From: Mycolicibacterium chubuense NBB4
GTDB lineage: Bacteria; Actinomycetota; Actinomycetes; Mycobacteriales; Mycobacteriaceae
Length of the DNA stretch: 64,000 bases
Assembly: GCF_000266905.1 (NCBI RefSeq)
Contig: NC_018027.1
Span: 4,526,001 to 4,590,000 of the forward strand
Reading direction: 5' to 3'
Shown: positions 1-64,000 of the stretch, in pieces
How positions within the stretch are numbered: position 1 is the first letter of the stretch
How the letters are laid out: the number at the start of each line of letters is the position of its first letter
Position numbers and translations under genes: made by a program
Notes under the pieces: generated by a model
The model's input: only the letters and a program-made list of their open reading frames with translations
What the model was told of the DNA's origin: nothing
Database searches by the model: none

Positions 1-209
1 GGGGCCGATTCCTGCCCGAGCAGACCACCGCCGTCAGCATCCTCGACCGGCTCCTTCACCACGCCACCGTCGTCATCACCGACGGCGACTCCTACCGCAT
101 GAAAGACGCCAAACACCGAAAGGAGCAATCCAAGCCAACCTAGGAACTACCGCACGGGGTGGGGACTTTTATCTGGCCACCAGCGGGGACATCAACTTGG
201 CCATTGACA
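1..209 (+). mobile_element. Right end of an IS21-family insertion sequence (partial)
   Basis: The window opens inside an IS21-type element: the last codons of its IstB helper ATPase are followed by two imperfect ~20-bp copies starting ggggac at 161-180 and 185-204, 24 bp apart. Such multiple terminal repeats are typical of IS21-family ends. I place the end at the CA of attgaca (position 209). The other end and istA lie outside the window, so the intactness of the element cannot be judged. Confidence 0.65.
3..143 (+). CDS. istB: IstB-like IS21 helper ATPase, C-terminal 46 residues
   Basis: The reading frame is open from the window edge and ends at tag 141-143. The tail reads SILDRLLHHATVVITDGDSY followed by RMKDAK, the characteristic C-terminus of the IS21 transposition helper IstB, a AAA+ protein that stimulates the IstA transposase. 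Walker motifs would lie upstream of the window. The stop is followed at once by the repeated IS end, as expected for the last gene of an IS21 element. Confidence 0.75.
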   Translation, partial: GRFLPEQTTAVSILDRLLHHATVVITDGDSYRMKDAKHRKEQSKPT

Positions 210-514
210 GCGTGGCCGAGCAGCGGTGCCAGGCCGTTTTTGCAGCGATCGGCGACGGCTCGTCGATTTCGTCGGACGACCTGAGTGGCGGTATCGCGGT
301 AGATGCTGCACACCCGCTTGCCCGCTGCGAGGACGAGGGGTTAAAGGGTCTGCCGGACCGGTCCTATCGGCCGGCGTCGCGTCCGCATCACGATGCGCGC
401 CGATGCGGAGGCGTTGGGAGCGCGGAGTGCCGATGAAGCTCTGGCCAGTGGATGTCGTGCGTGGGGTCGCGTTGGCCGATGACACCTCGGCCAAGGTGTG
501 GCACAACGCCTAAC
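210..514. other. Remnant DNA between two insertion sequences
   Basis: No intact gene is visible. One plus-strand frame (about 305-435) contains ARCEDEGLKGLPDRSYRP followed by a SRPH stretch, which resembles the helix-turn-helix region of IS481-type transposases (pattern RYRxEGxxGLxDRSSRPH). It may be a decayed transposase fragment, but this is a weak call. Positions 512-514 (aac) are one copy of the target duplication of the IS3 element that follows. Confidence 0.35.
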
Positions 515-542
515 TGAATCGCCCTGGTTCTGCCGGAGGCTC
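515..542 (+). repeat. Terminal inverted repeat of the IS3 element (orfB side)
   Basis: It begins TGAATCGCCCTGG and ends GGAGGCTC. It pairs with 3351-3378 in inverted orientation with 6 mismatches in 28 positions. The orfB stop codon lies 4 bp inside it. Confidence 0.9.
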
Positions 543-545
543 GAT

Positions 546-1371
546 CTATTGGATTTCGACCAGGGGTTGGTCGATCCGTTGGGCATCGTAGAACGCGGCT
601 TCGAATTCGGTGGGTGCGACGTCGTCGAGGTAGCTGTGCAGGCGGGCGGTGTTGTGCCAGTACACCCAGCTCAGGGTGGCCAATTCGACGTCCTCGACCG
701 TCTTCCACGGCTCGGTGCGGGCCGGCCCGTAGATCAGCTCGGCTTTGTAGTATCCGTTCACCGTTTCGGCGAGGGCGTTGTCGAAGCTGTCGCCGACGGA
801 TCCGATCGAAGGCAGCGCACCGATCTCAGCGAGGCGCTCGCCGTAGCGGATGGAGGTGAACTGCGAGCCGGCATCGGAGTGACAGCGCAAGCCCGGCAGC
901 GTGTTTCCGCGTGACCAGCGCGCCATCTCCACCGCGTCGAGCACCATGGTGGTGCGCATGTTCGATGCCACCCGCCACCCGACGATCGTCCGGGAGAACG
1001 CGTCGACGATGAAGCAGACGTAGGCCACCCCCGACCAGGTCGGGACGTAGGTCAGGTCGGTCACCCACAACTGGTTGGGCGCCGATGCGCTGAATCGGCG
1101 GTTGACGAGATCGGGATGCCGCGCTGCGGCCGTGTCGGCTGCGGTGGTCTTGACCCGATTGCCGCGCCGGACGCCTTCGATGCCGAGGCGGCGCATCAGG
1201 CGCCCGACCTGATCACGGCCGATGCCGTGGCCGGCTCGACGTGCGGCTTTCCACAGCTTGCGGACCCCGTAGACGCGGTAATTGTCCTCCCAGAGCTTGC
1301 GCAGGGCTGGCCCCAGCTCGGCGTCGCGGACTGCCCGCGTTGAGGGCGGACGGGTCTTGGTGTCGTAGTAG
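546..1371 (-). pseudogene. IS3-family transposase OrfB, 3' fragment (DDE domain)
   Basis: This is the rve/DDE integrase part of an IS3 OrfB. It reads PNQLWVTDLTYVPTWSG (first Asp), then RCHSDAGSQFTS (second Asp) and SFDNALAETVNGYYKAEL (catalytic Glu region), and ends at 546. The frame is open upward to the junction near 1370, where YYDTKTRPPS is preceded by non-OrfB sequence. Deleting 1372-2900 joins it in frame to the OrfA-proximal fragment as ...APST-YYDTK..., which is normal IS3 OrfB sequence. It is therefore a disrupted gene; only internal Met codons remain as possible starts. Confidence 0.9.
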
Positions 1372-1391
1372 ACATCCCACGTCAGTGACAG

Positions 1392-2615
1392 TCAAGCGGC
1401 GGTGGCTTCTTCGGGAGGAGATGCGTTCGGCCAAGCACCGTCTTCGGTCCACGGCTGGTGGTTGGTCAGGCACCACCACAGGCGCCCGAGAAGTTTGTTG
1501 GCCAGGTTGCGCAGCGCTGCATTGTGATGGTCTCCGGCGGCTCGGCGGCGGTCGTAGTGCTCACGGGCGCCCACTGACTTGGTCAGGATGGTGAAGGCCC
1601 ACCAGTGGCAGGCGTCGGCGAGGCGCTTGTTGCGGACTTTGCGTGCCTTGACGTAGTGCGAACGCCCAGAGGCGATGGTGACTGGTGCTGTGCCCGCGTA
1701 GGCGCGCAGACTCTGGGGATTGCTGAATCGTGCTGGATCGTCGCCGACTTCGGCCAGTATCCGAGCTGCCAGAACCGGTCCCAGTCCGGGGACCGAGCGC
1801 AGCAGAGTCGACTGCGGATGTTGGTCGAACTCGCACATGAGTGCCTTCTCCAATTCATCGACGGCGGCTCGCATCGCGACGACGCTTCCTACCAGGCCTT
1901 GCACAACGTGTCCGTAGGCCATTTCGACGCATGTCGGTTGACGCAGCGCCGGGGTCCTCAGTGCGGTGAGGATCCGCTCCGCCAGCACAGGATGGTTGCC
2001 ACGGCCAGAACGGCGCAACAGGCTCGTTACGCGAGTCTTCGTCAGCTTCTGGGCATCGCCGGGAGTCGGGGCGGCGGCTAGCACGGTGGTGGCGGCATAG
2101 TGCTTGAGATTCGGAAATGCTTGCAGTGCTTGGGGATAGAACTCAAGTAGCACTGACCGAAGTCGGCTGACTGTTTGGTGCAGCGCCCAGATCGCCTCTT
2201 GGTGCTGGCGCGCCAGTACCTTGACCGCACCGGCCTGGTTCGTATTAGCCGGCATTCTGCGGTGCAAGTGACGGTCGGTGCGCAGAATATGCGCGAGCAC
2301 CGCCGCGTCACCGGGATCGGACTTCCCACCCGCCTGGCCGAAGCGCTCCCGGTAACGCGCGACCGCGCGCGGATTGATCGGATACACCGTGAACCCCGCC
2401 TCGACCAACGCGACGACGATCAGGTTCTTGTCCGTCTCGACCGCTATTACGGTGTCATCCACCCCGCCTCCGTGTTCGCCAATCAAAGTGAGCAACGCGG
2501 CGAATCCAGCCGTGCCGGTATCGATTCGCCTGTGTGCCAGCACGACACCACGCTCGTCGATCAACGCGACGTCATGGTGGGATTCGGCCCAGTCGATCCC
2601 GCAAGTAAAGCTCAA
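1392..2615 (-). CDS. IS110-family transposase (DEDD + catalytic Ser), intact
   Basis: The transposase is a RuvC-like DEDD recombinase of about 407 residues, the usual IS110 length. The N-terminal domain has CGIDWAESHHD (Asp8), AVETDKN (Glu60) and KSDPGDAAVLA (Asp100 and Asp103). The C-terminal transposase domain has LLRSVPGLGPVLA, a helix-hairpin-helix-like segment, and APVTIASGRS, whose Ser316 sits where the nucleophilic serine of IS621-type enzymes lies. I chose the TTG start at 2615 because gagaagg lies 5 nt upstream and CGIDW then falls at residue 5. The frame is open further to an ATG at 2747, but that extension is unlike the family. The element appears potentially active. Confidence 0.88.
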   Translation of the reverse strand: MSFTCGIDWAESHHDVALIDERGVVLAHRRIDTGTAGFAALLTLIGEHGGGVDDTVIAVETDKNLIVVALVEAGFTVYPINPRAVARYRERFGQAGGKSDPGDAAVLAHILRTDRHLHRRMPANTNQAGAVKVLARQHQEAIWALHQTVSRLRSVLLEFYPQALQAFPNLKHYAATTVLAAAPTPGDAQKLTKTRVTSLLRRSGRGNHPVLAERILTALRTPALRQPTCVEMAYGHVVQGLVGSVVAMRAAVDELEKALMCEFDQHPQSTLLRSVPGLGPVLAARILAEVGDDPARFSNPQSLRAYAGTAPVTIASGRSHYVKARKVRNKRLADACHWWAFTILTKSVGAREHYDRRRAAGDHHNAALRNLANKLLGRLWWCLTNHQPWTEDGAWPNASPPEEATAA

Positions 2616-2898
2616 GGTGACCTTCTCATTTCGATAGACGGCGATTTCGTCGAGCTCGAGGCGGGCGCGGCGACCTAATGGATAGCGCTCGGTGGCGCGG
2701 CATCTCACAAGCCGATCACTTGCCTCGTGGCGGACCGGCAGGGTCACCGTCTACATATACGAGATCTCACGACGCATCCGTGGCCGCAACTGCACTGACC
2801 ACCTGCCGGCAGCTCTCCGTTCAGACTGCGCCGGGATCGGTGCTTGGGCAGTGAACCCTGCCGGTCCGGCGTGTCGGGATCGACACGACTCTCCCATT
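2616..2898 (-). ncRNA. Candidate bridge RNA region of the IS110 element
   Basis: This is the non-coding 5' end of the IS110 element, the place where IS110-subgroup elements encode the bridge RNA that pairs with donor and target DNA. A perfect 14-bp inverted repeat (cggaccggcagggt at 2731-2744 against 2855-2868) would close a 110-nt internal segment as a long stem. The transcript would carry CCAUUAG (complement of 2675-2681), which is complementary to CTAATGG at the element's own end (2900-2894, minus strand), as a donor guide should be. Exact RNA ends and the target guide could not be assigned by eye. Confidence 0.5.
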
Positions 2899-2990
2899 AG
2901 GTGCTCGGGGCCATCGACACCCCTGCGCTGCGCAGGACCGTGCAGATGGGCTCGACCCCGAACTCGGCCCGGTGGGCGTCGATAAGGCGA
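2899..2990 (-). pseudogene. IS3-family transposase OrfB, 5' fragment
   Basis: This is the start of OrfB, immediately after the orfA stop and in another frame. It reads RLIDAHRAEFGVEPICTVL and RSAGVSMAPST, the usual N-terminus of mycobacterial IS3 OrfB proteins, which are made by programmed frameshifting from orfA. The fragment is cut after APST by the IS110 element and continues at 1371-546. Confidence 0.85.
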
Positions 2991-3324
2991 CTATTTCTTG
3001 TGGTGGCGGTCGAGCTCCGCCCCGAAGAAATTCGCCGCTTGTTTCAGGATCTCATTGGCGCGCTTGAGTTCTCGGTTCTCCTGCTCAGGCTCTTTGAGCC
3101 GCTGCGAGTCGGCGGTCGTCATCCCGGGCACCACGCCTTCGTCGATGTCGGCCTGGCGCACCCAAGTGCGGACCGACTCGACGCGGGTTGGCCACGCGCT
3201 GTACCGTGCCCTGGGTGGTGCCCAGCTCGGTGCGCAGGGCCCGCACCATCCGCACCGCGGCGGCCTTCTCCTTGGAGCTGTAGCGACGCGTCGTGGGCTT
3301 CCCCGCAGACTGTTCCTTCGGCAT
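2991..3324 (-). pseudogene. IS3-family OrfA (HTH protein), frameshifted
   Basis: OrfA supplies the helix-turn-helix that binds the IS ends. The first half reads MPKEQSAGKPTTRRYSSKEK, then MVRALRTELGTTQGTVQRVAN from 3324 down to about 3184. The second half, ESVRTWVRQADIDEGVVPG then RLKEPEQENRELKRANEILK, continues in another frame to the stop at 2991. The family continues VAN-QLGYG-VES. Here gtggccaac is joined almost directly to gtcgagtcg, so about 11 nt are missing and the frame is broken in the recognition-helix region. The second half keeps the leucine-zipper region. Confidence 0.8.
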
Positions 3325-3350
3325 ACCTGCATCCTCGTTTCCAAGGTCAG

Positions 3351-3378
3351 GAGCCTCCAACATTTCCAGGGCGGTTCA
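3351..3378 (-). repeat. Terminal inverted repeat of the IS3 element (orfA side)
   Basis: On the minus strand it begins TGAACCGCCCTGG and ends GGAGGCTC, matching 515-542 at 22 of 28 positions. The orfA ATG lies 27 bp inside it. Confidence 0.9.
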
Positions 3379-3912
3379 AACCACCAACTCCGACTGTCTG
3401 GGATCAACCGAAACGAGACCGTCAAAATCGGCACCGGCCGATCGCCGACTCTGGCTTATTGGTGTGTCACTACCACTACCGCAAGTCACCTTATGGTTTG
3501 CTCAGGCGGAGGACTCAGGCGTGGAAACGACGTCCGCGCCTCCCAAACGCGAACAGCGTGGGCCCTGGCGTTTTACTCGCGAACAGAGACCGACGCTTCA
3601 CCGCGCACTTAGCGCAACATCCGTCGCAGAATATCGCGCCGCAGATAACTACCTTGCCCTATCGAGCATGGTGTGAGAAGCCAAAATCAAGCGGCGTCCG
3701 AAACGAGGCAAACCCACATGTTTACAGTAAAAGAGCTCTCCTATATGTTTACACCCGAGGGGGAACCAGATTGATATGTGGTCAACTCAATGGTTTGTCA
3801 CATTGGAACACACAATAAAGCATCAGCTGGCTAAGCGTCGTGCGCCCCAACCTCAGCTTGCATTAAAGGCCGACGCGTTACGACCATTTGAGACCAATCT
3901 GCGAGGTGATCA
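3379..3912. other. 534-bp AT-richer spacer upstream of the unknown three-gene island
   Basis: No gene is supportable. The segment starts with the second aac of the IS3 target duplication. Composition shifts here from mycobacterial high GC to clearly AT-richer DNA. It holds two copies of atgtttaca (3718-3726 and 3745-3753) and, closer to the first gene, a loose promoter-like ttgtca at 3795-3800. Regulatory signals for the downstream genes probably lie in this stretch. Confidence 0.4.
3718..3753 (+). repeat. Direct repeat atgtttaca, 27 bp apart
   Basis: Nine identical bases occur at 3718-3726 and 3745-3753 in AT-rich DNA about 160-195 bp upstream of the first island gene. Spacing near 2.5 helical turns and the position could suit an activator or repressor. 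No protein can be assigned. Confidence 0.35.
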
Positions 3913-4827
3913 ATGTCCCCAATTGCGACCGAATCGGCCTGGGATCTCTACAGGATTGTTGTCGCGGAGGATACGCACAGCCCAAACTTCCGCGGACGGC
4001 TCGGCACACTACCGCTTCCGCGTACAGCAGCCTTCGAACGAGTCGCCGGTCGCGCCGGAAATGCGATCGTCATCCAAGTCAAGAGCGGTATCGGCATGCG
4101 GGATCACCGCGAGCAGAGCCTCGCGTCGCTGGGCCTCCGAGGCATCGATAGCGCGGCACTGGTTGACATCAATCTCGGATCAACGCGGGGAAACATCGCC
4201 GTCGTGCACGACGCAGTACGCGTTATTACGCTCAAGGAGCCTGCTTGGAAGCAGACGAGGCGGTCACTCCAAACCAGAGGCGGTCGTGTGATGGTGGAGC
4301 ACATTAAGTATGGAAGTTCTCGCCAGCCGGGCGATCTACTTCGGACCGATCGCAAACAGTACTGGTACGCCGAGCTGTCCAGACGCGCCGTCAGCATGGC
4401 ATGGTCCACTTCAAATTCGGCTAGCGACACCATCACGTCCATCCTTGAAAGCTTGGGTCCCGACGATAGCGGGACCGGGCGAATCATTCGCAAGACGCAG
4501 GATGGCGAAGAGATTGGCGAAGGCAGTATCGCCGAAGTCATCGACTCGCTACAAGAGTCGGATGGTGTGACGGTTGAGTATGTACAGGTCTGTCTCGCAG
4601 GACTGTCGATCTCTTGGAAACAACCCTTTAAGCGGTTCGTAGACAGCAGGGAAGATTTGGGTGAAATCGCCGTATCCGTCCCGCGTAACGAGGCACTCCG
4701 TAGCCACGGCGTGCTGACTCGACTAATTGCCAGTACGGCGACAAGCGAGATCAAAGCGATTGACCCGCTCGCACATCTAAAAGGAAGCCGCTCGGTCGGT
4801 TACGGCGCGAGATACCGCAAGGATTGA
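3913..4827 (+). CDS. Protein of unknown function (304 aa), accessory island gene 1
   Basis: I do not recognise this family. The ATG at 3913 is preceded by gaggtg with 5-nt spacing. The product is soluble and mixed alpha/beta in appearance, with no signal peptide or membrane segment. Its middle is basic and aromatic (LRTDRKQYWYAELSRR around residues 143-158), followed by an acidic Ser/Asp stretch and a C-terminal RLIASTATSEIKAIDPLAHL. Codon use is less GC-biased than in the flanking genes, so it was probably acquired. It is the first of three same-strand genes of unknown function bounded on the left by insertion sequences, a setting common for defence or other mobile cargo, but no known defence motif is visible. 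Confidence 0.6.
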   Translation: MSPIATESAWDLYRIVVAEDTHSPNFRGRLGTLPLPRTAAFERVAGRAGNAIVIQVKSGIGMRDHREQSLASLGLRGIDSAALVDINLGSTRGNIAVVHDAVRVITLKEPAWKQTRRSLQTRGGRVMVEHIKYGSSRQPGDLLRTDRKQYWYAELSRRAVSMAWSTSNSASDTITSILESLGPDDSGTGRIIRKTQDGEEIGEGSIAEVIDSLQESDGVTVEYVQVCLAGLSISWKQPFKRFVDSREDLGEIAVSVPRNEALRSHGVLTRLIASTATSEIKAIDPLAHLKGSRSVGYGARYRKD

Positions 4828-4928
4828 TCGCGACACCTCAAAGAGCAGCCCCAAGGCGGCATCGGAGCAGTTCCTCCAGCCGCCACCAAGCGCCATGTCA
4901 AACCCTTTCGAAAGGAAACTTCTCAAGA

Positions 4929-5333
4929 ATGCTCTACTCGCCGTTGGACCGAATTCCCGTGCCAGGCTTGGAAAGCCTGGTAGTCAAGTCACGCCTAAAA
5001 AAGGATATGCAGCTTCGGCGAGACCCTCACCTTCTGGTGAGGCAAGGCATACGGTTCGTCAACTACGAACACTGCGGTTTGGAGATGCGAGCCGTGTCCA
5101 CAATCAATACTGACAGCGCAGCAGGCTATTTCAGTTGCACCGCAGGTGATTTTGATACTGATGGCAGCAGCTGGATTTACGAGAAGACCTCGCCACCTAC
5201 ACGTGCGAAGGAGGAAGCGCGCCTCAAGCACGGCGAAGTGCCCGTATCTGTCTCGATCCAGCTGTTCTGCACTCCGAAGCTGCCTCTCGCTCGGCAATAT
5301 CCATCCGAGCTAGTAGGCCTTCGGTATCCATAA
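4929..5333 (+). CDS. Protein of unknown function (134 aa), accessory island gene 2
   Basis: I chose the ATG at 4929 (MLYSPLDRIPVPG), with aagga 12 nt upstream. The frame is also open back to a TTG at 4824 that overlaps the stop of the previous gene, but that extension is low-complexity Arg/Ser. The product is soluble, with a central RQGIRFVNYEHCGLEMRA, TAGDFDTDGSSWIYEK and a C-terminal VSVSIQLFCTPKLPL. The pattern suggests a small beta-rich domain; no family is recognised. Its place between a larger soluble protein and a membrane protein suggests one transcriptional unit. Confidence 0.55.
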   Translation: MLYSPLDRIPVPGLESLVVKSRLKKDMQLRRDPHLLVRQGIRFVNYEHCGLEMRAVSTINTDSAAGYFSCTAGDFDTDGSSWIYEKTSPPTRAKEEARLKHGEVPVSVSIQLFCTPKLPLARQYPSELVGLRYP

Positions 5334-5344
5334 GCAGTTAAACA

Positions 5345-5809
5345 GTGGAAAAGTCGCGACTCATCGATATCGCTCCCTTTGTGGGTGCGATCGCCGTCCA
5401 GATCCTTACCACACCAATCCAGCTGACGGTTGCATGTAATCTTCGGCGCCAGCACGACAACGTCAAGACCACAGGGTCATCGCCGGAGTCTCTGCCAGCA
5501 AGCATCTATGACCAGTTCATCGTTGATTCGGACTGCATCTCGTCGGTCGCTGCGGGCACGACCTTCGTTGCGTCTGCCGTCGTGACACTTCTTGCCAAGA
5601 CTACATTTGACCCCTTTGCTCTGACCTCGTACATCCTTTTGGGGATCGTCGCTGTCTTTCTCAGCGCATTGATCTATCTTCACTACCGCCGTGCACCCGA
5701 GATCTATGTTCAACGGTCGCCCTGGAAGAACAGGATCGCACCGCTCGCCATGGTCGTTTACGGGGTGAACGCCCTGGGCGTCATCGGTTTCCTGTCGCTG
5801 TCGCCGTAA
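5345..5809 (+). CDS. Small polytopic membrane protein of unknown function (154 aa), island gene 3
   Basis: It starts at GTG 5345, 11 nt after the previous stop. Hydrophobic segments lie at about residues 9-29, 65-84, 91-112 and 130-152, giving three or four membrane helices. A hydrophilic loop with QHDNVKTTGSSPESLPAS lies between the first two, and a short basic YLHYRRAPEIYVQRSPWKNR precedes the last. No transporter motif is recognised. A small membrane protein as the last gene after two unknown soluble proteins is compatible with an effector or anchor role, which is inference only. Confidence 0.6.
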   Translation: MEKSRLIDIAPFVGAIAVQILTTPIQLTVACNLRRQHDNVKTTGSSPESLPASIYDQFIVDSDCISSVAAGTTFVASAVVTLLAKTTFDPFALTSYILLGIVAVFLSALIYLHYRRAPEIYVQRSPWKNRIAPLAMVVYGVNALGVIGFLSLSP

Positions 5810-6485
5810 ATCGTGTGCAAGTAGATCTACACGACGGCGCAAATGCCTCCCGTACACGTCATAGGCCGGACCCCAGTGCCGTCCACTTCGTTTCGTTTGT
5901 GCATCACTGGACCTTTACGCCCCGTAGTGCTTGGTCTGGTGCACCAGGTTTGTAGGAAGCTTTCGCTGATTTAAACAATAACAGGCCTGAAGTTGTGCTC
6001 TTGCCGTAATTTTGACCTGGCGGGAGGCGCGCTGGACAAGGGCCGGTCGTCTTCCTCTGGGCCTATGTCATGGCAGGATCACCGCGTTCCATGCCATCCT
6101 CGGCGCCTGCAAGGGTCACTGCATTGAAAGCCCCTTGGCCCCGAAGCTGCGCGCTGTGGCTATCGCTTACTGCGTACGCTGCGGTCTGACGAACATGTGT
6201 CGGCGCGTTGTCGTGGCTGTCCCTGCAAACTCCTTTCGGGAGTTGAGGGCTTGACCTGTTGGCATTGAGCCGCGCGCCACAACGTAGGGACATGCGTTGG
6301 AGTCGGTGACTCGACCGCTAACGACCAGCTGGACCATCAACAGTGGGGGACGTCCGCACCGAGCCTCCGGAACTCATTTGTCACTGCCCGCGGACGTGCC
6401 TGAGGGGACCTTCGGCACTAATCACCCATGTGGGCGGGCGTTAGCGTCGAAACCGGGAGGCAGAGTTTCCGGGGAGCGGTCCGTC
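5810..6485. other. 676-bp intergenic region
   Basis: Only short overlapping frames without family features or ribosome sites are present. The first part (to about 6000) is still AT-richer and closes the acquired island; GC then rises towards the chromosomal level. The only signal seen is a DosR-box-like sequence at 6404-6420. Confidence 0.4.
6404..6420 (+). promoter_or_regulatory. Possible DosR-type box
   Basis: ggggaccttcggcacta resembles the mycobacterial dormancy-regulator site (GGGACyTNNGNCCC), with one departure in the second half (GCAC for GCCC). It lies about 65 bp upstream of the 6486 start, a plausible activator distance. It is short and was found by eye, so it may be chance. Confidence 0.3.
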
Positions 6486-6758
6486 ATGAGGCGCATCATC
6501 ATCGGCATCGGCGCAGTGGTCGCCGGCCTGCTGCTCGCGGGTCTGCTGTTCGGCGGGATCGCGCAAGTGCTGGGAAAGGTTCAGCACGAGCCACCCATAC
6601 AGGCCACCGGGCCGTGCGGCGGAGCGGTGATCCTGGGCAACGGCGGAAGCCAGTGCGACGGCCCCATTCAGCCGGACGGCAGCTTCACGCGCTGCACCTC
6701 GGTGTACGTGCTCGGATTCGGCGGCTGGAGTTGCTACACGGTGTACCCGCCCCGGTGA
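6486..6758 (+). CDS. Small membrane-anchored/secreted CDGP-type protein (90 aa)
   Basis: The ATG at 6486 has ggggag 9 nt upstream. An N-terminal MRRIIIGIGAVVAGLLLAGL segment is a membrane anchor or signal sequence, followed by an outside domain with GGAVILGNGGSQCDGPIQPD and FTRCTSVYVLGFGGWSC. The CDGP motif and four cysteines recall the small exported mycobacterial CDGP-domain proteins, whose function is unknown. The four Cys suggest two disulphides. It is a lone gene, possibly under the DosR-like box upstream. Confidence 0.65.
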   Translation: MRRIIIGIGAVVAGLLLAGLLFGGIAQVLGKVQHEPPIQATGPCGGAVILGNGGSQCDGPIQPDGSFTRCTSVYVLGFGGWSCYTVYPPR

Positions 6759-6940
6759 TCTGACGACCGAACTCCCGGACGCGGGTCGACCTGCCCACCA
6801 CTGCTCCCGCACAGTTCATCGCCGACGGGCATCCGGTCATTCCGCCTCGCCCAGCGAACCCAGCGTCTAGCGTGGACCCGCACGAGTCCCCCGCCTGGCC
6901 ATCGCCTCGCGGCCTTCTCCACCCAACGAAAGGTGCGTCA

Positions 6941-8761
6941 GTGACGCTGTCGTCAAACAAGATCACTGTCACTGCCGCACTGGCGGTCGCCCTGGTGGCC
7001 GCGTCGGGCGTCGGCACTCCGGGCCTTCACCTCGCAGCTCCAGCTACTGCCCTCTCGCCGCCGAGGTTGGGCGCACCGGCACCGATGCTGACCGCCTCGG
7101 TGACGGCGATCGTCCCGTCCGGCGGCGGCGACTCACCCGCGCCCCTGGCTGGCGGCCACGTTGCCGGCGTCGCCGCCGCGCCGTCGCGCGGCACCGGGGG
7201 CAATGCCGCCGGCGCCGCGCTCAGCGCGCTGGACACCGACGCAAAGCCGTTGCAGCACATGCTTTTCGGCTCGACCGCGCGGTCGAGCGCGGGCACGCAG
7301 GCTTCGCCACTGTTCACCCGATCGGCGAACGTGAGCGGCGGGGGCCGACCGACCCACTCGGTCTCGAACAGCGTGGTCGCGTTGGCTCCGGGTTCGCACC
7401 AGATCATGATCGGACCCGGGGGCTGGCTCATCGGCAACGCCGTGGAGCCCGGGCAGAACGGGGGCCTGCTGATCGGCAACGGCGCCGACGGCGGACCCGG
7501 CCAGGACGGCGGCAACGGCGGCCTGTTGTTCGGCAACGGCGGCAACGGCGGCGATCCCGTGGTCTACGGGGCCGACGGCACGAAAGGCGGCAACGCGGGA
7601 CTGTTCGGCAACGGCGGGGCTGGTGGCCTGGGCTCTCGGTGGGGTGCCGGCGGCGCCGGGGGCCGCGGCGGCTGGATCGCCGGCAACGGCGGCGCCGGGG
7701 GCCAGGGAGGCATCGATCTGATTCACAGCCGTACGGCTACGGGCGGTGTCGGAGGCGCCGGCGGACGAGCCGGATTGTTCGGCAACGGCGGCGCCGGTGG
7801 TGCAGGTGGGGCCGCTACAGCCTGGTCGGCCGGTTTCGACTCCTACGGAGGCGCCGGCGGGGCCGGCGGCGCCGGCGGGCTGATCGTCGGCCGCGGCGGC
7901 GACGGCGGAATCGCCGGTGACTCCACATCGATGAAGGCCAACGCGTTCGGCGCAACCGGTGGCGCCGGCGGCCGCGCAGGTCTTTTCGGCGCAGGCGGCA
8001 ACGGCGGTGCGGCCGGCCTCGGCAAGGGCATTCTGTCCGCCGCTGCGGAGGACGGAGGCCGGGGTGGTGACGGCGGCCTGATCGGGGGCAGCGGGGGAAA
8101 TGGCGGCAACGGCGGCGCCCTCGACGGGATCGGGACAAACCCGGACGCAGTCGCTGTCGCGGGCCGCGGCGGGGACGGCGGTCGTGCGGGCCTGCTGGGG
8201 CGCGGCGGCAACGGCGGTTCCGGCGGAGCAGGCCAACTCGCCGCCGGCATCGGCGCCGGCGGTGACGGCGGCGACGGCGGCAACGGCGGGCTCATCCGTG
8301 GCAGTGGTGGCGTGGGCGGTGACGGCGGCAGCTACGACGGCGTCCACTCGGTGCAGTCGGAGCAGGGTGGCAACGGCGGCAAGGGCGGCAACGCCGGCCT
8401 CACCGGCAAGGGCGGCGACGGCGGCAGCGGTGGCGCGGGTGTCGAGTACGACCACGGTGTCGGCGGCGCCGGCGGCGACGGCGGTCACGCCGTCACCGGG
8501 ACCGCCGGCAAGGGCGGCAAGGGCGGCGACGGCTACACGCTCTCGACGCTGAAGGGACTGGGGTCAGCGGGGGGCGACGGCGGCAACGGAGGCAACGCGC
8601 CGGTCGGGCGCGGAGGCAACGGCGGCAACGGAGGCAACGGCCTGAGTCCCGAGGGCGCCACCGGGACGGGCGGGGCCGGCGGCAGGGGCGGCCACGGACT
8701 GTCCCGAGGTACCGACGGCAGTCGCGGCTCCGGCGACGGATCGGCCGCCGGCGGCGCCTGA
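6941..8761 (+). CDS. Secreted PGRS-type glycine-rich repeat protein lacking a PE domain (606 aa)
   Basis: The GTG at 6941 is preceded by gaaagg (7 nt). Residues 1 to about 33 form a classical signal peptide (TVTAALAVALVAASG, ending near APATA). After a ~130-residue linker, the rest from about residue 160 is built of GGxGG, GNGG and GAGG units, including GGAGGAGGL, LFGNGGNGG and GGRAGLFG, the pattern of PE_PGRS repeats. The usual ~110-residue PE domain that directs ESX secretion is absent; export should follow the Sec route. It is probably located in the cell envelope. Function is unknown; related PGRS regions have been linked to calcium binding and surface exposure, which cannot be shown here. 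Confidence 0.75.
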   Translation: MTLSSNKITVTAALAVALVAASGVGTPGLHLAAPATALSPPRLGAPAPMLTASVTAIVPSGGGDSPAPLAGGHVAGVAAAPSRGTGGNAAGAALSALDTDAKPLQHMLFGSTARSSAGTQASPLFTRSANVSGGGRPTHSVSNSVVALAPGSHQIMIGPGGWLIGNAVEPGQNGGLLIGNGADGGPGQDGGNGGLLFGNGGNGGDPVVYGADGTKGGNAGLFGNGGAGGLGSRWGAGGAGGRGGWIAGNGGAGGQGGIDLIHSRTATGGVGGAGGRAGLFGNGGAGGAGGAATAWSAGFDSYGGAGGAGGAGGLIVGRGGDGGIAGDSTSMKANAFGATGGAGGRAGLFGAGGNGGAAGLGKGILSAAAEDGGRGGDGGLIGGSGGNGGNGGALDGIGTNPDAVAVAGRGGDGGRAGLLGRGGNGGSGGAGQLAAGIGAGGDGGDGGNGGLIRGSGGVGGDGGSYDGVHSVQSEQGGNGGKGGNAGLTGKGGDGGSGGAGVEYDHGVGGAGGDGGHAVTGTAGKGGKGGDGYTLSTLKGLGSAGGDGGNGGNAPVGRGGNGGNGGNGLSPEGATGTGGAGGRGGHGLSRGTDGSRGSGDGSAAGGA

Positions 8762-8795
8762 GCGGCCGCTGCGCAGCGCCCCCCTCGCCTCGCGG

Positions 8796-9482
8796 TCAGG
8801 TCCCTCGGGTGTCGATCACCCGCTGCGCAACCTCGACGAGCTTGGTGTTGCTGTCCTGTGAGAGCCGGCGCAACATGTCGAACGCGGCGACATCGTCGAG
8901 GCCGTACCGCTCCATGATGATGCCCTTGGCCTGCCCGATCTGATCCCTGGTCGACAGCGCGGACTGCAGCTGTTCGCTCTGCCGGCTGGCCAGGATCGCG
9001 GCCGCCGCGTGTGCGGCCAGAACCGTTCCGATCGTCTCGGCCTGGCCGTCGAAGGCGTGCGGTTCGCGTGCGAACAGGTTCAGCGCCCCAGCGGACTGCG
9101 AGCTGGTGTAAAGCTTGAACGACAACCCGCTCAACACCCCTCGTTCGACCGCCCCCGCCGAGTACAACGGCCACCGCTCCTCGGTGCGGAAGTCATCCGC
9201 GCGCACGATCAACTCGTCGACCGCGGCATCCAGACACGGCCCCTGCCGGGTCCGCACCTGCAACTCGTCGAGCTGGCGCGGCAGGTCGGAGGTGCCGGCG
9301 ACGGTCTGGAAGTTCTCTGCCTTTCCCAGTAACAGGATCCCCGCCGCGTCGGTCGACGGGATCAGCTCCATGACCGCGCTGGTCACGTCCGAAAGCACGT
9401 CCTCCACGCGCCGCGGCGTCGACACCGTCCGCGCCAACTCGGCCATCCGGACGGCGAGCTCATGATTCGGTGATCCGGTCAT
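8796..9482 (-). CDS. GAF-ANTAR domain regulator (228 aa)
   Basis: A GAF sensor domain (about residues 15-155; LIPSTDAAGILLL and TRQGPCLDAAVD) is followed by an ANTAR RNA-binding domain (about 165-225; ALSTRDQIGQAKGIIMERYG and AAFDMLRRLSQDSN). ANTAR proteins act as antiterminators at two-hairpin RNA motifs. I chose ATG 9482 (MTGSPNHELA), which has ggag upstream; the frame extends to 9566 without family-like sequence. The gene is monocistronic. No target hairpin pair was found nearby. Confidence 0.85.
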   Translation of the reverse strand: MTGSPNHELAVRMAELARTVSTPRRVEDVLSDVTSAVMELIPSTDAAGILLLGKAENFQTVAGTSDLPRQLDELQVRTRQGPCLDAAVDELIVRADDFRTEERWPLYSAGAVERGVLSGLSFKLYTSSQSAGALNLFAREPHAFDGQAETIGTVLAAHAAAAILASRQSEQLQSALSTRDQIGQAKGIIMERYGLDDVAAFDMLRRLSQDSNTKLVEVAQRVIDTRGT

Positions 9483-9690
9483 GGTCGCAGAATCTCCATG
9501 CCCTGAGGCTTCCCCATTCGCCGAACCGTACACGGACCATGGTTTGCCTTCCTGGCTCGCGGGCAATGCACGCAGCCAGACAGGAACGACGGTCGACCGT
9601 TGTACCTGTTAGGTCTCGTCGGTTCAGACCCGCAGCCGGCGAGACCGTCCTGGCCCGGTCACTCCGTTAGTTGTAGTAGCGTCCCGGGTC

Positions 9691-10902
9691 ATGGGTGCGG
9701 TGTGGATCCTCGGCGGCTACCAGAGCGACTTCGCGCGGAACCTCGATCGCGAAGGACACGACTTCTCCGATCTGACGGCTGAAGTGGTGACCGCAACCCT
9801 CGACGCCGCGGGGCTGGACGCCGCGGACGTGGGCGTCGTCCACGTCGCCAATGCGTTCGGCGAGCTGTTCGCCCGCCAGGGCCATCTCGGCGCGATGCCG
9901 GCGACCGTGCACGACGGCCTGTGGGACACCCCGGCCACCCGGCACGAGGCCGCGTGCGCGTCGGGCAGCGTGGCCACCCTCGCCGCCATCGCCGACCTGC
10001 GGTCGGGCGCCTACGAGACGGCGCTCGTCGTCGGGGTCGAACTGGAGAAGACCGTGCCCGGCGACACCGCGACGTCGATCCTCGGCACGGCCGCCTGGAC
10101 GGGACACGAAGGCGCCGACGCGAAATACATGTGGCCGCACATGTTCGACGCGGTCGCCACCGAGTACGACCGCCGCTACGGCATCGACGACGAACACCTG
10201 CGCGCCATCGCGGCGCTGAATCTGGCCAACGCCCGGGCGAACCCCAACGCGCAGACCCGCGCGTGGACCGTCCCTCAGCCGCTCACGGGCGACGACATCC
10301 AGAACCCTGTCGTCGAGGGCAGGCTGCGGCGTTTCGACTGCAGCCAGATCACCGACGGTGGCGCGGGCGTGGTCCTCGTCACCGACGCCTGGCTGCGCGG
10401 CCACCCGCGGGCCAGACCGCTGGGCCGGATCGACGGTTGGGGCCACCGCACCGTCGGCCTGGGCCTGCGGCAGAAGCTGGAGCACTCGCGCGACGACCCC
10501 TACGTGCTTCCGCACGTCCGCGGCGCGGTTCTCGATGCGTTCAGCCGCGCGCACGTCACCCTCGACGACCTCGACGGCTTCGAGGTGCACGACTGCTTCA
10601 CACCCAGCGAGTACCTCGCGATCGATCACATCGGAGTGACCGGACCCGGCGAATCGTGGAAGGCCGTGGAGAACGGCGAGATCGAGATCGGCGGGCGCCT
10701 GCCGATCAACCCCAGCGGCGGCCTGATCGGCGGTGGACATCCCGTCGGCGCCTCCGGCATCCGGATGCTGCTCGACGCGGCCCGTCAGGTCAGCGGCACC
10801 GCCGGCGACTACCAGGTCGACGGTGCAGTCACCTTCGGCACCCTCAACTTCGGTGGCAGCACGTCCACCACGGTCAGCTTCGTCGTCGGGAGTCATCAGT
10901 GA
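9691..10902 (+). CDS. Thiolase-family protein (SCP-x/acetyl-CoA acetyltransferase type, 403 aa)
   Basis: The product is a thiolase-fold enzyme of the SCP2/lipid-transfer-like group. The nucleophile context is HEAACASGS (Cys89). The C-terminal acid/base elements are EVHDCFTPSEY and GGLIGGGHPVGASG. Such proteins cleave beta-ketoacyl-CoA, including branched or steroid side-chain substrates, or catalyse C-C bond formation. Its stop overlaps the GTG of the carotenoid oxygenase gene (GTGA), so the two are translationally coupled with the HxlR regulator downstream. Substrate is unknown. Confidence 0.85.
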   Translation: MGAVWILGGYQSDFARNLDREGHDFSDLTAEVVTATLDAAGLDAADVGVVHVANAFGELFARQGHLGAMPATVHDGLWDTPATRHEAACASGSVATLAAIADLRSGAYETALVVGVELEKTVPGDTATSILGTAAWTGHEGADAKYMWPHMFDAVATEYDRRYGIDDEHLRAIAALNLANARANPNAQTRAWTVPQPLTGDDIQNPVVEGRLRRFDCSQITDGGAGVVLVTDAWLRGHPRARPLGRIDGWGHRTVGLGLRQKLEHSRDDPYVLPHVRGAVLDAFSRAHVTLDDLDGFEVHDCFTPSEYLAIDHIGVTGPGESWKAVENGEIEIGGRLPINPSGGLIGGGHPVGASGIRMLLDAARQVSGTAGDYQVDGAVTFGTLNFGGSTSTTVSFVVGSHQ

Positions 10903-12428
10903 GCATCAAGATCCACCCGGAGATCGTCGGCAAGTTCCTGTCGACGCTGCCCGAGGACGACGACCATCCCTACCGGACCGGCCCGTGGCGTCCGCAGACC
11001 TGCGAGTGGAACGCCGACGATCTCACCGTCGTCGAGGGCCGGGTTCCCGACGACCTCGACGGAGTCTACCTGCGTAACACGGAGAACCCGCTGCATCCGG
11101 CGCTGAAGAACTATCACCCCTTCGACGGCGACGGCATGCTGCACATCGTCGGTTTCCGCGACGGAAAGGCGTTCTACCGCAACAGGTTCGTCCGTACAGA
11201 CGGCTTCCTCGAGGAGAACGCCGCCGGTGGTCCGCTGTGGCCGGGCATCGCTGAACCGGTCGAGCTCGCCCGCCGCGACTACGGCTGGGGCGCACGCACC
11301 CTGATGAAGGACGCCTCCTCCACCGACGTCGTCGTGCACCGCGGGGTCGCACTGACGAGCCACTACCAGTGCGGGGACCTGTACCGCATCGATCCGTGCA
11401 CCGGCGATGCCCTCGGCAAGGAGGACTGGCACGGTGCGTTCCCGTCCGACTGGGGCGTCTCCGCCCACCCGAAGGTCGACGACCGCACCGGCGAGCTGCT
11501 GTTCTTCAGCTACAGCAAGCAGGCGCCCTATCTGCGCTACGGCGTGGTCGGCGACACCGGCGACATCGTGCACGGCGTCGATGTGGAGTTGCCCGGTCCG
11601 CGACTGCCGCACGACATGGCGTACACCGAGAACTACGTGATTCTCAACGACTTCCCCTTGTTCTGGGATCCTGCGCTGCTCGAGCACAACATCCATCTGC
11701 CTCGCTTCCACCGCGAGACCCCGTCGCGCTTCGCCATCGTCCCGCGCCGCGGTGATGCCTCGCAGATCATGTGGTTCGAGGCGGACCCCACCTACGTGCT
11801 GCACTTCCCCAACGCCTACGAGGACGGCGACGAGATCGTTGTGGACGGGTTCTTCCAGGGCGACCCGGAACCGGCCGACAACGGCATGGGAAACAAATGG
11901 CAGCGGGCGTTCCGGTTCCTCGCCCTCGACCGGATGCAGGCGCGGCTGCACCGGTGGCGGTTCAACGTGGTCACCGGAGAGGTCCGCGAAGAGCAATTGA
12001 CCGACAGCATCAGCGAATTCGGCATGATCAACCCGGCTCACGCGGGTCTGCCCTACCGCTACACGTACGCGGCGACCGGTAAACCGGGGTGGTTTCTGTT
12101 CGACGGTCTGGTTCGCCACGACCTGCAGACCGGCGGCGAAGAGCGGTTCGCCTTCGACGACGGCGTCTACGGCAGCGAGACCGCGATGGCGCCGCGCGTG
12201 GGCAGCACCGCCGAGGACGACGGTTATCTGGTCACGCTGACCACCGACATGACCGCCGACGCCTCCTACTGCCTGGTGTTCGACGCAGCGCGGGTCGCGG
12301 ACGGTCCGGTGTGCAAACTGGCCCTGCCCGAACGCATCTCGAGCGGCACTCACTCGACGTGGGCACCGGGGTCGGACCTGCCCCGCTGGCGCGACACCGA
12401 CACCGCGGCCCAGGCGATCGGCCTGTAG
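10899..12428 (+). CDS. Carotenoid oxygenase family protein (509 aa)
   Basis: The product is a non-haem Fe(II) dioxygenase of the carotenoid/stilbene cleavage (RPE65) family, a seven-bladed propeller. N-terminal motifs are VEGRVPDDLDGVYLRN and HPFDGDGMLH. The four iron histidines fit WGVSAHPK, LPHDMAYTE, YVLHFPNAYE and SSGTHSTW. The length is normal for bacterial members. It starts with GTG inside the stop of the thiolase gene and ends directly at the start of the HxlR gene, so the three genes form an operon. The substrate may be an apocarotenoid, lignostilbene or other alkene. Confidence 0.9.
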   Translation: MSIKIHPEIVGKFLSTLPEDDDHPYRTGPWRPQTCEWNADDLTVVEGRVPDDLDGVYLRNTENPLHPALKNYHPFDGDGMLHIVGFRDGKAFYRNRFVRTDGFLEENAAGGPLWPGIAEPVELARRDYGWGARTLMKDASSTDVVVHRGVALTSHYQCGDLYRIDPCTGDALGKEDWHGAFPSDWGVSAHPKVDDRTGELLFFSYSKQAPYLRYGVVGDTGDIVHGVDVELPGPRLPHDMAYTENYVILNDFPLFWDPALLEHNIHLPRFHRETPSRFAIVPRRGDASQIMWFEADPTYVLHFPNAYEDGDEIVVDGFFQGDPEPADNGMGNKWQRAFRFLALDRMQARLHRWRFNVVTGEVREEQLTDSISEFGMINPAHAGLPYRYTYAATGKPGWFLFDGLVRHDLQTGGEERFAFDDGVYGSETAMAPRVGSTAEDDGYLVTLTTDMTADASYCLVFDAARVADGPVCKLALPERISSGTHSTWAPGSDLPRWRDTDTAAQAIGL

Positions 12429-13313
12429 GTGGCCCCGGCGCCCAATGCCGTGGCACAGATGCTCGGCCTGCTCGGCGACGAGTGGACGCTTCTGATCCTC
12501 CAGCGCGCGATGCTCGGCGCCCGGCGCTACGGCGACTTCCACGACGAACTGCCGGTGTCGAACTCGGTGCTCTCGGCGCGGCTGGCCTCCCTGACCCACG
12601 ATGAACTGCTCGTGCGCCGCGAGTACCAGACCCGTCCCCCGCGTTCGGAGTATCTGCTGACGCCGAGGAGTCGCTCGCTGTGGCCCATGCTGACCTCGAT
12701 CTGGGCGTGGGAGCAACGCTTCGTCGACGATCATCCCCAGCCGCTGCCCGCCATGCAGCACAGGATGTGCGGCGCCGTCTTCGCTCCGCAGGTCGAGTGC
12801 CGAGCCTGCGACACCCCGGTGAGCGACAAAGATGTGCTGGCGCACTGGGGTCCGAGCGGGGGCTGGGATCGGTGCATCCCGGCGACCACCACCCGGCGCC
12901 GGTCCGGCGCCCGGCGCACACCTGCCGCCGAGCTGTTCCCCCAAACGATGAGCGTGGTCGGCGACCGATGGGGCTTCGCGCTGCTCGTCGCCGCGTTCGT
13001 CGGCCTGAGCAGGTTCACCGATTTCCAGAACCAGCTTTCAGCCCCGCCCGGCACGATCGCGGACCGACTGACGCTGTTCACCGGCGAGGGAATCCTGCTG
13101 AACTCCGAGGGCCGTTACCGACTGACCGAAAAGGGCCGGGCACTGTTCGGGGTACTGGTGTGCGCGTTGACCTGGGCGCAGCGCTGGTTTCCGGCACCCG
13201 ACGGTCCGGCCGCGATTCTCACCCACACCGGCTGCGGGCAGCGCTTCCTCCCGGCCCTGACCTGTGACCAGTGCCGAAACCGTCTGCGCGGGGCGCAGAT
13301 CCTCGCCGTCTGA
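12429..13313 (+). CDS. Double HxlR-type HTH transcriptional regulator (294 aa)
   Basis: Two winged-helix HxlR modules occur in one chain. The first (about 5-100) has LGLLGDEWTLLILQRAMLGA and SVLSARLASLTHDELL. The second (about 172-265) has TMSVVGDRWGFALLVAAFV and TIADRLTLFTGEGILL. Each is followed by a Cys-rich segment (VECRACDTP and LTCDQCRNR, together with MCGAVF and TGCGQRF), so each half may bind a metal or sense thiols. GTG 12429 follows the oxygenase stop without a gap. It probably regulates its own operon. Confidence 0.85.
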   Translation: MAPAPNAVAQMLGLLGDEWTLLILQRAMLGARRYGDFHDELPVSNSVLSARLASLTHDELLVRREYQTRPPRSEYLLTPRSRSLWPMLTSIWAWEQRFVDDHPQPLPAMQHRMCGAVFAPQVECRACDTPVSDKDVLAHWGPSGGWDRCIPATTTRRRSGARRTPAAELFPQTMSVVGDRWGFALLVAAFVGLSRFTDFQNQLSAPPGTIADRLTLFTGEGILLNSEGRYRLTEKGRALFGVLVCALTWAQRWFPAPDGPAAILTHTGCGQRFLPALTCDQCRNRLRGAQILAV

Positions 13314-13351
13314 GGCAACGCCGCGGAGGAAGAAATTCACCTCCAAACATG

Positions 13352-13378
13352 CTGGCACTCGCGCACTTCGAGTGCTAA
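13352..13378 (+). promoter_or_regulatory. CIRCE element (HrcA operator)
   Basis: ctggcactc-N9-gagtgctaa matches the CIRCE consensus TTAGCACTC-N9-GAGTGCTAA except at the first and third bases of the left arm. The spacer is exactly 9 nt. It lies 73 bp upstream of the hsp20 start, so heat-shock control by the HrcA repressor is expected. Confidence 0.85.
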
Positions 13379-13450
13379 TCTCGCTGGTGCACAGTGATTT
13401 GGCTGCCCGCCAGGGTGGCGGGCTCTGATCGATATAGGAGGTGGATTGCT

Positions 13451-13900
13451 GTGCTTCGCTTCGATCCGTTCAGTGACCTTGATGCTCTGACCCGGGGCTT
13501 GCTGACCAGCCAGACCGGATCAAGCCGCGCGCCTCGTTTCATGCCGATGGACCTCTGCAAGATCGGCGACCACTATGTGCTCACCGCCGACCTTCCCGGC
13601 GTCGACCCCGGCTCGGTGGACGTCAACGTCGACAACGGCACGCTGACGATCTCCGCGCACCGCACCGCCCGGTCGGAGGACAGTGCGCAGTGGCTCGCCA
13701 ACGAGCGGTTCTTCGGCAGCTACCGTCGCCAGCTGTCCCTCGGCGAGGGCATCGACACCGGGGCCATCACCGCAACCTACGAGAACGGTGTGCTGACCGT
13801 GACGATCCCCGTCGCCGAGAAGGCGAAACCGCGAAAGATCGAGATCAGCCACGCCGCATCACAGAAGTCGATCGAGCCGACCACGGTCGACGCCGACTGA
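13451..13900 (+). CDS. Hsp20/alpha-crystallin small heat-shock protein (149 aa)
   Basis: This is an ATP-independent holdase. The alpha-crystallin domain spans about residues 37-125: MDLCKIGDHYVLTADLPG, DNGTLTISAHR, RRQLSLGEGIDTGAITA, ENGVLTVTIPV. The N-terminus LRFDPFSDLDALTRGLL matches mycobacterial Hsp18-type proteins. GTG 13451 has aggaggt 8 nt upstream, an unusually strong site. A 7-bp hairpin (13406-13422) sits in the leader between the CIRCE operator and the ribosome site, but it does not cover the latter. It is a single-gene transcript. Confidence 0.92.
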   Translation: MLRFDPFSDLDALTRGLLTSQTGSSRAPRFMPMDLCKIGDHYVLTADLPGVDPGSVDVNVDNGTLTISAHRTARSEDSAQWLANERFFGSYRRQLSLGEGIDTGAITATYENGVLTVTIPVAEKAKPRKIEISHAASQKSIEPTTVDAD

Positions 13901-13910
13901 GTCCGAACGG

Positions 13911-14507
13911 TCAGCCGTTGCGGTCCAACCGGAATCGCAGGTTGGACCGCACGGCCGGCCACTCGATGTCGAGAATCGAATACACCACGGTGTCCCGGCG
14001 AGAACCGTCGGGCATCAGCTGATGGCTGCGCAGCACGCCGTCGAGTTTGGCGCCCAGCCGCTCGATCGCCGCCCGGCTGGTCGAGTTGAAGAAGTGGGTC
14101 CGGAATTCGACTGCGACGCAGTTCAACTCGTTGAACGCGTGGGACAGCATCAACAACTTGGCCTCGGTGTTGGCGCCGCTGCGCCGGGCCGATGCGGCGT
14201 ACCAGGTGTTGCCGATCTCCAACCGCCGGTTGGCTGGATCGACGTTCAGATAGCTCGACGATCCGATCAGCGCGCCGTCGAGGGTGCGCGCCATGAACGT
14301 CAGACCCGTCTGCGGCGTCTGAACGGCGAGACGCATGTCGACCCAGTCGCCTGCTGCGCCGGCCTTCGGCGCGCCGGTGAACCACAACCGGCCCAACTCC
14401 CCGTCGGCGGCGAGCACCTCGATCTCCGGAAGATGTTCGCGAGAAAGGGGTTCCAGCGCCACCCAGCGTTGCCCCGTCAGCTTCACGGGGGCCACGAACC
14501 CCGTCAC
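13911..14507 (-). CDS. GNAT-family N-acetyltransferase, RimJ/RimL type (198 aa)
   Basis: The fold is that of Acetyltransf_3 proteins: LTGQRWVALEPLSREHLPE at the N-terminus, FMARTLDGALIGSSSYL, RRLEIGNTWYAASARRSGAN in the acetyl-CoA loop and AFNELNCVAVEFRTHFFNS near the C-terminus. Members transfer acetyl groups to protein N-termini or small amines. GTG 14507 overlaps the stop of the upstream membrane-protein gene (GTGA), so the two are coupled. A longer frame exists upstream but runs through that gene. Substrate is unknown. Confidence 0.85.
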   Translation of the reverse strand: MTGFVAPVKLTGQRWVALEPLSREHLPEIEVLAADGELGRLWFTGAPKAGAAGDWVDMRLAVQTPQTGLTFMARTLDGALIGSSSYLNVDPANRRLEIGNTWYAASARRSGANTEAKLLMLSHAFNELNCVAVEFRTHFFNSTSRAAIERLGAKLDGVLRSHQLMPDGSRRDTVVYSILDIEWPAVRSNLRFRLDRNG

Positions 14508-14932
14508 GGCAGGCCGGAACGATAGGCGGACAGCATGGTCCACACCGACAGCAACGCCGCCGCGGCTGCGACCGCCCCCGCGACGTAGAGCCCGTAGCCC
14601 GCGGATACCGGCGGATACACGTAGAGCCGGTAGTACCAGACGGCCAGCACGACGATCACCACCGAATTCGCCAGTGCCGCTGTCGAAGCCAGGCGCGCCG
14701 AGATGCCCCGCGCGGCCATCGCGCCGGCGACCAGCAACGTCGCGGACAGCAGGAAGATCAGCTGACCGATACCGAACCCGGGCGGCGGCACCGGCATGGC
14801 ACCGGCGACACCGCCGATGGCGTTGGCCCGTCCCCCGCCGGCGGCCGAGGAGCGCAGCCACGGGAGCCACGCGCTGACCGCGACCACCAGCGCGCACAGC
14901 GCGACCAGCCAACCGGGACGCGCGCGAGACAT
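14504..14932 (-). CDS. Small integral membrane protein (142 aa)
   Basis: Four predicted membrane helices are visible: about residues 8-26 (WLVALCALVVAVSAWLPWL), 54-72, 83-102 and 113-134. Small Ala/Gly-rich loops join them. No catalytic or transport motif is seen. It is the first gene of a two-gene unit with the acetyltransferase. ATG 14932 is divergent from the cupin gene starting at 14958, so their promoters share about 25 bp plus flanking sequence. Confidence 0.7.
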   Translation of the reverse strand: MSRARPGWLVALCALVVAVSAWLPWLRSSAAGGGRANAIGGVAGAMPVPPPGFGIGQLIFLLSATLLVAGAMAARGISARLASTAALANSVVIVVLAVWYYRLYVYPPVSAGYGLYVAGAVAAAAALLSVWTMLSAYRSGLP

Positions 14933-14957
14933 GGGCTGAGACTACTAAAGTGAGCCG

Positions 14958-15404
14958 ATGATCGATCTCCCCGAATGGGCGCGTCGGCTCGACCTTTCCC
15001 CTCATCCGGAAGGCGGCTATTTCCGGGAGACGTGGCGCAGCGATCTCACGGTGCCGCAGTCCGTGCTTCCTCCGGACTACACGGGCTGCCGCAACGCCGG
15101 CACCGCGATCCTGTTCCTGCTTCTGCCCGGCCAGCAGTCGGCATGGCACACCGTTCGCAGCGCCGAGATCTGGCTGTACCACCGGGGCGGACCGCTTCAT
15201 CTCGAGGTGGGCGCCGGGCAGGAGACCGCCGAAACCCATGTGCTCGGTGCCGACCTCGACGCCGGCGAGACGCCTCAGTTCGTGGTGCCGCCGGGGCACT
15301 GGCAGCGCGCGCGGCCGGTGGGCGGCGACGCGTGTCTGGTCAGCTGCATCGTCGTGCCGGGGTTCGACTTCGCCGACTTCGCGCTCGGCGCACCTACCGA
15401 CTGA
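14958..15404 (+). CDS. DUF985-type cupin protein (148 aa)
   Basis: A compact cupin resembling the DUF985 family, with LDLSPHPEGGYFRETWRSD at the N-terminus, TAILFLLLPGQQSAWHTVRS in the barrel, EIWLYHRGGPLHLEV (possible metal His) and VVPPGHWQRARP near the end. Family members are uncharacterised small-molecule-binding proteins. The length equals the family. It stands alone. Confidence 0.85.
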   Translation: MIDLPEWARRLDLSPHPEGGYFRETWRSDLTVPQSVLPPDYTGCRNAGTAILFLLLPGQQSAWHTVRSAEIWLYHRGGPLHLEVGAGQETAETHVLGADLDAGETPQFVVPPGHWQRARPVGGDACLVSCIVVPGFDFADFALGAPTD

Positions 15405-15771
15405 GACCGCGGCCGGTTTGTCGCGCGCGGCTGCGGGGCACCCGGAACACGAGGGGTCGGGTTGCACCGGACGGACTGGCGACGACTGCTGACGACGCGC
15501 CACGGGGCGCTGAGCAGGTCTGCAGGGGCGTGTTCCGACGCGGTCCCGCCGGCCCGTCGTCGTCGGCGTCGGGAAGCGCGGGAAAATAGTCCCTTCCTTC
15601 ACAGCGAGGCCGCCTGCCATCCAGCTCGCAGGCCCGGTATGGTCGGCGAAGCCGCATCGTGCGCGGCGAGCGGGTCAGCAGCGTACTCCGCTCGGCCAGC
15701 CGCAGCGGAGACAAGGTAGCGGTATGCCCGGGGACGCCTCGCACCGCAGATCGCAGACAGGATGGGTCGAC
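15405..15771. other. 367-bp intergenic region upstream of the first mycolate methyltransferase
   Basis: No gene is supported; the frames present are antisense shadows. A hairpin with 7-bp arms ctccgct (15686-15692) and agcggag (15704-15710) lies about 60 bp before the methyltransferase start and may be part of its leader. Confidence 0.4.
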
Positions 15772-16719
15772 ATGTCGAACACTTCAACCGGACAGCCGGG
15801 AGCCACCGCCCAGTCCAAGTGGCTGTCGAAATCCGCCTCCGACACCCGCGGGTCGGACAAGAAGGAAGTGCAGTTCCACTACGACATCTCGAATGATTTC
15901 TTCAAGCTGTGGCAGGACCCCAACCAGGTCTACAGCTGCGCCTACTTCGAGAAAGACGACTACAACCTCGAGCAGGCCCAGATGGCCAAGATCGACCTGT
16001 CACTCGGCAAGCTCGGTCTGCAGCCGGGGATGACGCTGCTCGACATCGGCTGCGGCTGGGGCGCGACGATCATGCGCGCGGTCGAGAAGTACGACGTCAA
16101 CGTCATCGGCCTGACGCTGTCGGAGAACCAGAAGGAACACATCGAGAACCACTGGTTCGCCAACTCCACGAGCAAGCGCAACATGGAGGTGCGCCTGCAG
16201 CCCTGGGAGGAGTTCGAGGGCCGGGTCGACCGGATCGTCTCAATCGGCGCCTTCGAGCACTTCGGCTTCAACAAGTACGACGACTACTTCAAGAAGACGT
16301 ACAGCTGGATGCCCGACGACGGCGTCATGATGCTGCACTCGATCATCATCCCCGAGGATGAGGAGATCAAAGCCAAGGGACTGCCGCTGACCATGTCGAA
16401 CGTGCGGTTCATCAAGTTCATCATGGATTACATCTATCCCGGTGGCCGTCTGCCGCTCGCCTCGATGGTGCGCGATCACGCGACCAAGGCCGGCTACACG
16501 GTCACCCGTGAGCAGCATCTGCAGCCGCACTACGTCAAGACCCTCGACGCCTGGGCCTCGAACCTCGAGAACAAGAAGGACGAGGCCATTGCGGTCACGT
16601 CGGAGGAGATCTACGAGCGGTTCCTCAAATATTTGCAGGGGTGCGCGGATCTGTTCCGCGACGGCTACACCGACGTCTGCCAGTTCACGTGTGAGAAGAA
16701 ACCATTGACGTCGGTGTAG
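15772..16719 (+). CDS. Mycolic acid cyclopropane synthase / SAM methyltransferase (315 aa)
   Basis: This is a CmaA/MmaA/PcaA-family enzyme that adds a SAM-derived methylene or methyl group to meromycolate double bonds. It has QFHYDISNDFFKLWQDP, the SAM motif LLDIGCGWG (about 89-97), IGAFEHFG and MMLHSI. The residues that hold the active-site bicarbonate in CmaA1 all have counterparts: Cys56, Glu162, His189 and Tyr254. ATG 15772 follows agga and gives a 30-residue extension before the conserved core. It is followed after 81 bp by a diverged paralogue in the same direction. Confidence 0.9.
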   Translation: MSNTSTGQPGATAQSKWLSKSASDTRGSDKKEVQFHYDISNDFFKLWQDPNQVYSCAYFEKDDYNLEQAQMAKIDLSLGKLGLQPGMTLLDIGCGWGATIMRAVEKYDVNVIGLTLSENQKEHIENHWFANSTSKRNMEVRLQPWEEFEGRVDRIVSIGAFEHFGFNKYDDYFKKTYSWMPDDGVMMLHSIIIPEDEEIKAKGLPLTMSNVRFIKFIMDYIYPGGRLPLASMVRDHATKAGYTVTREQHLQPHYVKTLDAWASNLENKKDEAIAVTSEEIYERFLKYLQGCADLFRDGYTDVCQFTCEKKPLTSV

Positions 16720-16800
16720 TAATTTGTGGGCACGCTCGTGACCTGATGAGCGATGCTTACAACGAGAGTCCGGTTGTTCACGGATGGAGGTCGGTCGGGG

Positions 16801-17697
16801 ATGGTTGAAAAAACAGCGAAGCCGCCCGAGGTGGGAACGAACATGGAACCCCACTTCGAAGAGGTCCAGGCACATTACGACCTCTCTGACGACTTCTTCG
16901 GCTTGTTCCAGGACCCGTCACGCACGTACAGCGCGGCGTATTACGTGCGCGACGACATGACGCTCGAAGAGGCGCAGATGGCCAAGATCGACCTGGCGCT
17001 GGGCAAGCTGCACCTCGAACCGGGCATGACGCTGCTCGACATCGGTTGCGGGTGGGGCTCGGTCCTCAAGCGAGCGGTCGAGAAACACGACGTCAACGTC
17101 GTCGGGCTGACACTGAGCCGCAACCAGCGCAAGTTCGCTCAGGAGTTGCTCGACGGCCTGGACACCAACCGGACACGCCGGATCCTACTGCGCGGCTGGG
17201 AGCAGTTCGACGAGCCCGTCGACCGGATCATCAGCATCGAGGCGATCGAAGCCTTCCCCCAGGAGCGCTACGGTCCGTTCTTCAAGATGTGCAGCAGCGT
17301 GCTGCCCGACGGCGGTCGCATGCTGCTGCAGGCGATCCTCGGCCATCCGCTGAAGAAGTGGCCGGAACTGGGCATCCCGATCACGATGACCGATCTGAAG
17401 TTCATGCGGTTCATCGCCAAGGAGATCTTCCCCGGCGGCTCGGTGCCCGGTGAGGAGAACATCATCGAGCTGTCCGCCGAGGCCGGCCTCACGCTCGAGC
17501 ACAAGCAGTACCTGACCGACGACTACGTGCGCACGCTGGACACCTGGGCGCAGGCCTTGGAAGCCCACCACGACGCCGCGGTCGAGGCGACCTCCGAGGA
17601 GGTCTACCAGCGGTACATGAAGTACCTCGTCGGGTGCAGCGACTTCTTCAAGCGACGGGTCAGCGAGCTGGGTCAGTTCACCCTGGTCAAGGTGTAG
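16801..17697 (+). CDS. Mycolic acid methyltransferase paralogue with altered active site (298 aa)
   Basis: This belongs to the same family as the preceding gene, with an intact SAM motif LLDIGCGWG (79-87) and IGLTLSRNQ-like VVGLTLSRNQRKF. The carbonate-site residues differ: Ala45 replaces Cys, the usual IGAFEHFG is ISIEAIEAFP (Glu147 for Gly, Ala151 for His; catalytic Glu150 kept), and Gln177 replaces His (MLLQAI). SIEAFE and Gln also occur in MmaA4/Hma, the hydroxymycolate synthase, so a hydroxylating or otherwise non-cyclopropanating role is possible. ATG 16801 has ggagg upstream. The start could also be Met15. Confidence 0.85.
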   Translation: MVEKTAKPPEVGTNMEPHFEEVQAHYDLSDDFFGLFQDPSRTYSAAYYVRDDMTLEEAQMAKIDLALGKLHLEPGMTLLDIGCGWGSVLKRAVEKHDVNVVGLTLSRNQRKFAQELLDGLDTNRTRRILLRGWEQFDEPVDRIISIEAIEAFPQERYGPFFKMCSSVLPDGGRMLLQAILGHPLKKWPELGIPITMTDLKFMRFIAKEIFPGGSVPGEENIIELSAEAGLTLEHKQYLTDDYVRTLDTWAQALEAHHDAAVEATSEEVYQRYMKYLVGCSDFFKRRVSELGQFTLVKV

Positions 17698-17754
17698 CGG
17701 GGCGTCAGGGTTTCTTCACGGGTGGCTTCGGCCTGCCCGGGTATCCGTGCTGCC

Positions 17755-17991
17755 ATGAGCCAGCAGGAATTCACCAAGGGTGACAAGGTCACCTGGCAGA
17801 GCCACGGCAGCACCGCCGAAGGCACCGTCGAGGAGAAGATCACCTCCGACACCGAGGCGGCCGGCCGAACGGTCCGCGCCTCCGAGGACGAGCCGCAGTA
17901 CCGGGTGCGCAGCGACAAGAGCGGCAACGACGCGGTGCACAAGCCGGACGCGCTGACCGCCGCGAATCTGGCGCGCAAAAGCACCCCGTAG
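17755..17991 (+). CDS. DUF2945 / HVA1-type Tudor-like small protein (78 aa)
   Basis: It contains KGDKVTWQSHGSTAEGTVEEKI and a YRVRSDKSGNDAVHKPDAL tail, the small beta-barrel DUF2945 (hypervirulence-associated, TUDOR-like) domain. The full domain is present and nothing else. Members bind nucleic acid or are of unknown function. ATG 17755 was chosen because the domain starts there; no strong ribosome site is visible. It is convergent with the aldehyde dehydrogenase gene. Confidence 0.8.
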   Translation: MSQQEFTKGDKVTWQSHGSTAEGTVEEKITSDTEAAGRTVRASEDEPQYRVRSDKSGNDAVHKPDALTAANLARKSTP

Positions 17992-18019
17992 GTTGCTTTC
18001 CGCGCCCGATTCACCAGGA

Positions 18020-19444
18020 TCACGCCGGGGCGTAGCCGAGCGCGGCCTTGACCTCCAGGTACTCGTCGAACGCGAACTGACCCCACTCACGGCCGTTGCC
18101 GCTGCGCTTGTAGCCGCCGAACGGCGCGTTCATGTCGAAGCCGTGGTTGATCGCCACCGAGCCGGCCCGGATGCGGCGCGCCACCGAGCGGGCCTTGTCC
18201 AGGTCGGCGCCCGAAACATAGCCGGCCAGACCGTATTCCGTGTCGTTGGCGATCGCGACCGCCTGGTCGAGGTCGTCGTAGCCGAGGATGCAGAGCACCG
18301 GCCCGAAGATCTCCTCCCGTGCGATCGTCATGTCGTTGGTGACGTTCGCGAACACCGTCGGCCTGACGTAATAGCCCTTCTCGAGACCGTCGGGCCGCCC
18401 GGGACCGCCGACGACGACGGTGGCGCCCTCGTCGATGCCCTTCTGGATCAGGCCCTGGATCTTCTCGAACTGTGCCCTCGACGCGACGGGGCCGATCGCG
18501 GTCTTGTCCCCCGGATCGCCGACCTTGACCGCGCTCGCCGTCTCGCGCGCGATCGCGGCGGCCTCCTCCATCCGGGAGTTCGGCACCAGCATGCGTGACG
18601 GAGCATTACAGCTCTGACCGCTGTTCATCATCATCACCGAGGTGCCGGCGGCCACGCTCTTGGCGAAGTCGTCATCGTCGAGCACGATGTTCGGGCTCTT
18701 GCCGCCGAGTTCCTGGGTCACCCGCTTCACGGTCGGCGCCGCGTTGCGGGCGACCTCGATACCCGCCCGGGTCGAGCCGGTGAACGACACCATGTCGATG
18801 TCGGGATGGCTGGCCATGGGCGCGCCGACGCCGGGACCGTCGCCGTAGACGAGGTTGTACACACCGGCGGGCACGCCTGCGGCGTCGAGGATCTCGGTGA
18901 AGATCTGCGCCGAGTAGGGCGCCACCTCCGACGGCTTGAGCACCATGGTGCAGCCGGTCGCCAGGGCCGGGAACACCTTGCACGCGATCTGATTGATCGG
19001 CCAGTTCCAGGGCGTGATGAGTCCGCAGACCCCGATCGGCTCCTTGACCACCAGCGTGCTGCCGTGCTGTTCCTCGAACTCGAAGTTCTTCAGCACGTCG
19101 ATGGCCGTGGAGAGGTGTCCCAGACCCAGGTTCACCTGTGGCCCGGCCGCCAGCGACGCCGGGGCGCCCATCTCCTCGCTGACCGCCGCGGCCAGGTCGC
19201 CGGCCCGCTTCTGGTACTCGGCCAGAATGGCCTGCAGCACGTCGAGGCGTTGCTCCCGCGTTGTCTGCGACCACGTCTCGAAAGCCCGCCGCGCGGCCTG
19301 CACGGCCAGGTCCACGTCGGCCGAGGATCCCAGCGCGATCTTGCCGGAGACCTCTTCGGTGGTCGGGTTGTCGACCTCGAGGGTGTTGGGGCGCAGCGGC
19401 TCGACCCACTGGCCGTCGATGTAATGCTTCAGGTACTCGCGCAT
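18020..19444 (-). CDS. NAD(P)-dependent aldehyde dehydrogenase (474 aa)
   Basis: An ALDH-superfamily enzyme with TPWNWPINQIACKVFPAL (NAD site), FTGSTRAG, Glu245 in QELGGKSPN and nucleophile Cys279 in NSGQSCNAPSR. The length is standard. I chose ATG 19444, which has ggag 6 nt upstream; ATG 19456 is the alternative. It is the last gene of the long minus-strand catabolic operon, 39 nt after the ThDP-enzyme gene, so it probably oxidises an aldehyde released in the pathway to an acid. Confidence 0.9.
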   Translation of the reverse strand: MREYLKHYIDGQWVEPLRPNTLEVDNPTTEEVSGKIALGSSADVDLAVQAARRAFETWSQTTREQRLDVLQAILAEYQKRAGDLAAAVSEEMGAPASLAAGPQVNLGLGHLSTAIDVLKNFEFEEQHGSTLVVKEPIGVCGLITPWNWPINQIACKVFPALATGCTMVLKPSEVAPYSAQIFTEILDAAGVPAGVYNLVYGDGPGVGAPMASHPDIDMVSFTGSTRAGIEVARNAAPTVKRVTQELGGKSPNIVLDDDDFAKSVAAGTSVMMMNSGQSCNAPSRMLVPNSRMEEAAAIARETASAVKVGDPGDKTAIGPVASRAQFEKIQGLIQKGIDEGATVVVGGPGRPDGLEKGYYVRPTVFANVTNDMTIAREEIFGPVLCILGYDDLDQAVAIANDTEYGLAGYVSGADLDKARSVARRIRAGSVAINHGFDMNAPFGGYKRSGNGREWGQFAFDEYLEVKAALGYAPA

Positions 19445-19483
19445 GGCTCGCTCCATCTCTTCATGATCCCTTGATGACTGCGG

Positions 19484-21190
19484 TTACTGGGTGCCTTCGG
19501 CGTACCAGGTGCGGAACTCGTCGTACTTGGGCATCTCCTCGGAGTTGGCCTTGGGGTCGATGCAGACGTGCACGACGGCGGGCCTGCCGCTGGCGAGGGA
19601 ACGCTCGATGGCCGGGCCGATCTCGTCCTCTTTCTCGACGAACTCGCCGTGGCACCCGAAGCCCTCGGCGACCTTGTCGAACCGCACGTCCTTGCTCCAG
19701 TGCACGCCCGGTTGCGGTGACGGCTGCTCGAAGGTCCGCTTGTAGACGCCGACCTCGAGACCCCATTGATGGTCGACGCCGACCACGCAGACCAGCGGGA
19801 CGCCTGCCCGCAGGGCGGTCTCGAGTTCGGCGATGTGGAAGAGGAACGAGGAATCGCTCGTCAGCAGCATGACCGGACGCGTGCGCCCCTCGGCCACCGA
19901 GGCGCCGATGGCGTAGGGCAGGCCGGTGCCGATGTGGCCGAAGTTCTGGTTCCAGATCACGTCACGGGGCTTGGCCTGCGAATAGGTCCACTGGAAGATC
20001 ACCGTGGCGCCGCCGTCGCGGACCAGGATGCCGTCCTCCGGGAACGCCCGGGTTGCCTCGACGACGAACCGCGCGGGATGCACCGGGGTGCGGCCGGTCG
20101 GTGCGTTCTCGGCGAGCTGCGCCAGCTCTTCGGCGTCCTCTTCGATCCATCGGTCCAGATCCGCAGACGGCTGCCGCGGGCTTTCCCTGAGCGCGCCCAC
20201 CAACTGCGGCACCACGCCGCGCAGATCACCCACCAGGGGGACGTCGATCGGGCGGTTCACGCCGATGGCGACCGGATCCTGTTCGACGAGAACCCATTTG
20301 CGGTTGGCCTCGTACTCGGCCCAGTGCCGGGTCTTGCCGTAGTGCACCGGCTCACCCAGCTCGGTGCCGAGGGCGACACAGAGATCCGACTTGACGACGG
20401 CCTCCACCGCGGCAGGCGAGAAGCCGTAGGCGAAGGTGCGGTCCTCCAGACCGGGGATGAACGATGTTCCGCCGGAGGTCTGGATCACCGGGCAGGCCAT
20501 CAGGTCGGCCAGTTCCTTCACCGGGGCCTGGGTGCGCGACGTGTGCACGCCGTGGCCGACCAGCAGGATCGGGCTCTTCGCCTCCCGGATCAGCTTCGCC
20601 GCCTCGGCGACCTCGGTTGCACCCGCGCCCTGGTTGACGAGCCGATAGCGCTTGGGCGGCAACGGGTCCGGCACGTCGAGCTCGGCCAGCAGAACGTGTG
20701 CGGGGTACTCGACGTAGCTGGGACCGGGAGTGCCCGACATCGCGCGGCGGATGGCCTCGCGGATGATCTCGTCGGTCTGGTCGGCGTACTCGATCGAGGC
20801 GCTGTACTTGACCGACGGCGCGAACAGCGGCTCCTGGCGGACGAACTGGATGCGGCCGCGGCGGACGCGGCGTTCGGTGATGCGGGCCCGCTGGCCGCCG
20901 AGGAAGATCACCGGAGAGTTCTCGACCTTGGCGCATTGGATCGCGCCGGCGATGTTCGCCATGCCCGGACCGAGGGTGCCGATGCACAGGCCCGGGCCAC
21001 CGGTCATCCGGGAGACCGCCTCGGCCATGAAGCCGCCGGCCAGTTCGTGGTGGGGGGCCACCACCGACCAGCCGCGAGCCTCCGCCTCGGCGAACATGTG
21101 CACGAAATTCGGGTCGGGGATGCCGAACAGCGTGTTCACGCCCTCGGCCTCGAACAGGTCGAGAATGCGTTTGTAGACGGGTACACCCAT
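19484..21190 (-). CDS. ThDP-dependent enzyme, acetolactate-synthase-like (568 aa)
   Basis: Three-domain ThDP enzyme: N-terminal pyrimidine-binding domain (1 to about 170) with FGIPDPNFVHMFAEAEARG and catalytic Glu49 in APHHELAGGF, a central domain (about 195-325) and a C-terminal pyrophosphate domain. The usual GDG start of the cofactor motif is TSDSSF and its Asn pair reads VDHQWG, so only Asp is kept. Acetolactate synthase, oxalyl-CoA or 2-hydroxyacyl-CoA lyase and 1,2-diketone hydrolase are all possible. The operon context with CoA-transferase and acyl-CoA dehydrogenases argues for catabolic C-C cleavage. ATG 21190 has aaaggg upstream. Confidence 0.8.
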   Translation of the reverse strand: MGVPVYKRILDLFEAEGVNTLFGIPDPNFVHMFAEAEARGWSVVAPHHELAGGFMAEAVSRMTGGPGLCIGTLGPGMANIAGAIQCAKVENSPVIFLGGQRARITERRVRRGRIQFVRQEPLFAPSVKYSASIEYADQTDEIIREAIRRAMSGTPGPSYVEYPAHVLLAELDVPDPLPPKRYRLVNQGAGATEVAEAAKLIREAKSPILLVGHGVHTSRTQAPVKELADLMACPVIQTSGGTSFIPGLEDRTFAYGFSPAAVEAVVKSDLCVALGTELGEPVHYGKTRHWAEYEANRKWVLVEQDPVAIGVNRPIDVPLVGDLRGVVPQLVGALRESPRQPSADLDRWIEEDAEELAQLAENAPTGRTPVHPARFVVEATRAFPEDGILVRDGGATVIFQWTYSQAKPRDVIWNQNFGHIGTGLPYAIGASVAEGRTRPVMLLTSDSSFLFHIAELETALRAGVPLVCVVGVDHQWGLEVGVYKRTFEQPSPQPGVHWSKDVRFDKVAEGFGCHGEFVEKEDEIGPAIERSLASGRPAVVHVCIDPKANSEEMPKYDEFRTWYAEGTQ

Positions 21191-21192
21191 GG

Positions 21193-22188
21193 TCATATCC
21201 CTTTCCGTTGCGAGCGGTATCGCTGCGCAATCTGTTTGCGTTGTGCCGCAGGAGAACCGAAGAGTGAGCGGTTCAGCGCAGCGCGTTTGAGGTAGGTGTG
21301 GATGCCGCTCTCCCACGTGTAGCCGATGCCGCCGTGCAGCTGCATGGCCTTGCCGGCGACGTCGACCGCGGCCGAGCAGGTGTAGGACTTGGCCATGGCC
21401 GCTGCGATGGCGGCATCTGAGCCCGTGGCGACGGCCTCGACGGCCTCGTCGATCAGCTGACGCGACACCTCGATGCGCACGAGCATGTCGGCACAGGCGT
21501 GCTTGACGGCCTGGAACGAGCCGATCGGCCGGCCGAACTGATGCCGTACCTTCACGTAGTCGACCGTGGCGGAGAGCATCTGCTCGGCCAGCCCGAGGCT
21601 GTCGCAGGCGATCGCGACCGCTGCGCGGCTGTCGACCGCTTCCGTCGGTCCCGCGAGCACCGCCTCGACGGCCGCGGCGTCGGCGACCACGGCCGCCAGG
21701 CTTCGGGTCTCGTCCACTACCGGCTGGACGGTGATGTCGCAATCCGTGGCGCGGACCACCGCGACTCCACCGTCGACGAGCACCAGCAGCCAATCGGCCC
21801 CGACGGCGTCGGGAACGAACTCGGCGCGACCGGTCAGCTCGCCACCGGCAAGGGCGAAGTCGCCGATGACGACGGCCGTCCTGCCGTCTCCGGCGGCCGT
21901 CGACCTCAGGAGCTGGTCGCGGAATGCGTTCGGCGCCAGACCCTTCAGCACCCCGACCGAGAGCACCGCGCTGCCCAGGTAGCTGTTCGCACCGGCGGCG
22001 CGGCCGATCTGGTCGAGAATGACGGCGGTCTCGCGGAACGTCGCCCCCGCCCCGCCGAGCTCGTCGGGCACCTCCAGCCCGACCCACCCCGCGTCGACGA
22101 GCACGGGCCAGCCGGTCTCGCGGTCTTTGGCGAGCAGGTCTCCGGCCACCGTCCGCAGCTCGTCGTGAAACTCCGCGAAGTCGGTCAT
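21193..22188 (-). CDS. Acyl-CoA dehydrogenase, short FadE subunit (331 aa)
   Basis: A shortened ACAD with a divergent middle domain but a clear C-terminal helical domain: VKVRHQFGRPIGSFQAVKH, AKAMQLHGGIGYTWESGIH. The Trp-Glu (WESG) is where the catalytic base sits in the short partner of mycobacterial heteromeric FadEs. ATG 22188 overlaps the stop of the full-length FadE gene before it by 4 nt, suggesting the two form one heterotetramer. A longer frame runs upstream but inside that gene. It oxidises an acyl-CoA ester of unknown structure. Confidence 0.87.
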   Translation of the reverse strand: MTDFAEFHDELRTVAGDLLAKDRETGWPVLVDAGWVGLEVPDELGGAGATFRETAVILDQIGRAAGANSYLGSAVLSVGVLKGLAPNAFRDQLLRSTAAGDGRTAVVIGDFALAGGELTGRAEFVPDAVGADWLLVLVDGGVAVVRATDCDITVQPVVDETRSLAAVVADAAAVEAVLAGPTEAVDSRAAVAIACDSLGLAEQMLSATVDYVKVRHQFGRPIGSFQAVKHACADMLVRIEVSRQLIDEAVEAVATGSDAAIAAAMAKSYTCSAAVDVAGKAMQLHGGIGYTWESGIHTYLKRAALNRSLFGSPAAQRKQIAQRYRSQRKGI

Positions 22189-23342
22189 CGGGCCACGCTC
22201 GGCTCTCGCGGAAGGCCCAGGCCGCGTTCGGCGATGATCGTGCGCTGAATCTCGCTCGCTCCGCCGGGGATCGTCCATTCCCAGGAGCCGACGAAGTCGA
22301 GCACCCAGGACCGGGACTCCCATCCGCTCGACAGCGGCTTGGCCACGACGGTGTGGGCTTGTGGGCCGCCGATCTCGGTGCCGAAGTCGGTGAGCCGCTG
22401 CAGCAGCTCGCTGTAGTAGAGCTTGACGATCGAGGCGTCGGCCGGGCCCTCGGCGCCGTGCTCGACGATCCGTCGGCACAGTCCGCGCAGGCCGGTGATC
22501 TCGGTTTCGAACCGGGCGAGCCGGTCGGCGACGACAGGGTCGTCGACGGGAGCGGAGTCGACGAGCCACCGGAAGCCCGCATTGCCGAGCCGCTCGGCGA
22601 GCTCGAGCATCGTCATGCCGCGCTCGGCGCCCAATGTCGCCTGCGCCACTTGCCATCCGGCGTTCTCGGCGCCGATGAGGCCGGCGGCGGGAATCCGGAC
22701 GTCGTCGAGGAAGATCTCGCAGAAGTGCGAGTCGCCGACGGCATTGCGGATGGGACGTACCTCGACGCCCGGCGAGCTCATGTCGAGGAGGAAGTACGAG
22801 ATGCCGTGCCGCTGAGGGGCGTCGGGATCTGTTCGGGCCAGGAGCAGACACCAGTCGGCGTGCATGCCGCCGCTGGCCCACAGCTTCTGCCCGTTGACCA
22901 CGAAGGCGTCGCCGTCGCGGCGTGCCGTCGTCCGCAGGGACGCCAAGTCCGAACCGGCCTCGGGTTCGGAGAAGCCCTGCACCCAGATCTCGCCGTCGAG
23001 GATCGCGGGCAGGTGTCTCCGGCGTTGTTCGTCGGTGCCCGCGACCAGCAGTGTGGATGCGGCGTGGTGGATCCCGACGAACGCCAGGACCAGCCGCGGG
23101 GCGTCGTGGGCGGCCAGCTCCTGATAGAGCACGACCTGCTGCTCGACGGGCATGCCACCGCCCCAGTCGGCGGGCCAGTGCGGCACCGCGTAACCCGCAC
23201 CGTGCAGTTCGGCGAACCACGCCTTCTGGAAGCGGACGAACTCCTCGTCGTCGACGCCGGTCTGCCGTTGCCGCCAGTCGGCCGGGATGTGTTCGCGGCA
23301 CCAGGACCGCACGTCGGCGCGGAAGTCGTCGAGTGTGGTCAT
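22185..23342 (-). CDS. Acyl-CoA dehydrogenase, long FadE subunit (385 aa)
   Basis: Full ACAD fold: N-terminal helices, the flavin-contact motif WVQGFSEPEAGSDLASLRTT (about 126-145) and a C-terminal domain ending WTIPGGASEIQRTIIAERG. The common YEGT catalytic context is replaced by IPGGAS, so the base may come from its partner. It overlaps the short FadE genes on both sides (4 nt each), so it is tightly coupled. It probably pairs with the 21193-22188 product. Confidence 0.9.
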   Translation of the reverse strand: MTTLDDFRADVRSWCREHIPADWRQRQTGVDDEEFVRFQKAWFAELHGAGYAVPHWPADWGGGMPVEQQVVLYQELAAHDAPRLVLAFVGIHHAASTLLVAGTDEQRRRHLPAILDGEIWVQGFSEPEAGSDLASLRTTARRDGDAFVVNGQKLWASGGMHADWCLLLARTDPDAPQRHGISYFLLDMSSPGVEVRPIRNAVGDSHFCEIFLDDVRIPAAGLIGAENAGWQVAQATLGAERGMTMLELAERLGNAGFRWLVDSAPVDDPVVADRLARFETEITGLRGLCRRIVEHGAEGPADASIVKLYYSELLQRLTDFGTEIGGPQAHTVVAKPLSSGWESRSWVLDFVGSWEWTIPGGASEIQRTIIAERGLGLPREPSVAR

Positions 23343-24256
23343 GTGAACAGTCCCGTCAGTCCCCGCCGCCCCGCGGTGCGGGTCAGGTGGTCGCGGGTCG
23401 CCGACAGGCCGAACGGCAGTCGGCGCAACGGCTGGCTGTACCGCGAGAGCCAGGACAGCGTGGTCTCATCGCAGAAGCCGACGGCGCCGTGCAGCTGATG
23501 GCACACCCGGAACACGATGTCGGCCGCCTCCAGTGCCGACATCCGCAGGGCCATAGCGTCTTCGGTGGCATCGGGCCGGCCGGTGGCGATGCTCCACAGC
23601 GCATGCTTGGCCAGGATGTCGAGTCCGTTGCGTTCGACCTCGGCGTCGGTGAGTTGAAACTGCACGCCCTGGAACGACGACAACGTCTGCCCGAACTGCT
23701 TGCGCAGGCTCACATGGGCGAGGGTCAGTTCCAGTGCGCGATCGAGCATGCCCAGCAGCGTCCAGCACGGCAACGCCAGTCCGAGGGCCACGTCTCGCGC
23801 CCCGGTGTCGTCGACCGGCTCGAGGTCCAGCTCGGCGACGAAACCCGGACCGGGTTCGCGCTGGCCGGTGACGAGAGCCCGCCTACCGTCCACAGTGACT
23901 GCGGCCCAGCGACATTCGAGCCCGACGACCGCACCGGCGGGTCGGGCACCGCCCACGACGATGAGGCCGTCGACGTCGAGGTCGGCCGGCTGGGCGAGGC
24001 GCTCGGCGAGCGGATACGGCAGTGCCCAGTATCCGGCGCTGCGGCACAAGGCGGCGGCGGCTTCGAGGCCGTCCGCGTCGGTGCGGGGGTCGAGCTCCCA
24101 CGCACCGAGTTCGGCGAGCAGCGGGCCCACCAGCGACTCGCGGGTACTCGGTGCGGTCTCGGCCTGTTGCACCAGCCGGTCACCGCCGCCGGCCGCGAAA
24201 GCCTGCCGCGCCTGCCTCCCGTACTCCTGCGCGTCGTCACCGAGATCGAGGATCAC
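23339..24256 (-). CDS. Acyl-CoA dehydrogenase, short FadE subunit (305 aa)
   Basis: A reduced ACAD. The N-terminal and middle domains are short and diverged, while the C-terminal half is recognisable (HVSLRKQFGQTLSSFQGVQF, VCHQLHGAVGFCDETTLSWL). Here the WE of related short subunits is CDE, so the catalytic acid would be this Glu. ATG 24256 overlaps the stop of the preceding long FadE gene by 4 nt. It is likely the partner of the 24253-25419 product. Confidence 0.85.
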   Translation of the reverse strand: MILDLGDDAQEYGRQARQAFAAGGGDRLVQQAETAPSTRESLVGPLLAELGAWELDPRTDADGLEAAAALCRSAGYWALPYPLAERLAQPADLDVDGLIVVGGARPAGAVVGLECRWAAVTVDGRRALVTGQREPGPGFVAELDLEPVDDTGARDVALGLALPCWTLLGMLDRALELTLAHVSLRKQFGQTLSSFQGVQFQLTDAEVERNGLDILAKHALWSIATGRPDATEDAMALRMSALEAADIVFRVCHQLHGAVGFCDETTLSWLSRYSQPLRRLPFGLSATRDHLTRTAGRRGLTGLFT

Positions 24257-25419
24257 CGGGCACCCGCCAGCAGCACGCGTGACAGCAGGATGCGTTGCAT
24301 CTCAATGCTTCCCGACGACACCGTGGACGCCTGCGAATAGCGCCAGTGATCGTCGGCCTCGGCGAGGAACCAGGCGGCGCGAGCAGCGTCGTGCGGCACT
24401 TCGGCGGCGATGTCCATCAGCACTTCGGCGCTGTCCTGGTCCAGCTTCGTCACCGCGATCCGGTACGCGGCGGCGTCGCCCGGCGTGACCCGTCCGCTGC
24501 CCTGCAGAGCGACCACGCGGTAGGCGAGCAGCCGGGCGCGCCGGCAGTGCGTGAGCATCCGGACCCAGCGTCCGCGCAACTCGGCGGGAAGCTCCTCCCA
24601 GCGCTCACCCAGCACCTCCGGCGCGGCCGCGAGCAGGCGTTCACAGCGCGCGTACCGGGCGATGCCGACCCGTTCGAACGCCATCACGTCCTGCACGACG
24701 GACCAGCCCTGGTCGACGGTGCCGAGCACGTCGGCCTCGGTGACGCGCAGCTCGTCGAAGAACACCTCGTTGAGGTGGTGTGGCCCGAGCATGGTGCGAA
24801 TCGGCCGCACCGTGATGGCCGGATCGTCCATCGGCACGAGGAAGATCGTCAGACCCTGTTGCTTCTTCTGGATCGCGCCCTCCCCGACCTTGGAGGTGCG
24901 GGCCAGCAGGAAGCACCACTGCGCCATCGTCGCGTAGGACGTCCAGATCTTCTGTCCGCTCACCAGCCAGCCCTCGGCGTCGGGACGGGCCGTGGTGCGC
25001 AACGACGCCAGGTCCGAGCCCGCCTCCGGCTCGGAGAAGCCCTGGCACCAGATCACCTCGCCGGCGGCGATCGGCGGCAGGTGCTTGCGCTGCTGTTCCG
25101 TGGTGCCGTGGCGCATGATGATCGGGCCCACCCAGTTGACACCCATGTACTGGGCGCCGCGGGGCTCGTGGTGGGCCCACATCTCCTCGCGCACGACCGT
25201 CTGCTCCCACACCGAGGCGCCGCCCCCGCCGAACTCCTGCGGCCAGGCCAGGCACAGCAGGTTCTTCTCGGCCAACGTGCGGCAGAACTGCTGGGCGGTG
25301 GCCAGGTCGGCCGGGTCGTCGGTGAAGGCGCCGAGGAACTGGTCCGGCACATGCTGTTTCACCAAGTCGCGGAGTTCGCGGCGGAGATCGTCGGCCCGCT
25401 TGCCCATGTCGAAGTCCAT
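24253..25419 (-). CDS. Acyl-CoA dehydrogenase, long FadE subunit (388 aa)
   Basis: Full-length ACAD: LCLAWPQEFGGGGASVWEQ, VIWCQGFSEPEAGSDLASLR, WSVVQDVMAFERVGIARYAR and a C-terminal STVSSGSIEMQRILLSRVLL. As in the other long subunit, the usual YEGT is missing (VSSGS). It starts 6 nt after the CoA-transferase stop. With the next gene it forms the first of two long/short FadE pairs in the operon. Confidence 0.9.
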   Translation of the reverse strand: MDFDMGKRADDLRRELRDLVKQHVPDQFLGAFTDDPADLATAQQFCRTLAEKNLLCLAWPQEFGGGGASVWEQTVVREEMWAHHEPRGAQYMGVNWVGPIIMRHGTTEQQRKHLPPIAAGEVIWCQGFSEPEAGSDLASLRTTARPDAEGWLVSGQKIWTSYATMAQWCFLLARTSKVGEGAIQKKQQGLTIFLVPMDDPAITVRPIRTMLGPHHLNEVFFDELRVTEADVLGTVDQGWSVVQDVMAFERVGIARYARCERLLAAAPEVLGERWEELPAELRGRWVRMLTHCRRARLLAYRVVALQGSGRVTPGDAAAYRIAVTKLDQDSAEVLMDIAAEVPHDAARAAWFLAEADDHWRYSQASTVSSGSIEMQRILLSRVLLAGAR

Positions 25420-25425
25420 GGCGGC

Positions 25426-26592
25426 CTACCCTGACCCGACCGCGTCGGGGGCGGCGAGGCCGAGTTCTTCGAGTACCGCGGCGGTGTCGGCACCCAGTTC
25501 CGGCGCCGGACCGCGGACCTTGCCGGGCGTGCGGGAGAACCACGTCGGTACGCCCGGGAAGCGAACCGGCCCGTGGGGCGTGTCGACGGTCTCAAACAGG
25601 CCGACGGCGTTGAGGTGCGGGTCGTCGAAGAGCGCGTCGGGGGTGTTCAGCGGAGCGGCGGGGATCTCCAGATCACGGAACAGCGCCAGCCACTCGTCGG
25701 TGGTCCGCTCGGCCATGGTCTGCGCCACCAGCCCGTACACGGTGTCGATCTGGTGTGCCCGGGATTCCAGCGTCGCGTAGACGTCCGACGCCCACGGCGG
25801 TTCGACGGCGGTGACGAACGCGTTCCAGTGCTTGTCGTTGTAGATCAACGCGGCGATGTAGCCGTCTTTGGTGCGGTAGGGCCGCCGGTTGGGAGCCACC
25901 GTCCGCGGATACACCGCGGGGCCGAGCGGGGGGTCGAACATGGCGCCGTTGGCATGCTCGACCAACATGAAGGATGCCATGGTCTCGAACATGGCGACCT
26001 CCACCTCCTGCCCCTCCCCCGTGCGTTCCCGGTGAAACAGCGCCATCGTCGTGGCATACAGCGCGGTCAGCCCGGCGACCTTGTCGGCCATGATCGTCCC
26101 GACGTAGTCGGCTTCACCGGTGAGTTGCTTCTGGACGGCCGGCAGACCGCACTCGGCCTGGATGGTGTCGTCGTAGGCGGGGCGGTCCCGCTCGGGTCCC
26201 CGGCGGCCGTAGCCGTAACAGTTGGTGTAAACGATGCGGGGGTTCATCGCGGCGACGTCGGCATAGCCGAAGCCGAGCTTGGCGATCGCCTTGGACCGCA
26301 TCGAATGGATGAACACGTCGGCGCGTTCGACGAGCGCCCGCAGCGCGGCCCTGCCGTCCTCGGAGCGCAGGTCCAGCACGATGCTGCGCTTGCCGCGGTT
26401 GACGTTGACGAACACCCCGCTCATTCCCGACGCCGGCCCGACGGAGATGTAGCGCGTGTTGTCCCCCTGCGGCGGTTCGACTTTGATGACGTCGGCGCCC
26501 ATATCGGCCATGATCTGGGTGCAGTAGGGTCCCATCACCATCGCGGTGAGATCGACGACGCGGATGCCGGCGAGCGGTCCGGTGTCAGGCAT
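25426..26592 (-). CDS. CaiB/BaiF family III CoA-transferase (388 aa)
   Basis: It moves CoA between carboxylic acids. It has LAGIRVVDLTAMVMGPYCTQ, ADMGADVIKVEPPQGDNTR and NRGKRSIVLDLRS in the N-terminal fold, and the catalytic Asp in DRPAYDDTIQAECG. The interlocked-ring family length is about 390-400 residues, as here. Its start overlaps the end of the upstream SDR gene by 8 nt. In this operon it would activate the acid that the following dehydrogenases oxidise, using a CoA donor from the pathway. Confidence 0.9.
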   Translation of the reverse strand: MPDTGPLAGIRVVDLTAMVMGPYCTQIMADMGADVIKVEPPQGDNTRYISVGPASGMSGVFVNVNRGKRSIVLDLRSEDGRAALRALVERADVFIHSMRSKAIAKLGFGYADVAAMNPRIVYTNCYGYGRRGPERDRPAYDDTIQAECGLPAVQKQLTGEADYVGTIMADKVAGLTALYATTMALFHRERTGEGQEVEVAMFETMASFMLVEHANGAMFDPPLGPAVYPRTVAPNRRPYRTKDGYIAALIYNDKHWNAFVTAVEPPWASDVYATLESRAHQIDTVYGLVAQTMAERTTDEWLALFRDLEIPAAPLNTPDALFDDPHLNAVGLFETVDTPHGPVRFPGVPTWFSRTPGKVRGPAPELGADTAAVLEELGLAAPDAVGSG

Positions 26593-27514
26593 GGACCTGT
26601 CCCGCCTGTCGGGCCATCGCGAAGCTGTAGCGGATGTGATCGCCGTGTCCGTCGGGGACGACCGGGAAGGTGACGGGGTGCGTCCGGTCGCGAATCTCGT
26701 CGAGTTCGTCGCCGACCTCGGCCATCGACCACGACGGCCGGTACACGCCCGGCGATTCGGTGACGGCGGCCATGGCCACTCGTCCTGCCAGCGCGATGAA
26801 CATCTCCCCTGTCACCGAACACGATTCGTGCGCCAGGTAGCCGACCACGGGTGCGACGAGCTCGGGCCCCATCGGCGGATAGGCCGACGTGTCGATGCCT
26901 TCGGCCATCCGGGTGACCGCGGCGGGAACGATGACGTTGCTCGTGACGTTGTGCGCGGCGCCTTCCCTGGCCGCCACATTCGACAGCCCGACGACGCCCG
27001 CCTTCGCCGCGGCGTAGTTGGCCACCTCGTCATTGCCGTACAGGCCGCCGATCGACGACGTCAGCACGATGCGCCCGTATCCCGCCTCGCACATGAGCGG
27101 AAACGCGGGACGCACGACGTGGAAGGCGCCCCGCAGATGCACGTCGAGCACCGCTTCGAAGTCGTCATAGGTCATCTCCGACAACGGTGCTCGCCGCACG
27201 ATGCCCGCGTTGTGCACGAGGATGTCGATGCCGCCGAAGTGGCCGAGCGCGGTGTCGATGACCGCCCGGCCGCCTTCAGGTGTGGCGACCGATTCGGTGC
27301 TGGCGACCGCGTGACCGCCCGCCTCGGCGATCTCTCGCACCACCTGGTGTGCCGCGCTGTCGTCGACGCCCGCGCCGTCGAGCGACCCGCCCGGATCGTT
27401 GACGACCACCTTCGCGCCGTGCGCGGCGAGCAGCGTTGCGTAGCTGCGGCCCAGTCCGCGACCGCCGCCGGTCACGACCGCGACGCGGCCGTCGAAGCGC
27501 AGGTCTTCACCCAT
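26585..27514 (-). CDS. Short-chain dehydrogenase/reductase (309 aa)
   Basis: A classical SDR with cofactor motif TGGGRGLG (about 15-22), NDPGGSLDGAG, NAG at HNAGIVRR and active site Ser (SSIGG) with YAAAK (Tyr-x-x-x-Lys). A C-terminal extension of about 60 residues (VTESPGVYRPSWSMAEVG) matches the hydroxyacyl-CoA-dehydrogenase-like subgroup (FabG/HSD17B4 type). ATG 27514 lies inside the end of the monooxygenase gene (8-nt overlap). It probably interconverts an alcohol and a ketone. Confidence 0.88.
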   Translation of the reverse strand: MGEDLRFDGRVAVVTGGGRGLGRSYATLLAAHGAKVVVNDPGGSLDGAGVDDSAAHQVVREIAEAGGHAVASTESVATPEGGRAVIDTALGHFGGIDILVHNAGIVRRAPLSEMTYDDFEAVLDVHLRGAFHVVRPAFPLMCEAGYGRIVLTSSIGGLYGNDEVANYAAAKAGVVGLSNVAAREGAAHNVTSNVIVPAAVTRMAEGIDTSAYPPMGPELVAPVVGYLAHESCSVTGEMFIALAGRVAMAAVTESPGVYRPSWSMAEVGDELDEIRDRTHPVTFPVVPDGHGDHIRYSFAMARQAGQVHA

Positions 27515-29354
27515 GCAGTTCGAGGCCTTCGAGGGAGCCCGTGGCGCGCCACTCGGCGAGCAGGTCGCCGAAGGCGTAGAAGCCCGGACCGTACGGTTCG
27601 CCGAGATGCGAGCGGATGCCCTCGCCGCCGCCACCGCCCTCGTTGTTGTAGTAGCCGGGCGTACACGATGCATCGAAAGCCGAGTTGTCGACGGCGTTCT
27701 CGCGGATCGTGGCGCACCACTGCTCCTGCGCCTGGGCGGTGGGCTCGACGACCGTCGCCCCACGGTCGAGTGCCTCGGCGATGATGTAGGCGATGTGCTC
27801 GCCCTGCAGTTCGTAATTGGCGGCGATGTTGGCCGAGATGCCCACCTGGGTGAAGCCGGTGAAGAACTGATTGGGGAACCCGCGGCTGGTCATCCCGTGC
27901 AGCGTCTTGTATCCGTCGTGCCAGTAGTCGTACAGCGACAGGCCGCCGCGGCCCTGGATCGACTCGATGGAGTAGCGCCTGCTGATCTCGGTGGTGATCT
28001 CGAAGCCGCTGGCGTAGATGATGCAGTCGACCTCGTACTCCCGGCCCCCGACGATCAGCCCCTTCTCGGTGATCCTCTCCACGCCTTTGCAATCGGAGAC
28101 GTCGACGAGCGTGACGTTCGGCCGGTTGAAGGTGGGCAGGTACTCGTCGTTGGACAGCGGCCGCTTGCACAGGAAGCGGTAGTAGGGCTTGAGGATCTCG
28201 GCGGTGTCGGGATCGGAGACGGTGCTGGCGATCCGGCGGCGCAGCCGCTCCATGATCTTGTAGTCCTCCTCCTCGCGGATACCCATGAACTGTTCGGGTG
28301 TCAGCGAGGCCGGATCGTCGAGCGCCATGACGCGCGCAGCGGTGTTGCGGCCGAGTTCGGTCCAGAAGTCGCACACCAGGTCGGGCTGGCCGAGCGCCAT
28401 ACCCTCGAACGTCCAGGCGTGGAAGTTGCGTTGCCGCTCCTTCTGCCATCCCGGCGTCAGCGTCTTCACCCACTCCGGGTCGGTGGGCGCGTTGTCACGC
28501 ACGTCGACCGACGACGGCGTTCGCTGAAAGACATAGAGATGCTGGGCATCTCGCGCGAGGAAGGGCACGCACTGGATGCTGGTGGCGCCGGTGCCGATGA
28601 TCGCGATCCGCTTGTCGGCGAGCTTGTCCATTCCGCCGGTGAAGTCGCCGCCGGTGTAGTCGTAGTCCCACCGCGAGGAATGAAAGCTGTGACCCTTGAA
28701 GTCCTTCATCCCCGGGATGCCCGGCAGCTTCGGCCGGTGGAAGGGTCCGGAGGCGAGCACCACGAACCGCGCACGGATGTCGTCGTCGCGGTTGGTGCTG
28801 ACGCGCCACCGCTCGAGCCCTTCGTCCCAGCTCAGACCGCGGACCTGGGTCGAGAAGATCGCGTTGTCGTAGAGGCCGAAGTGCTTGCCGATGTTGCGGC
28901 AGTGTTGGTAGATCTCCGGACCATCGGCGAACTTTTTGCTCGGCATGAAATCGAGCTCTTCGAGAAGCGGTATGTAGCAGTAGGACTCGTTGTCGCACTG
29001 GATCCCCGGGTACCGGTTCCAGTACCAGACGCCGCCGAAGTCGCCGCCGAGCTCGATGATGCGGACATCCTCGACGCCGGCCTTCTTCAGGTAGGCCGCC
29101 GACAGCAGGCCGCCGAACCCGCCGCCGAGCACCACGACGTCGATGTCCTCGGCGATCGGATCACGCGGCGCGACGGGCGTGTACGGATCCGTCTCGTAGT
29201 ACCCGGCGAAGTCGTCGGCGAGTTCGACGTACTGCTTGGAGCCCTCGGGCCGCAGCCGCTTCGCCCGCTCCTGGGCGTACTTCTCGCGCAGTGCGGAGAT
29301 GTCGATGTCGCTCGGGGTGTCGGTGGGGCCGCAGGTGTTCTCGGCGGTCGTCAT
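27507..29354 (-). CDS. Baeyer-Villiger-type flavin monooxygenase (615 aa)
   Basis: Two Rossmann motifs (VVVLGGGFGGLLSA about 74-87; IAIIGTGATSIQ about 250) flank the signature FKGHSFHSSRW, which fits the BVMO fingerprint FxGxxxHxxxW. The long N-terminus before the FAD site and total length near 615 resemble cyclododecanone/steroid-type BVMOs. It would insert oxygen next to a ketone to give an ester or lactone. ATG 29354 overlaps the Rieske gene stop by 4 nt. The divergent lactonase-like gene at 31728 could open a lactone product. Confidence 0.92.
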   Translation of the reverse strand: MTTAENTCGPTDTPSDIDISALREKYAQERAKRLRPEGSKQYVELADDFAGYYETDPYTPVAPRDPIAEDIDVVVLGGGFGGLLSAAYLKKAGVEDVRIIELGGDFGGVWYWNRYPGIQCDNESYCYIPLLEELDFMPSKKFADGPEIYQHCRNIGKHFGLYDNAIFSTQVRGLSWDEGLERWRVSTNRDDDIRARFVVLASGPFHRPKLPGIPGMKDFKGHSFHSSRWDYDYTGGDFTGGMDKLADKRIAIIGTGATSIQCVPFLARDAQHLYVFQRTPSSVDVRDNAPTDPEWVKTLTPGWQKERQRNFHAWTFEGMALGQPDLVCDFWTELGRNTAARVMALDDPASLTPEQFMGIREEEDYKIMERLRRRIASTVSDPDTAEILKPYYRFLCKRPLSNDEYLPTFNRPNVTLVDVSDCKGVERITEKGLIVGGREYEVDCIIYASGFEITTEISRRYSIESIQGRGGLSLYDYWHDGYKTLHGMTSRGFPNQFFTGFTQVGISANIAANYELQGEHIAYIIAEALDRGATVVEPTAQAQEQWCATIRENAVDNSAFDASCTPGYYNNEGGGGGEGIRSHLGEPYGPGFYAFGDLLAEWRATGSLEGLELHG

Positions 29355-30733
29355 GGCAACTCCTCGGGGGCTCCGGTGCCCATGTATTTCGACAGTTGAT
29401 AGTGCAGGTTGACGGTGCTGCGTTCGCGATACGGATTGGGCAGTGTGCCGGGGAAGCCGGCCGACTTCATGCCCTGCTGGACGGCGGCCATGTTCGAGAA
29501 GTCCTGCGGCAGCACCGACAGCCAGTTCGGCGAGTCCTTCGGCGTGTACACCCACTCCGTCTCGGGCTCCTGGCCCTTCGGATACAACTCGAACACGGCG
29601 ACCTCGAAGATGCACTTGTCGGGGTTGTAGCTCGGATCGGGCCGGGCGCTGTAGCAGAGCGCGCTCGTCAGGCCCTGGCCGATCTGGAAGTTCGGGAACA
29701 GCTGCCAGGCGGTGCCGCTCTGGCCCAGGATGTCTGCGGGAATGGTCGGCCAGATCACGCCGCGGGCCTCGTCGTCACGGCGGGCGGAGCTGAGCCAGTG
29801 CTCGAGCACCTTGTCGGCGGGTGTGCCCTCAGGCAGTTCGTCGACCAGTCGCTTGGCGGCGTTGACCAGCGTCTGGGTGGTGGTCGCGTTGGTCTCCTCC
29901 ATGGTGTAGATCTGCATCTCGGCCGTCGAGACCCGCGGATCGCCGGTGCCCAGGCGGATCTTCGACTTCGTCTCGTCCATGCCCTTCGGCGCGTCGTAAC
30001 CGATGTTGCTGTGCCGCCCTTGGGCTTTCGCCCAGCCCTTGAACTCGCCGAACTTGTTGAACTCCGGGTGGGTGGTGAACACGTGGTAGGTCTCGTTGAA
30101 GGCCTCCAGCGCGACCTTCCAGTTGCAGTCGAAAGACAGCCACTTGCGCCACTTGTAGCGCATGTTCTCCAGCCCGAACGGATCGAGGATCTTGGCAGCC
30201 GGGAACAGATAGTCGGCCAGAGGTTCACAGTCGGGGTCCATGTTGACGAACAACCAGCCGCCCCAGGTGTCCACGCGCACCGGGGCGAGGTGGGTGTTGC
30301 GCTCGGTGAGCTTGCCCTTCCAGTCGTCCTTTTCGCGGATGTGGGTGCACGCGCCGTCGAGCCCGTAGGTCCAGCCGTGGAACCCGCACACGAACGACTT
30401 GCGCGCCCGGCCGACGGCGTTCTTCGCGCCGTCGGGAGTATCGATCAGCCGGCGGCCGCGGTGCATGCAGACGTTGTGGTGGGCCGTGAAATTGTCCGGG
30501 GTCGATCCGCTCCCGGTGCGGACGACGATGATCGAGTCGTCGAGAATCTCGTAGGTCAGATAACTGCCGACCTCCGGCAGTTCTTCGACCCGGCCGACCT
30601 GCTGCCACACCTTGCGCCAGAGACGATCCCGTTCGGCGCGCGCGTACTCACCAGAGGTGTAGGCCTCGGTCCCGATCGTCATCGGTTTCGAAAGTTCCTC
30701 GGCCACCTCGTTGTTCGCATCGAGGTCGGTCAT
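29351..30733 (-). CDS. Rieske non-haem iron oxygenase, alpha subunit (460 aa)
   Basis: The 2Fe-2S Rieske centre is visible as NVCMHRGRR (Cys89, His91) and VCGFHGWTYG (Cys116, His119). The catalytic mononuclear iron site begins NETYHVFTTHPE (His217, His222). It hydroxylates ring substrates with electrons from a reductase that is not encoded nearby. ATG 30733 shares one base with the stop of the upstream SDR gene. It lies next to a BVMO in an operon for ring degradation. Confidence 0.92.
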   Translation of the reverse strand: MTDLDANNEVAEELSKPMTIGTEAYTSGEYARAERDRLWRKVWQQVGRVEELPEVGSYLTYEILDDSIIVVRTGSGSTPDNFTAHHNVCMHRGRRLIDTPDGAKNAVGRARKSFVCGFHGWTYGLDGACTHIREKDDWKGKLTERNTHLAPVRVDTWGGWLFVNMDPDCEPLADYLFPAAKILDPFGLENMRYKWRKWLSFDCNWKVALEAFNETYHVFTTHPEFNKFGEFKGWAKAQGRHSNIGYDAPKGMDETKSKIRLGTGDPRVSTAEMQIYTMEETNATTTQTLVNAAKRLVDELPEGTPADKVLEHWLSSARRDDEARGVIWPTIPADILGQSGTAWQLFPNFQIGQGLTSALCYSARPDPSYNPDKCIFEVAVFELYPKGQEPETEWVYTPKDSPNWLSVLPQDFSNMAAVQQGMKSAGFPGTLPNPYRERSTVNLHYQLSKYMGTGAPEELP

Positions 30734-31581
30734 CACATCCTCCTCATGGCGTCTCGGAAGGACTCGTCGGCGAGGAACAGCGACGTGTTGTCCGCCCCCA
30801 GATGAGTCCATTTCAGATTGAGCCCGCCGTCGACCAGCAGGGTCTGGCCGGTGATGTAGCTCGATAAGTCGGAGAGCAGAAACAGGATCGCGCCTGCCTG
30901 CTCCTCGGGTGTGCCGCGCCGGCCCATCGCGATGGCCTTCCGGTCGCGTTCGGGATCCTCGTCGACGTAGGTGCCCGACGCGGCGGTCTCGGTGACCCCC
31001 GGCGCGACGGCGTTGACCCGGATACCGTGCGGGGCGAGCTCGACGGCCATGGTGCGCGTCATCGCGACGACGGCGGCTTTTGCGGTGCCGTAGGCGATGT
31101 GGAACGGGGCGGTGTTCATCCCGCTGATCGACGACACCGACACGATCGACCCCGTCAGGCCCCGGGCGAGCAACTCCCGACTGACGGCCTGGCTCATGAA
31201 GAACGCCGTCTCGAGGTTGGCCGCGAACAGTGCGTGCCAGTCCTCCCGGCTGACCCGGGTCGCCGGCATCCACGTCGCGGGCGCTGCTCCTCCGGCCACG
31301 TTCACCAGGCCGTAGAGGTCGCCGTCGCACTCGCGCACCTGGTCGAGGACCGTTGCGACGCCGTCCTCGGTCGACGCGTCGGCCGCCACGGCCACGACGG
31401 GAAGTCCCTGCCGGGCGAGCGGTCCGACGTGCTCGTCGAGGTTCTCCTGCGAGCGGCTGACCGCGACGACCGTCGCTCCGGCCTCGGCGGCCATGCGCGT
31501 CACCGTCGTCCCGATGCCGCCGCCCCCGGCACCGGAGACGACGACGATGCGACCCTCCATACCGAGGGGGACTCCGCTCAC
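30733..31581 (-). CDS. Short-chain dehydrogenase/reductase, first gene of the catabolic operon (282 aa)
   Basis: SDR with VVSGAGGGGIGTTVTRMAAE as the cofactor loop (an unusual Gly-rich version of TGxxxGxG), NVAGG, SSISG and the active-site YGTAK. The end ITGQTLLVDGGLNLKW is typical of FabG-like members. The start is uncertain: GTG 31581 has gcggaa upstream, ATG 31560 and TTG 31605 are alternatives. The operator-like palindrome at 31616-31630 lies just upstream. Confidence 0.88.
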   Translation of the reverse strand: MSGVPLGMEGRIVVVSGAGGGGIGTTVTRMAAEAGATVVAVSRSQENLDEHVGPLARQGLPVVAVAADASTEDGVATVLDQVRECDGDLYGLVNVAGGAAPATWMPATRVSREDWHALFAANLETAFFMSQAVSRELLARGLTGSIVSVSSISGMNTAPFHIAYGTAKAAVVAMTRTMAVELAPHGIRVNAVAPGVTETAASGTYVDEDPERDRKAIAMGRRGTPEEQAGAILFLLSDLSSYITGQTLLVDGGLNLKWTHLGADNTSLFLADESFRDAMRRM

Positions 31582-31615
31582 CGGCGGTTCCGCTTGTCCG
31601 GACAAATAATTGCAC

Positions 31616-31630
31616 TCTGCATATTGCAGA
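31616..31630. promoter_or_regulatory. Palindromic operator candidate between divergent catabolic units
   Basis: tctgca-tat-tgcaga is a perfect 6+6 inverted repeat with a 3-bp centre, in the AT-rich gap between the SDR-first operon and the beta-propeller gene at 31728. The obvious regulator candidate is the GntR/UTRA protein encoded at 33302-34039. Only one copy was noticed. Confidence 0.5.
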
Positions 31631-31727
31631 ACACTATTCCGCAGGACTTATCCGAGCGTCAAGGCTTGTGGCTAGCATCGACGGAGCTATTGTCTGGACT
31701 ACATCGCGCTTGCTAACGTCCGAACCC

Positions 31728-33305
31728 ATGACTGCCCGGTACGTCGCACCCAGCCCGACCGCCGCTGACGGTTGGCGGCTCGAGCGGGTGACCGCACCGA
31801 GCCGGCTGTTCGGCGCCAACGGTCTGCGGACCGGGCCTGACGGGCGCATCTACGTGGCGCAGGTGACCGGCAGCCAGATCAGCGCGCTGGACCTGGCCAC
31901 CGGGATGGTGGAGGCGGTCAGCCCCAAGGGCGGCGACATCGTCGCCCCCGACGACGTCGCGTTCGGTGACGACGGCACGCTGTATGCGACGGAGGTTATG
32001 GACGGCCGGGTCAGTGCACGCGAGCCCACAGGCCGGACCCGCGTTCTGCGCGACGACCTGCCCTGCGCCAACGGCATCACGGTGCACCAGGGCCGGCTGT
32101 TCGTCGGCGAGTGCCGGGACGGTGGCCGGCTGATGGAGCTCCCGCTGGACGGCGGTGAACCGAGGATCCTCCTCGACAATCTCCCGTCGCCGAACGCGAT
32201 GGAGGTCGGACCCGACGGAATGCTGTACTTCCCGCTGATGACGGCTAACGAGATCTGGCGCATCGATCCCTCCGGAGGCGAGGCGCAGCGCGTCGCCGGT
32301 GATCTCGGCGTGCCCGACGCGGTGAAGTTCGACGCCGACGGCTTCCTCGTCTCGACGCAGGTCGCCAGCGGACAGGTGTTGCGCATCGACCCTCGCACCG
32401 GCGACAAAACCGTACTGGCGCAATTGAATCCCGGTCTGGACAATCTGACGTTCGTCGGTGAGCGACTGTTCGCGTCGAACTTCACCGGCGAGATCACCGA
32501 GATCCTCTCCGGCGGGCGGACGTCGACGGTGTTGCCGGGTGGGCTCAACTGGCCGCTGGACCTCACCGTCGCCGACGGCCGCCTGTACGTGGCCGACGGC
32601 ACCTACTTCTACGCCGCCGGCACCGGGGGTGCGCTGGAGACGGTCGGCATGCTGTTCTCCCCGGGTTACCCCGGCTTCCTGCGGGGCGTGACGGCTGTCG
32701 GGGCCGGCGAGTTCGTGGTGACGACCTCGGGTGGCCAGGTGGCGCGGTACCGGCCCGAGTCCGGCGAAACCGACTACCTGGCGACCGATTTCGATCAGCT
32801 CTACGGTGTCGCGGTGGACGCCGCCGGCGCGATCGTGTTCGCCGAACTCGGCACGGGCCGAGTGCACCGCCTCCACAACGGCGATGTCGAGACGCTGGTG
32901 TCCGGACTGCGGGAGCCGATCGGCGTCGCATTCGATCCGGACGGCGCGCCGCTGGTCTCCGAGTCCGGCGCGGGCCGCGTCGTCCGCATCGGGGCGCGTG
33001 GAGCGGACACCGTGGTGGACGGTCTGCAGAGGCCGCAGGGCATCCTGGTGCGAGACGGCCGGCTGTACATCGTGGACGCGGCGGCCAAGGAACTCGTCGA
33101 GGTCGACCTGAACACCCGGGGGCGCACCACGATCGCCTCCGGACTTCCCGTCGGTCCACCGCCGGGCGTGGAACCCAAACCGCTCAAGGGCATGCCGCCG
33201 TTCTCCGGGCCGCAGGGTCCCTTCGCCGGCATCACCGCCCACGACGGGACCCTGTACGTGTCCGCGGACGGAGACGGCAGCGTGCTGGCGGTCCGGCGGG
33301 CATGA
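31728..33305 (+). CDS. SMP-30/NHL-type beta-propeller, lactonase-like (525 aa)
   Basis: At least ten blades' worth of YVAQ/LYATE-type strands occur, with repeated DG.LYV and N.I units (GLRTGPDGRIYVAQVTGSQI, PNAMEVGPDGMLYFP, GRLYVADGTYFYAAG). This fits SMP-30/gluconolactonase and NHL folds; a double six- or seven-blade propeller would explain 525 residues. No signal peptide is present. Family members hydrolyse lactones with a metal ion, suitable after a BVMO. ATG 31728 was chosen; the frame continues upstream into the divergent promoter. The stop overlaps the GntR start (ATGA). Confidence 0.75.
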   Translation: MTARYVAPSPTAADGWRLERVTAPSRLFGANGLRTGPDGRIYVAQVTGSQISALDLATGMVEAVSPKGGDIVAPDDVAFGDDGTLYATEVMDGRVSAREPTGRTRVLRDDLPCANGITVHQGRLFVGECRDGGRLMELPLDGGEPRILLDNLPSPNAMEVGPDGMLYFPLMTANEIWRIDPSGGEAQRVAGDLGVPDAVKFDADGFLVSTQVASGQVLRIDPRTGDKTVLAQLNPGLDNLTFVGERLFASNFTGEITEILSGGRTSTVLPGGLNWPLDLTVADGRLYVADGTYFYAAGTGGALETVGMLFSPGYPGFLRGVTAVGAGEFVVTTSGGQVARYRPESGETDYLATDFDQLYGVAVDAAGAIVFAELGTGRVHRLHNGDVETLVSGLREPIGVAFDPDGAPLVSESGAGRVVRIGARGADTVVDGLQRPQGILVRDGRLYIVDAAAKELVEVDLNTRGRTTIASGLPVGPPPGVEPKPLKGMPPFSGPQGPFAGITAHDGTLYVSADGDGSVLAVRRA

Positions 33306-34039
33306 CCACCACGGCCGGGGACCACCGCTACCTGCAGGTCGCGCGTGCCCTGCGCAAGGAGATCGTCGACGGGGTGTACCCGGTGGGTTCGCAGCTGCCG
33401 ACCGAACACGAACTGTGCGAGCGGTTCGCGGTCAGCCGCTACACGATCCGCGAAGCGCTGCGGCGGCTGCGCGACGACAACCTGGTGGCGTCCCGGCCCC
33501 GGGCGGGCACGCTCGTGGTACCGCGGCCGAGCACGAACTCCTACGCCCAGGACGTCATGTCGATCGACGACCTGCTCGCCTTCGCCCAGGGGGCACGCTT
33601 CGCGATCGAGACGAATGCGATGACCACCGTGGACGACGCGCTCGCCGAGCGCACGGGACTGTCGCCGGGCACCGAATGGCTCGCCGCCAGTGGATTTCGG
33701 CGGGTCGACGACGACACGGCGCCGGTGTGCCGCACCGAGTACTACATCAATCGCAACTTCGCCGCCGTCGGCCGGCTGCTGCAGCGCCATTCGGGTCCGA
33801 TCTTCCCCCTCATCGAGGATCTGTTCGGGGTCAGCGTCAGCGAGGTGCACCAGGAGATCTCGGCGGTGGTGCTGCCGCCTGACCTCGCGCAACGCCTGCA
33901 GGTGCAGGCCGGTACCGCGGCGCTGCAGATGCAGCGCACGTATACGACCTCCGACGGCGAGATCGCGCAGGTGACGGTCAACACGCATCCCTCGGCGCGC
34001 TTCCGGCACGCGATGACGTTGCGGAGGGTGCGGGAATGA
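33302..34039 (+). CDS. GntR-family regulator with UTRA ligand domain (245 aa)
   Basis: An N-terminal winged helix (about 8-75: LRKEIVDGVYPVGSQLPTEH, FAVSRYTIREALRRL) is followed by a UTRA effector domain (about 95-240, TEWLAASGFRRV, ISAVVLPPDLAQRLQV, ALQMQRTYTTSDG), which places it in the HutC subfamily. It is co-translated with the genes on both sides (4-nt overlaps). It probably represses this divergon until a pathway intermediate binds. Confidence 0.9.
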   Translation: MTTTAGDHRYLQVARALRKEIVDGVYPVGSQLPTEHELCERFAVSRYTIREALRRLRDDNLVASRPRAGTLVVPRPSTNSYAQDVMSIDDLLAFAQGARFAIETNAMTTVDDALAERTGLSPGTEWLAASGFRRVDDDTAPVCRTEYYINRNFAAVGRLLQRHSGPIFPLIEDLFGVSVSEVHQEISAVVLPPDLAQRLQVQAGTAALQMQRTYTTSDGEIAQVTVNTHPSARFRHAMTLRRVRE

Positions 34040-35538
34040 CCGCCACGCTGGCCGAGGCACTGCGCGCGGCGGCCCGGGAGACACCGGACCGGACCCTGCT
34101 GCAGGACGACGACATCTCGTTGGACTGCGCGTCCCTACTCGAGCGAGCCACGACCTTGGCGCATGCGCTGCTGCGCCGGATGCCCGTCGGCAGCGTCGTG
34201 TCGTTCTCGGTGCCCAACTGGCATGAGGCGGCGGTCATCTACCTCGGCAGCACACTGGCCGGCATGATCGTCAACCCGATCCTGCCCTCGCTGCGTGATC
34301 ACGAGCTGAGCTTCATCCTCGCCGACTCCCAGAGCCGGATGATCTTCATCCCGCAGTCCTTCGGCAATCACGATTACGCCGCGATGCTGGACCGGGTCGT
34401 CGCCGACCTGGCATCACCGCCCGAGGTCGTGGTGGTACGCGGCGACGCCGGCCGCCACACCGCCTTCGTCTCGCTGCTGTCCGAGCCGGCGGACGGACCG
34501 CTTCCGCAGCTGGATCCCGCCGCGACGCGCATGATCCTCTACACGTCCGGGACCACGGGCCGCCCGAAAGGCGTTCTCCACAGCCATCGTTCGCTGCACG
34601 CGCTGATCGCCCAGCTCGGCAGGTACTGGCACATCGATCCCGGCGACACGTTCCTGGTGCCTTCGCCGATCGCGCACATCGGCGGATCGATCTACGCCTT
34701 CGAGTGCCCGCTGCTGCTCGGCACCCGGGCCGTGTTGATGCAGCGCTGGGATCCGGATGCCGCCGTGGCCCTGATGCTCGAGCACCGGTGCACGCACATG
34801 GCAGGTGCCACGCCGTTTCTCGACGGACTGCTCGGGGCGGCGCAACGGGCCGGCACCCGGCTCCCCGACCTGAAGGTGTTCATCTGCGGCGGGGCCTCGG
34901 TGCCGCCGTCGCTGATCCGCCGCGCGGCAGACTGTTTCGAGAACGCACGCGTATCACGGGTCTACGGATCCACCGAGGTGCCGGTGACCACTGTCGGCTC
35001 GCTCGACGACCTCGACCGTGCCGCCGACACCGACGGGCGTCCCGGCATCGCCGACGTCACACTGGTCGACGGTGAGATCCGAGCCCGCGGTCCGCAGATG
35101 CTCAGCGGCTACCTCCACCCCGAGGACAACGCCGGATCTTTCGACGACGCGGGCTATTTCCGCACCGGAGACCTGGGCCGCTGGACCGACGACGGCTGCC
35201 TCGTGGTGACCGGACGCGCCAAGGACCTCATCATCCGCAACGGCGAGAACATCTCGCCGAAGGAAGTCGAGGACATCCTCGTCCTGCATCCGCAGATCAC
35301 CGAGATCGCGATCGTCGGCGTTCCCGATGACCGCACCGGCGAGCGAGCGTGTGCGGCGATCGTCGGCCGGGGACCGCAGATTCCCGATGCCGCGGAGCTG
35401 TGCGATTTCCTGGTCAGCCGCGGCGTCGCCAAGTTCAAGGCGCCCGAACAGGTGGTCGTGGTCGACGCGCTGCCGAAGAACGACGCCGGCAAGGTGCTCA
35501 AGCACCGGATCAAGGCCGCGCTTGGGAAGGAGTCGTGA
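34036..35538 (+). CDS. Acyl-CoA synthetase (AMP-binding, FadD-like, 500 aa)
   Basis: ANL-superfamily adenylating enzyme: P-loop ILYTSGTTGRPKG, adenine motif VYGSTE, GYFRTGDLGR and C-terminal lysine in PKNDAGKVLKHRI. It would activate an acid with ATP and CoA. The start overlaps the regulator gene by 4 nt and the SDR follows after 1 nt. In the cluster it probably primes the substrate or an intermediate for the FadE pairs. Confidence 0.9.
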   Translation: MTATLAEALRAAARETPDRTLLQDDDISLDCASLLERATTLAHALLRRMPVGSVVSFSVPNWHEAAVIYLGSTLAGMIVNPILPSLRDHELSFILADSQSRMIFIPQSFGNHDYAAMLDRVVADLASPPEVVVVRGDAGRHTAFVSLLSEPADGPLPQLDPAATRMILYTSGTTGRPKGVLHSHRSLHALIAQLGRYWHIDPGDTFLVPSPIAHIGGSIYAFECPLLLGTRAVLMQRWDPDAAVALMLEHRCTHMAGATPFLDGLLGAAQRAGTRLPDLKVFICGGASVPPSLIRRAADCFENARVSRVYGSTEVPVTTVGSLDDLDRAADTDGRPGIADVTLVDGEIRARGPQMLSGYLHPEDNAGSFDDAGYFRTGDLGRWTDDGCLVVTGRAKDLIIRNGENISPKEVEDILVLHPQITEIAIVGVPDDRTGERACAAIVGRGPQIPDAAELCDFLVSRGVAKFKAPEQVVVVDALPKNDAGKVLKHRIKAALGKES

Positions 35539-35539
35539 G

Positions 35540-36313
35540 ATGCAGGTAGCGATTGTCACCGGAGCGAGCAGCGGCATCGGATTCGGCTGTGCGACAACCC
35601 TTGCCGAACAGGGCATGGCAGTACTCGGCACGGGTCGGGATCGCGACCGGCTCGCCGAACTGGAGAAGGCCGTCGGCTCGGACCGCATCGCGACGCTGGC
35701 TGTCGACCTGACCGACGACGATGCGCCGAGCCGGATCGTCGACGCAGCGCTGCAGAGATGGGGCCGCATCGACTACCTGGTCAACAATGCGGGAATCGGC
35801 AGCCCGAAGCCGTTGCACGAGACCGACGACGAGACGCTGGACCGCTTCCTCGGAATCATGTTGCGAGCACCGTTCCGATTGGCACGGGACGTGATCGTGC
35901 ACATGCAGCCTGGCTCCGCGATCATCAACATCACCTCGACATTCGCGGTGGTCGGCGGTTTGCGCGGGGGTGCGTACTCCGCCGCGAAGGGCGGGCTGAC
36001 GGCGCTGACGACGCATATCGCCTGCCAGTACGGACCGCTCGGAATCCGTTGCAACGCCGTGGCGCCCGGGGTCACGGTGACGCCGATGGTGGCCAAGCGG
36101 CTCGAGGACGAACGGTTTCGCAAGATCAACACCGAGATGACGCCGCACCAGCGGCTCGGCCGGGTCGAGGACATCGCCGCCACCGTGGCGTTCCTGTGCT
36201 CGGAGGGCGGCAGTTTCATCAACGGCCAGACGATCGTCGTCGACGGCGGCTGGAGTTCGACGAAGTACCTGTCGGACTACGCACTGAACGCTGAATGGGT
36301 GCCACGGCGATGA
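35540..36313 (+). CDS. Short-chain dehydrogenase/reductase (257 aa)
   Basis: Classical SDR: VAIVTGASSGIGFG at the N-terminus, NNAGIG, ITSTFAV and active-site YSAAK, ending INGQTIVVDGGWSS. ATG 35540 follows gaagg and the previous stop after 1 nt, so it is in the same transcript as the ligase. Likely an alcohol dehydrogenase of the pathway. Confidence 0.9.
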   Translation: MQVAIVTGASSGIGFGCATTLAEQGMAVLGTGRDRDRLAELEKAVGSDRIATLAVDLTDDDAPSRIVDAALQRWGRIDYLVNNAGIGSPKPLHETDDETLDRFLGIMLRAPFRLARDVIVHMQPGSAIINITSTFAVVGGLRGGAYSAAKGGLTALTTHIACQYGPLGIRCNAVAPGVTVTPMVAKRLEDERFRKINTEMTPHQRLGRVEDIAATVAFLCSEGGSFINGQTIVVDGGWSSTKYLSDYALNAEWVPRR

Positions 36314-36355
36314 GCGCTTGCGCGAAGAGCGAACAACAGCGATGAGCGAAGACCA

Positions 36356-37825
36356 GTGAACCTGTTCTCACTTCTCGACCAGTCCGCTGCCCGCCACGGG
36401 GACCGCGGAGCGGTGTACCACGGCGAGCAGCAGGTACACACGTGGTTGTCGTTGCGGGACAGGGCGTTGCGCCTCGCGGGCTCCTTAAACGGTCTGCCGC
36501 CGGGTGCGCGGGTCGCGGTGGCGAGCGAGAACTGCCCGCAGATCGTCGAGCTGATGTTCGGGATCTGGGCGGCGGAATGCGTCTTCGTCCCCATCAACTA
36601 CAAGCTGCATCCGCGGGAGATGGAGCAGATCGTCGCCGATTCGGGCGCCGCGCTGGTGTTCGCCTCGCCGAAGATCGGCCGCGACCTGGCGCCCCTGGTC
36701 TCCGCGCCGGTCGAGTTGATCGGATCGTCGGACTACGAAAACCGCTGTGCCGCAGACCTGTCGCCGGTGCCGCGCAATACCGACCCGGCCGCTCTGGCGT
36801 GGCTGTTCTACACCAGCGGGACGACGGGCCGCTCCAAAGGCGCGATGCTGTCGCACCGCAACCTCATGGCGATGACGTTGTCACACCTGGCGGACTTCGA
36901 CTCACCGGACGAGAACAGCAGTCTGGTCCACGGGGCCCCGATGTCGCACGGCTCGGGACTCTACGTGCCCCCATATGTGTTGCGCGGCGCCCGGCAGGTG
37001 GTACCGGCATCGGGCGCGTTCGACCCCGACGAGTTCCTCGACCTGTGCGAGCGGCACCCGGGCTGCAGCGCGTTCCTGGCGCCGACGATGGTGGCGAGAC
37101 TCGTGCAGACCGGACGGTCGCGGCCGGCGAATCTGACGACGATCGTGTACGGCGGCGGCCCGATGTACGTCGACAGCCTGAAGAAGGCGATGGCAGCGTT
37201 CGGGCCGATCTTCGTGCAGCTCTACGGTCAGGGAGAGGCACCGATGACGATCACGGGGCTGCGCCGCGCCGATCACGTCGACGCGCCCGATGCGGTGCTC
37301 GGATCGGTCGGGTACGCACGCTCGGGCGTCGACGTCGCCGTGGTCCGCCCGGACGGCAGGCCCGCGGGGATCGACGAGATCGGCGAGATCGTGTGCCGCG
37401 GCGACGTGGTCATGTCGGGCTACTGGCAGAACCCGTCGGCGACCGAGTCGACGCTGCAGGATGGCTGGCTGCACACCGGGGACATGGGATCATTCGATGC
37501 GGCCGGCTATCTGACCCTGCGAGACCGTTCCAAAGACGTCGTCATCAGCGGAGGCAGCAACATCTACCCGCGCGAGGTCGAAGAGGTGCTCCTCGAACAT
37601 CCGGCCGTCGTCGAGGCGGGTGTGGTCGGCGCCCCGGACGAGGAGTGGGGCGAGGTCGTCGTCGCGTTCATCGTGGGCCGGGTGTCGGCCGACGACCTCG
37701 ACGCTCATCTGCTGCAGAGGATCGCGCGATTCAAGCGACCGAAGCGCTACGAGTTCGTCGACGAACTGCCGAAGAACAGCTACGGCAAGGTGCTCAAGCG
37801 GGAGCTCCGGTCCCGGCTGATCTGA
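36356..37825 (+). CDS. Acyl-CoA synthetase (AMP-binding, FadD-like, 489 aa)
   Basis: A second ANL enzyme: WLFYTSGTTGRSKGAML, VQLYGQGEAPMT in place of the usual YGxTE (Gln-Gly-Glu), GWLHTGDMG and PKNSYGKVLKREL. It starts with GTG 36356; an ATG codon shortly upstream is in another frame. It follows the SDR after 42 nt and closes the plus-strand unit. Differences from the 34036 ligase suggest another acid substrate. Confidence 0.9.
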   Translation: MNLFSLLDQSAARHGDRGAVYHGEQQVHTWLSLRDRALRLAGSLNGLPPGARVAVASENCPQIVELMFGIWAAECVFVPINYKLHPREMEQIVADSGAALVFASPKIGRDLAPLVSAPVELIGSSDYENRCAADLSPVPRNTDPAALAWLFYTSGTTGRSKGAMLSHRNLMAMTLSHLADFDSPDENSSLVHGAPMSHGSGLYVPPYVLRGARQVVPASGAFDPDEFLDLCERHPGCSAFLAPTMVARLVQTGRSRPANLTTIVYGGGPMYVDSLKKAMAAFGPIFVQLYGQGEAPMTITGLRRADHVDAPDAVLGSVGYARSGVDVAVVRPDGRPAGIDEIGEIVCRGDVVMSGYWQNPSATESTLQDGWLHTGDMGSFDAAGYLTLRDRSKDVVISGGSNIYPREVEEVLLEHPAVVEAGVVGAPDEEWGEVVVAFIVGRVSADDLDAHLLQRIARFKRPKRYEFVDELPKNSYGKVLKRELRSRLI

Positions 37826-37829
37826 GGCG

Positions 37830-38219
37830 CTACGGGTTGTTCAGGTCGAACGGGATCTTCATCCAGTTCGCGCACCACGGTCCGCTGTAGACGCAGGCGC
37901 TGAGGTCACCCGCGGCGCCGGGGAAGACCCACGCCGTGGTGCCCGGCTTGGCCCTGCTCGAGCCCCGCACGTCGCCGCCCGCCGGAGCCAGGGCTTCCCC
38001 GATGCCGGACGACCGGACATCGCCCTGCGTCGCGGACTCACGCACGTTGCCCTGGGGTTCGCGGCCGTCGCCCGCCTTCGACGGGTCGGGAACGAGATCG
38101 TCGGCGGACGCCGTGCCGACGCCCACGGTCATCAACGAGGCGGCGCTGGCAAGAGTGCAGAGGCCCAACGCGAAAGCGGCCCCCACTCGCCGAACCGTTC
38201 CACGTGCATGCTGAGACAT
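37830..38219 (-). CDS. Secreted protein of unknown function (129 aa)
   Basis: A Sec signal peptide (residues 1 to about 39; RVGAAFALGLCTLASAASL, cleavage near ASA-DD) precedes a hydrophilic Asp/Gly-rich middle and a short C-terminal domain with two Cys (LSACVYSGPWCANWMKIP) that may form a disulphide. No family is recognised; small exported proteins with such ends are common in mycobacteria. It is convergent with the ligase gene 4 nt away. Confidence 0.65.
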   Translation of the reverse strand: MSQHARGTVRRVGAAFALGLCTLASAASLMTVGVGTASADDLVPDPSKAGDGREPQGNVRESATQGDVRSSGIGEALAPAGGDVRGSSRAKPGTTAWVFPGAAGDLSACVYSGPWCANWMKIPFDLNNP

Positions 38220-38324
38220 TGCGCCTCCCTCTCCAGAACCTGCGCAGATGTGCGTCAACCTAGTGCTGAATGGTTCGCGCCAGCGCAAGGATGACTGTGA
38301 CGTTGCTGGGAGTTGACGGCACGC

Positions 38325-39254
38325 TCAGCGGCCGTGCGCGGCGAAGAAGTCCGCGCTGGCCACCGACGCGTCGTACGCCTGCGTGGTCGGGCCCACGCTG
38401 ACCGCGGGCAGCGAGAACCGGCCTGCAGGCCACGTATGCCCTCCGCCTGTGATCGTCACGAAGTCGACCTCCGTCCCCCCGGCACAGCCTTTGGAGACCG
38501 ACCGCGCAACCGCCGTCCCGTCACCGACGCCCGTCACCGGTTCCTCGACCGGAGGGGGGCAGCCGTTCAGCCCGCGCCACCGTCCGGCCATCGCCGGAGC
38601 CGCGACGATGTCACTGGGCCCACCCCGGCCGACCATCGCACCACCGTTGAAGGGCACGACCGGATCCGCACTTCCGTGCACGGCCAACACCGAAACCGGC
38701 CGGGACGGCGCACACGGGACTGCGGACCCCAGCGTCCCGGCAACGGGTGCGACAGCGGCGACGAGATCGGCCCGGTCACAGGCCAGCCTCTGAGCCATGA
38801 AGCCGCCCGCCGACATCCCGGTCACGAACACCCTGCCCGCAGGGATGCCGTACTGCTGTGTCAGCGACGTGATGAGTGCGGAGAGGAAGCCCACGTCGTC
38901 GACGCCTTGCCGATCGGGTACCGACGCGCCCCGGCCGTCGGCCCAGCTGAAGTCGATGCCGTCCGGGTAAGCGACCACGAAGCCGTGCTGGTCGGCGACG
39001 GCGTCGTAGTTCGTCACCGCCGCCTGGTCGGCGCCGGTACTGCCTGCCCCGTGGAGGTTGACGACCAGTCCGTTGAGGCCGCCCGGGGGTACGTGGACGG
39101 TGAAGGTCCGCTGTACGCCGCCGAACGCCAGGGCGCCTTGGGTGACATCCGGAGCCGCCGACACCGCCGCGGGAGGGCAGACGGCGATGCCGAGCAGCGC
39201 GACGATCACGGCCGCGACGCGGGAGGTGGTGTGCACGGGCGCCAGTATTGACAT
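38325..39254 (-). CDS. Secreted esterase, LpqC/PHB-depolymerase-like alpha/beta hydrolase (309 aa)
   Basis: A signal peptide (about 1-34, VAAVIVALLGIAVCPPAAVS) precedes an esterase domain: GLVVNLHGAGSTG (oxyanion), GMSAGGFMAQRLACD with nucleophile Ser in GxSxG, VLAVHGSADPVVPF (Asp) and TGGGHTWPAG (His). This is the LpqC group of polyhydroxybutyrate-depolymerase/feruloyl-esterase-like proteins. No lipobox Cys sits at the predicted cleavage site (SAAPD), so it is likely free rather than a lipoprotein. It is monocistronic. Confidence 0.85.
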   Translation of the reverse strand: MSILAPVHTTSRVAAVIVALLGIAVCPPAAVSAAPDVTQGALAFGGVQRTFTVHVPPGGLNGLVVNLHGAGSTGADQAAVTNYDAVADQHGFVVAYPDGIDFSWADGRGASVPDRQGVDDVGFLSALITSLTQQYGIPAGRVFVTGMSAGGFMAQRLACDRADLVAAVAPVAGTLGSAVPCAPSRPVSVLAVHGSADPVVPFNGGAMVGRGGPSDIVAAPAMAGRWRGLNGCPPPVEEPVTGVGDGTAVARSVSKGCAGGTEVDFVTITGGGHTWPAGRFSLPAVSVGPTTQAYDASVASADFFAAHGR

Positions 39255-39346
39255 GACGAACTGGACCGAAACTGAACGGTGGACGGCGTGGGGATGTCGA
39301 CATCGGCGCAGCGGGTCACCGACCGACTGTCGGGCCCCCGGAAAGC

Positions 39347-39379
39347 GAAGAGGGCGCCCGCGGTGCGGGCGCCCTCTTC
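39347..39379. terminator. Strong hairpin terminator (15-bp perfect stem)
   Basis: gaagagggcgcccgc and its exact complement are separated by ggt. It lies 12 nt beyond the stop of the 39392-39619 gene, where it should end that transcript. A perfect stem can act from both sides. The tail lacks a long U run, as is usual in mycobacteria. Confidence 0.85.
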
Positions 39380-39391
39380 ACGGAATTCCGG

Positions 39392-39619
39392 TCACTGGTG
39401 CGCGGTGGTGTCCACGTGCGGAACGTTCACATGCGGGAAGAGCTGGTTGATCCAGGGGTAACTGTGGTCGGGGCCATAGCCGTAGCCGTAGCCGTTGTGG
39501 CCATAGCCGTATCCGCCGAACCCGAAGCCGTTCCCGTCGGCCTGCGCCGGACCGGCAAATCCGATCACGGCTGCGGACAACGCGCCGGCGACGATGCCTA
39601 CCAATCCGAACTTCTTCAT
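39392..39619 (-). CDS. Small secreted Gly/Tyr-rich protein (75 aa)
   Basis: A signal peptide (1 to about 28, GLVGIVAGALSAAVIGFAG, cleavage after AQA) is followed by GFGFGGYGYGHNGYGYGYG, an aromatic-glycine repeat, and a His/Pro C-terminus. The mature peptide of about 47 residues has no known fold. ATG 39619 is the start of the signal peptide. A strong hairpin ends the transcript at 39347-39379. Confidence 0.7.
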   Translation of the reverse strand: MKKFGLVGIVAGALSAAVIGFAGPAQADGNGFGFGGYGYGHNGYGYGYGPDHSYPWINQLFPHVNVPHVDTTAHQ

Positions 39620-39935
39620 CCGTCTCGCCTCTTCCCTCTGTGAAACTCCGTCGGCGGTGTGGTGCTCCCGCCACCTGTTCTGCAACCGGAAGCGGCCCGG
39701 ATTGATTCCCTCAGCGGTGACTCGATCGTCGTGCACGGGCGACACCGCGCTTACGTGAGCGAAAATTGTTGCTGTTCAGTAACACTCGGGACATCATCGA
39801 CGATGAACCCGTAGAGCGATGACGTGCCGGCCCATGCTTTCGTCCGTTCGGCACCTGTCGTGCTCGTCCAAGTCGGCGAGAACACGCTTCGCAGCAGGAA
39901 AGGGCGGAGCTTGAACCGAAGACAAGGAGTTGTCG
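39620..39935. other. 316-bp divergent intergenic region between two small secreted-protein genes
   Basis: It separates 39392-39619 (minus) from 39936-40265 (plus), so it should hold both promoters. An imperfect 16-bp palindrome, gttgctgttcagtaac (39768-39783), lies near its middle. No gene is supported in it. Confidence 0.4.
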
Positions 39936-40265
39936 ATGAGTTTCGCACGAGCCGTCGCCAAGGCCGCGATCGTGGCGTCGCTGGGCGCCGGAGCCTCCGG
40001 GCTCGCCGCAGGACTGGCCCACGCAGACCCGCACGGCTGGCCGCCGCCGCCCGGCCCGGGCGTCAACATCGGCGGCCCCGGGCACCCGCACCCGCCGGGA
40101 CATGACGGCTTCCCGCCCCCCGGGCACCGTGGCTGGCATCCTCCGCCGCCGCCGCGGTGGGGTCCTCCTCCGCCGCCGCCGTGGGCGCCCTGGGCTCCCG
40201 TGATCTGGGACGGCCCCTCACAACGTTGGGGTGTCGTCCTCAACGGCGTGTTCATCGGTATCTAG
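39936..40265 (+). CDS. Small secreted proline/histidine-rich protein (109 aa)
   Basis: ATG 39936 has aaggag 6 nt upstream. A signal peptide (about 1-31, AAIVASLGAGASGLAAGLA, cleavage after AHA) precedes a PPPPGPG / HPHPPGHDGFPPP region and a C-terminal QRWGVVLNGVFIGI. The Pro-rich part suggests an extended wall-associated or peptidoglycan-proximal peptide. No family is recognised. Many mycobacteria have such genes in tandem or divergent arrangement with other small exported proteins. Confidence 0.7.
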   Translation: MSFARAVAKAAIVASLGAGASGLAAGLAHADPHGWPPPPGPGVNIGGPGHPHPPGHDGFPPPGHRGWHPPPPPRWGPPPPPPWAPWAPVIWDGPSQRWGVVLNGVFIGI

Positions 40266-40374
40266 GTCACCCGCCAACCTGGCGGTCGACCCCTTTTGCC
40301 TTGTGCTTCATGGCAATTGCGGCAAGGCCGCCTTGGGTTCCAGGTCCCGGTAGGCCGTCGCCCCGGCGCATCCC

Positions 40375-42204
40375 TCAGATCGCGATGTCAGGCTTATACA
40401 TGTCGAGCCACACCGACAGATCCAGCGTCCGCTCCAGCTGACTTCTCTGCACGGCTTCGACCCGGTCCGCTTCCAACGTGGCGATCTGGCTCAGCACATT
40501 CCGATCGACGAGGGCGAACAACGCGTCGTTGTCCGCGGCGAGGATGTCTCGGGCGTGCGCCTGCAGTGCGGCACCGTATCGCGGATCGGACGTCGACGGA
40601 TACGGGCTCTTGACCCGCTGGACCACCGATTCGGGCAACACGTCGCGGGTGGCGCCGCGCAGCAGACTCTTCTCCCGGCCGTCGTAGGTCTTCAGCGACC
40701 AGGGAGTGTTGTAGACGTACTCGACGAGCCGGTGGTCGCAGAACGGCACGCGCACTTCGAGCCCGACGGCCATGCTCATGCGATCCTTGCGGTCCAACAG
40801 GATTCGCACGAAGCGGGTGAGGTGCAGATAGCTCATCACTCGCATGCGGTGGGTGAACTCGTCCTCGGCATCCAACCGCTCGACCTCGGCTACCGCCTCG
40901 CCGTAGCGGTCCTCGAGGTACGTGTCGAGGTCCAGCTTGGTGCGCAGTTCCGGCGCAAGGACCAGATCGCTGCCCTCGAGCGGCGAGTTCACCATCGCCA
41001 GCCACGGGAAGGCATCGGTCTTCTGCACCGCCTGATCGTGGAACTGCCGGTAGCCCCCGAAGATCTCGTCCGCCGATTCGCCGGAGAGGGCGACCGTCGA
41101 CTGCTCGCGAATCGCCTTGAACAGCAGGTACAACGACGCGTCCATGTCACCGATGCCCATCGGCAGGTCGCGCGCGGCCACCACTTTGCGGCGGATGTCC
41201 AGATCGGCGAGCTGGGTGTGGTCGAGCACGATGTCGGTGTGGTCGGACCCGACGTGCTGAGCGACGTCGTGCACGTACGGGGTGTCCATGGTGGGCCGCA
41301 GCTCGTTGGGCTTGAAGTTCTCCGCCTGCTCGACGAAGTCGACGGCGAACGTCCGGACCGGCTCACGCAGCTCCCGCGCGGACAGCGCGGTGATGGCGCT
41401 CGAGTCCAATCCTCCTGAGAGCAGCACACATTCGGGCACATCGGCCACCAGTTGCCGCCGCACGATGTCGTCGAGGAGGTCGCGTACCCGTCCGACGGTG
41501 GTGTCCTGGTCGTCGGTGTGCAGCTTCGACTCCAGGCGCCAGTACGTGCGCTCGCGGACCCCGCGCTCGTCCACCGTGACGATGGTGCCGGGTTCGACTT
41601 CCCGCATGCCTTTCCAGACGGCGTGACGCGGCGTCTTGACCGAGGCGAACATCTCGCGGAGCCCGTCGGCGTCGACCGTGCGTCCGGCCAGCGGGTTGGC
41701 GAGAATGGCTTTGGGTTCCGATCCGAACAGCACGCCGTCGCGGGTGGGAGAGAAATAGAACGGCTTGATCCCCATCCGGTCGCGGATCATCACCAGCTTG
41801 CGAACGCGCGAATCCCAGATCGCGAACGCATACATGCCGTTGAGCCGATCCGCGAGCGCCTCACCCCAGACCAGGTACCCCCGCAGTACCACTTCGGTGT
41901 CGCTCGAGGTGGTGAACGTCTCCCCCTTGGCGATCAGTTCGTCGCGGAGTTCGGTGAAGTTGTAGGCCTCGCCGCTGTAGACCATCGCGACGTCGCCGTT
42001 GGGTGTGGAGACCGACATGGGCTGCGCCCCGCCGGGAATGTCGATGACGGCGAGCCGCCGGTGCCCGAGGGCGGCATGGCGGTCGAACCACACCCCGGCC
42101 GCATCGGGGCCCCGGCAGGACATCGTCTCGGTCATCGCCTCGACCACCTCGCGGTCGCGAGTCAGATCGCGGTCGAAAGCCACCCATCCGGTGATGCCAC
42201 ACAT
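40375..42204 (-). CDS. asnB: Asparagine synthetase B, glutamine-hydrolysing (609 aa)
   Basis: It makes asparagine from aspartate, ATP and glutamine. The N-terminal class II amidotransferase domain starts with nucleophile Cys2 (MCGITGWV), followed by RGPDAAG and NGDVAMVYSGEAYNF. The C-terminal synthetase has the PP-loop LLSGGLDSSAI, then SGESADEIFGGYRQF and CDHRLVEYVYNTPW. The length is that of the mycobacterial AsnB/AsnH types. Some relatives amidate other acids in envelope or secondary metabolism, so the true substrate is not certain. It is monocistronic. Confidence 0.9.
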   Translation of the reverse strand: MCGITGWVAFDRDLTRDREVVEAMTETMSCRGPDAAGVWFDRHAALGHRRLAVIDIPGGAQPMSVSTPNGDVAMVYSGEAYNFTELRDELIAKGETFTTSSDTEVVLRGYLVWGEALADRLNGMYAFAIWDSRVRKLVMIRDRMGIKPFYFSPTRDGVLFGSEPKAILANPLAGRTVDADGLREMFASVKTPRHAVWKGMREVEPGTIVTVDERGVRERTYWRLESKLHTDDQDTTVGRVRDLLDDIVRRQLVADVPECVLLSGGLDSSAITALSARELREPVRTFAVDFVEQAENFKPNELRPTMDTPYVHDVAQHVGSDHTDIVLDHTQLADLDIRRKVVAARDLPMGIGDMDASLYLLFKAIREQSTVALSGESADEIFGGYRQFHDQAVQKTDAFPWLAMVNSPLEGSDLVLAPELRTKLDLDTYLEDRYGEAVAEVERLDAEDEFTHRMRVMSYLHLTRFVRILLDRKDRMSMAVGLEVRVPFCDHRLVEYVYNTPWSLKTYDGREKSLLRGATRDVLPESVVQRVKSPYPSTSDPRYGAALQAHARDILAADNDALFALVDRNVLSQIATLEADRVEAVQRSQLERTLDLSVWLDMYKPDIAI

Positions 42205-42375
42205 GCAGTTGCTCCTCCGTGTTTCAGCGACGTAACTTCATTGATACCCTATGTAATTTCCCCGCACCGCACGGGTCGGCTTTGCACAGCGAACTCCCAG
42301 CGAGCAGTCGACGGATTCGCGCGTCAGTTCGCTCAAAGTCGACCGTGGCGCCCGTTGTGGTGCCACCATGCGTAG

Positions 42376-42825
42376 GTGTCTCGCCGACTGTTCGCCGCTG
42401 CGGCGGCAGCGCTCGTCGCCGCAGCATGTCCGTTCGCTGCCGAGGCCCATGCGGCCGGCGCCGACCAGGTCGTCCAAGTTCAGGGCGGTACGGTGCGGTG
42501 CCTGCTCAGCGCGGACTACCAGGGCCGCGGCCGGGCCCGGGCGATCTGCGGACACTCCGACGGAAGCCCGTTCGGGTCGTCGCCGATGTCGACGGAGAAA
42601 TATCCGGAGAAGCTGAACCTGGTCGTCGTGCAAGAAGGCGGTGAGCAGTGGTGGGAGGCCGGAACCATTCCCGGCGCACCCGAGCAGGACGTCGTCGTGC
42701 CTGTCGGGCAGACCTACAGCGCCAACGGGTGGACGGTCACTGACCAGGAGTTGCGAGCAGTCGTCGAGAACGACCTGAGCAAGCACGGGCTGATCGTGAA
42801 TTTCGTGAACCCGCGGCTTTTCTGA
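42376..42825 (+). CDS. Secreted protein of unknown function (149 aa)
   Basis: GTG 42376 starts a signal peptide (1 to about 27, RRLFAAAAAALVAAACPFAA, cleavage after AHA). The mature part has two Cys (VRCLLSADYQ, RAICGHSDG) likely in a disulphide, and a C-terminal NGWTVTDQELRAVVENDLSKHG. Small exported mycobacterial proteins of this type are uncharacterised. It is convergent with the ABC permease gene, with 1 nt between the two stops. Confidence 0.65.
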   Translation: MSRRLFAAAAAALVAAACPFAAEAHAAGADQVVQVQGGTVRCLLSADYQGRGRARAICGHSDGSPFGSSPMSTEKYPEKLNLVVVQEGGEQWWEAGTIPGAPEQDVVVPVGQTYSANGWTVTDQELRAVVENDLSKHGLIVNFVNPRLF

Positions 42826-42826
42826 C

Positions 42827-43684
42827 TCATTCCTTGTCCGACCACCGAAACACGCTCAAGCACGCGATCAGGCCCCCGACGCTCCACGCGGCAAGTACCA
42901 GGAACGTTCGCCAGTGCTCCCAGCTGCCGGCGGGCTCGAAGGCGGCCATCTGCTGCGGCAACAGCACCGATCGGAAACCCTGAGCCATCCACTTGACCGG
43001 GAAGAGGGAACCGATGGTGAGCATCCACGCCGGCAGCACCATGATCGGCACATAGGTTCCCGACAGGAACTGCAGGCCCACCGCGGGCCCGTTGGTGATG
43101 ACAGCCGCGGAGACCGCGTTGCTGGCGAGGTTGCTGATGAACAGACCCAGCAGCGAGCAGCTGAGAACCCCGAGGACGAACACCCACGCCAGCGTGAACC
43201 ACCCGAAGAGGTCGGTCGGCAGGCGCAGTCCGAAGACGACGATGCCGACCGACAGCAGCAGGACCGCCTCGGCGACACTCGCGATGCAGACCAGCATGAC
43301 CTTGCCGACGAAGTACGACAACGCCGTCGCGGGCGTCCCGCGCAGCCGCCGCAACGCACCGGTGTCGCGGTCGGCGGCAATGCTGATGCCCAGGTTGATG
43401 AACGACGTCGACAGGATCCCGTAGGCCAGCATGCTCGCGGCGATCACCGCACCGGTGCTGGTGTCGCTGCCCGGCAGCTTCGCCGAGAAGATCGACCCGA
43501 GCAGGATGCAGATCACCGCCGGCATCGAGAACGTCAGCACCATCTGTGCGGGCTGCCGGTAGAACATCTTCAGCTCGGGGACGATGCGCGACACTCCGAT
43601 GCGCAGCGGTGACGGCAACGCGGGCTCGGAGGCATCGGCGCGGCGCCCGGTTCGTACGGCGTTCTCCGCGTGGTTGATCGCCAT
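42827..43684 (-). CDS. ABC-2 type exporter permease (285 aa)
   Basis: Six predicted membrane helices follow the N-terminal PELKMFYRQPAQMVLTFSMP, the ABC-2 entry motif. Other features are RRLRGTPATALSYFVGKV (coupling loop) and LFPVKWMAQGFRSVLLP near the last helices, as in DrrB-type permeases. ATG 43684 shares a base with the ATPase stop; longer frames would run into that gene. With the ATPase it forms an exporter of drug/polyketide type, here probably for the PKS product. Confidence 0.88.
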   Translation of the reverse strand: MAINHAENAVRTGRRADASEPALPSPLRIGVSRIVPELKMFYRQPAQMVLTFSMPAVICILLGSIFSAKLPGSDTSTGAVIAASMLAYGILSTSFINLGISIAADRDTGALRRLRGTPATALSYFVGKVMLVCIASVAEAVLLLSVGIVVFGLRLPTDLFGWFTLAWVFVLGVLSCSLLGLFISNLASNAVSAAVITNGPAVGLQFLSGTYVPIMVLPAWMLTIGSLFPVKWMAQGFRSVLLPQQMAAFEPAGSWEHWRTFLVLAAWSVGGLIACLSVFRWSDKE

Positions 43685-44516
43685 CACGACAGGCCGATCA
43701 GGTGCAGGTACGCATCCTCGAGCGTCGGTCGGGTGACCGTCAGCTCGGCCAGTTCCACCCCGCCCGCCGACCGCTGCCGGATCAGCTCGGTCGGCTGATC
43801 CGTTCTCTCCACATGGATCTCGCCTCCCTGTACCCACCGGACCGTCGCCGCAGAGTCGACGTAGGCGGTCAGTCGTGCCGGCGAATCGACCGCCACCACT
43901 CGGCCGTCGGCGATGACCGCGACCCGGTCCGCGAGCGCGGCCGCCTCCTCCAGGTAGTGGGTGGTCAGCATGATGGTCGTTCCGTCGCGGGCCAACAGCT
44001 TGATGAGGTCCCAGAACTGACGTCGCGCCTCGGGGTCGAATCCAGTGGTGGGTTCGTCCAGGAAGAGCAGTTCGGGCATGCCGACGATGCCGAGAGCGAC
44101 ATCGAGGCGGCGCCGTTGCCCGCCGGACAGCGTCCTCACCTTCGCAGAGCGGACCGAGCCGAGCCCGACCAGCTCCAGGGCGTCCTCCACGGTCCGGACC
44201 TTGCCGTAGCACCTGGCGAACATCTGCATGGACTCGGACACGGTGAGCATCCCGAAGTCGGTGGCCTCCTGCAGCACGATGCCGATCTTGGCCCGCCAGC
44301 TCCGGCCGGCGGTGGCGGGGTCCTCCCCCAGGACCCGCACGTCCCCGGAGTCACGGTTGCGGTGACCCTCCAGGATCTCGATGGTCGTCGACTTGCCCGC
44401 CCCGTTGGGGCCGAGGATTGCGAACACCTCTCCGAAACCGACGTCGAGGTCCAGGTTCTGCACTGCGCGCAGCCGTCCGTAGGACTTCGAGAGCCGCCGC
44501 ACCGACACCGCCGACG

Positions 44517-44520
<4 letters not shown>
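43684..44520 (-). CDS. ABC exporter ATP-binding subunit (278 aa)
   Basis: It contains Walker A GPNGAGKST (about 36-44), signature LSGGQRRRLD, Walker B LLFLDEPTTGFDPE and switch His in TTHYLEEA. The C-terminal tail (ELAELTVTRPTLEDAYLHL) is that of DrrA-type exporters. GTG 44520 overlaps the PKS stop (GTGA), so it is coupled to the synthase; the permease gene follows with one shared base. Confidence 0.92.
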
Positions 44521-50051
<5,531 letters not shown>

Positions 50052-50100
50052 CCTTCATCCTCTGCGTCACCGGCATGCCCGTCCCCCGGGTCGACCGCGA

Positions 50101-51876
50101 TCAAGGCACCCGCGCGGTACCGAGGAGCCAATCCTCACTGATCGGGTTGGTGGACTGCTCATCTCGGTAGACGGACCGGAGTTCGGCCAGCAGCGAGTCG
50201 CGCTGCCACGCCTGCACCTGCGCCATGACGTCGTCGTCGGCGAACCGCCCGGAATGTTCGAGCAGGACGGCCTCCACGAGTTGTCCTGCCACTTGGCGGA
50301 GAAGCGTGGCGTTGGCGCCGAACTGCTCGGAGAACGACTCTGCCTCACCCATCATCGCGATGTGCAGCGTCTCCATGAAGTTCAGGCGCGCGTACAGATC
50401 GACGAACTTCACCGGGCAGTCACCCGACTCGACGCCGGCCCACTCTCGAAAGAACGCCTGCATGCGATTGCTGAGATCGATCATGCCCTGCAGGTGCGGC
50501 ACGACATCGGGCTGATCGGCCACCCGGACGAACCGGTCGTTGCTGTAGAGCAGTCCCACGAATCCCCAGTAGAAGGCGATGTCCCAGATGATCTTCGCCG
50601 ACATCACGGTGGGCGAGCCCATCAGTGTGTACTGATCCCGGTAGATCGCCAGCCACATGTCGGTCAGCGACCGGAACAGCGAATCGCTGATCGCCGAGCG
50701 CGCAACGACGTCGTCGCCGTCGAGATCGCGCGTGACCAGGTCGGTGACGAGCCCGTTGCCGATCGCGACGAGATCGAGTCCCGACGAGTACAGCGGATCC
50801 AGGAAGATCCCGGCATCACCGGTGAGACACCAGCGGTCCCGGCCGTCGAAGACCTTCGCGACGCTGTGGCTGTAGTGCTTCATCACCTTGAAATCCTTGA
50901 CCAGATGCTCGTGCTCGGCGAGCACGGCGGCGCACTGCGGTTCGCGCTCGCCGAGCCACTGCCTGGCCTTGTCCCACGTGTTGAAGCCGTCGAACGGATG
51001 GAACGCGGGGTCGGCGACGATGCCCACACTGGTGGCCCCGGACGCGAGCCGAATGAGCCACACCCAGTAGCCCTCACCCATCAGGTGATTGGTCGACAAC
51101 GCCCGATCACCTTCAAGGAGCCGGCCGTGCCAGGCCGGATCGTCGCTCCACGTGCCGACGTCGATCTCCGTCGCGACGCGAAACCACGCCGCGTTGCATG
51201 CGTGGCCGTTGTCGCGCCTCAAGTCCAGTCGTCGCGGCAGGGTTCGGTTGCGCCCCGACGCATCGACCACCCAGCGCGCCGTCGTCTCGGTCACCGCCTG
51301 CCCGCTCTGCACCGAGACGGTGTGGGGACTGCCCGCGGCCCCGAAGTCGACTGATCGGACTCGACCACCCGTGAAGGCAACGCCCTCGGCCGCGCACCGC
51401 CGATACAGCTCGTTCTCCAGCCTGCCGCGGTCGATCTGATAGGTCACCTGCGGCACGAACGACGAACTGCCGAGTTCCACGCGTTCAGCGATGTCAGTGT
51501 TCCCGTTGTGCGAGAAGAACATTCGCAGACCCATCTTGCGGATCTGCGCGCTCTGCAGGTGGTCTGCCAGGCCAAGGCGGTCCCGCAGGTACTGCGCGGA
51601 CACCTCCACCGTCGACTCCCCGACCGTGTGCGTGATCTCGGGGACCGGATGCGTATTGGGCTCGACGATCAGGATTCGCGTGACCGGGCGCGCGCGGCGC
51701 AGCTCGAGTGCCAGCGTGAGAGCCGCCACGCCTCCTCCGATGATGCACACGTCGTGATCCGGCGCGGGGGTATCGACCGGCGCCGCGGCCGCCGCCGACA
51801 GGCGAGTGCGTATCTTTTGTGCCAGCGCCGCACGCTCCTGCGAATTCAACTGAGAAAGCTGCGTTTTGGCATTCAT
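50101..51876 (-). CDS. Flavin-dependent halogenase-like oxidoreductase (591 aa)
   Basis: The FAD fold of the tryptophan/phenol halogenase family is seen: GGGVAALTLALE (47-58), the GEST loop (86-89), Lys114 in IRKMGLRMFF near the place of the catalytic Lys of halogenases, YWVWLIRL (270-277), close to the WxWxIP signature but with Arg for Pro, and GDAGIFLDPLYSSGLD. A C-terminal helical domain of about 180 residues is unassigned. The first 30 residues (LSQLNSQERAALAQKIRTRL) look like a docking helix. It starts the PKS operon (50 nt before the PKS). Hydroxylation instead of halogenation cannot be excluded. Confidence 0.8.
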   Translation of the reverse strand: MNAKTQLSQLNSQERAALAQKIRTRLSAAAAAPVDTPAPDHDVCIIGGGVAALTLALELRRARPVTRILIVEPNTHPVPEITHTVGESTVEVSAQYLRDRLGLADHLQSAQIRKMGLRMFFSHNGNTDIAERVELGSSSFVPQVTYQIDRGRLENELYRRCAAEGVAFTGGRVRSVDFGAAGSPHTVSVQSGQAVTETTARWVVDASGRNRTLPRRLDLRRDNGHACNAAWFRVATEIDVGTWSDDPAWHGRLLEGDRALSTNHLMGEGYWVWLIRLASGATSVGIVADPAFHPFDGFNTWDKARQWLGEREPQCAAVLAEHEHLVKDFKVMKHYSHSVAKVFDGRDRWCLTGDAGIFLDPLYSSGLDLVAIGNGLVTDLVTRDLDGDDVVARSAISDSLFRSLTDMWLAIYRDQYTLMGSPTVMSAKIIWDIAFYWGFVGLLYSNDRFVRVADQPDVVPHLQGMIDLSNRMQAFFREWAGVESGDCPVKFVDLYARLNFMETLHIAMMGEAESFSEQFGANATLLRQVAGQLVEAVLLEHSGRFADDDVMAQVQAWQRDSLLAELRSVYRDEQSTNPISEDWLLGTARVP

Positions 51877-52117
51877 GCGTTACCTTCCATCGGATCGCGG
51901 CACGAGCAGCGCTGAGAGATCCGGAGCGCCCGCACCACAGCCGCGGCCCGGGATGACGCGCCGTCGATGCCGTCGCCGGCACGACTTCACGGTGCCGACG
52001 CCCTCGCCTGCGGGACCCTTCGGGGCGCACGGATCGACCGGAACGTACGAGCTCGGAAACAGACACATCTTGGTCGGAATCTAGAGGCTCGAACCCTCGC
52101 GCGCACCGCCGAAGCGA

Positions 52118-53395
52118 TTACCGATTGGTGACGTCCTCGGGACGGTGCACCGGCGCCGGCGTCGGCTTTCGGTGTCTGCCGTAGACGAACTCGAAGATCG
52201 GCGACGTCATGAGGGTGGTGACGATGGCGACGATCACCAGGATGGTGAACAGCGTCGGGGTGATGATGCCCGCCTCGAGGCCGATGTTGAGCAGGATGAG
52301 TTCGATCAGGCCGCGAGCGTTCATCAGCGAACCCAGCGCGACGGATTCTCGGACGGGCACCCTGCGCAGGCGGGCCGCCACCGTGCATGCGACGCCCTTA
52401 CCGGCGATCGAAACCAGGAGTATGCCCAGCGTCACCGCCCATAGTGCCGGACTGTCGACCAGCCCGATCTCGGTGTTCAGTCCCGAGTAGACGAAGAACA
52501 GCGGCAACAGGAGCGTGGTGACGAGCGGCTCGAGGCGGCCGGTGACGTGCTCGGCGAAGAAACCGGACGGCATGGCGACACCGAGGATGAACGCACCGAA
52601 AATGGCGTAGATCCCGATGGTGTCGGTGAACCAGGCACAGACCATGAGCAGGCCGAGGACCGTGCTGAGCACTGGTGCGCTGACGGTGTTGCGGCGCTCC
52701 GACATCGGCCCGAGGACCTGCAGCGACCGCCGTCCGACCGTCAGGACCACCAGCGCGTACAGAATTCCGCCGCCGATGGCCACGACGGCCGTGACCGGGC
52801 TGCCTCGGTGCATGGCAAGGACTGTCGCCAGGATGCACCAGGACAGGACGTCGTCGGTTGCGCCGCAGGCCAGCGCGAGCGTGCCCAGAGGTGTTCCGGA
52901 GAGCCGCTTCTCGTAGATGATCCGGGCCAGCATCGGGAATGCGGTGGTCGCGATCGACGCGCCGAGGAACATCATCGCCATGACCGGCGTGACACTGTCT
53001 TCGAAGAAGGTCCCGCCGTCGAGCAGCGGCACGGCGACGACCGCACCCAGGGCGAGCGGCGTGGCGATCCCCGCCGCCGATACCGCGACCGCGGTGCCGG
53101 CGCGGTGCTTGATCAGATCGACATCGAAATTGAGGCCGATGAGGAACATGTAGAGCACCAGACCGATCTGCGCCAGCGTGTAGAGCACGGTGTTCGCCGC
53201 CCCCGACGGGAACAGGGCGTGCTGCACGTCGGGCGCGATGCGTCCCAGCAGGGACGGACCGAGCAGTACTCCGGCGATCATCTCCCCGACCACCTGCGGT
53301 TGCCCGAGCCGCTGCGCCAGCCAACCGACGACCCGGCACGCAGCGAGGATCACGGCCAGCTCCAGGAAGAAGTGGACGGCGACGGCTGCGGGCAT
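52118..53395 (-). CDS. CPA2-type cation:proton antiporter (425 aa)
   Basis: About twelve membrane helices are visible, with the family hallmarks LGQPQVVGEMIAGVLLGPSL near the N-terminus, IGLVLYMFLIGLNFD, GATDDVLSW (the Asp pair of the ion site) and SLMNARGLIELILLN. Such Kef/NapA-like proteins exchange Na+ or K+ for H+. ATG 53395 was chosen, with agga upstream; GTG 53419 is the alternative. It lies 241 nt upstream of the halogenase gene on the same strand, and similar antiporters accompany some PKS clusters, but a link is not proven. Confidence 0.88.
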   Translation of the reverse strand: MPAAVAVHFFLELAVILAACRVVGWLAQRLGQPQVVGEMIAGVLLGPSLLGRIAPDVQHALFPSGAANTVLYTLAQIGLVLYMFLIGLNFDVDLIKHRAGTAVAVSAAGIATPLALGAVVAVPLLDGGTFFEDSVTPVMAMMFLGASIATTAFPMLARIIYEKRLSGTPLGTLALACGATDDVLSWCILATVLAMHRGSPVTAVVAIGGGILYALVVLTVGRRSLQVLGPMSERRNTVSAPVLSTVLGLLMVCAWFTDTIGIYAIFGAFILGVAMPSGFFAEHVTGRLEPLVTTLLLPLFFVYSGLNTEIGLVDSPALWAVTLGILLVSIAGKGVACTVAARLRRVPVRESVALGSLMNARGLIELILLNIGLEAGIITPTLFTILVIVAIVTTLMTSPIFEFVYGRHRKPTPAPVHRPEDVTNR

Positions 53396-53483
53396 GGGCA
53401 AGGATCCTAGGGGCCGCACAGCGCAGGACGGAGCCGTCCGGGTGCGCCGTTACCGTCTGTTCACGGCCCCGGTCGCGGGCCGC

Positions 53484-54572
53484 TCACCACATGAGTCCGC
53501 GGATCATCGCCACCGGCGGGATGTCCTCGATCGAGACGAGACCCGCCGGCGCCCGGCACACCCAGTCGATCGCGTTGACCGCCCTCGCCGCCGTCGACAG
53601 ACACCCCGCGTCGGTCACATCCAGCACCGGATGCGACAGCTGGGTGCTCAGCTCGACGCGCGGCTCGCCTTCCACCACCACCTTGTGCACGCCGCTTCGC
53701 CCGTCGGGGGGAAACTCCCACTCCGGCGCTGCCGCGGTGGTGAGCCGGTTGACGTGTTCGACGGTGATGACGGGAACGCCGGCTCGCACACCTTCGACGG
53801 CGAACCGCACCGCAGCGAGCTGCCCGGGTTCGACCGTCGTCATCGTGCACTCGATCCGCTTCTCGGCATACCAGGGCTGGTATCGCTCCCGGATCTCGTC
53901 GAGCTCCGTGTCGAGGTGGCCGGCCACACTGCGCACCAAACCGCCGAAGAGCGACGTGATCACCCCGGGCTGGAAGGCCATCGGCAGGTCGTCAGCCGCA
54001 GTGCTGCCGAAACCCATTGCGGTCCCGGTGTATTCGTAATCGTCGTAGCTGCCGTAGTCGAAGATCTCTTGGACGGTGACCGATTCGGCCCTGCTCACCA
54101 GACTCAGTGCGGCGTGCACGGCGGTGTCCCCTGAGTAGCCCGGGTCGATACCGTTGACGTAGAGCGACGCGGAGCCGGCCGCGCACGCCTGCTCCAGCGG
54201 CACCCGTAACCAGTCATCGGCGTAGCGCGGTGTCACCAGCCACACCATCGATGTTCCGACGACATTGATTCCCGCGCAGAGGAACCGGGACATCTCCTCG
54301 ACTGCCGCCGCAGGCCGGGTCTCCCCGAGGGCGGTGTACACGACACACTCGGGCTTCAGGGCGATCAGCGCGTCGATGTCGTCGGTCGCAATGACACCGG
54401 TCGGCTGAGCCAGCCCGCACAGTTCCGCGGCGTCACGGCCGATCTTGTCGGGGCCCGCGGCGTGCACCCCCACCAACTCCAGGTCCGGGCGGCCGATGAT
54501 CGCCCGCAGCGAATGCCGGCCGACGTTGCCGGTCGCGAATTGCACAACTCTGCGCACCGGCTCATTCAACAC
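53484..54572 (-). CDS. Dihydrodipicolinate-reductase-like NAD(P)-dependent oxidoreductase (362 aa)
   Basis: A Rossmann N-terminus, RVVQFATGNVGRHSLRAII, and ELVGVHAAGPDKIGRDAAEL place it in the DapB-like group common in mycobacteria, whose members of about 350 residues are not true DapB and act on unknown, possibly steroid-related substrates. Other features are CVVYTALGETRPAA and YVNGIDPGYSGDTAVHAAL. The start is uncertain: GTG 54572 fits the family N-terminus; ATG 54626 would run through the palindrome at 54606-54619 and is less likely. Confidence 0.78.
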   Translation of the reverse strand: MLNEPVRRVVQFATGNVGRHSLRAIIGRPDLELVGVHAAGPDKIGRDAAELCGLAQPTGVIATDDIDALIALKPECVVYTALGETRPAAAVEEMSRFLCAGINVVGTSMVWLVTPRYADDWLRVPLEQACAAGSASLYVNGIDPGYSGDTAVHAALSLVSRAESVTVQEIFDYGSYDDYEYTGTAMGFGSTAADDLPMAFQPGVITSLFGGLVRSVAGHLDTELDEIRERYQPWYAEKRIECTMTTVEPGQLAAVRFAVEGVRAGVPVITVEHVNRLTTAAAPEWEFPPDGRSGVHKVVVEGEPRVELSTQLSHPVLDVTDAGCLSTAARAVNAIDWVCRAPAGLVSIEDIPPVAMIRGLMW

Positions 54573-54588
54573 GACCCGAAGTTGCCGA

Positions 54589-54616
54589 TTGACTACTTTT
54601 CTCAACTGACTATAGT
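54589..54616 (+). promoter_or_regulatory. SigA-type promoter, probably leaderless, for the ten-gene membrane/P450 operon
   Basis: TTGACT (54589-54594), a 16-nt spacer and TATAGT (54611-54616) form a near-consensus promoter. The start point would fall at about 54623-54625, on or next to the ATG at 54625, and no ribosome site precedes that ATG. Leaderless transcripts are common in mycobacteria. The -10 hexamer lies inside a perfect 14-bp palindrome. Confidence 0.65.
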
Positions 54617-54619
54617 CAG
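54606..54619. promoter_or_regulatory. 14-bp perfect palindrome over the -10 element (operator candidate)
   Basis: ctgacta-tagtcag covers the -10 hexamer of the promoter at 54589-54616. A repressor bound here would block RNA polymerase. The TetR-family protein encoded at 55400, the second gene of the operon, is the natural candidate. It also lies upstream of the divergent DapB-like gene. Confidence 0.6.
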
Positions 54620-54624
54620 CTTCC

Positions 54625-55356
54625 ATGGATCTGCCCGCCGTGAAGCTGGGCCGCGGTGACCGCCGCGATGTCACGCCGCGCCCGTCGGCCGGCGGACTCG
54701 ACGAACACATGGCGGCCTCACAGCAGGCACAGCGCCGGGCGGATAAGTGGCTGATCTCCGGCAGCCTCCTGATCGGTACCGCAGCCCTCGGTATCTTCGG
54801 GCTTCCACTGTTCCTTCGAGGCGTCTGGCTGCTCCGCACCGCCCAGCGCGACGGGCTCACGGTGCGACCGATGCTGGTCACTCTGCTCGGCTACCTCGTC
54901 ATCATCGACGCCGCGATCAACACCGTCGGCTGGGCCCTCGACCTCGTCGCCAACCACACCATCCTGGCTCGAGTTCTGTTGAACGGCTGGGGAAACATGT
55001 TCGACGCCGGCTACTTCTGGCACTACAACGAACTCTGGCTCGGCGGCGCCGCGGGACCTGGCGAGAAGGCCCTGGAAGTGGGACTGATCCTCACCGTGTT
55101 CACGATGCGCATCGCCGCGGCGATCGGATTCCTGCAGATGAAGCGGTGGGGCCATCAGTGGATGGTCATCACCTGCTGGATGGGCATCGTGATCTGGTGC
55201 ACCTACGTGTTCAACATGACCATGTTCGCCGACGTCCGCTTCGCCGGGGTGGTGCTGCCGGTCGTCGGCTGGTGGCTCTACGACATCTTCTACATCACGC
55301 CGTTCCTCGCGATCCCCTATCTGCACTCGGTGAACCGCGAGATCTTCTCGGATTGA
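54625..55356 (+). CDS. Six-helix membrane protein of unknown family, copy A (243 aa)
   Basis: About six membrane helices occupy residues 42-235. Conserved motifs shared with copy B (58599-59285) are [57 protein letters not shown] and the C-terminal VNREIF. About 75% of some 210 aligned residues are identical by eye. The His, Glu and Tyr in FWHYNELW and the His in WGHQWM could bind a metal or haem, which is inference. No family is recognised. It opens an operon containing NorQ/NorD-type maturation proteins. ATG 54625 coincides with the predicted transcription start; Met29 (54709) is an alternative. Confidence 0.75.
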   Translation: MDLPAVKLGRGDRRDVTPRPSAGGLDEHMAASQQAQRRADKWLISGSLLIGTAALGIFGLPLFLRGVWLLRTAQRDGLTVRPMLVTLLGYLVIIDAAINTVGWALDLVANHTILARVLLNGWGNMFDAGYFWHYNELWLGGAAGPGEKALEVGLILTVFTMRIAAAIGFLQMKRWGHQWMVITCWMGIVIWCTYVFNMTMFADVRFAGVVLPVVGWWLYDIFYITPFLAIPYLHSVNREIFSD

Positions 55357-55365
55357 CGATGACTT

Positions 55366-55387
55366 CACTCAGTGACATCACTCAGTG
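55366..55387 (+). promoter_or_regulatory. Tandem cactcagtg repeats before the TetR gene
   Basis: cactcagtg occurs at 55366-55374 and 55379-55387, each a 4+4 inverted repeat about a central c, with centres 13 bp apart. The pair fills the gap between copy A and the TetR gene and could be an internal operator. The sequence differs from the palindrome at 54606. Confidence 0.4.
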
Positions 55388-55399
55388 CCGGTGCCGGCG

Positions 55400-56011
55400 A
55401 TGACGCCGCATGTGCGACCGTCCTCGCGCGCCCTGCGCCGGATGCAGACGCGCGAACGCATCCTCGGAGCGGCGATCGCCGAGTTCCGGATCGCCGGTAT
55501 GGCCGGCGCCGACGTCAACGCGATCGTGACCGCGGCAGGCGTCGCCCACGGCACGTTCTTCTTCCACTTCCCGAGCAAGGAACACGTGCTCCTCGAGTTG
55601 GAGAGCCGCGAAGAAGCGCGGATGGCGGCGGAATTCACCCGGTTCCTCGACGTGCGGCACGACCTGACGACGGTACTGACCGAGGTGGTCGGGCTGGTGA
55701 CGCGCCTCGAGGAGCGGTTCGGCCCGGTGCTGTTCAAAGAGATTCTGGCCCTGCACTTCTCGCCGACCCGGCCGAACAGGGACGAATGGACCGATCACCC
55801 GCTGATCGTGCTGCTTGTCCGCGAGATCGAACGCGCCCGCGGCGACGGTGCCGGCGACCATCCGGAAGTCGACGCCTTCTACAGTGCTGCGTTCTTCCTG
55901 CTCGGGATCTACGGGGTGCTGACCACCACGACCAACAGCAAGACCCGCGACACGATGCTCGCCCAGCACGTGGCGAGCGTCCGTCGTGGCCTGACGATGA
56001 AGGAGAACTGA
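55400..56011 (+). CDS. TetR-family transcriptional regulator (203 aa)
   Basis: An N-terminal HTH (RMQTRERILGAAIAEFRIAG, GVAHGTFFFHFPSKEHVLLE) is followed by an all-helical ligand domain of about 140 residues. I prefer ATG 55400; a GTG at 55385 would overlap the tandem repeat. It is the second gene of the operon and the likely sensor that controls the palindrome at 54606-54619. The ligand could be the P450 substrate. Confidence 0.88.
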   Translation: MTPHVRPSSRALRRMQTRERILGAAIAEFRIAGMAGADVNAIVTAAGVAHGTFFFHFPSKEHVLLELESREEARMAAEFTRFLDVRHDLTTVLTEVVGLVTRLEERFGPVLFKEILALHFSPTRPNRDEWTDHPLIVLLVREIERARGDGAGDHPEVDAFYSAAFFLLGIYGVLTTTTNSKTRDTMLAQHVASVRRGLTMKEN

Positions 56012-56012
56012 C

Positions 56013-56117
56013 ATGGGCTGGATCTGGGAGATCCTGCGTTACGTCGCCGCCTGGGGCGGAACCGGGCTGATCATCTGGTTCTGGTACTGGATGTTCTCCA
56101 ACCTCGGCACCTTCTGA
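56013..56117 (+). CDS. Very small single-helix membrane protein (34 aa)
   Basis: A 35-codon gene starts 1 nt after the TetR stop, with gagaa upstream; the next gene begins 4 nt after its stop. It encodes MGWIWEILRYVAAW and GLIIWFWYWMFSNL, a Trp-rich single membrane helix. Its place in a compact operon argues that it is real. Small helices of this kind are often structural subunits of membrane enzyme complexes. Confidence 0.65.
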   Translation: MGWIWEILRYVAAWGGTGLIIWFWYWMFSNLGTF

Positions 56118-56121
56118 CCCG

Positions 56122-57651
56122 ATGTCCGACCTCCCGGAAGCACACGCTCTGGCGATCGAGCGCAGCTGCGCGCTGACCGCCGTGGCCCTCAGCGGCCGGC
56201 GTCGGACCGGCGTGCGCCTGGTGACCGGCGCGCGCCGCTGCTTCGGGCTCAGCTCACGACTGGACGTGGTGCACGTCCCGTACCCGGCGCAGCCCGCCTG
56301 GTCTCCGCGAACTCTCACCTGTGGTGTGGCTCTGCAGTGTTCCCCGTCGAAGGAACGGCTCACCGGATACCGCCTCAACGAGCTCTCGACGCGCGAACTG
56401 TGCGCCCTCACCCTTATCGAGTCCGGTGTCGCGCTCGGCTGGATCGCCGACACCTGGCCCGGACTTCTGCGTGAGCTGCACCGATCACTGCCGGCACTAC
56501 GTGCTGCAGCCGCGGACATGGAAGCCGAGGAGATGCTCGACCGGGCGGTCGCCCTCGCGCGCACATCCCAGCCGCTCCCACTCGACCCGTTGCTCGGCGC
56601 GCTGCCGCGGGCCTACACCGAAGCGCAGAGCGCAGCGGACAAGCTGCGCCGCACCTTCGGACGGATGCCGTGGACGAGCACCCAGAAGCGTTTGCCCCGA
56701 CCGTATTCCGTGCCCGTCGGCGGCGACGGCGGGGTGCGCAACCCCAACCTGCCGCCGCCGAGCCGGCCCCACGACAACGACCTGGACATCACCCCCGAGC
56801 ATCGTCCCGGTATCCCGTATCCGGAATGGAACTGCTGGACACAGCGCTTCATGGCCGACCACGTCGCCGTCCTCGAGCGCGCACACGCCGGCCGCGACGC
56901 CGGTCCCGGCGCGGTTGCCGTCGACGTTCGACAATGGTTCGAGCGCAACACTCATCGGACGATGACGAACCGGCTGGAAGACGGCTCGGACCTCGACGTC
57001 GAACAGTACGTGCGCCACTTCATCGACCTCACGACAGGCGAAGGCCACGAGCCGCGCATCTTCCGCGAACTCCTGCCCGCCAGTCGCGACGTCACGACCG
57101 CGCTGCTGCTCGACGGCAGCTCGTCGCTCGGTGTGCACGGTGGACGGATCTTCCGGCTCGAACTGGCTTGCGCCGACGCCCTGTCGCGCGCCATGGCCTC
57201 GGCCCGCGAGCGGCACGGCATCTTCGTGTTCACCGGCAACACCCGCCACCGCGTCGAGGTGACGTGTCTGAAGGACTTTCCGGACCGCCGGTTCGTACCG
57301 CCCGGGAATTCGGGACTGTCCACCGGCGGCTACACCAGGCTGGGCGCCCCATTGCGGCACCTGACCAGCCGCCTGCTCGACCAGCCGTCGGAGCGCCGGT
57401 TGCTCATCGTGATCGGCGACGGCCTGATCTCCGACGAGGGATACGAGGGTCGCTACGCCTGGGCCGACGCCGCGCACGCGGTCGAAGAAGCCGACGACGC
57501 CGGCGTCTGCGTGTATTACGTGGGCGTCGGACCCGCCCGGGTCGATCCACTGCCGGAGGTGTTCGGGCCGAGGCGATCTCAACGCATCCGGCGCGTCGAA
57601 GAACTACCCCGCGTCCTCGCCCACGTCCACCGGGAGTTGGTAGCCGCATGA
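56122..57651 (+). CDS. VWA-domain protein of NorD/CbbO type (509 aa)
   Basis: The C-terminal von Willebrand A domain (about 320-500) has the metal-ion adhesion site DGSSSLG (LLLDGSSSLGVHGG), TGGYTR and IVIGDGLISDEGYEG. The N-terminal ~300 residues are NorD-like helical sequence. Partners of MoxR AAA+ ATPases, these proteins help insert or remodel metal centres (NorD in nitric oxide reductase, CbbO with Rubisco). It is coupled to the ATPase gene by a 4-nt overlap. No nor structural genes lie in the window, so the client should be one of the membrane proteins here. Confidence 0.82.
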   Translation: MSDLPEAHALAIERSCALTAVALSGRRRTGVRLVTGARRCFGLSSRLDVVHVPYPAQPAWSPRTLTCGVALQCSPSKERLTGYRLNELSTRELCALTLIESGVALGWIADTWPGLLRELHRSLPALRAAAADMEAEEMLDRAVALARTSQPLPLDPLLGALPRAYTEAQSAADKLRRTFGRMPWTSTQKRLPRPYSVPVGGDGGVRNPNLPPPSRPHDNDLDITPEHRPGIPYPEWNCWTQRFMADHVAVLERAHAGRDAGPGAVAVDVRQWFERNTHRTMTNRLEDGSDLDVEQYVRHFIDLTTGEGHEPRIFRELLPASRDVTTALLLDGSSSLGVHGGRIFRLELACADALSRAMASARERHGIFVFTGNTRHRVEVTCLKDFPDRRFVPPGNSGLSTGGYTRLGAPLRHLTSRLLDQPSERRLLIVIGDGLISDEGYEGRYAWADAAHAVEEADDAGVCVYYVGVGPARVDPLPEVFGPRRSQRIRRVEELPRVLAHVHRELVAA

Positions 57652-58457
57652 CCGGATCTTTTCAGCCGACCGATACCTATCTCGCCAACGGCAACGAAGT
57701 CCAGCTCTTCGAGCAGGCCTACCGCCGACAGCTGCCCGTGATGCTGACCGGACCCACCGGATGCGGCAAGACGCGCCTGGTCGAGCACATGGGGCTGCTA
57801 TTGGAGCGGCCCGTCGTGACCATCAGCTGCCACGACGACCTGACGTCGTCGGACCTCGTCGGCCGCTTCATCGTGACCGGCGGCGACGTGGTCTGGACGG
57901 ACGGGCCGCTCACCCGGGCCGTCAAGGCCGGAGCGCTCTGCTATCTCGACGAGGTCGTGGAGGCCCGGCACGACTCCCTGGCCGTCCTGCACTCGTTGAC
58001 CGACCACCGCCGCGCCCTCTACCTCGACCGCGCCGGCGAGGTCGTCCATGCGCCCGACACGTTCATGCTCGTCTGCTCGTACAACCCCGCCTATCGCAGC
58101 TCCCTGAAAGAACTCAAGCCGTCGTTCCGCCAACGGTTCGTCACCCTCGCCATGCACTACCTGCCGCCCGACCGGGAGGCCGAGGTGATCCTGGCGGAGG
58201 CCGACGTCGCGTTGCCGACGGCTCAGCGGCTGGTGCGGTGCGCCACCGCGATCCGCAGCGCCGACGAGGCGTTCCACTTCGAACCGCCGTCGACCCGGGT
58301 ACTGGTCACCGCTGCACAGCTGATCGCCGCAGGCGCAGGCGAATTCGAAGCCGCCCAGGCCTGCGTTCTCGCGCCGCTGTCCAGCGACGGCGCCCTCACC
58401 CACGGACTCCGCGAGGTGGCCGCCGCCACCTTCACCGACGCTGACAGCCCGACCTAG
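57648..58457 (+). CDS. MoxR/NorQ-type AAA+ ATPase (269 aa)
   Basis: It has Walker A GPTGCGKTRLVEH (about 31-43), Walker B ALCYLDEVVEARHDS, sensor VCSYNPAYRSSLKELKPSFR and a short C-terminal lid; YLANGNEVQLFEQAYRRQLP is typical of the NirQ/NorQ/CbbQ branch. Hexamers of this family drive activation of a metalloenzyme through the VWA partner encoded just upstream. ATG 57648 overlaps that gene's stop. Confidence 0.9.
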   Translation: MTGSFQPTDTYLANGNEVQLFEQAYRRQLPVMLTGPTGCGKTRLVEHMGLLLERPVVTISCHDDLTSSDLVGRFIVTGGDVVWTDGPLTRAVKAGALCYLDEVVEARHDSLAVLHSLTDHRRALYLDRAGEVVHAPDTFMLVCSYNPAYRSSLKELKPSFRQRFVTLAMHYLPPDREAEVILAEADVALPTAQRLVRCATAIRSADEAFHFEPPSTRVLVTAAQLIAAGAGEFEAAQACVLAPLSSDGALTHGLREVAAATFTDADSPT

Positions 58458-58473
58458 GAAGGAGTCACCCCGC

Positions 58474-58602
58474 GTGGACCAGAAGGAGAAGAACCGCAAG
58501 AAGGCGTTGATCGTCCTGCAGATCGTCATCTACGGCTATCTGCTGGCGATGTTCGGAATCCAGCTCTACATGTCGTTCGCCCGCGGCTGGTGGGATCTGT
58601 GA
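58474..58602 (+). CDS. Very small single-helix membrane protein (42 aa)
   Basis: GTG 58474 has aaggag 10 nt upstream. The product has a charged N-terminus ([10 protein letters not shown]), a single hydrophobic helix ([20 protein letters not shown]) and a SFARGWWDL end. Its stop overlaps the GTG of copy B, so it is translationally coupled. It is not similar to the 34-aa protein except in size and single-helix layout. Confidence 0.7.
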
Positions 58603-59285
58603 CCCTGCCGCAGACCGCGGTCGCACTCGAGGGACACCACGAGGAGTCTCGACTCGCACAGCGCCGCGCCGACAAGTGGATGATCGTCGGCGCCGCCTTG
58701 ATGGGCATGTGGGCACCGGGACTCATCGGCTTCCCCGTGTTCATGCGCGGGGTGTGGCTGCAGCGGCAGGCGCTGCGGGCCGGGCTGTCGGTGCGTCCGA
58801 TGATCGTCACCCTCATCGGATACCTGGTGCTGATCGACGGAATGCTCAACAGCCTCGGCTGGGCGCTCGACCTGGTCGCCAACCACACCCTGATCAACCG
58901 GGTGCTGATGATCGGCTGGGGCAACATGTTCGACGCCGGATACTTCTGGCACTACAACGAACTGTGGATCGGTGGCTCCGCCGGGCCCGGCGAGAAGGCC
59001 TACGTCGCCGGCCTCATCTTCACCGTGTTCTCGATGCGGGTCGCCGCAGCGATCGGCTTCCTGCAGATGAGGCGCTGGGGACACCAGTGGATGATCGTCA
59101 CCTGCTGGATGGGCGTCGTGATCTGGTCTGCCTATGTGTTCAACATGACGATGTTCGCCGACGTGCGTTACGCCGGCGTCGTGTTCCCGGTCATCGGATG
59201 GTGGCTCTACGACATCTTCTACATCACCCCCTTCCTCGCCATTCCTTACCTGCACACCGTCAACCGCGAGATCTTCACCGACTGA
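58599..59285 (+). CDS. Six-helix membrane protein of unknown family, copy B (228 aa)
   Basis: This is the paralogue of copy A, with [66 protein letters not shown] and VNREIF. The second half is the more strongly kept (99 of about 118 positions), with changes mostly conservative. Two copies in one operon could form a heterodimeric membrane core. GTG 58599 overlaps the small-protein stop; GTG 58590 is an alternative. The ends of both copies give the same IPYLHxVNREIFxD tail. Confidence 0.75.
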
Positions 59286-59308
59286 ACGACTTCCGAGGAG
59301 CAACGGAC

Positions 59309-59722
59309 GTGACCACCGCTGAAACCAAGCCCGAAGAACTTCCCCCGGGGACCACCCCCTACTACGCGCGCATGCACACATTGATCAAACGCGGCGTGCT
59401 GGTGTGCCTGGTCGCGCTCGTCATCGAAGGTGCGTTCACGCTGCCGTTCATGGCGATCTACTACGGCTACCCCACGCTGAGCCTCACCCAGATCTGCAGC
59501 GAGTTGCTCAAGGTCCGATACTCCGACGACACGCTGGAATGCAAGGTGCCCTACCCGGCGTTCGGACCGCCCGAAGGCGCCGAGGGCAAGGACACCGCCC
59601 AGGACCAGTGGGGCATCCAGCCCGTGCCGAAGTACCACCGGCTCGGCTTCCGCGAACTGGTTCGCATCCACGACGAACGCATTGCACGCCAAGCCCACCA
59701 CGCTGCCGATCAGCGGCCGTGA
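59309..59722 (+). CDS. One-helix membrane protein of unknown function (137 aa)
   Basis: GTG 59309 has gaggag 8 nt upstream. A cytosolic N-terminus ([15 protein letters not shown]), one membrane helix ([19 protein letters not shown]) and an outside or periplasmic domain of about 90 residues with two Cys ([21 protein letters not shown]), which may form a disulphide, are visible. No family is recognised. Its stop overlaps the P450 GTG. It may be an accessory subunit of the complex with copies A and B. Confidence 0.65.
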
Positions 59723-60945
59723 CCGTGCCGGAATCCGTCGAAACGCATGCGCGGAACTGGGATCTGCGCCACGAGGACTTCAACGACCCGGACCTTCTCT
59801 ACGACGTCTACGCCGAGATGCGGCAATCCTGTCCGATCGCGCACACCGACCGGCCGTTCCTCGCCGACACACCCGACGGCGCATGGGTGGCAACGCGTTA
59901 CGCCGACTGCTACCGCATCGCCCAGGACTGGCAGCACTTCTCCAACAACCCGATACCGGACACCGTCGAGCACGTCGCCGGCGATCTCGTCGTCATGATG
60001 GACCCGCCGCGTCAGCAGAAGCTCCGCAAGGTGCTCAACCCGTACTTCTCGCCGGCGCGGATGAAGGCGCTGCGACCGCAGATCGCGGCCGAAACCGACC
60101 TTTTGATCGACGAGTTCATCGAAAGCGGTTCCGGTGATCTCGCGCAGGTGGCGTGGCGGCAGCCCGGCATCGTCCTGTTCCGATACGTGCTCGGCATGCC
60201 GACCGATGACGTGTCCGTGTGCTTCGACCTGACCGACACCGCGCTCAACGGTGCCACGGAACAGGCGCGCATGACGGCGTGGGGTGAGCTCTACGCGCAC
60301 CTCCACGACACCGTGGCCGCCCGCGCCGGCCGGGCTCCGCGCGACGACATGATCGACGTGCTGCTCAACGCGCGCATCGACGGGGAGAAGTTGCCGTTCA
60401 CCGACGTGGTGTCCAATGCGATGCTGCTCGTCCAGGCCGGACTCGAAACCACGGCCAGTGCAATGTCTTTCGCGTTCCACCACCTGGCGACCCACCCGGC
60501 GGACCGAGACCGGCTCACCGCCGAGCCCGAACTGCTGCCCCGCGCCGTGGAGGAGTTGATCCGCTACGCAGGCTCGATACACGGTCTGCACAGGACGGTG
60601 ATCGAGGACGTCGAACTGAGCGGTCACACCTTCCGCCCCGGTGAGACCGTCGTGGTGAACTTCGCCTCCGCCAACCGCGACGAGAACGTGTTCCCCGACG
60701 CCGACCGCTGCATCCTCGACCGCCGCGAGAACCGCCATCTCGGATTCGGTGCAGGCGTACACAGATGCCTCGGCTCCAACCTCGCGCGGCTGGAGTTCCA
60801 GGTCGCGGTGGAGCGGGTCCTCACCCGCATCCCGGACTACACGCTCGCCCCCGGCCGGCCGGCGACGTTCCACGGCAACTCCATCACCAGGGGATACCGG
60901 GCGATCCCGGTCGTGTTCACGCCCGGCCCGACGAGCGGTGCATGA
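59719..60945 (+). CDS. Cytochrome P450 (408 aa)
   Basis: A soluble class I P450 with I-helix [14 protein letters not shown] (Glu in place of the usual Asp), ExxR in EELIRYAG, and the haem loop [17 protein letters not shown] with the ligand Cys. GTG 59719 lies in the stop of the preceding gene. No ferredoxin or reductase is encoded next to it. Membership in the operon suggests that it acts on the same substrate as the membrane complex, or that its product is the TetR ligand. Confidence 0.92.
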
Positions 60946-60989
60946 TCGTGGGGGGACCACACATGCACTGAGACGGAAGGGGCAGGCGG

Positions 60990-61658
60990 ATGCGCGTCGT
61001 CATCGCGGGCGGACACGGCAAGATCGCACTGATCACCGAGCGGCTGCTGGCCGAACGGGGCGACTCGGTCGCGGGGTTCGTCCGCAACCCCGACCACGCC
61101 CGCGATCTGCAGGCCGCAGGCGCCGAGGCGCTGGTGGTCGACCTGGAGAAGGCCACCGTCGACGAGGTGGCGTCCCACCTGCAGGGCGCAGATGCCGTGC
61201 TGTTCGCCGCCGGCGCGGGCCCGGGTAGCGGGGCGGCGCGCAAGGAGACCGTCGATCGCGACGGCGCGATCCTGCTGGCCGACGCCGCGGAAGCCGCCGG
61301 CGTAGGGCGGTACGTGATGATCTCGTCGATGGGCGCCGACGCGGATGTCTCGGACACCTCCGACGACGCGGCCGACGAGGTGTTCGTCGCCTATCTGCGC
61401 GCGAAGGGCGCCGCCGACGACGACATCCGCTCGCGAGCAGGGCTTTCGGCCACCATCGTGCGGCCGGGCCGGCTCACCGACGACCCCCCGACCGGCCGGG
61501 TGACGATCGCGGCCGGCACGGGCCGCGGCAGCATTCCGCGCGCGGACGTCGCCGCGGTCGTCCTCGCGGTGCTCGACGCTCCGCAGACCGCGGGGCAGAC
61601 CTTCGAACTCATCGGCGGCGACACGGAGATCACCGACGCAGTGGCCTCGCTGCCCTGA
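60990..61658 (+). CDS. NAD(P)-binding SDR-like (atypical, NmrA/YwnB-type) protein (222 aa)
   Basis: Its start MRVVIAGGHGKIALITERLL carries the GxxGxxA/G cofactor loop of atypical SDRs. RYVMISSMGAD and FVAYLRAKGAADDDIR hold Ser and a Tyr-x-x-x-Lys, and ATIVRPGRLTDDPPTG follows. Such proteins reduce flavins or quinones, or act as sensors. It comes 44 nt after the P450 gene and is the last gene of the operon. Confidence 0.85.
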   Translation: MRVVIAGGHGKIALITERLLAERGDSVAGFVRNPDHARDLQAAGAEALVVDLEKATVDEVASHLQGADAVLFAAGAGPGSGAARKETVDRDGAILLADAAEAAGVGRYVMISSMGADADVSDTSDDAADEVFVAYLRAKGAADDDIRSRAGLSATIVRPGRLTDDPPTGRVTIAAGTGRGSIPRADVAAVVLAVLDAPQTAGQTFELIGGDTEITDAVASLP

Positions 61659-61673
61659 CCGGGAGGAGCCCCG

Positions 61674-62111
61674 TCACGAAGGCGCGAACACCGCCTTGAA
61701 GCGGTTCAGCGACTCCTGGATGTCGCCCTTCAGCGCGCCGGCCACGACCATCCCGATCGGCCCGAACAACGCGGGGCCGCCCAGGTGCACATCGAAGGTC
61801 ACCGTCGAGCCGAGTTCTGAGGGCTTGACCTTGCCGATCAGCTTGACCTTCACGCCGCCCTTGCCGTCACCGTTGAGCGTCATCGCCTCCGGCGGCTTGT
61901 AGTGCACCACCGTCCAGCTCACCCGGTTGGGCATGCCCTTGACCTCGACGATCGAGTCCAGGGTCGTGCCCTTCTCGATGGTGTCGGGCAGTTTGGACCG
62001 CCACACGCGGTGAATCGACAGCCATTCCTTGTACCGAGACAGGTCAGACGCGCTCTCCCATGCCCTTTCCGGGGGCAACGGCACGTCGACCGACACCGAC
62101 AACTTGGCCAT
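61674..62111 (-). CDS. SRPBCC protein, Rv0910-like toxin family (145 aa)
   Basis: A START/SRPBCC fold: MAKLSVSVDVPLPPERAWES, WLSIHRVWRSKLPDTIEKGT, VSWTVVHYKPPEAMTLNG and LGGPALFGPIGMVVAGALKG. It matches M. tuberculosis Rv0910, annotated as the toxin of the Rv0909-Rv0910 pair. It follows the Rv0909-like gene after 4 nt. A toxic action is known only from annotation of the relatives and cannot be read from sequence; the fold is a ligand-binding one. Confidence 0.85.
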   Translation of the reverse strand: MAKLSVSVDVPLPPERAWESASDLSRYKEWLSIHRVWRSKLPDTIEKGTTLDSIVEVKGMPNRVSWTVVHYKPPEAMTLNGDGKGGVKVKLIGKVKPSELGSTVTFDVHLGGPALFGPIGMVVAGALKGDIQESLNRFKAVFAPS

Positions 62112-62115
62112 CGGT

Positions 62116-62358
62116 TTACGACGTGGGCGGAGCAGCCGGGGGCTGTTGCTGCGGCGGCACCGGCGGCTGTGCGGGCGGGTTGGCGGCGTTCGCATTGTCG
62201 GCGACGGCCTTCTTCGCGGCGTCCTGCACCTTGTCGACCGTCGATGCGTACTTGCCCTGGGTCTTCTTGTCGACGACGTCGCCCGCCTTGTCGATCACCG
62301 TGTCCACTTTGTCGGCGTTCTTGGAGAGCAAATCTTTGGCCTTGTCCAAAAATCCCAT
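62116..62358 (-). CDS. Rv0909-like antitoxin, DUF-type small helical protein (80 aa)
   Basis: It reads MGFLDKAKDLLSKNADKVDT and KTQGKYASTVDKVQDAAKKA, an amphipathic helical protein of the Rv0909 type. A Pro/Gln-rich tail of about 22 residues (PPAQPPVPPQQQPPAAPP) is added beyond the Rv0909 core as I know it. It lies between the ctpE and Rv0910-like genes, as in M. tuberculosis. Confidence 0.85.
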   Translation of the reverse strand: MGFLDKAKDLLSKNADKVDTVIDKAGDVVDKKTQGKYASTVDKVQDAAKKAVADNANAANPPAQPPVPPQQQPPAAPPTS

Positions 62359-62368
62359 GCGCTCAACC

Positions 62369-64000
62369 CTACCGCTCGCGCTCCCGCCACAGTCGTCGAC
62401 GTTCTCCCAGCACAGCGCCCTGTGCCCACCAGATCACCTCGACGACGCCGGCCCCGAGCAGCCCGAGGCCGAGCGCCATCGAACTCAGTTCGAGATTGGA
62501 CGGGTCCAGCAGGAACAGTTTCCGCAGCGGGGGGAGGCTGAAGATCACCACGTAGGCCAGCGCAGACACCGCGACCAGAGCGACGCGCCACCACTGGTAC
62601 GGACGCGCCACCACGGCGAGTACCCAGATCGCCGAGATCAGCAGCGTGATCAGCGCCGCGGTGGACGCCTGGGTCTGTTCGGCCGCACCGGCCCCGCGCC
62701 CCGGGTAGGCCAGCAGGTAGGAGGCGAAGGTCGCGAGCCCGACGGCAAGCCCCGACGGCAGCGCCGACGTCATCACCCGGCGGACGAAGCCGGAATGGGC
62801 GCGTTCCTTGTTGGGTGCCAGCGACAGGATGAACGCCGGTATGCCGATGGTGAACCAGGCTGCGATCGTGACGTGGATGGGCTGGAACGGGAAGGGCAAC
62901 GGATCGGTGTCGAAGATCTTGGCCGACAGGCCGGCCACTCCGACCAGCACGGCGAGCAGCACCGAGTAGACCGTCTTGGTCAGGAACAGGTTGGAGACGC
63001 GTTCGATGTTGCCGATCACCCGCCGTCCCTCCCCCACCACGTAGGGAAGGGTCGCGAACCTGTTGTCGAGCAGCACGATCTGTGCCACGGCGCGGGAGGC
63101 CGAGCTTCCCGAGCCCATGGCGACCCCGATGTCGGCGTCCTTGAGCGCCAGTACGTCGTTGACACCGTCACCGGTCATCGCGACGGTGTGCCCGCGCGAC
63201 TGCAGCGCGTGGACCATCGCGCGCTTCTGGTCGGGGCGGACCCGTCCGAAGGTCGTGCAATGCTCCAGCGTGTCGGCGAGAGCGTCGGTTCGATCGGGCA
63301 GGTGACGTGCGTCCATCGTCTCGCCGTCGAGACCCAGCGACCCCGCGACCGCCCCGACCGACACCGCGTTGTCGCCCGAGATCACCTTGACGGCGACCTT
63401 CTGCGCGGCGAAGTAGTCCAGGGTGTCGCGGGCGTCGGGCCGCACCCGCTGCTCGAGTACCACCAGCGCGACCGGCGTGACGGTGCCGGGTGCATCGGGG
63501 TGGTCGACCGGCAGATCGGAGGACCCGAGCAGCAGCACGCGGAGGCCCTGCGCACCGATTCGCTCGGCTTCCTCGGCGGCAGGCGACTCCGCGTCGAGCA
63601 GCACGTCGGGCGCTCCGATCACCCAGTTGCCGTGGTCGCCGTACGAGGTGCCGCTCCATTTGGTGGCCGACTTGAACGGCGCGGTGGCGCTGGCCTGCCA
63701 CCCCGGGGGCATCTTGTACGCCTCCGCGATGGCCGCCATGCTGGCATTGGGATGCGGGTCGTCGGCGGCCAACTGCGCCAACACGTTTCCGACGTCGGCG
63801 GCGGTGAGCGGCTTGAGTTCCGCGACGCGCATACCGTTCTCGGTGAGCGTTCCGGTCTTGTCGGCGCACACCACGTCGACCCGGGCCAGCCCCTCGATCG
63901 CGGGCAGCTCGTTGACCAGGCACTGCCGCCGGCCGAGACGGATCACCCCGACCGCGAACGCGATGGAGGTCATCAGCACCAGACCCTCGGGCACCATCGG
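62369..64000 (-). CDS. ctpE: P-type ATPase CtpE-like, C-terminal part (truncated by the window edge)
   Basis: The frame is open to the right edge. It has the phosphorylation motif [32 protein letters not shown] (hinge), a run of C-terminal membrane helices and [19 protein letters not shown]. The order with the two small genes downstream is that of M. tuberculosis Rv0908 (ctpE, a calcium-linked P-type ATPase) - Rv0909 - Rv0910. The first membrane helices and actuator domain lie outside. The following gene begins 10 nt after its stop. Confidence 0.88.

Follow-up and report, generated by a model that had tools for sequence, protein, structure and literature searches.

Among the described systems closest to the locus reported here, two combine an AAA+ ATPase with a VWA protein. 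The norCBQDEF nitric oxide reductase system encodes direct homologues of both proteins, likewise together with membrane proteins, and the available passages of two sources state that NorQD is required for insertion of the non-haem iron FeB into the reductase (PMC13036017; PMC9976466). The CbbQ/CbbO RuBisCO activase has the ATPase type and the AAA+/VWA pairing in common with the locus, but its target is soluble RuBisCO, in its inhibited state according to the part of PMC9976466 concerned, so that MoxR/VWA machinery need not mean a metal. Midasin/Rea1, a very long eukaryotic ribosome-assembly protein, is alike only in its ATPase domain. With respect to fold, the relevant proteins are the sterol delta8-delta7 isomerase EBP and the sigma-2 receptor/TMEM97; we know of no ATPase or small subunits of the former, of no ATPase partner of the latter and of no metal site in EXPERA proteins.

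The locus lies in a 64,000-nucleotide stretch of the Mycolicibacterium chubuense NBB4 genome, referred to here as the window. A search of the open PMC literature returned no paper describing the operon, in agreement with its earlier designation as a candidate undescribed system. One article notes, in a passage that does not describe the gene set of the window, a Mycobacterium genomic island with EBP-like proteins (PMC4818103).

Gene content of the window operon

Ten open reading frames lie on one strand between positions 54625 and 61658, with intergenic distances of -13 to +44 bases, which bears out the ten-gene operon of the preliminary description; their order is A, TetR, s1, VWA, MoxR, s2, B, H1, P450 and SDR. 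The core genes A (54625..55356, + strand; an alternative ATG at 54709 may be the true start) and B (58590..59285, +) encode membrane proteins that are 72% identical over 229 residues, close to the roughly 75% first given. Both proteins contain FWHYNELW and WGHQWM, and they represent the two A/B genes of the 6.3-Mb M. chubuense genome. Six helices, as had been proposed, are found in an AlphaFold model of B, from which an EXPERA-like fold is also expected for A, but a plain hydropathy scan gave only five segments in A and four in B.

Three further core genes encode smaller products: s1 (56013..56117, +), a hydrophobic protein of 34 residues with a C-terminal LGTF; s2 (58474..58602, +), a single-helix protein of 42 residues; and H1 (59309..59722, +), which has 137 residues, one membrane helix (residues 30-48) and a conserved C-terminal part. 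The hydropathy scan returned one segment each for s2 and H1, as predicted, but none for the s1 of the window, which had also been described as a single-helix protein; s1 relatives from other cassettes do score as a helix. Searches of Pfam and NCBIfam with A, B, s1, s2 and H1 gave no accepted family.

The remaining core genes encode the VWA protein (56122..57651, +) and the MoxR AAA+ ATPase (57648..58457, +). The latter matches solved NorQ with an E value of 1.1e-76, two CbbQ structures (PDB 5c3c and 6l1q) with 5.6e-68 and 1.1e-63, and midasin AAA domains with 2e-68. It scores 121.8 bits against PF07728 (cut-off 22) and 71.9 bits against PF08406 (cut-off 20.6), and has intact Walker A (GPTGCGKT at 35) and Walker B (LCYLDE at 97) motifs. 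The VWA protein aligns with solved NorD through its C-terminal part (residues 222-509, E 2e-31), leaving the N-terminal part unaligned, and has an intact DxSxS-T-D MIDAS motif (DGSSS at 331, T405, D433); the Pfam VWA score, 20.7 bits, falls below the cut-off of 23.8. By sequence, then, the ATPase is of the NorQ/CbbQ type and the VWA protein a NorD-type homologue, as the preliminary description had recognized. NorB and NorC are absent from the ten operon products according to Pfam and NCBIfam, and the membrane partners here are A/B, s1, s2 and H1 instead.

The accessory genes of the operon encode a TetR-family regulator (55385..56011, +; PF00440, E 9.8e-11), a cytochrome P450 (59725..60945, +; PF00067, E 1.8e-32) and an NAD(P)-binding SDR-like protein (60990..61658, +; PF13460, E 1.3e-44). 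Over the operon as a whole Pfam reports TetR, a weak VWA, AAA_5 and CbbQ_C, P450 and an NAD-binding domain, to which NCBIfam adds nothing above its cut-offs. A divergent accessory gene encodes a DapB/DAP_DH-like dehydrogenase (53484..54881, - strand, as listed, the true start being probably internal; PF19328, E 1.1e-11). Relatives of it are located close to the operon in several other loci, some of which have more than one copy.

Conservation and distribution of the gene set

A confirmed B relative is encoded in 317 stretches, from which we kept the best 80 loci, all of them close; by name these belong to Mycobacterium and its segregate genera, except for one from Aldersonia (L082). Gene counts come from tblastn matches of at least 35 bits, filtered for overlaps; for the P450 a minimum of 60% identity was also required. 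Of the 80 best loci, 77 preserve the gene order A-s1-VWA-MoxR-s2-B-H1. Two of the three exceptions end at contig edges (L050 and L098), and the third (L081) has all seven genes, with the A region split into two matches. Small membrane proteins encoded as a conserved set with a NorQ/NorD-type pair are thus found in many mycobacteria. Both tiny genes are part of this set: s1 is found in 79 of the 80 best loci, with identities of 76-94%, and s2 in all 80, with 67-100%. Variable sites at codon positions 1, 2 and 3 number 12, 8 and 30 in s1 (69 sequences) and 22, 13 and 38 in s2 (78 sequences). This concentration of differences at third positions indicates that s1 and s2 are protein-coding and, on this pattern, genuine genes.

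The accessory genes are distributed differently. A TetR gene lies immediately 5' of A in 72 of the 80 best loci and immediately 3' of A, as in the window, in 15; a window-type P450 (at least 60% identity) directly follows H1 in 12, and a window-type SDR is found in four. Given these counts and the intact core, the ten genes of the window are best described as a seven-gene core plus local genes, and the P450, TetR and SDR cannot be counted as members of the set, as had been supposed. Moreover, no gene for a redox partner is conserved with the core across the compared loci, which makes the earlier term 'redox enzyme' a guess.

Within the genus, A/B and the VWA protein co-occur strictly where A/B is of the close form. 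Among 148 genomes surveyed, 82 have an A/B match, close in 80, and a cognate VWA protein (best E below 1e-200) is encoded in exactly the same 80. In the other two genomes with A/B (G397 and G1163) all A/B matches are weaker and distant and the VWA proteins are generic, and none of the 66 genus genomes lacking A/B has a VWA match better than 1.7e-28. At the level of the class, an A/B match was found in 24 of 394 genomes, and a phylum-wide profile search yielded nine of 396, one of which (G558) is of another class.

We also examined six extra A/B copies from five genomes (L120 in G298, L121 in G258, L170 in G1000, L185 and L186 in G1199, and L188 in G394); further genus genomes have three or more A/B matches beyond these. 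Five of the six are full s1-s2-A/B-H1 cassettes and L170 consists of s2-A/B-H1. VWA and MoxR are absent from the fetched stretches around all six, and all five genomes encode a cognate VWA protein elsewhere. The s1-s2-A/B-H1 cassette behaves as a unit.

Among more distant loci, where s1-, s2- and H1-like genes were assigned by position, length, hydropathy and motif reading, two (L115 and L167) have A/B, VWA and MoxR by similarity and separate s2-, s1- and H1-like small genes, the s1-like protein of L167 having an ending similar to LGTF. Five others (L112, L113, L114, L171 and L184) encode a two-helix protein resembling a fusion of s1 and H1, with H1 matches by similarity of 37% in L113 and L114. 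An s2-like gene is present in four of the five and was not found in L114, and no VWA or MoxR match adjoins any of them. The top VWA matches of genomes G012 and G069 are of the generic kind (E 1.4e-17 and 4.8e-26, respectively). Homologues that never occur with the ATPase and VWA genes would, by the preliminary description, have counted against its reading; they do occur with them, and distant relatives without the pair exist as well, so that the NorQ/NorD-type pair goes with the close branch and with L115 and L167, and not with every relative.

Several loci show peculiarities of their own. In L113 (8732-10690) and L114 (9934-11498) the place of the NorQ/NorD-type pair after the distant A/B gene is taken by a short gene for an AAA ATPase of a different class, possibly a second kind of activator, and in L113 a gene for a Rieske protein comes next. 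L171 is located on the Mycobacterium branderi plasmid pJCM12687 (176381-201043 of an 864-kb record), where a VapC gene on one side and a set of catabolic genes on the other flank the distant cassette. A second MoxR/VWA pair, with 50% and 29% identity to that of the window, is found 3' of H1 in L082 (Aldersonia) and in one M. asiaticum strain (L110). On contig C62 of genome G418 both A/B copies are broken at the same position and the C-terminal fragments of the two have identical scores, a pattern suggestive of gene conversion or of an error in the assembly.

Duplication, fold and conserved residues of A and B

In the phylogeny obtained, A and B resolve as separate clades, each of 25 rows, with support of 98/91 and 100/100, respectively; the fork joining them has 94/78, which is under the strict mark. 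Outside these clades fall the single-copy forms of G031 and G1030 and those of the Frankia-like genomes G324 and G268, a label that rests on P0107 (Frankia sp. CNm7), nearly identical to the G324 protein; the distant branches are long and their placement unsure. A single duplication followed by joint retention of A and B suggests a heteromer.

The proteins had been described as belonging to no recognised family, which holds for Pfam and NCBIfam; the model of B, however, suggests that A/B probably has an EXPERA-like fold, as in the sterol-linked family of EBP and the sigma-2 receptor. EBP is its best structural match, with 5-8% identity in structural alignments, while the match to the eukaryotic sigma-2 receptor/TMEM97 spans only residues 67-228 of the model. 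Relative to EBP, A/B has an extra N-terminal helix and two paralogous subunits, and is encoded with small partner genes and the NorQ/NorD-type pair. The bacterial EXPERA proteins (PF05241) of mycobacteria, which possibly belong to the A/B superfamily and occur in related hosts, are found in seven of 61 relative genomes and not in that of the window. PF05241 did not match A or B (gathering score 25.7 bits), gave a weak match in 11 of 80 A/B members (best E 7.9e-4) and reached the cut-off in none of ten members scanned singly; hhalign of bacterial EXPERA proteins against A/B was likewise weak.

Residue conservation was assessed in 135 sequences, comprising 40 close and 95 distant A/B members. 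G39, D115, G129, E135, R193, P219 and L221 are invariant, and D83, N87, W91, D94, N123 and K136 are among the nearly invariant positions. A histidine is found at 99 in 39 of the 40 close members and at 98 in 92 of the 95 distant ones. The proposal that FWHYNELW and WGHQWM hold a metal does not survive this comparison, since H121 and H165 are not kept in the distant members: residue 121 is histidine in all 40 close members and histidine is outside its five commonest residues in the distant ones, and residue 165 is histidine in 37 of 40 versus two of 95. On an ideal helix D83, N87 and D94 would share one face and, with E135, they fall in model helices that would correspond to TM2/TM3 of EBP. Charge counts weakly suggest that both termini are inside and the D115 loop outside, which would match the EBP linker helix that opens to the lumen in the available part of PMC6549186.

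Proposed function and alternative explanations

The hosts are known for the breakdown of sterols and other greasy compounds. At about even confidence, we favour the core encoding a membrane enzyme complex for hydrophobic substrates that is activated by the NorQ/NorD-type pair. We infer that A and B, EXPERA-like with six helices each, would assemble with s1, s2 and H1 into one such complex, A probably pairing with B as EBP pairs with itself. A sterol- or lipid-like substrate would occupy an intramembrane pocket lined by D83, N87 and D94, with D115, E135 and R193 at its mouth, and undergo one step of a catabolic pathway. Using ATP, the cytosolic pair would remodel and so activate the assembling complex, either through insertion of a cofactor, in the manner of NorQD and the nitric oxide reductase iron, or through opening of the complex. 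If this is right, the system adds a new client for MoxR/VWA machinery, tied to a fold of human sterol metabolism. It would also serve to test whether NorQ/NorD-type pairs always insert metal or activate membrane complexes generally. The defined, recurring set of small membrane proteins is amenable to expression and testing.

The flanks of several cassettes contain genes for acyl-CoA dehydrogenase, AMP-binding ligase, enoyl-CoA hydratase, SDR, amidohydrolase, luciferase-like and FMO-like proteins, acyl-CoA reductase and P450s. These examples were hand-picked and such genes are common in the compared genomes, so they suggest, at most, a catabolic setting; our own ORF calls in the flanks followed a third-position G+C rule, some being overlong or false, and the counts given above are independent of them.

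A possible but doubtful alternative is that A/B acts as a metal-dependent oxidoreductase or oxygenase of the membrane, in which the pair would insert a non-haem metal bound by the conserved acidic residues and by the histidine of position 98/99, with electrons supplied by quinol, by a Rieske or other ferredoxin, or by a P450 partner. To our knowledge no EXPERA protein contains a metal, the sole conserved histidine moves by one column between the two groups, no redox partner gene is conserved, and NorQ/NorD-type genes are missing beside some distant relatives. The conservation of D83, D94, D115, E135 and a histidine at 98 or 99 nevertheless fits such a site, as do the oxygenase and dehydrogenase genes near several cassettes, including the Rieske gene of L113 and P450s, and the insertion of FeB by NorQD described in passages of PMC13036017 and PMC9976466; against the last stands the action of other MoxR/VWA pairs, such as that of CbbQO on inhibited RuBisCO in the part of the literature cited above. 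We regard as unlikely a new class of membrane metalloenzyme in which an EXPERA-fold heterodimer with three single-helix subunits carries a carboxylate-rich non-haem metal site, loaded by the dedicated NorQ/NorD-type pair, and activates sterol-, terpene- or alkane-like molecules; if true, the EBP/sigma-2 receptor superfamily would thereby gain its first metal site and its first AAA+ client.

It is also doubtful, and marginally more so than for the oxidoreductase, that A/B is a metal-free acid-base isomerase, hydratase or cyclase resembling EBP, with the pair only assembling or freeing the complex. An activator that consumes ATP seems an expensive addition to a simple isomerase, and neither an ATPase nor small subunits are known to us for EBP, although EBP is the best fold match and the intramembrane acids of A/B are conserved. 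The residues proposed for EBP catalysis in the available part of PMC6549186 are His76, Glu80 and Glu122, of which the conserved residues of A/B are at most candidate equivalents.

A non-enzymatic complex that binds, senses or transports lipids like the sigma-2 receptor/TMEM97, with the pair as assembly chaperone, appears improbable, as the invariant charged residues of A/B suggest chemistry and several copies are located among catabolic genes. That the pair serves another local protein such as the P450 and adjoins A/B by chance is strongly disfavoured: P450 genes are frequent nearby, but the window-type P450 follows H1 far less often than the core is intact (12 versus 77 of the 80 best loci), and close A/B and the cognate VWA protein share the same 80 of 80 genomes.

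As for the surroundings of the operon in the window, its 3' side (61674-63997, - strand) has three genes with putative products, as read from the ORFs: an SRPBCC protein, an antitoxin-like protein of small size and a P-type ATPase. We take this trio to resemble the Rv0910-Rv0909-ctpE stretch of M. tuberculosis, in which case the operon would sit at a variable site. Elsewhere in the window, positions 4001-6000 have a G+C content of 0.56, compared with about 0.68 across most of its length.
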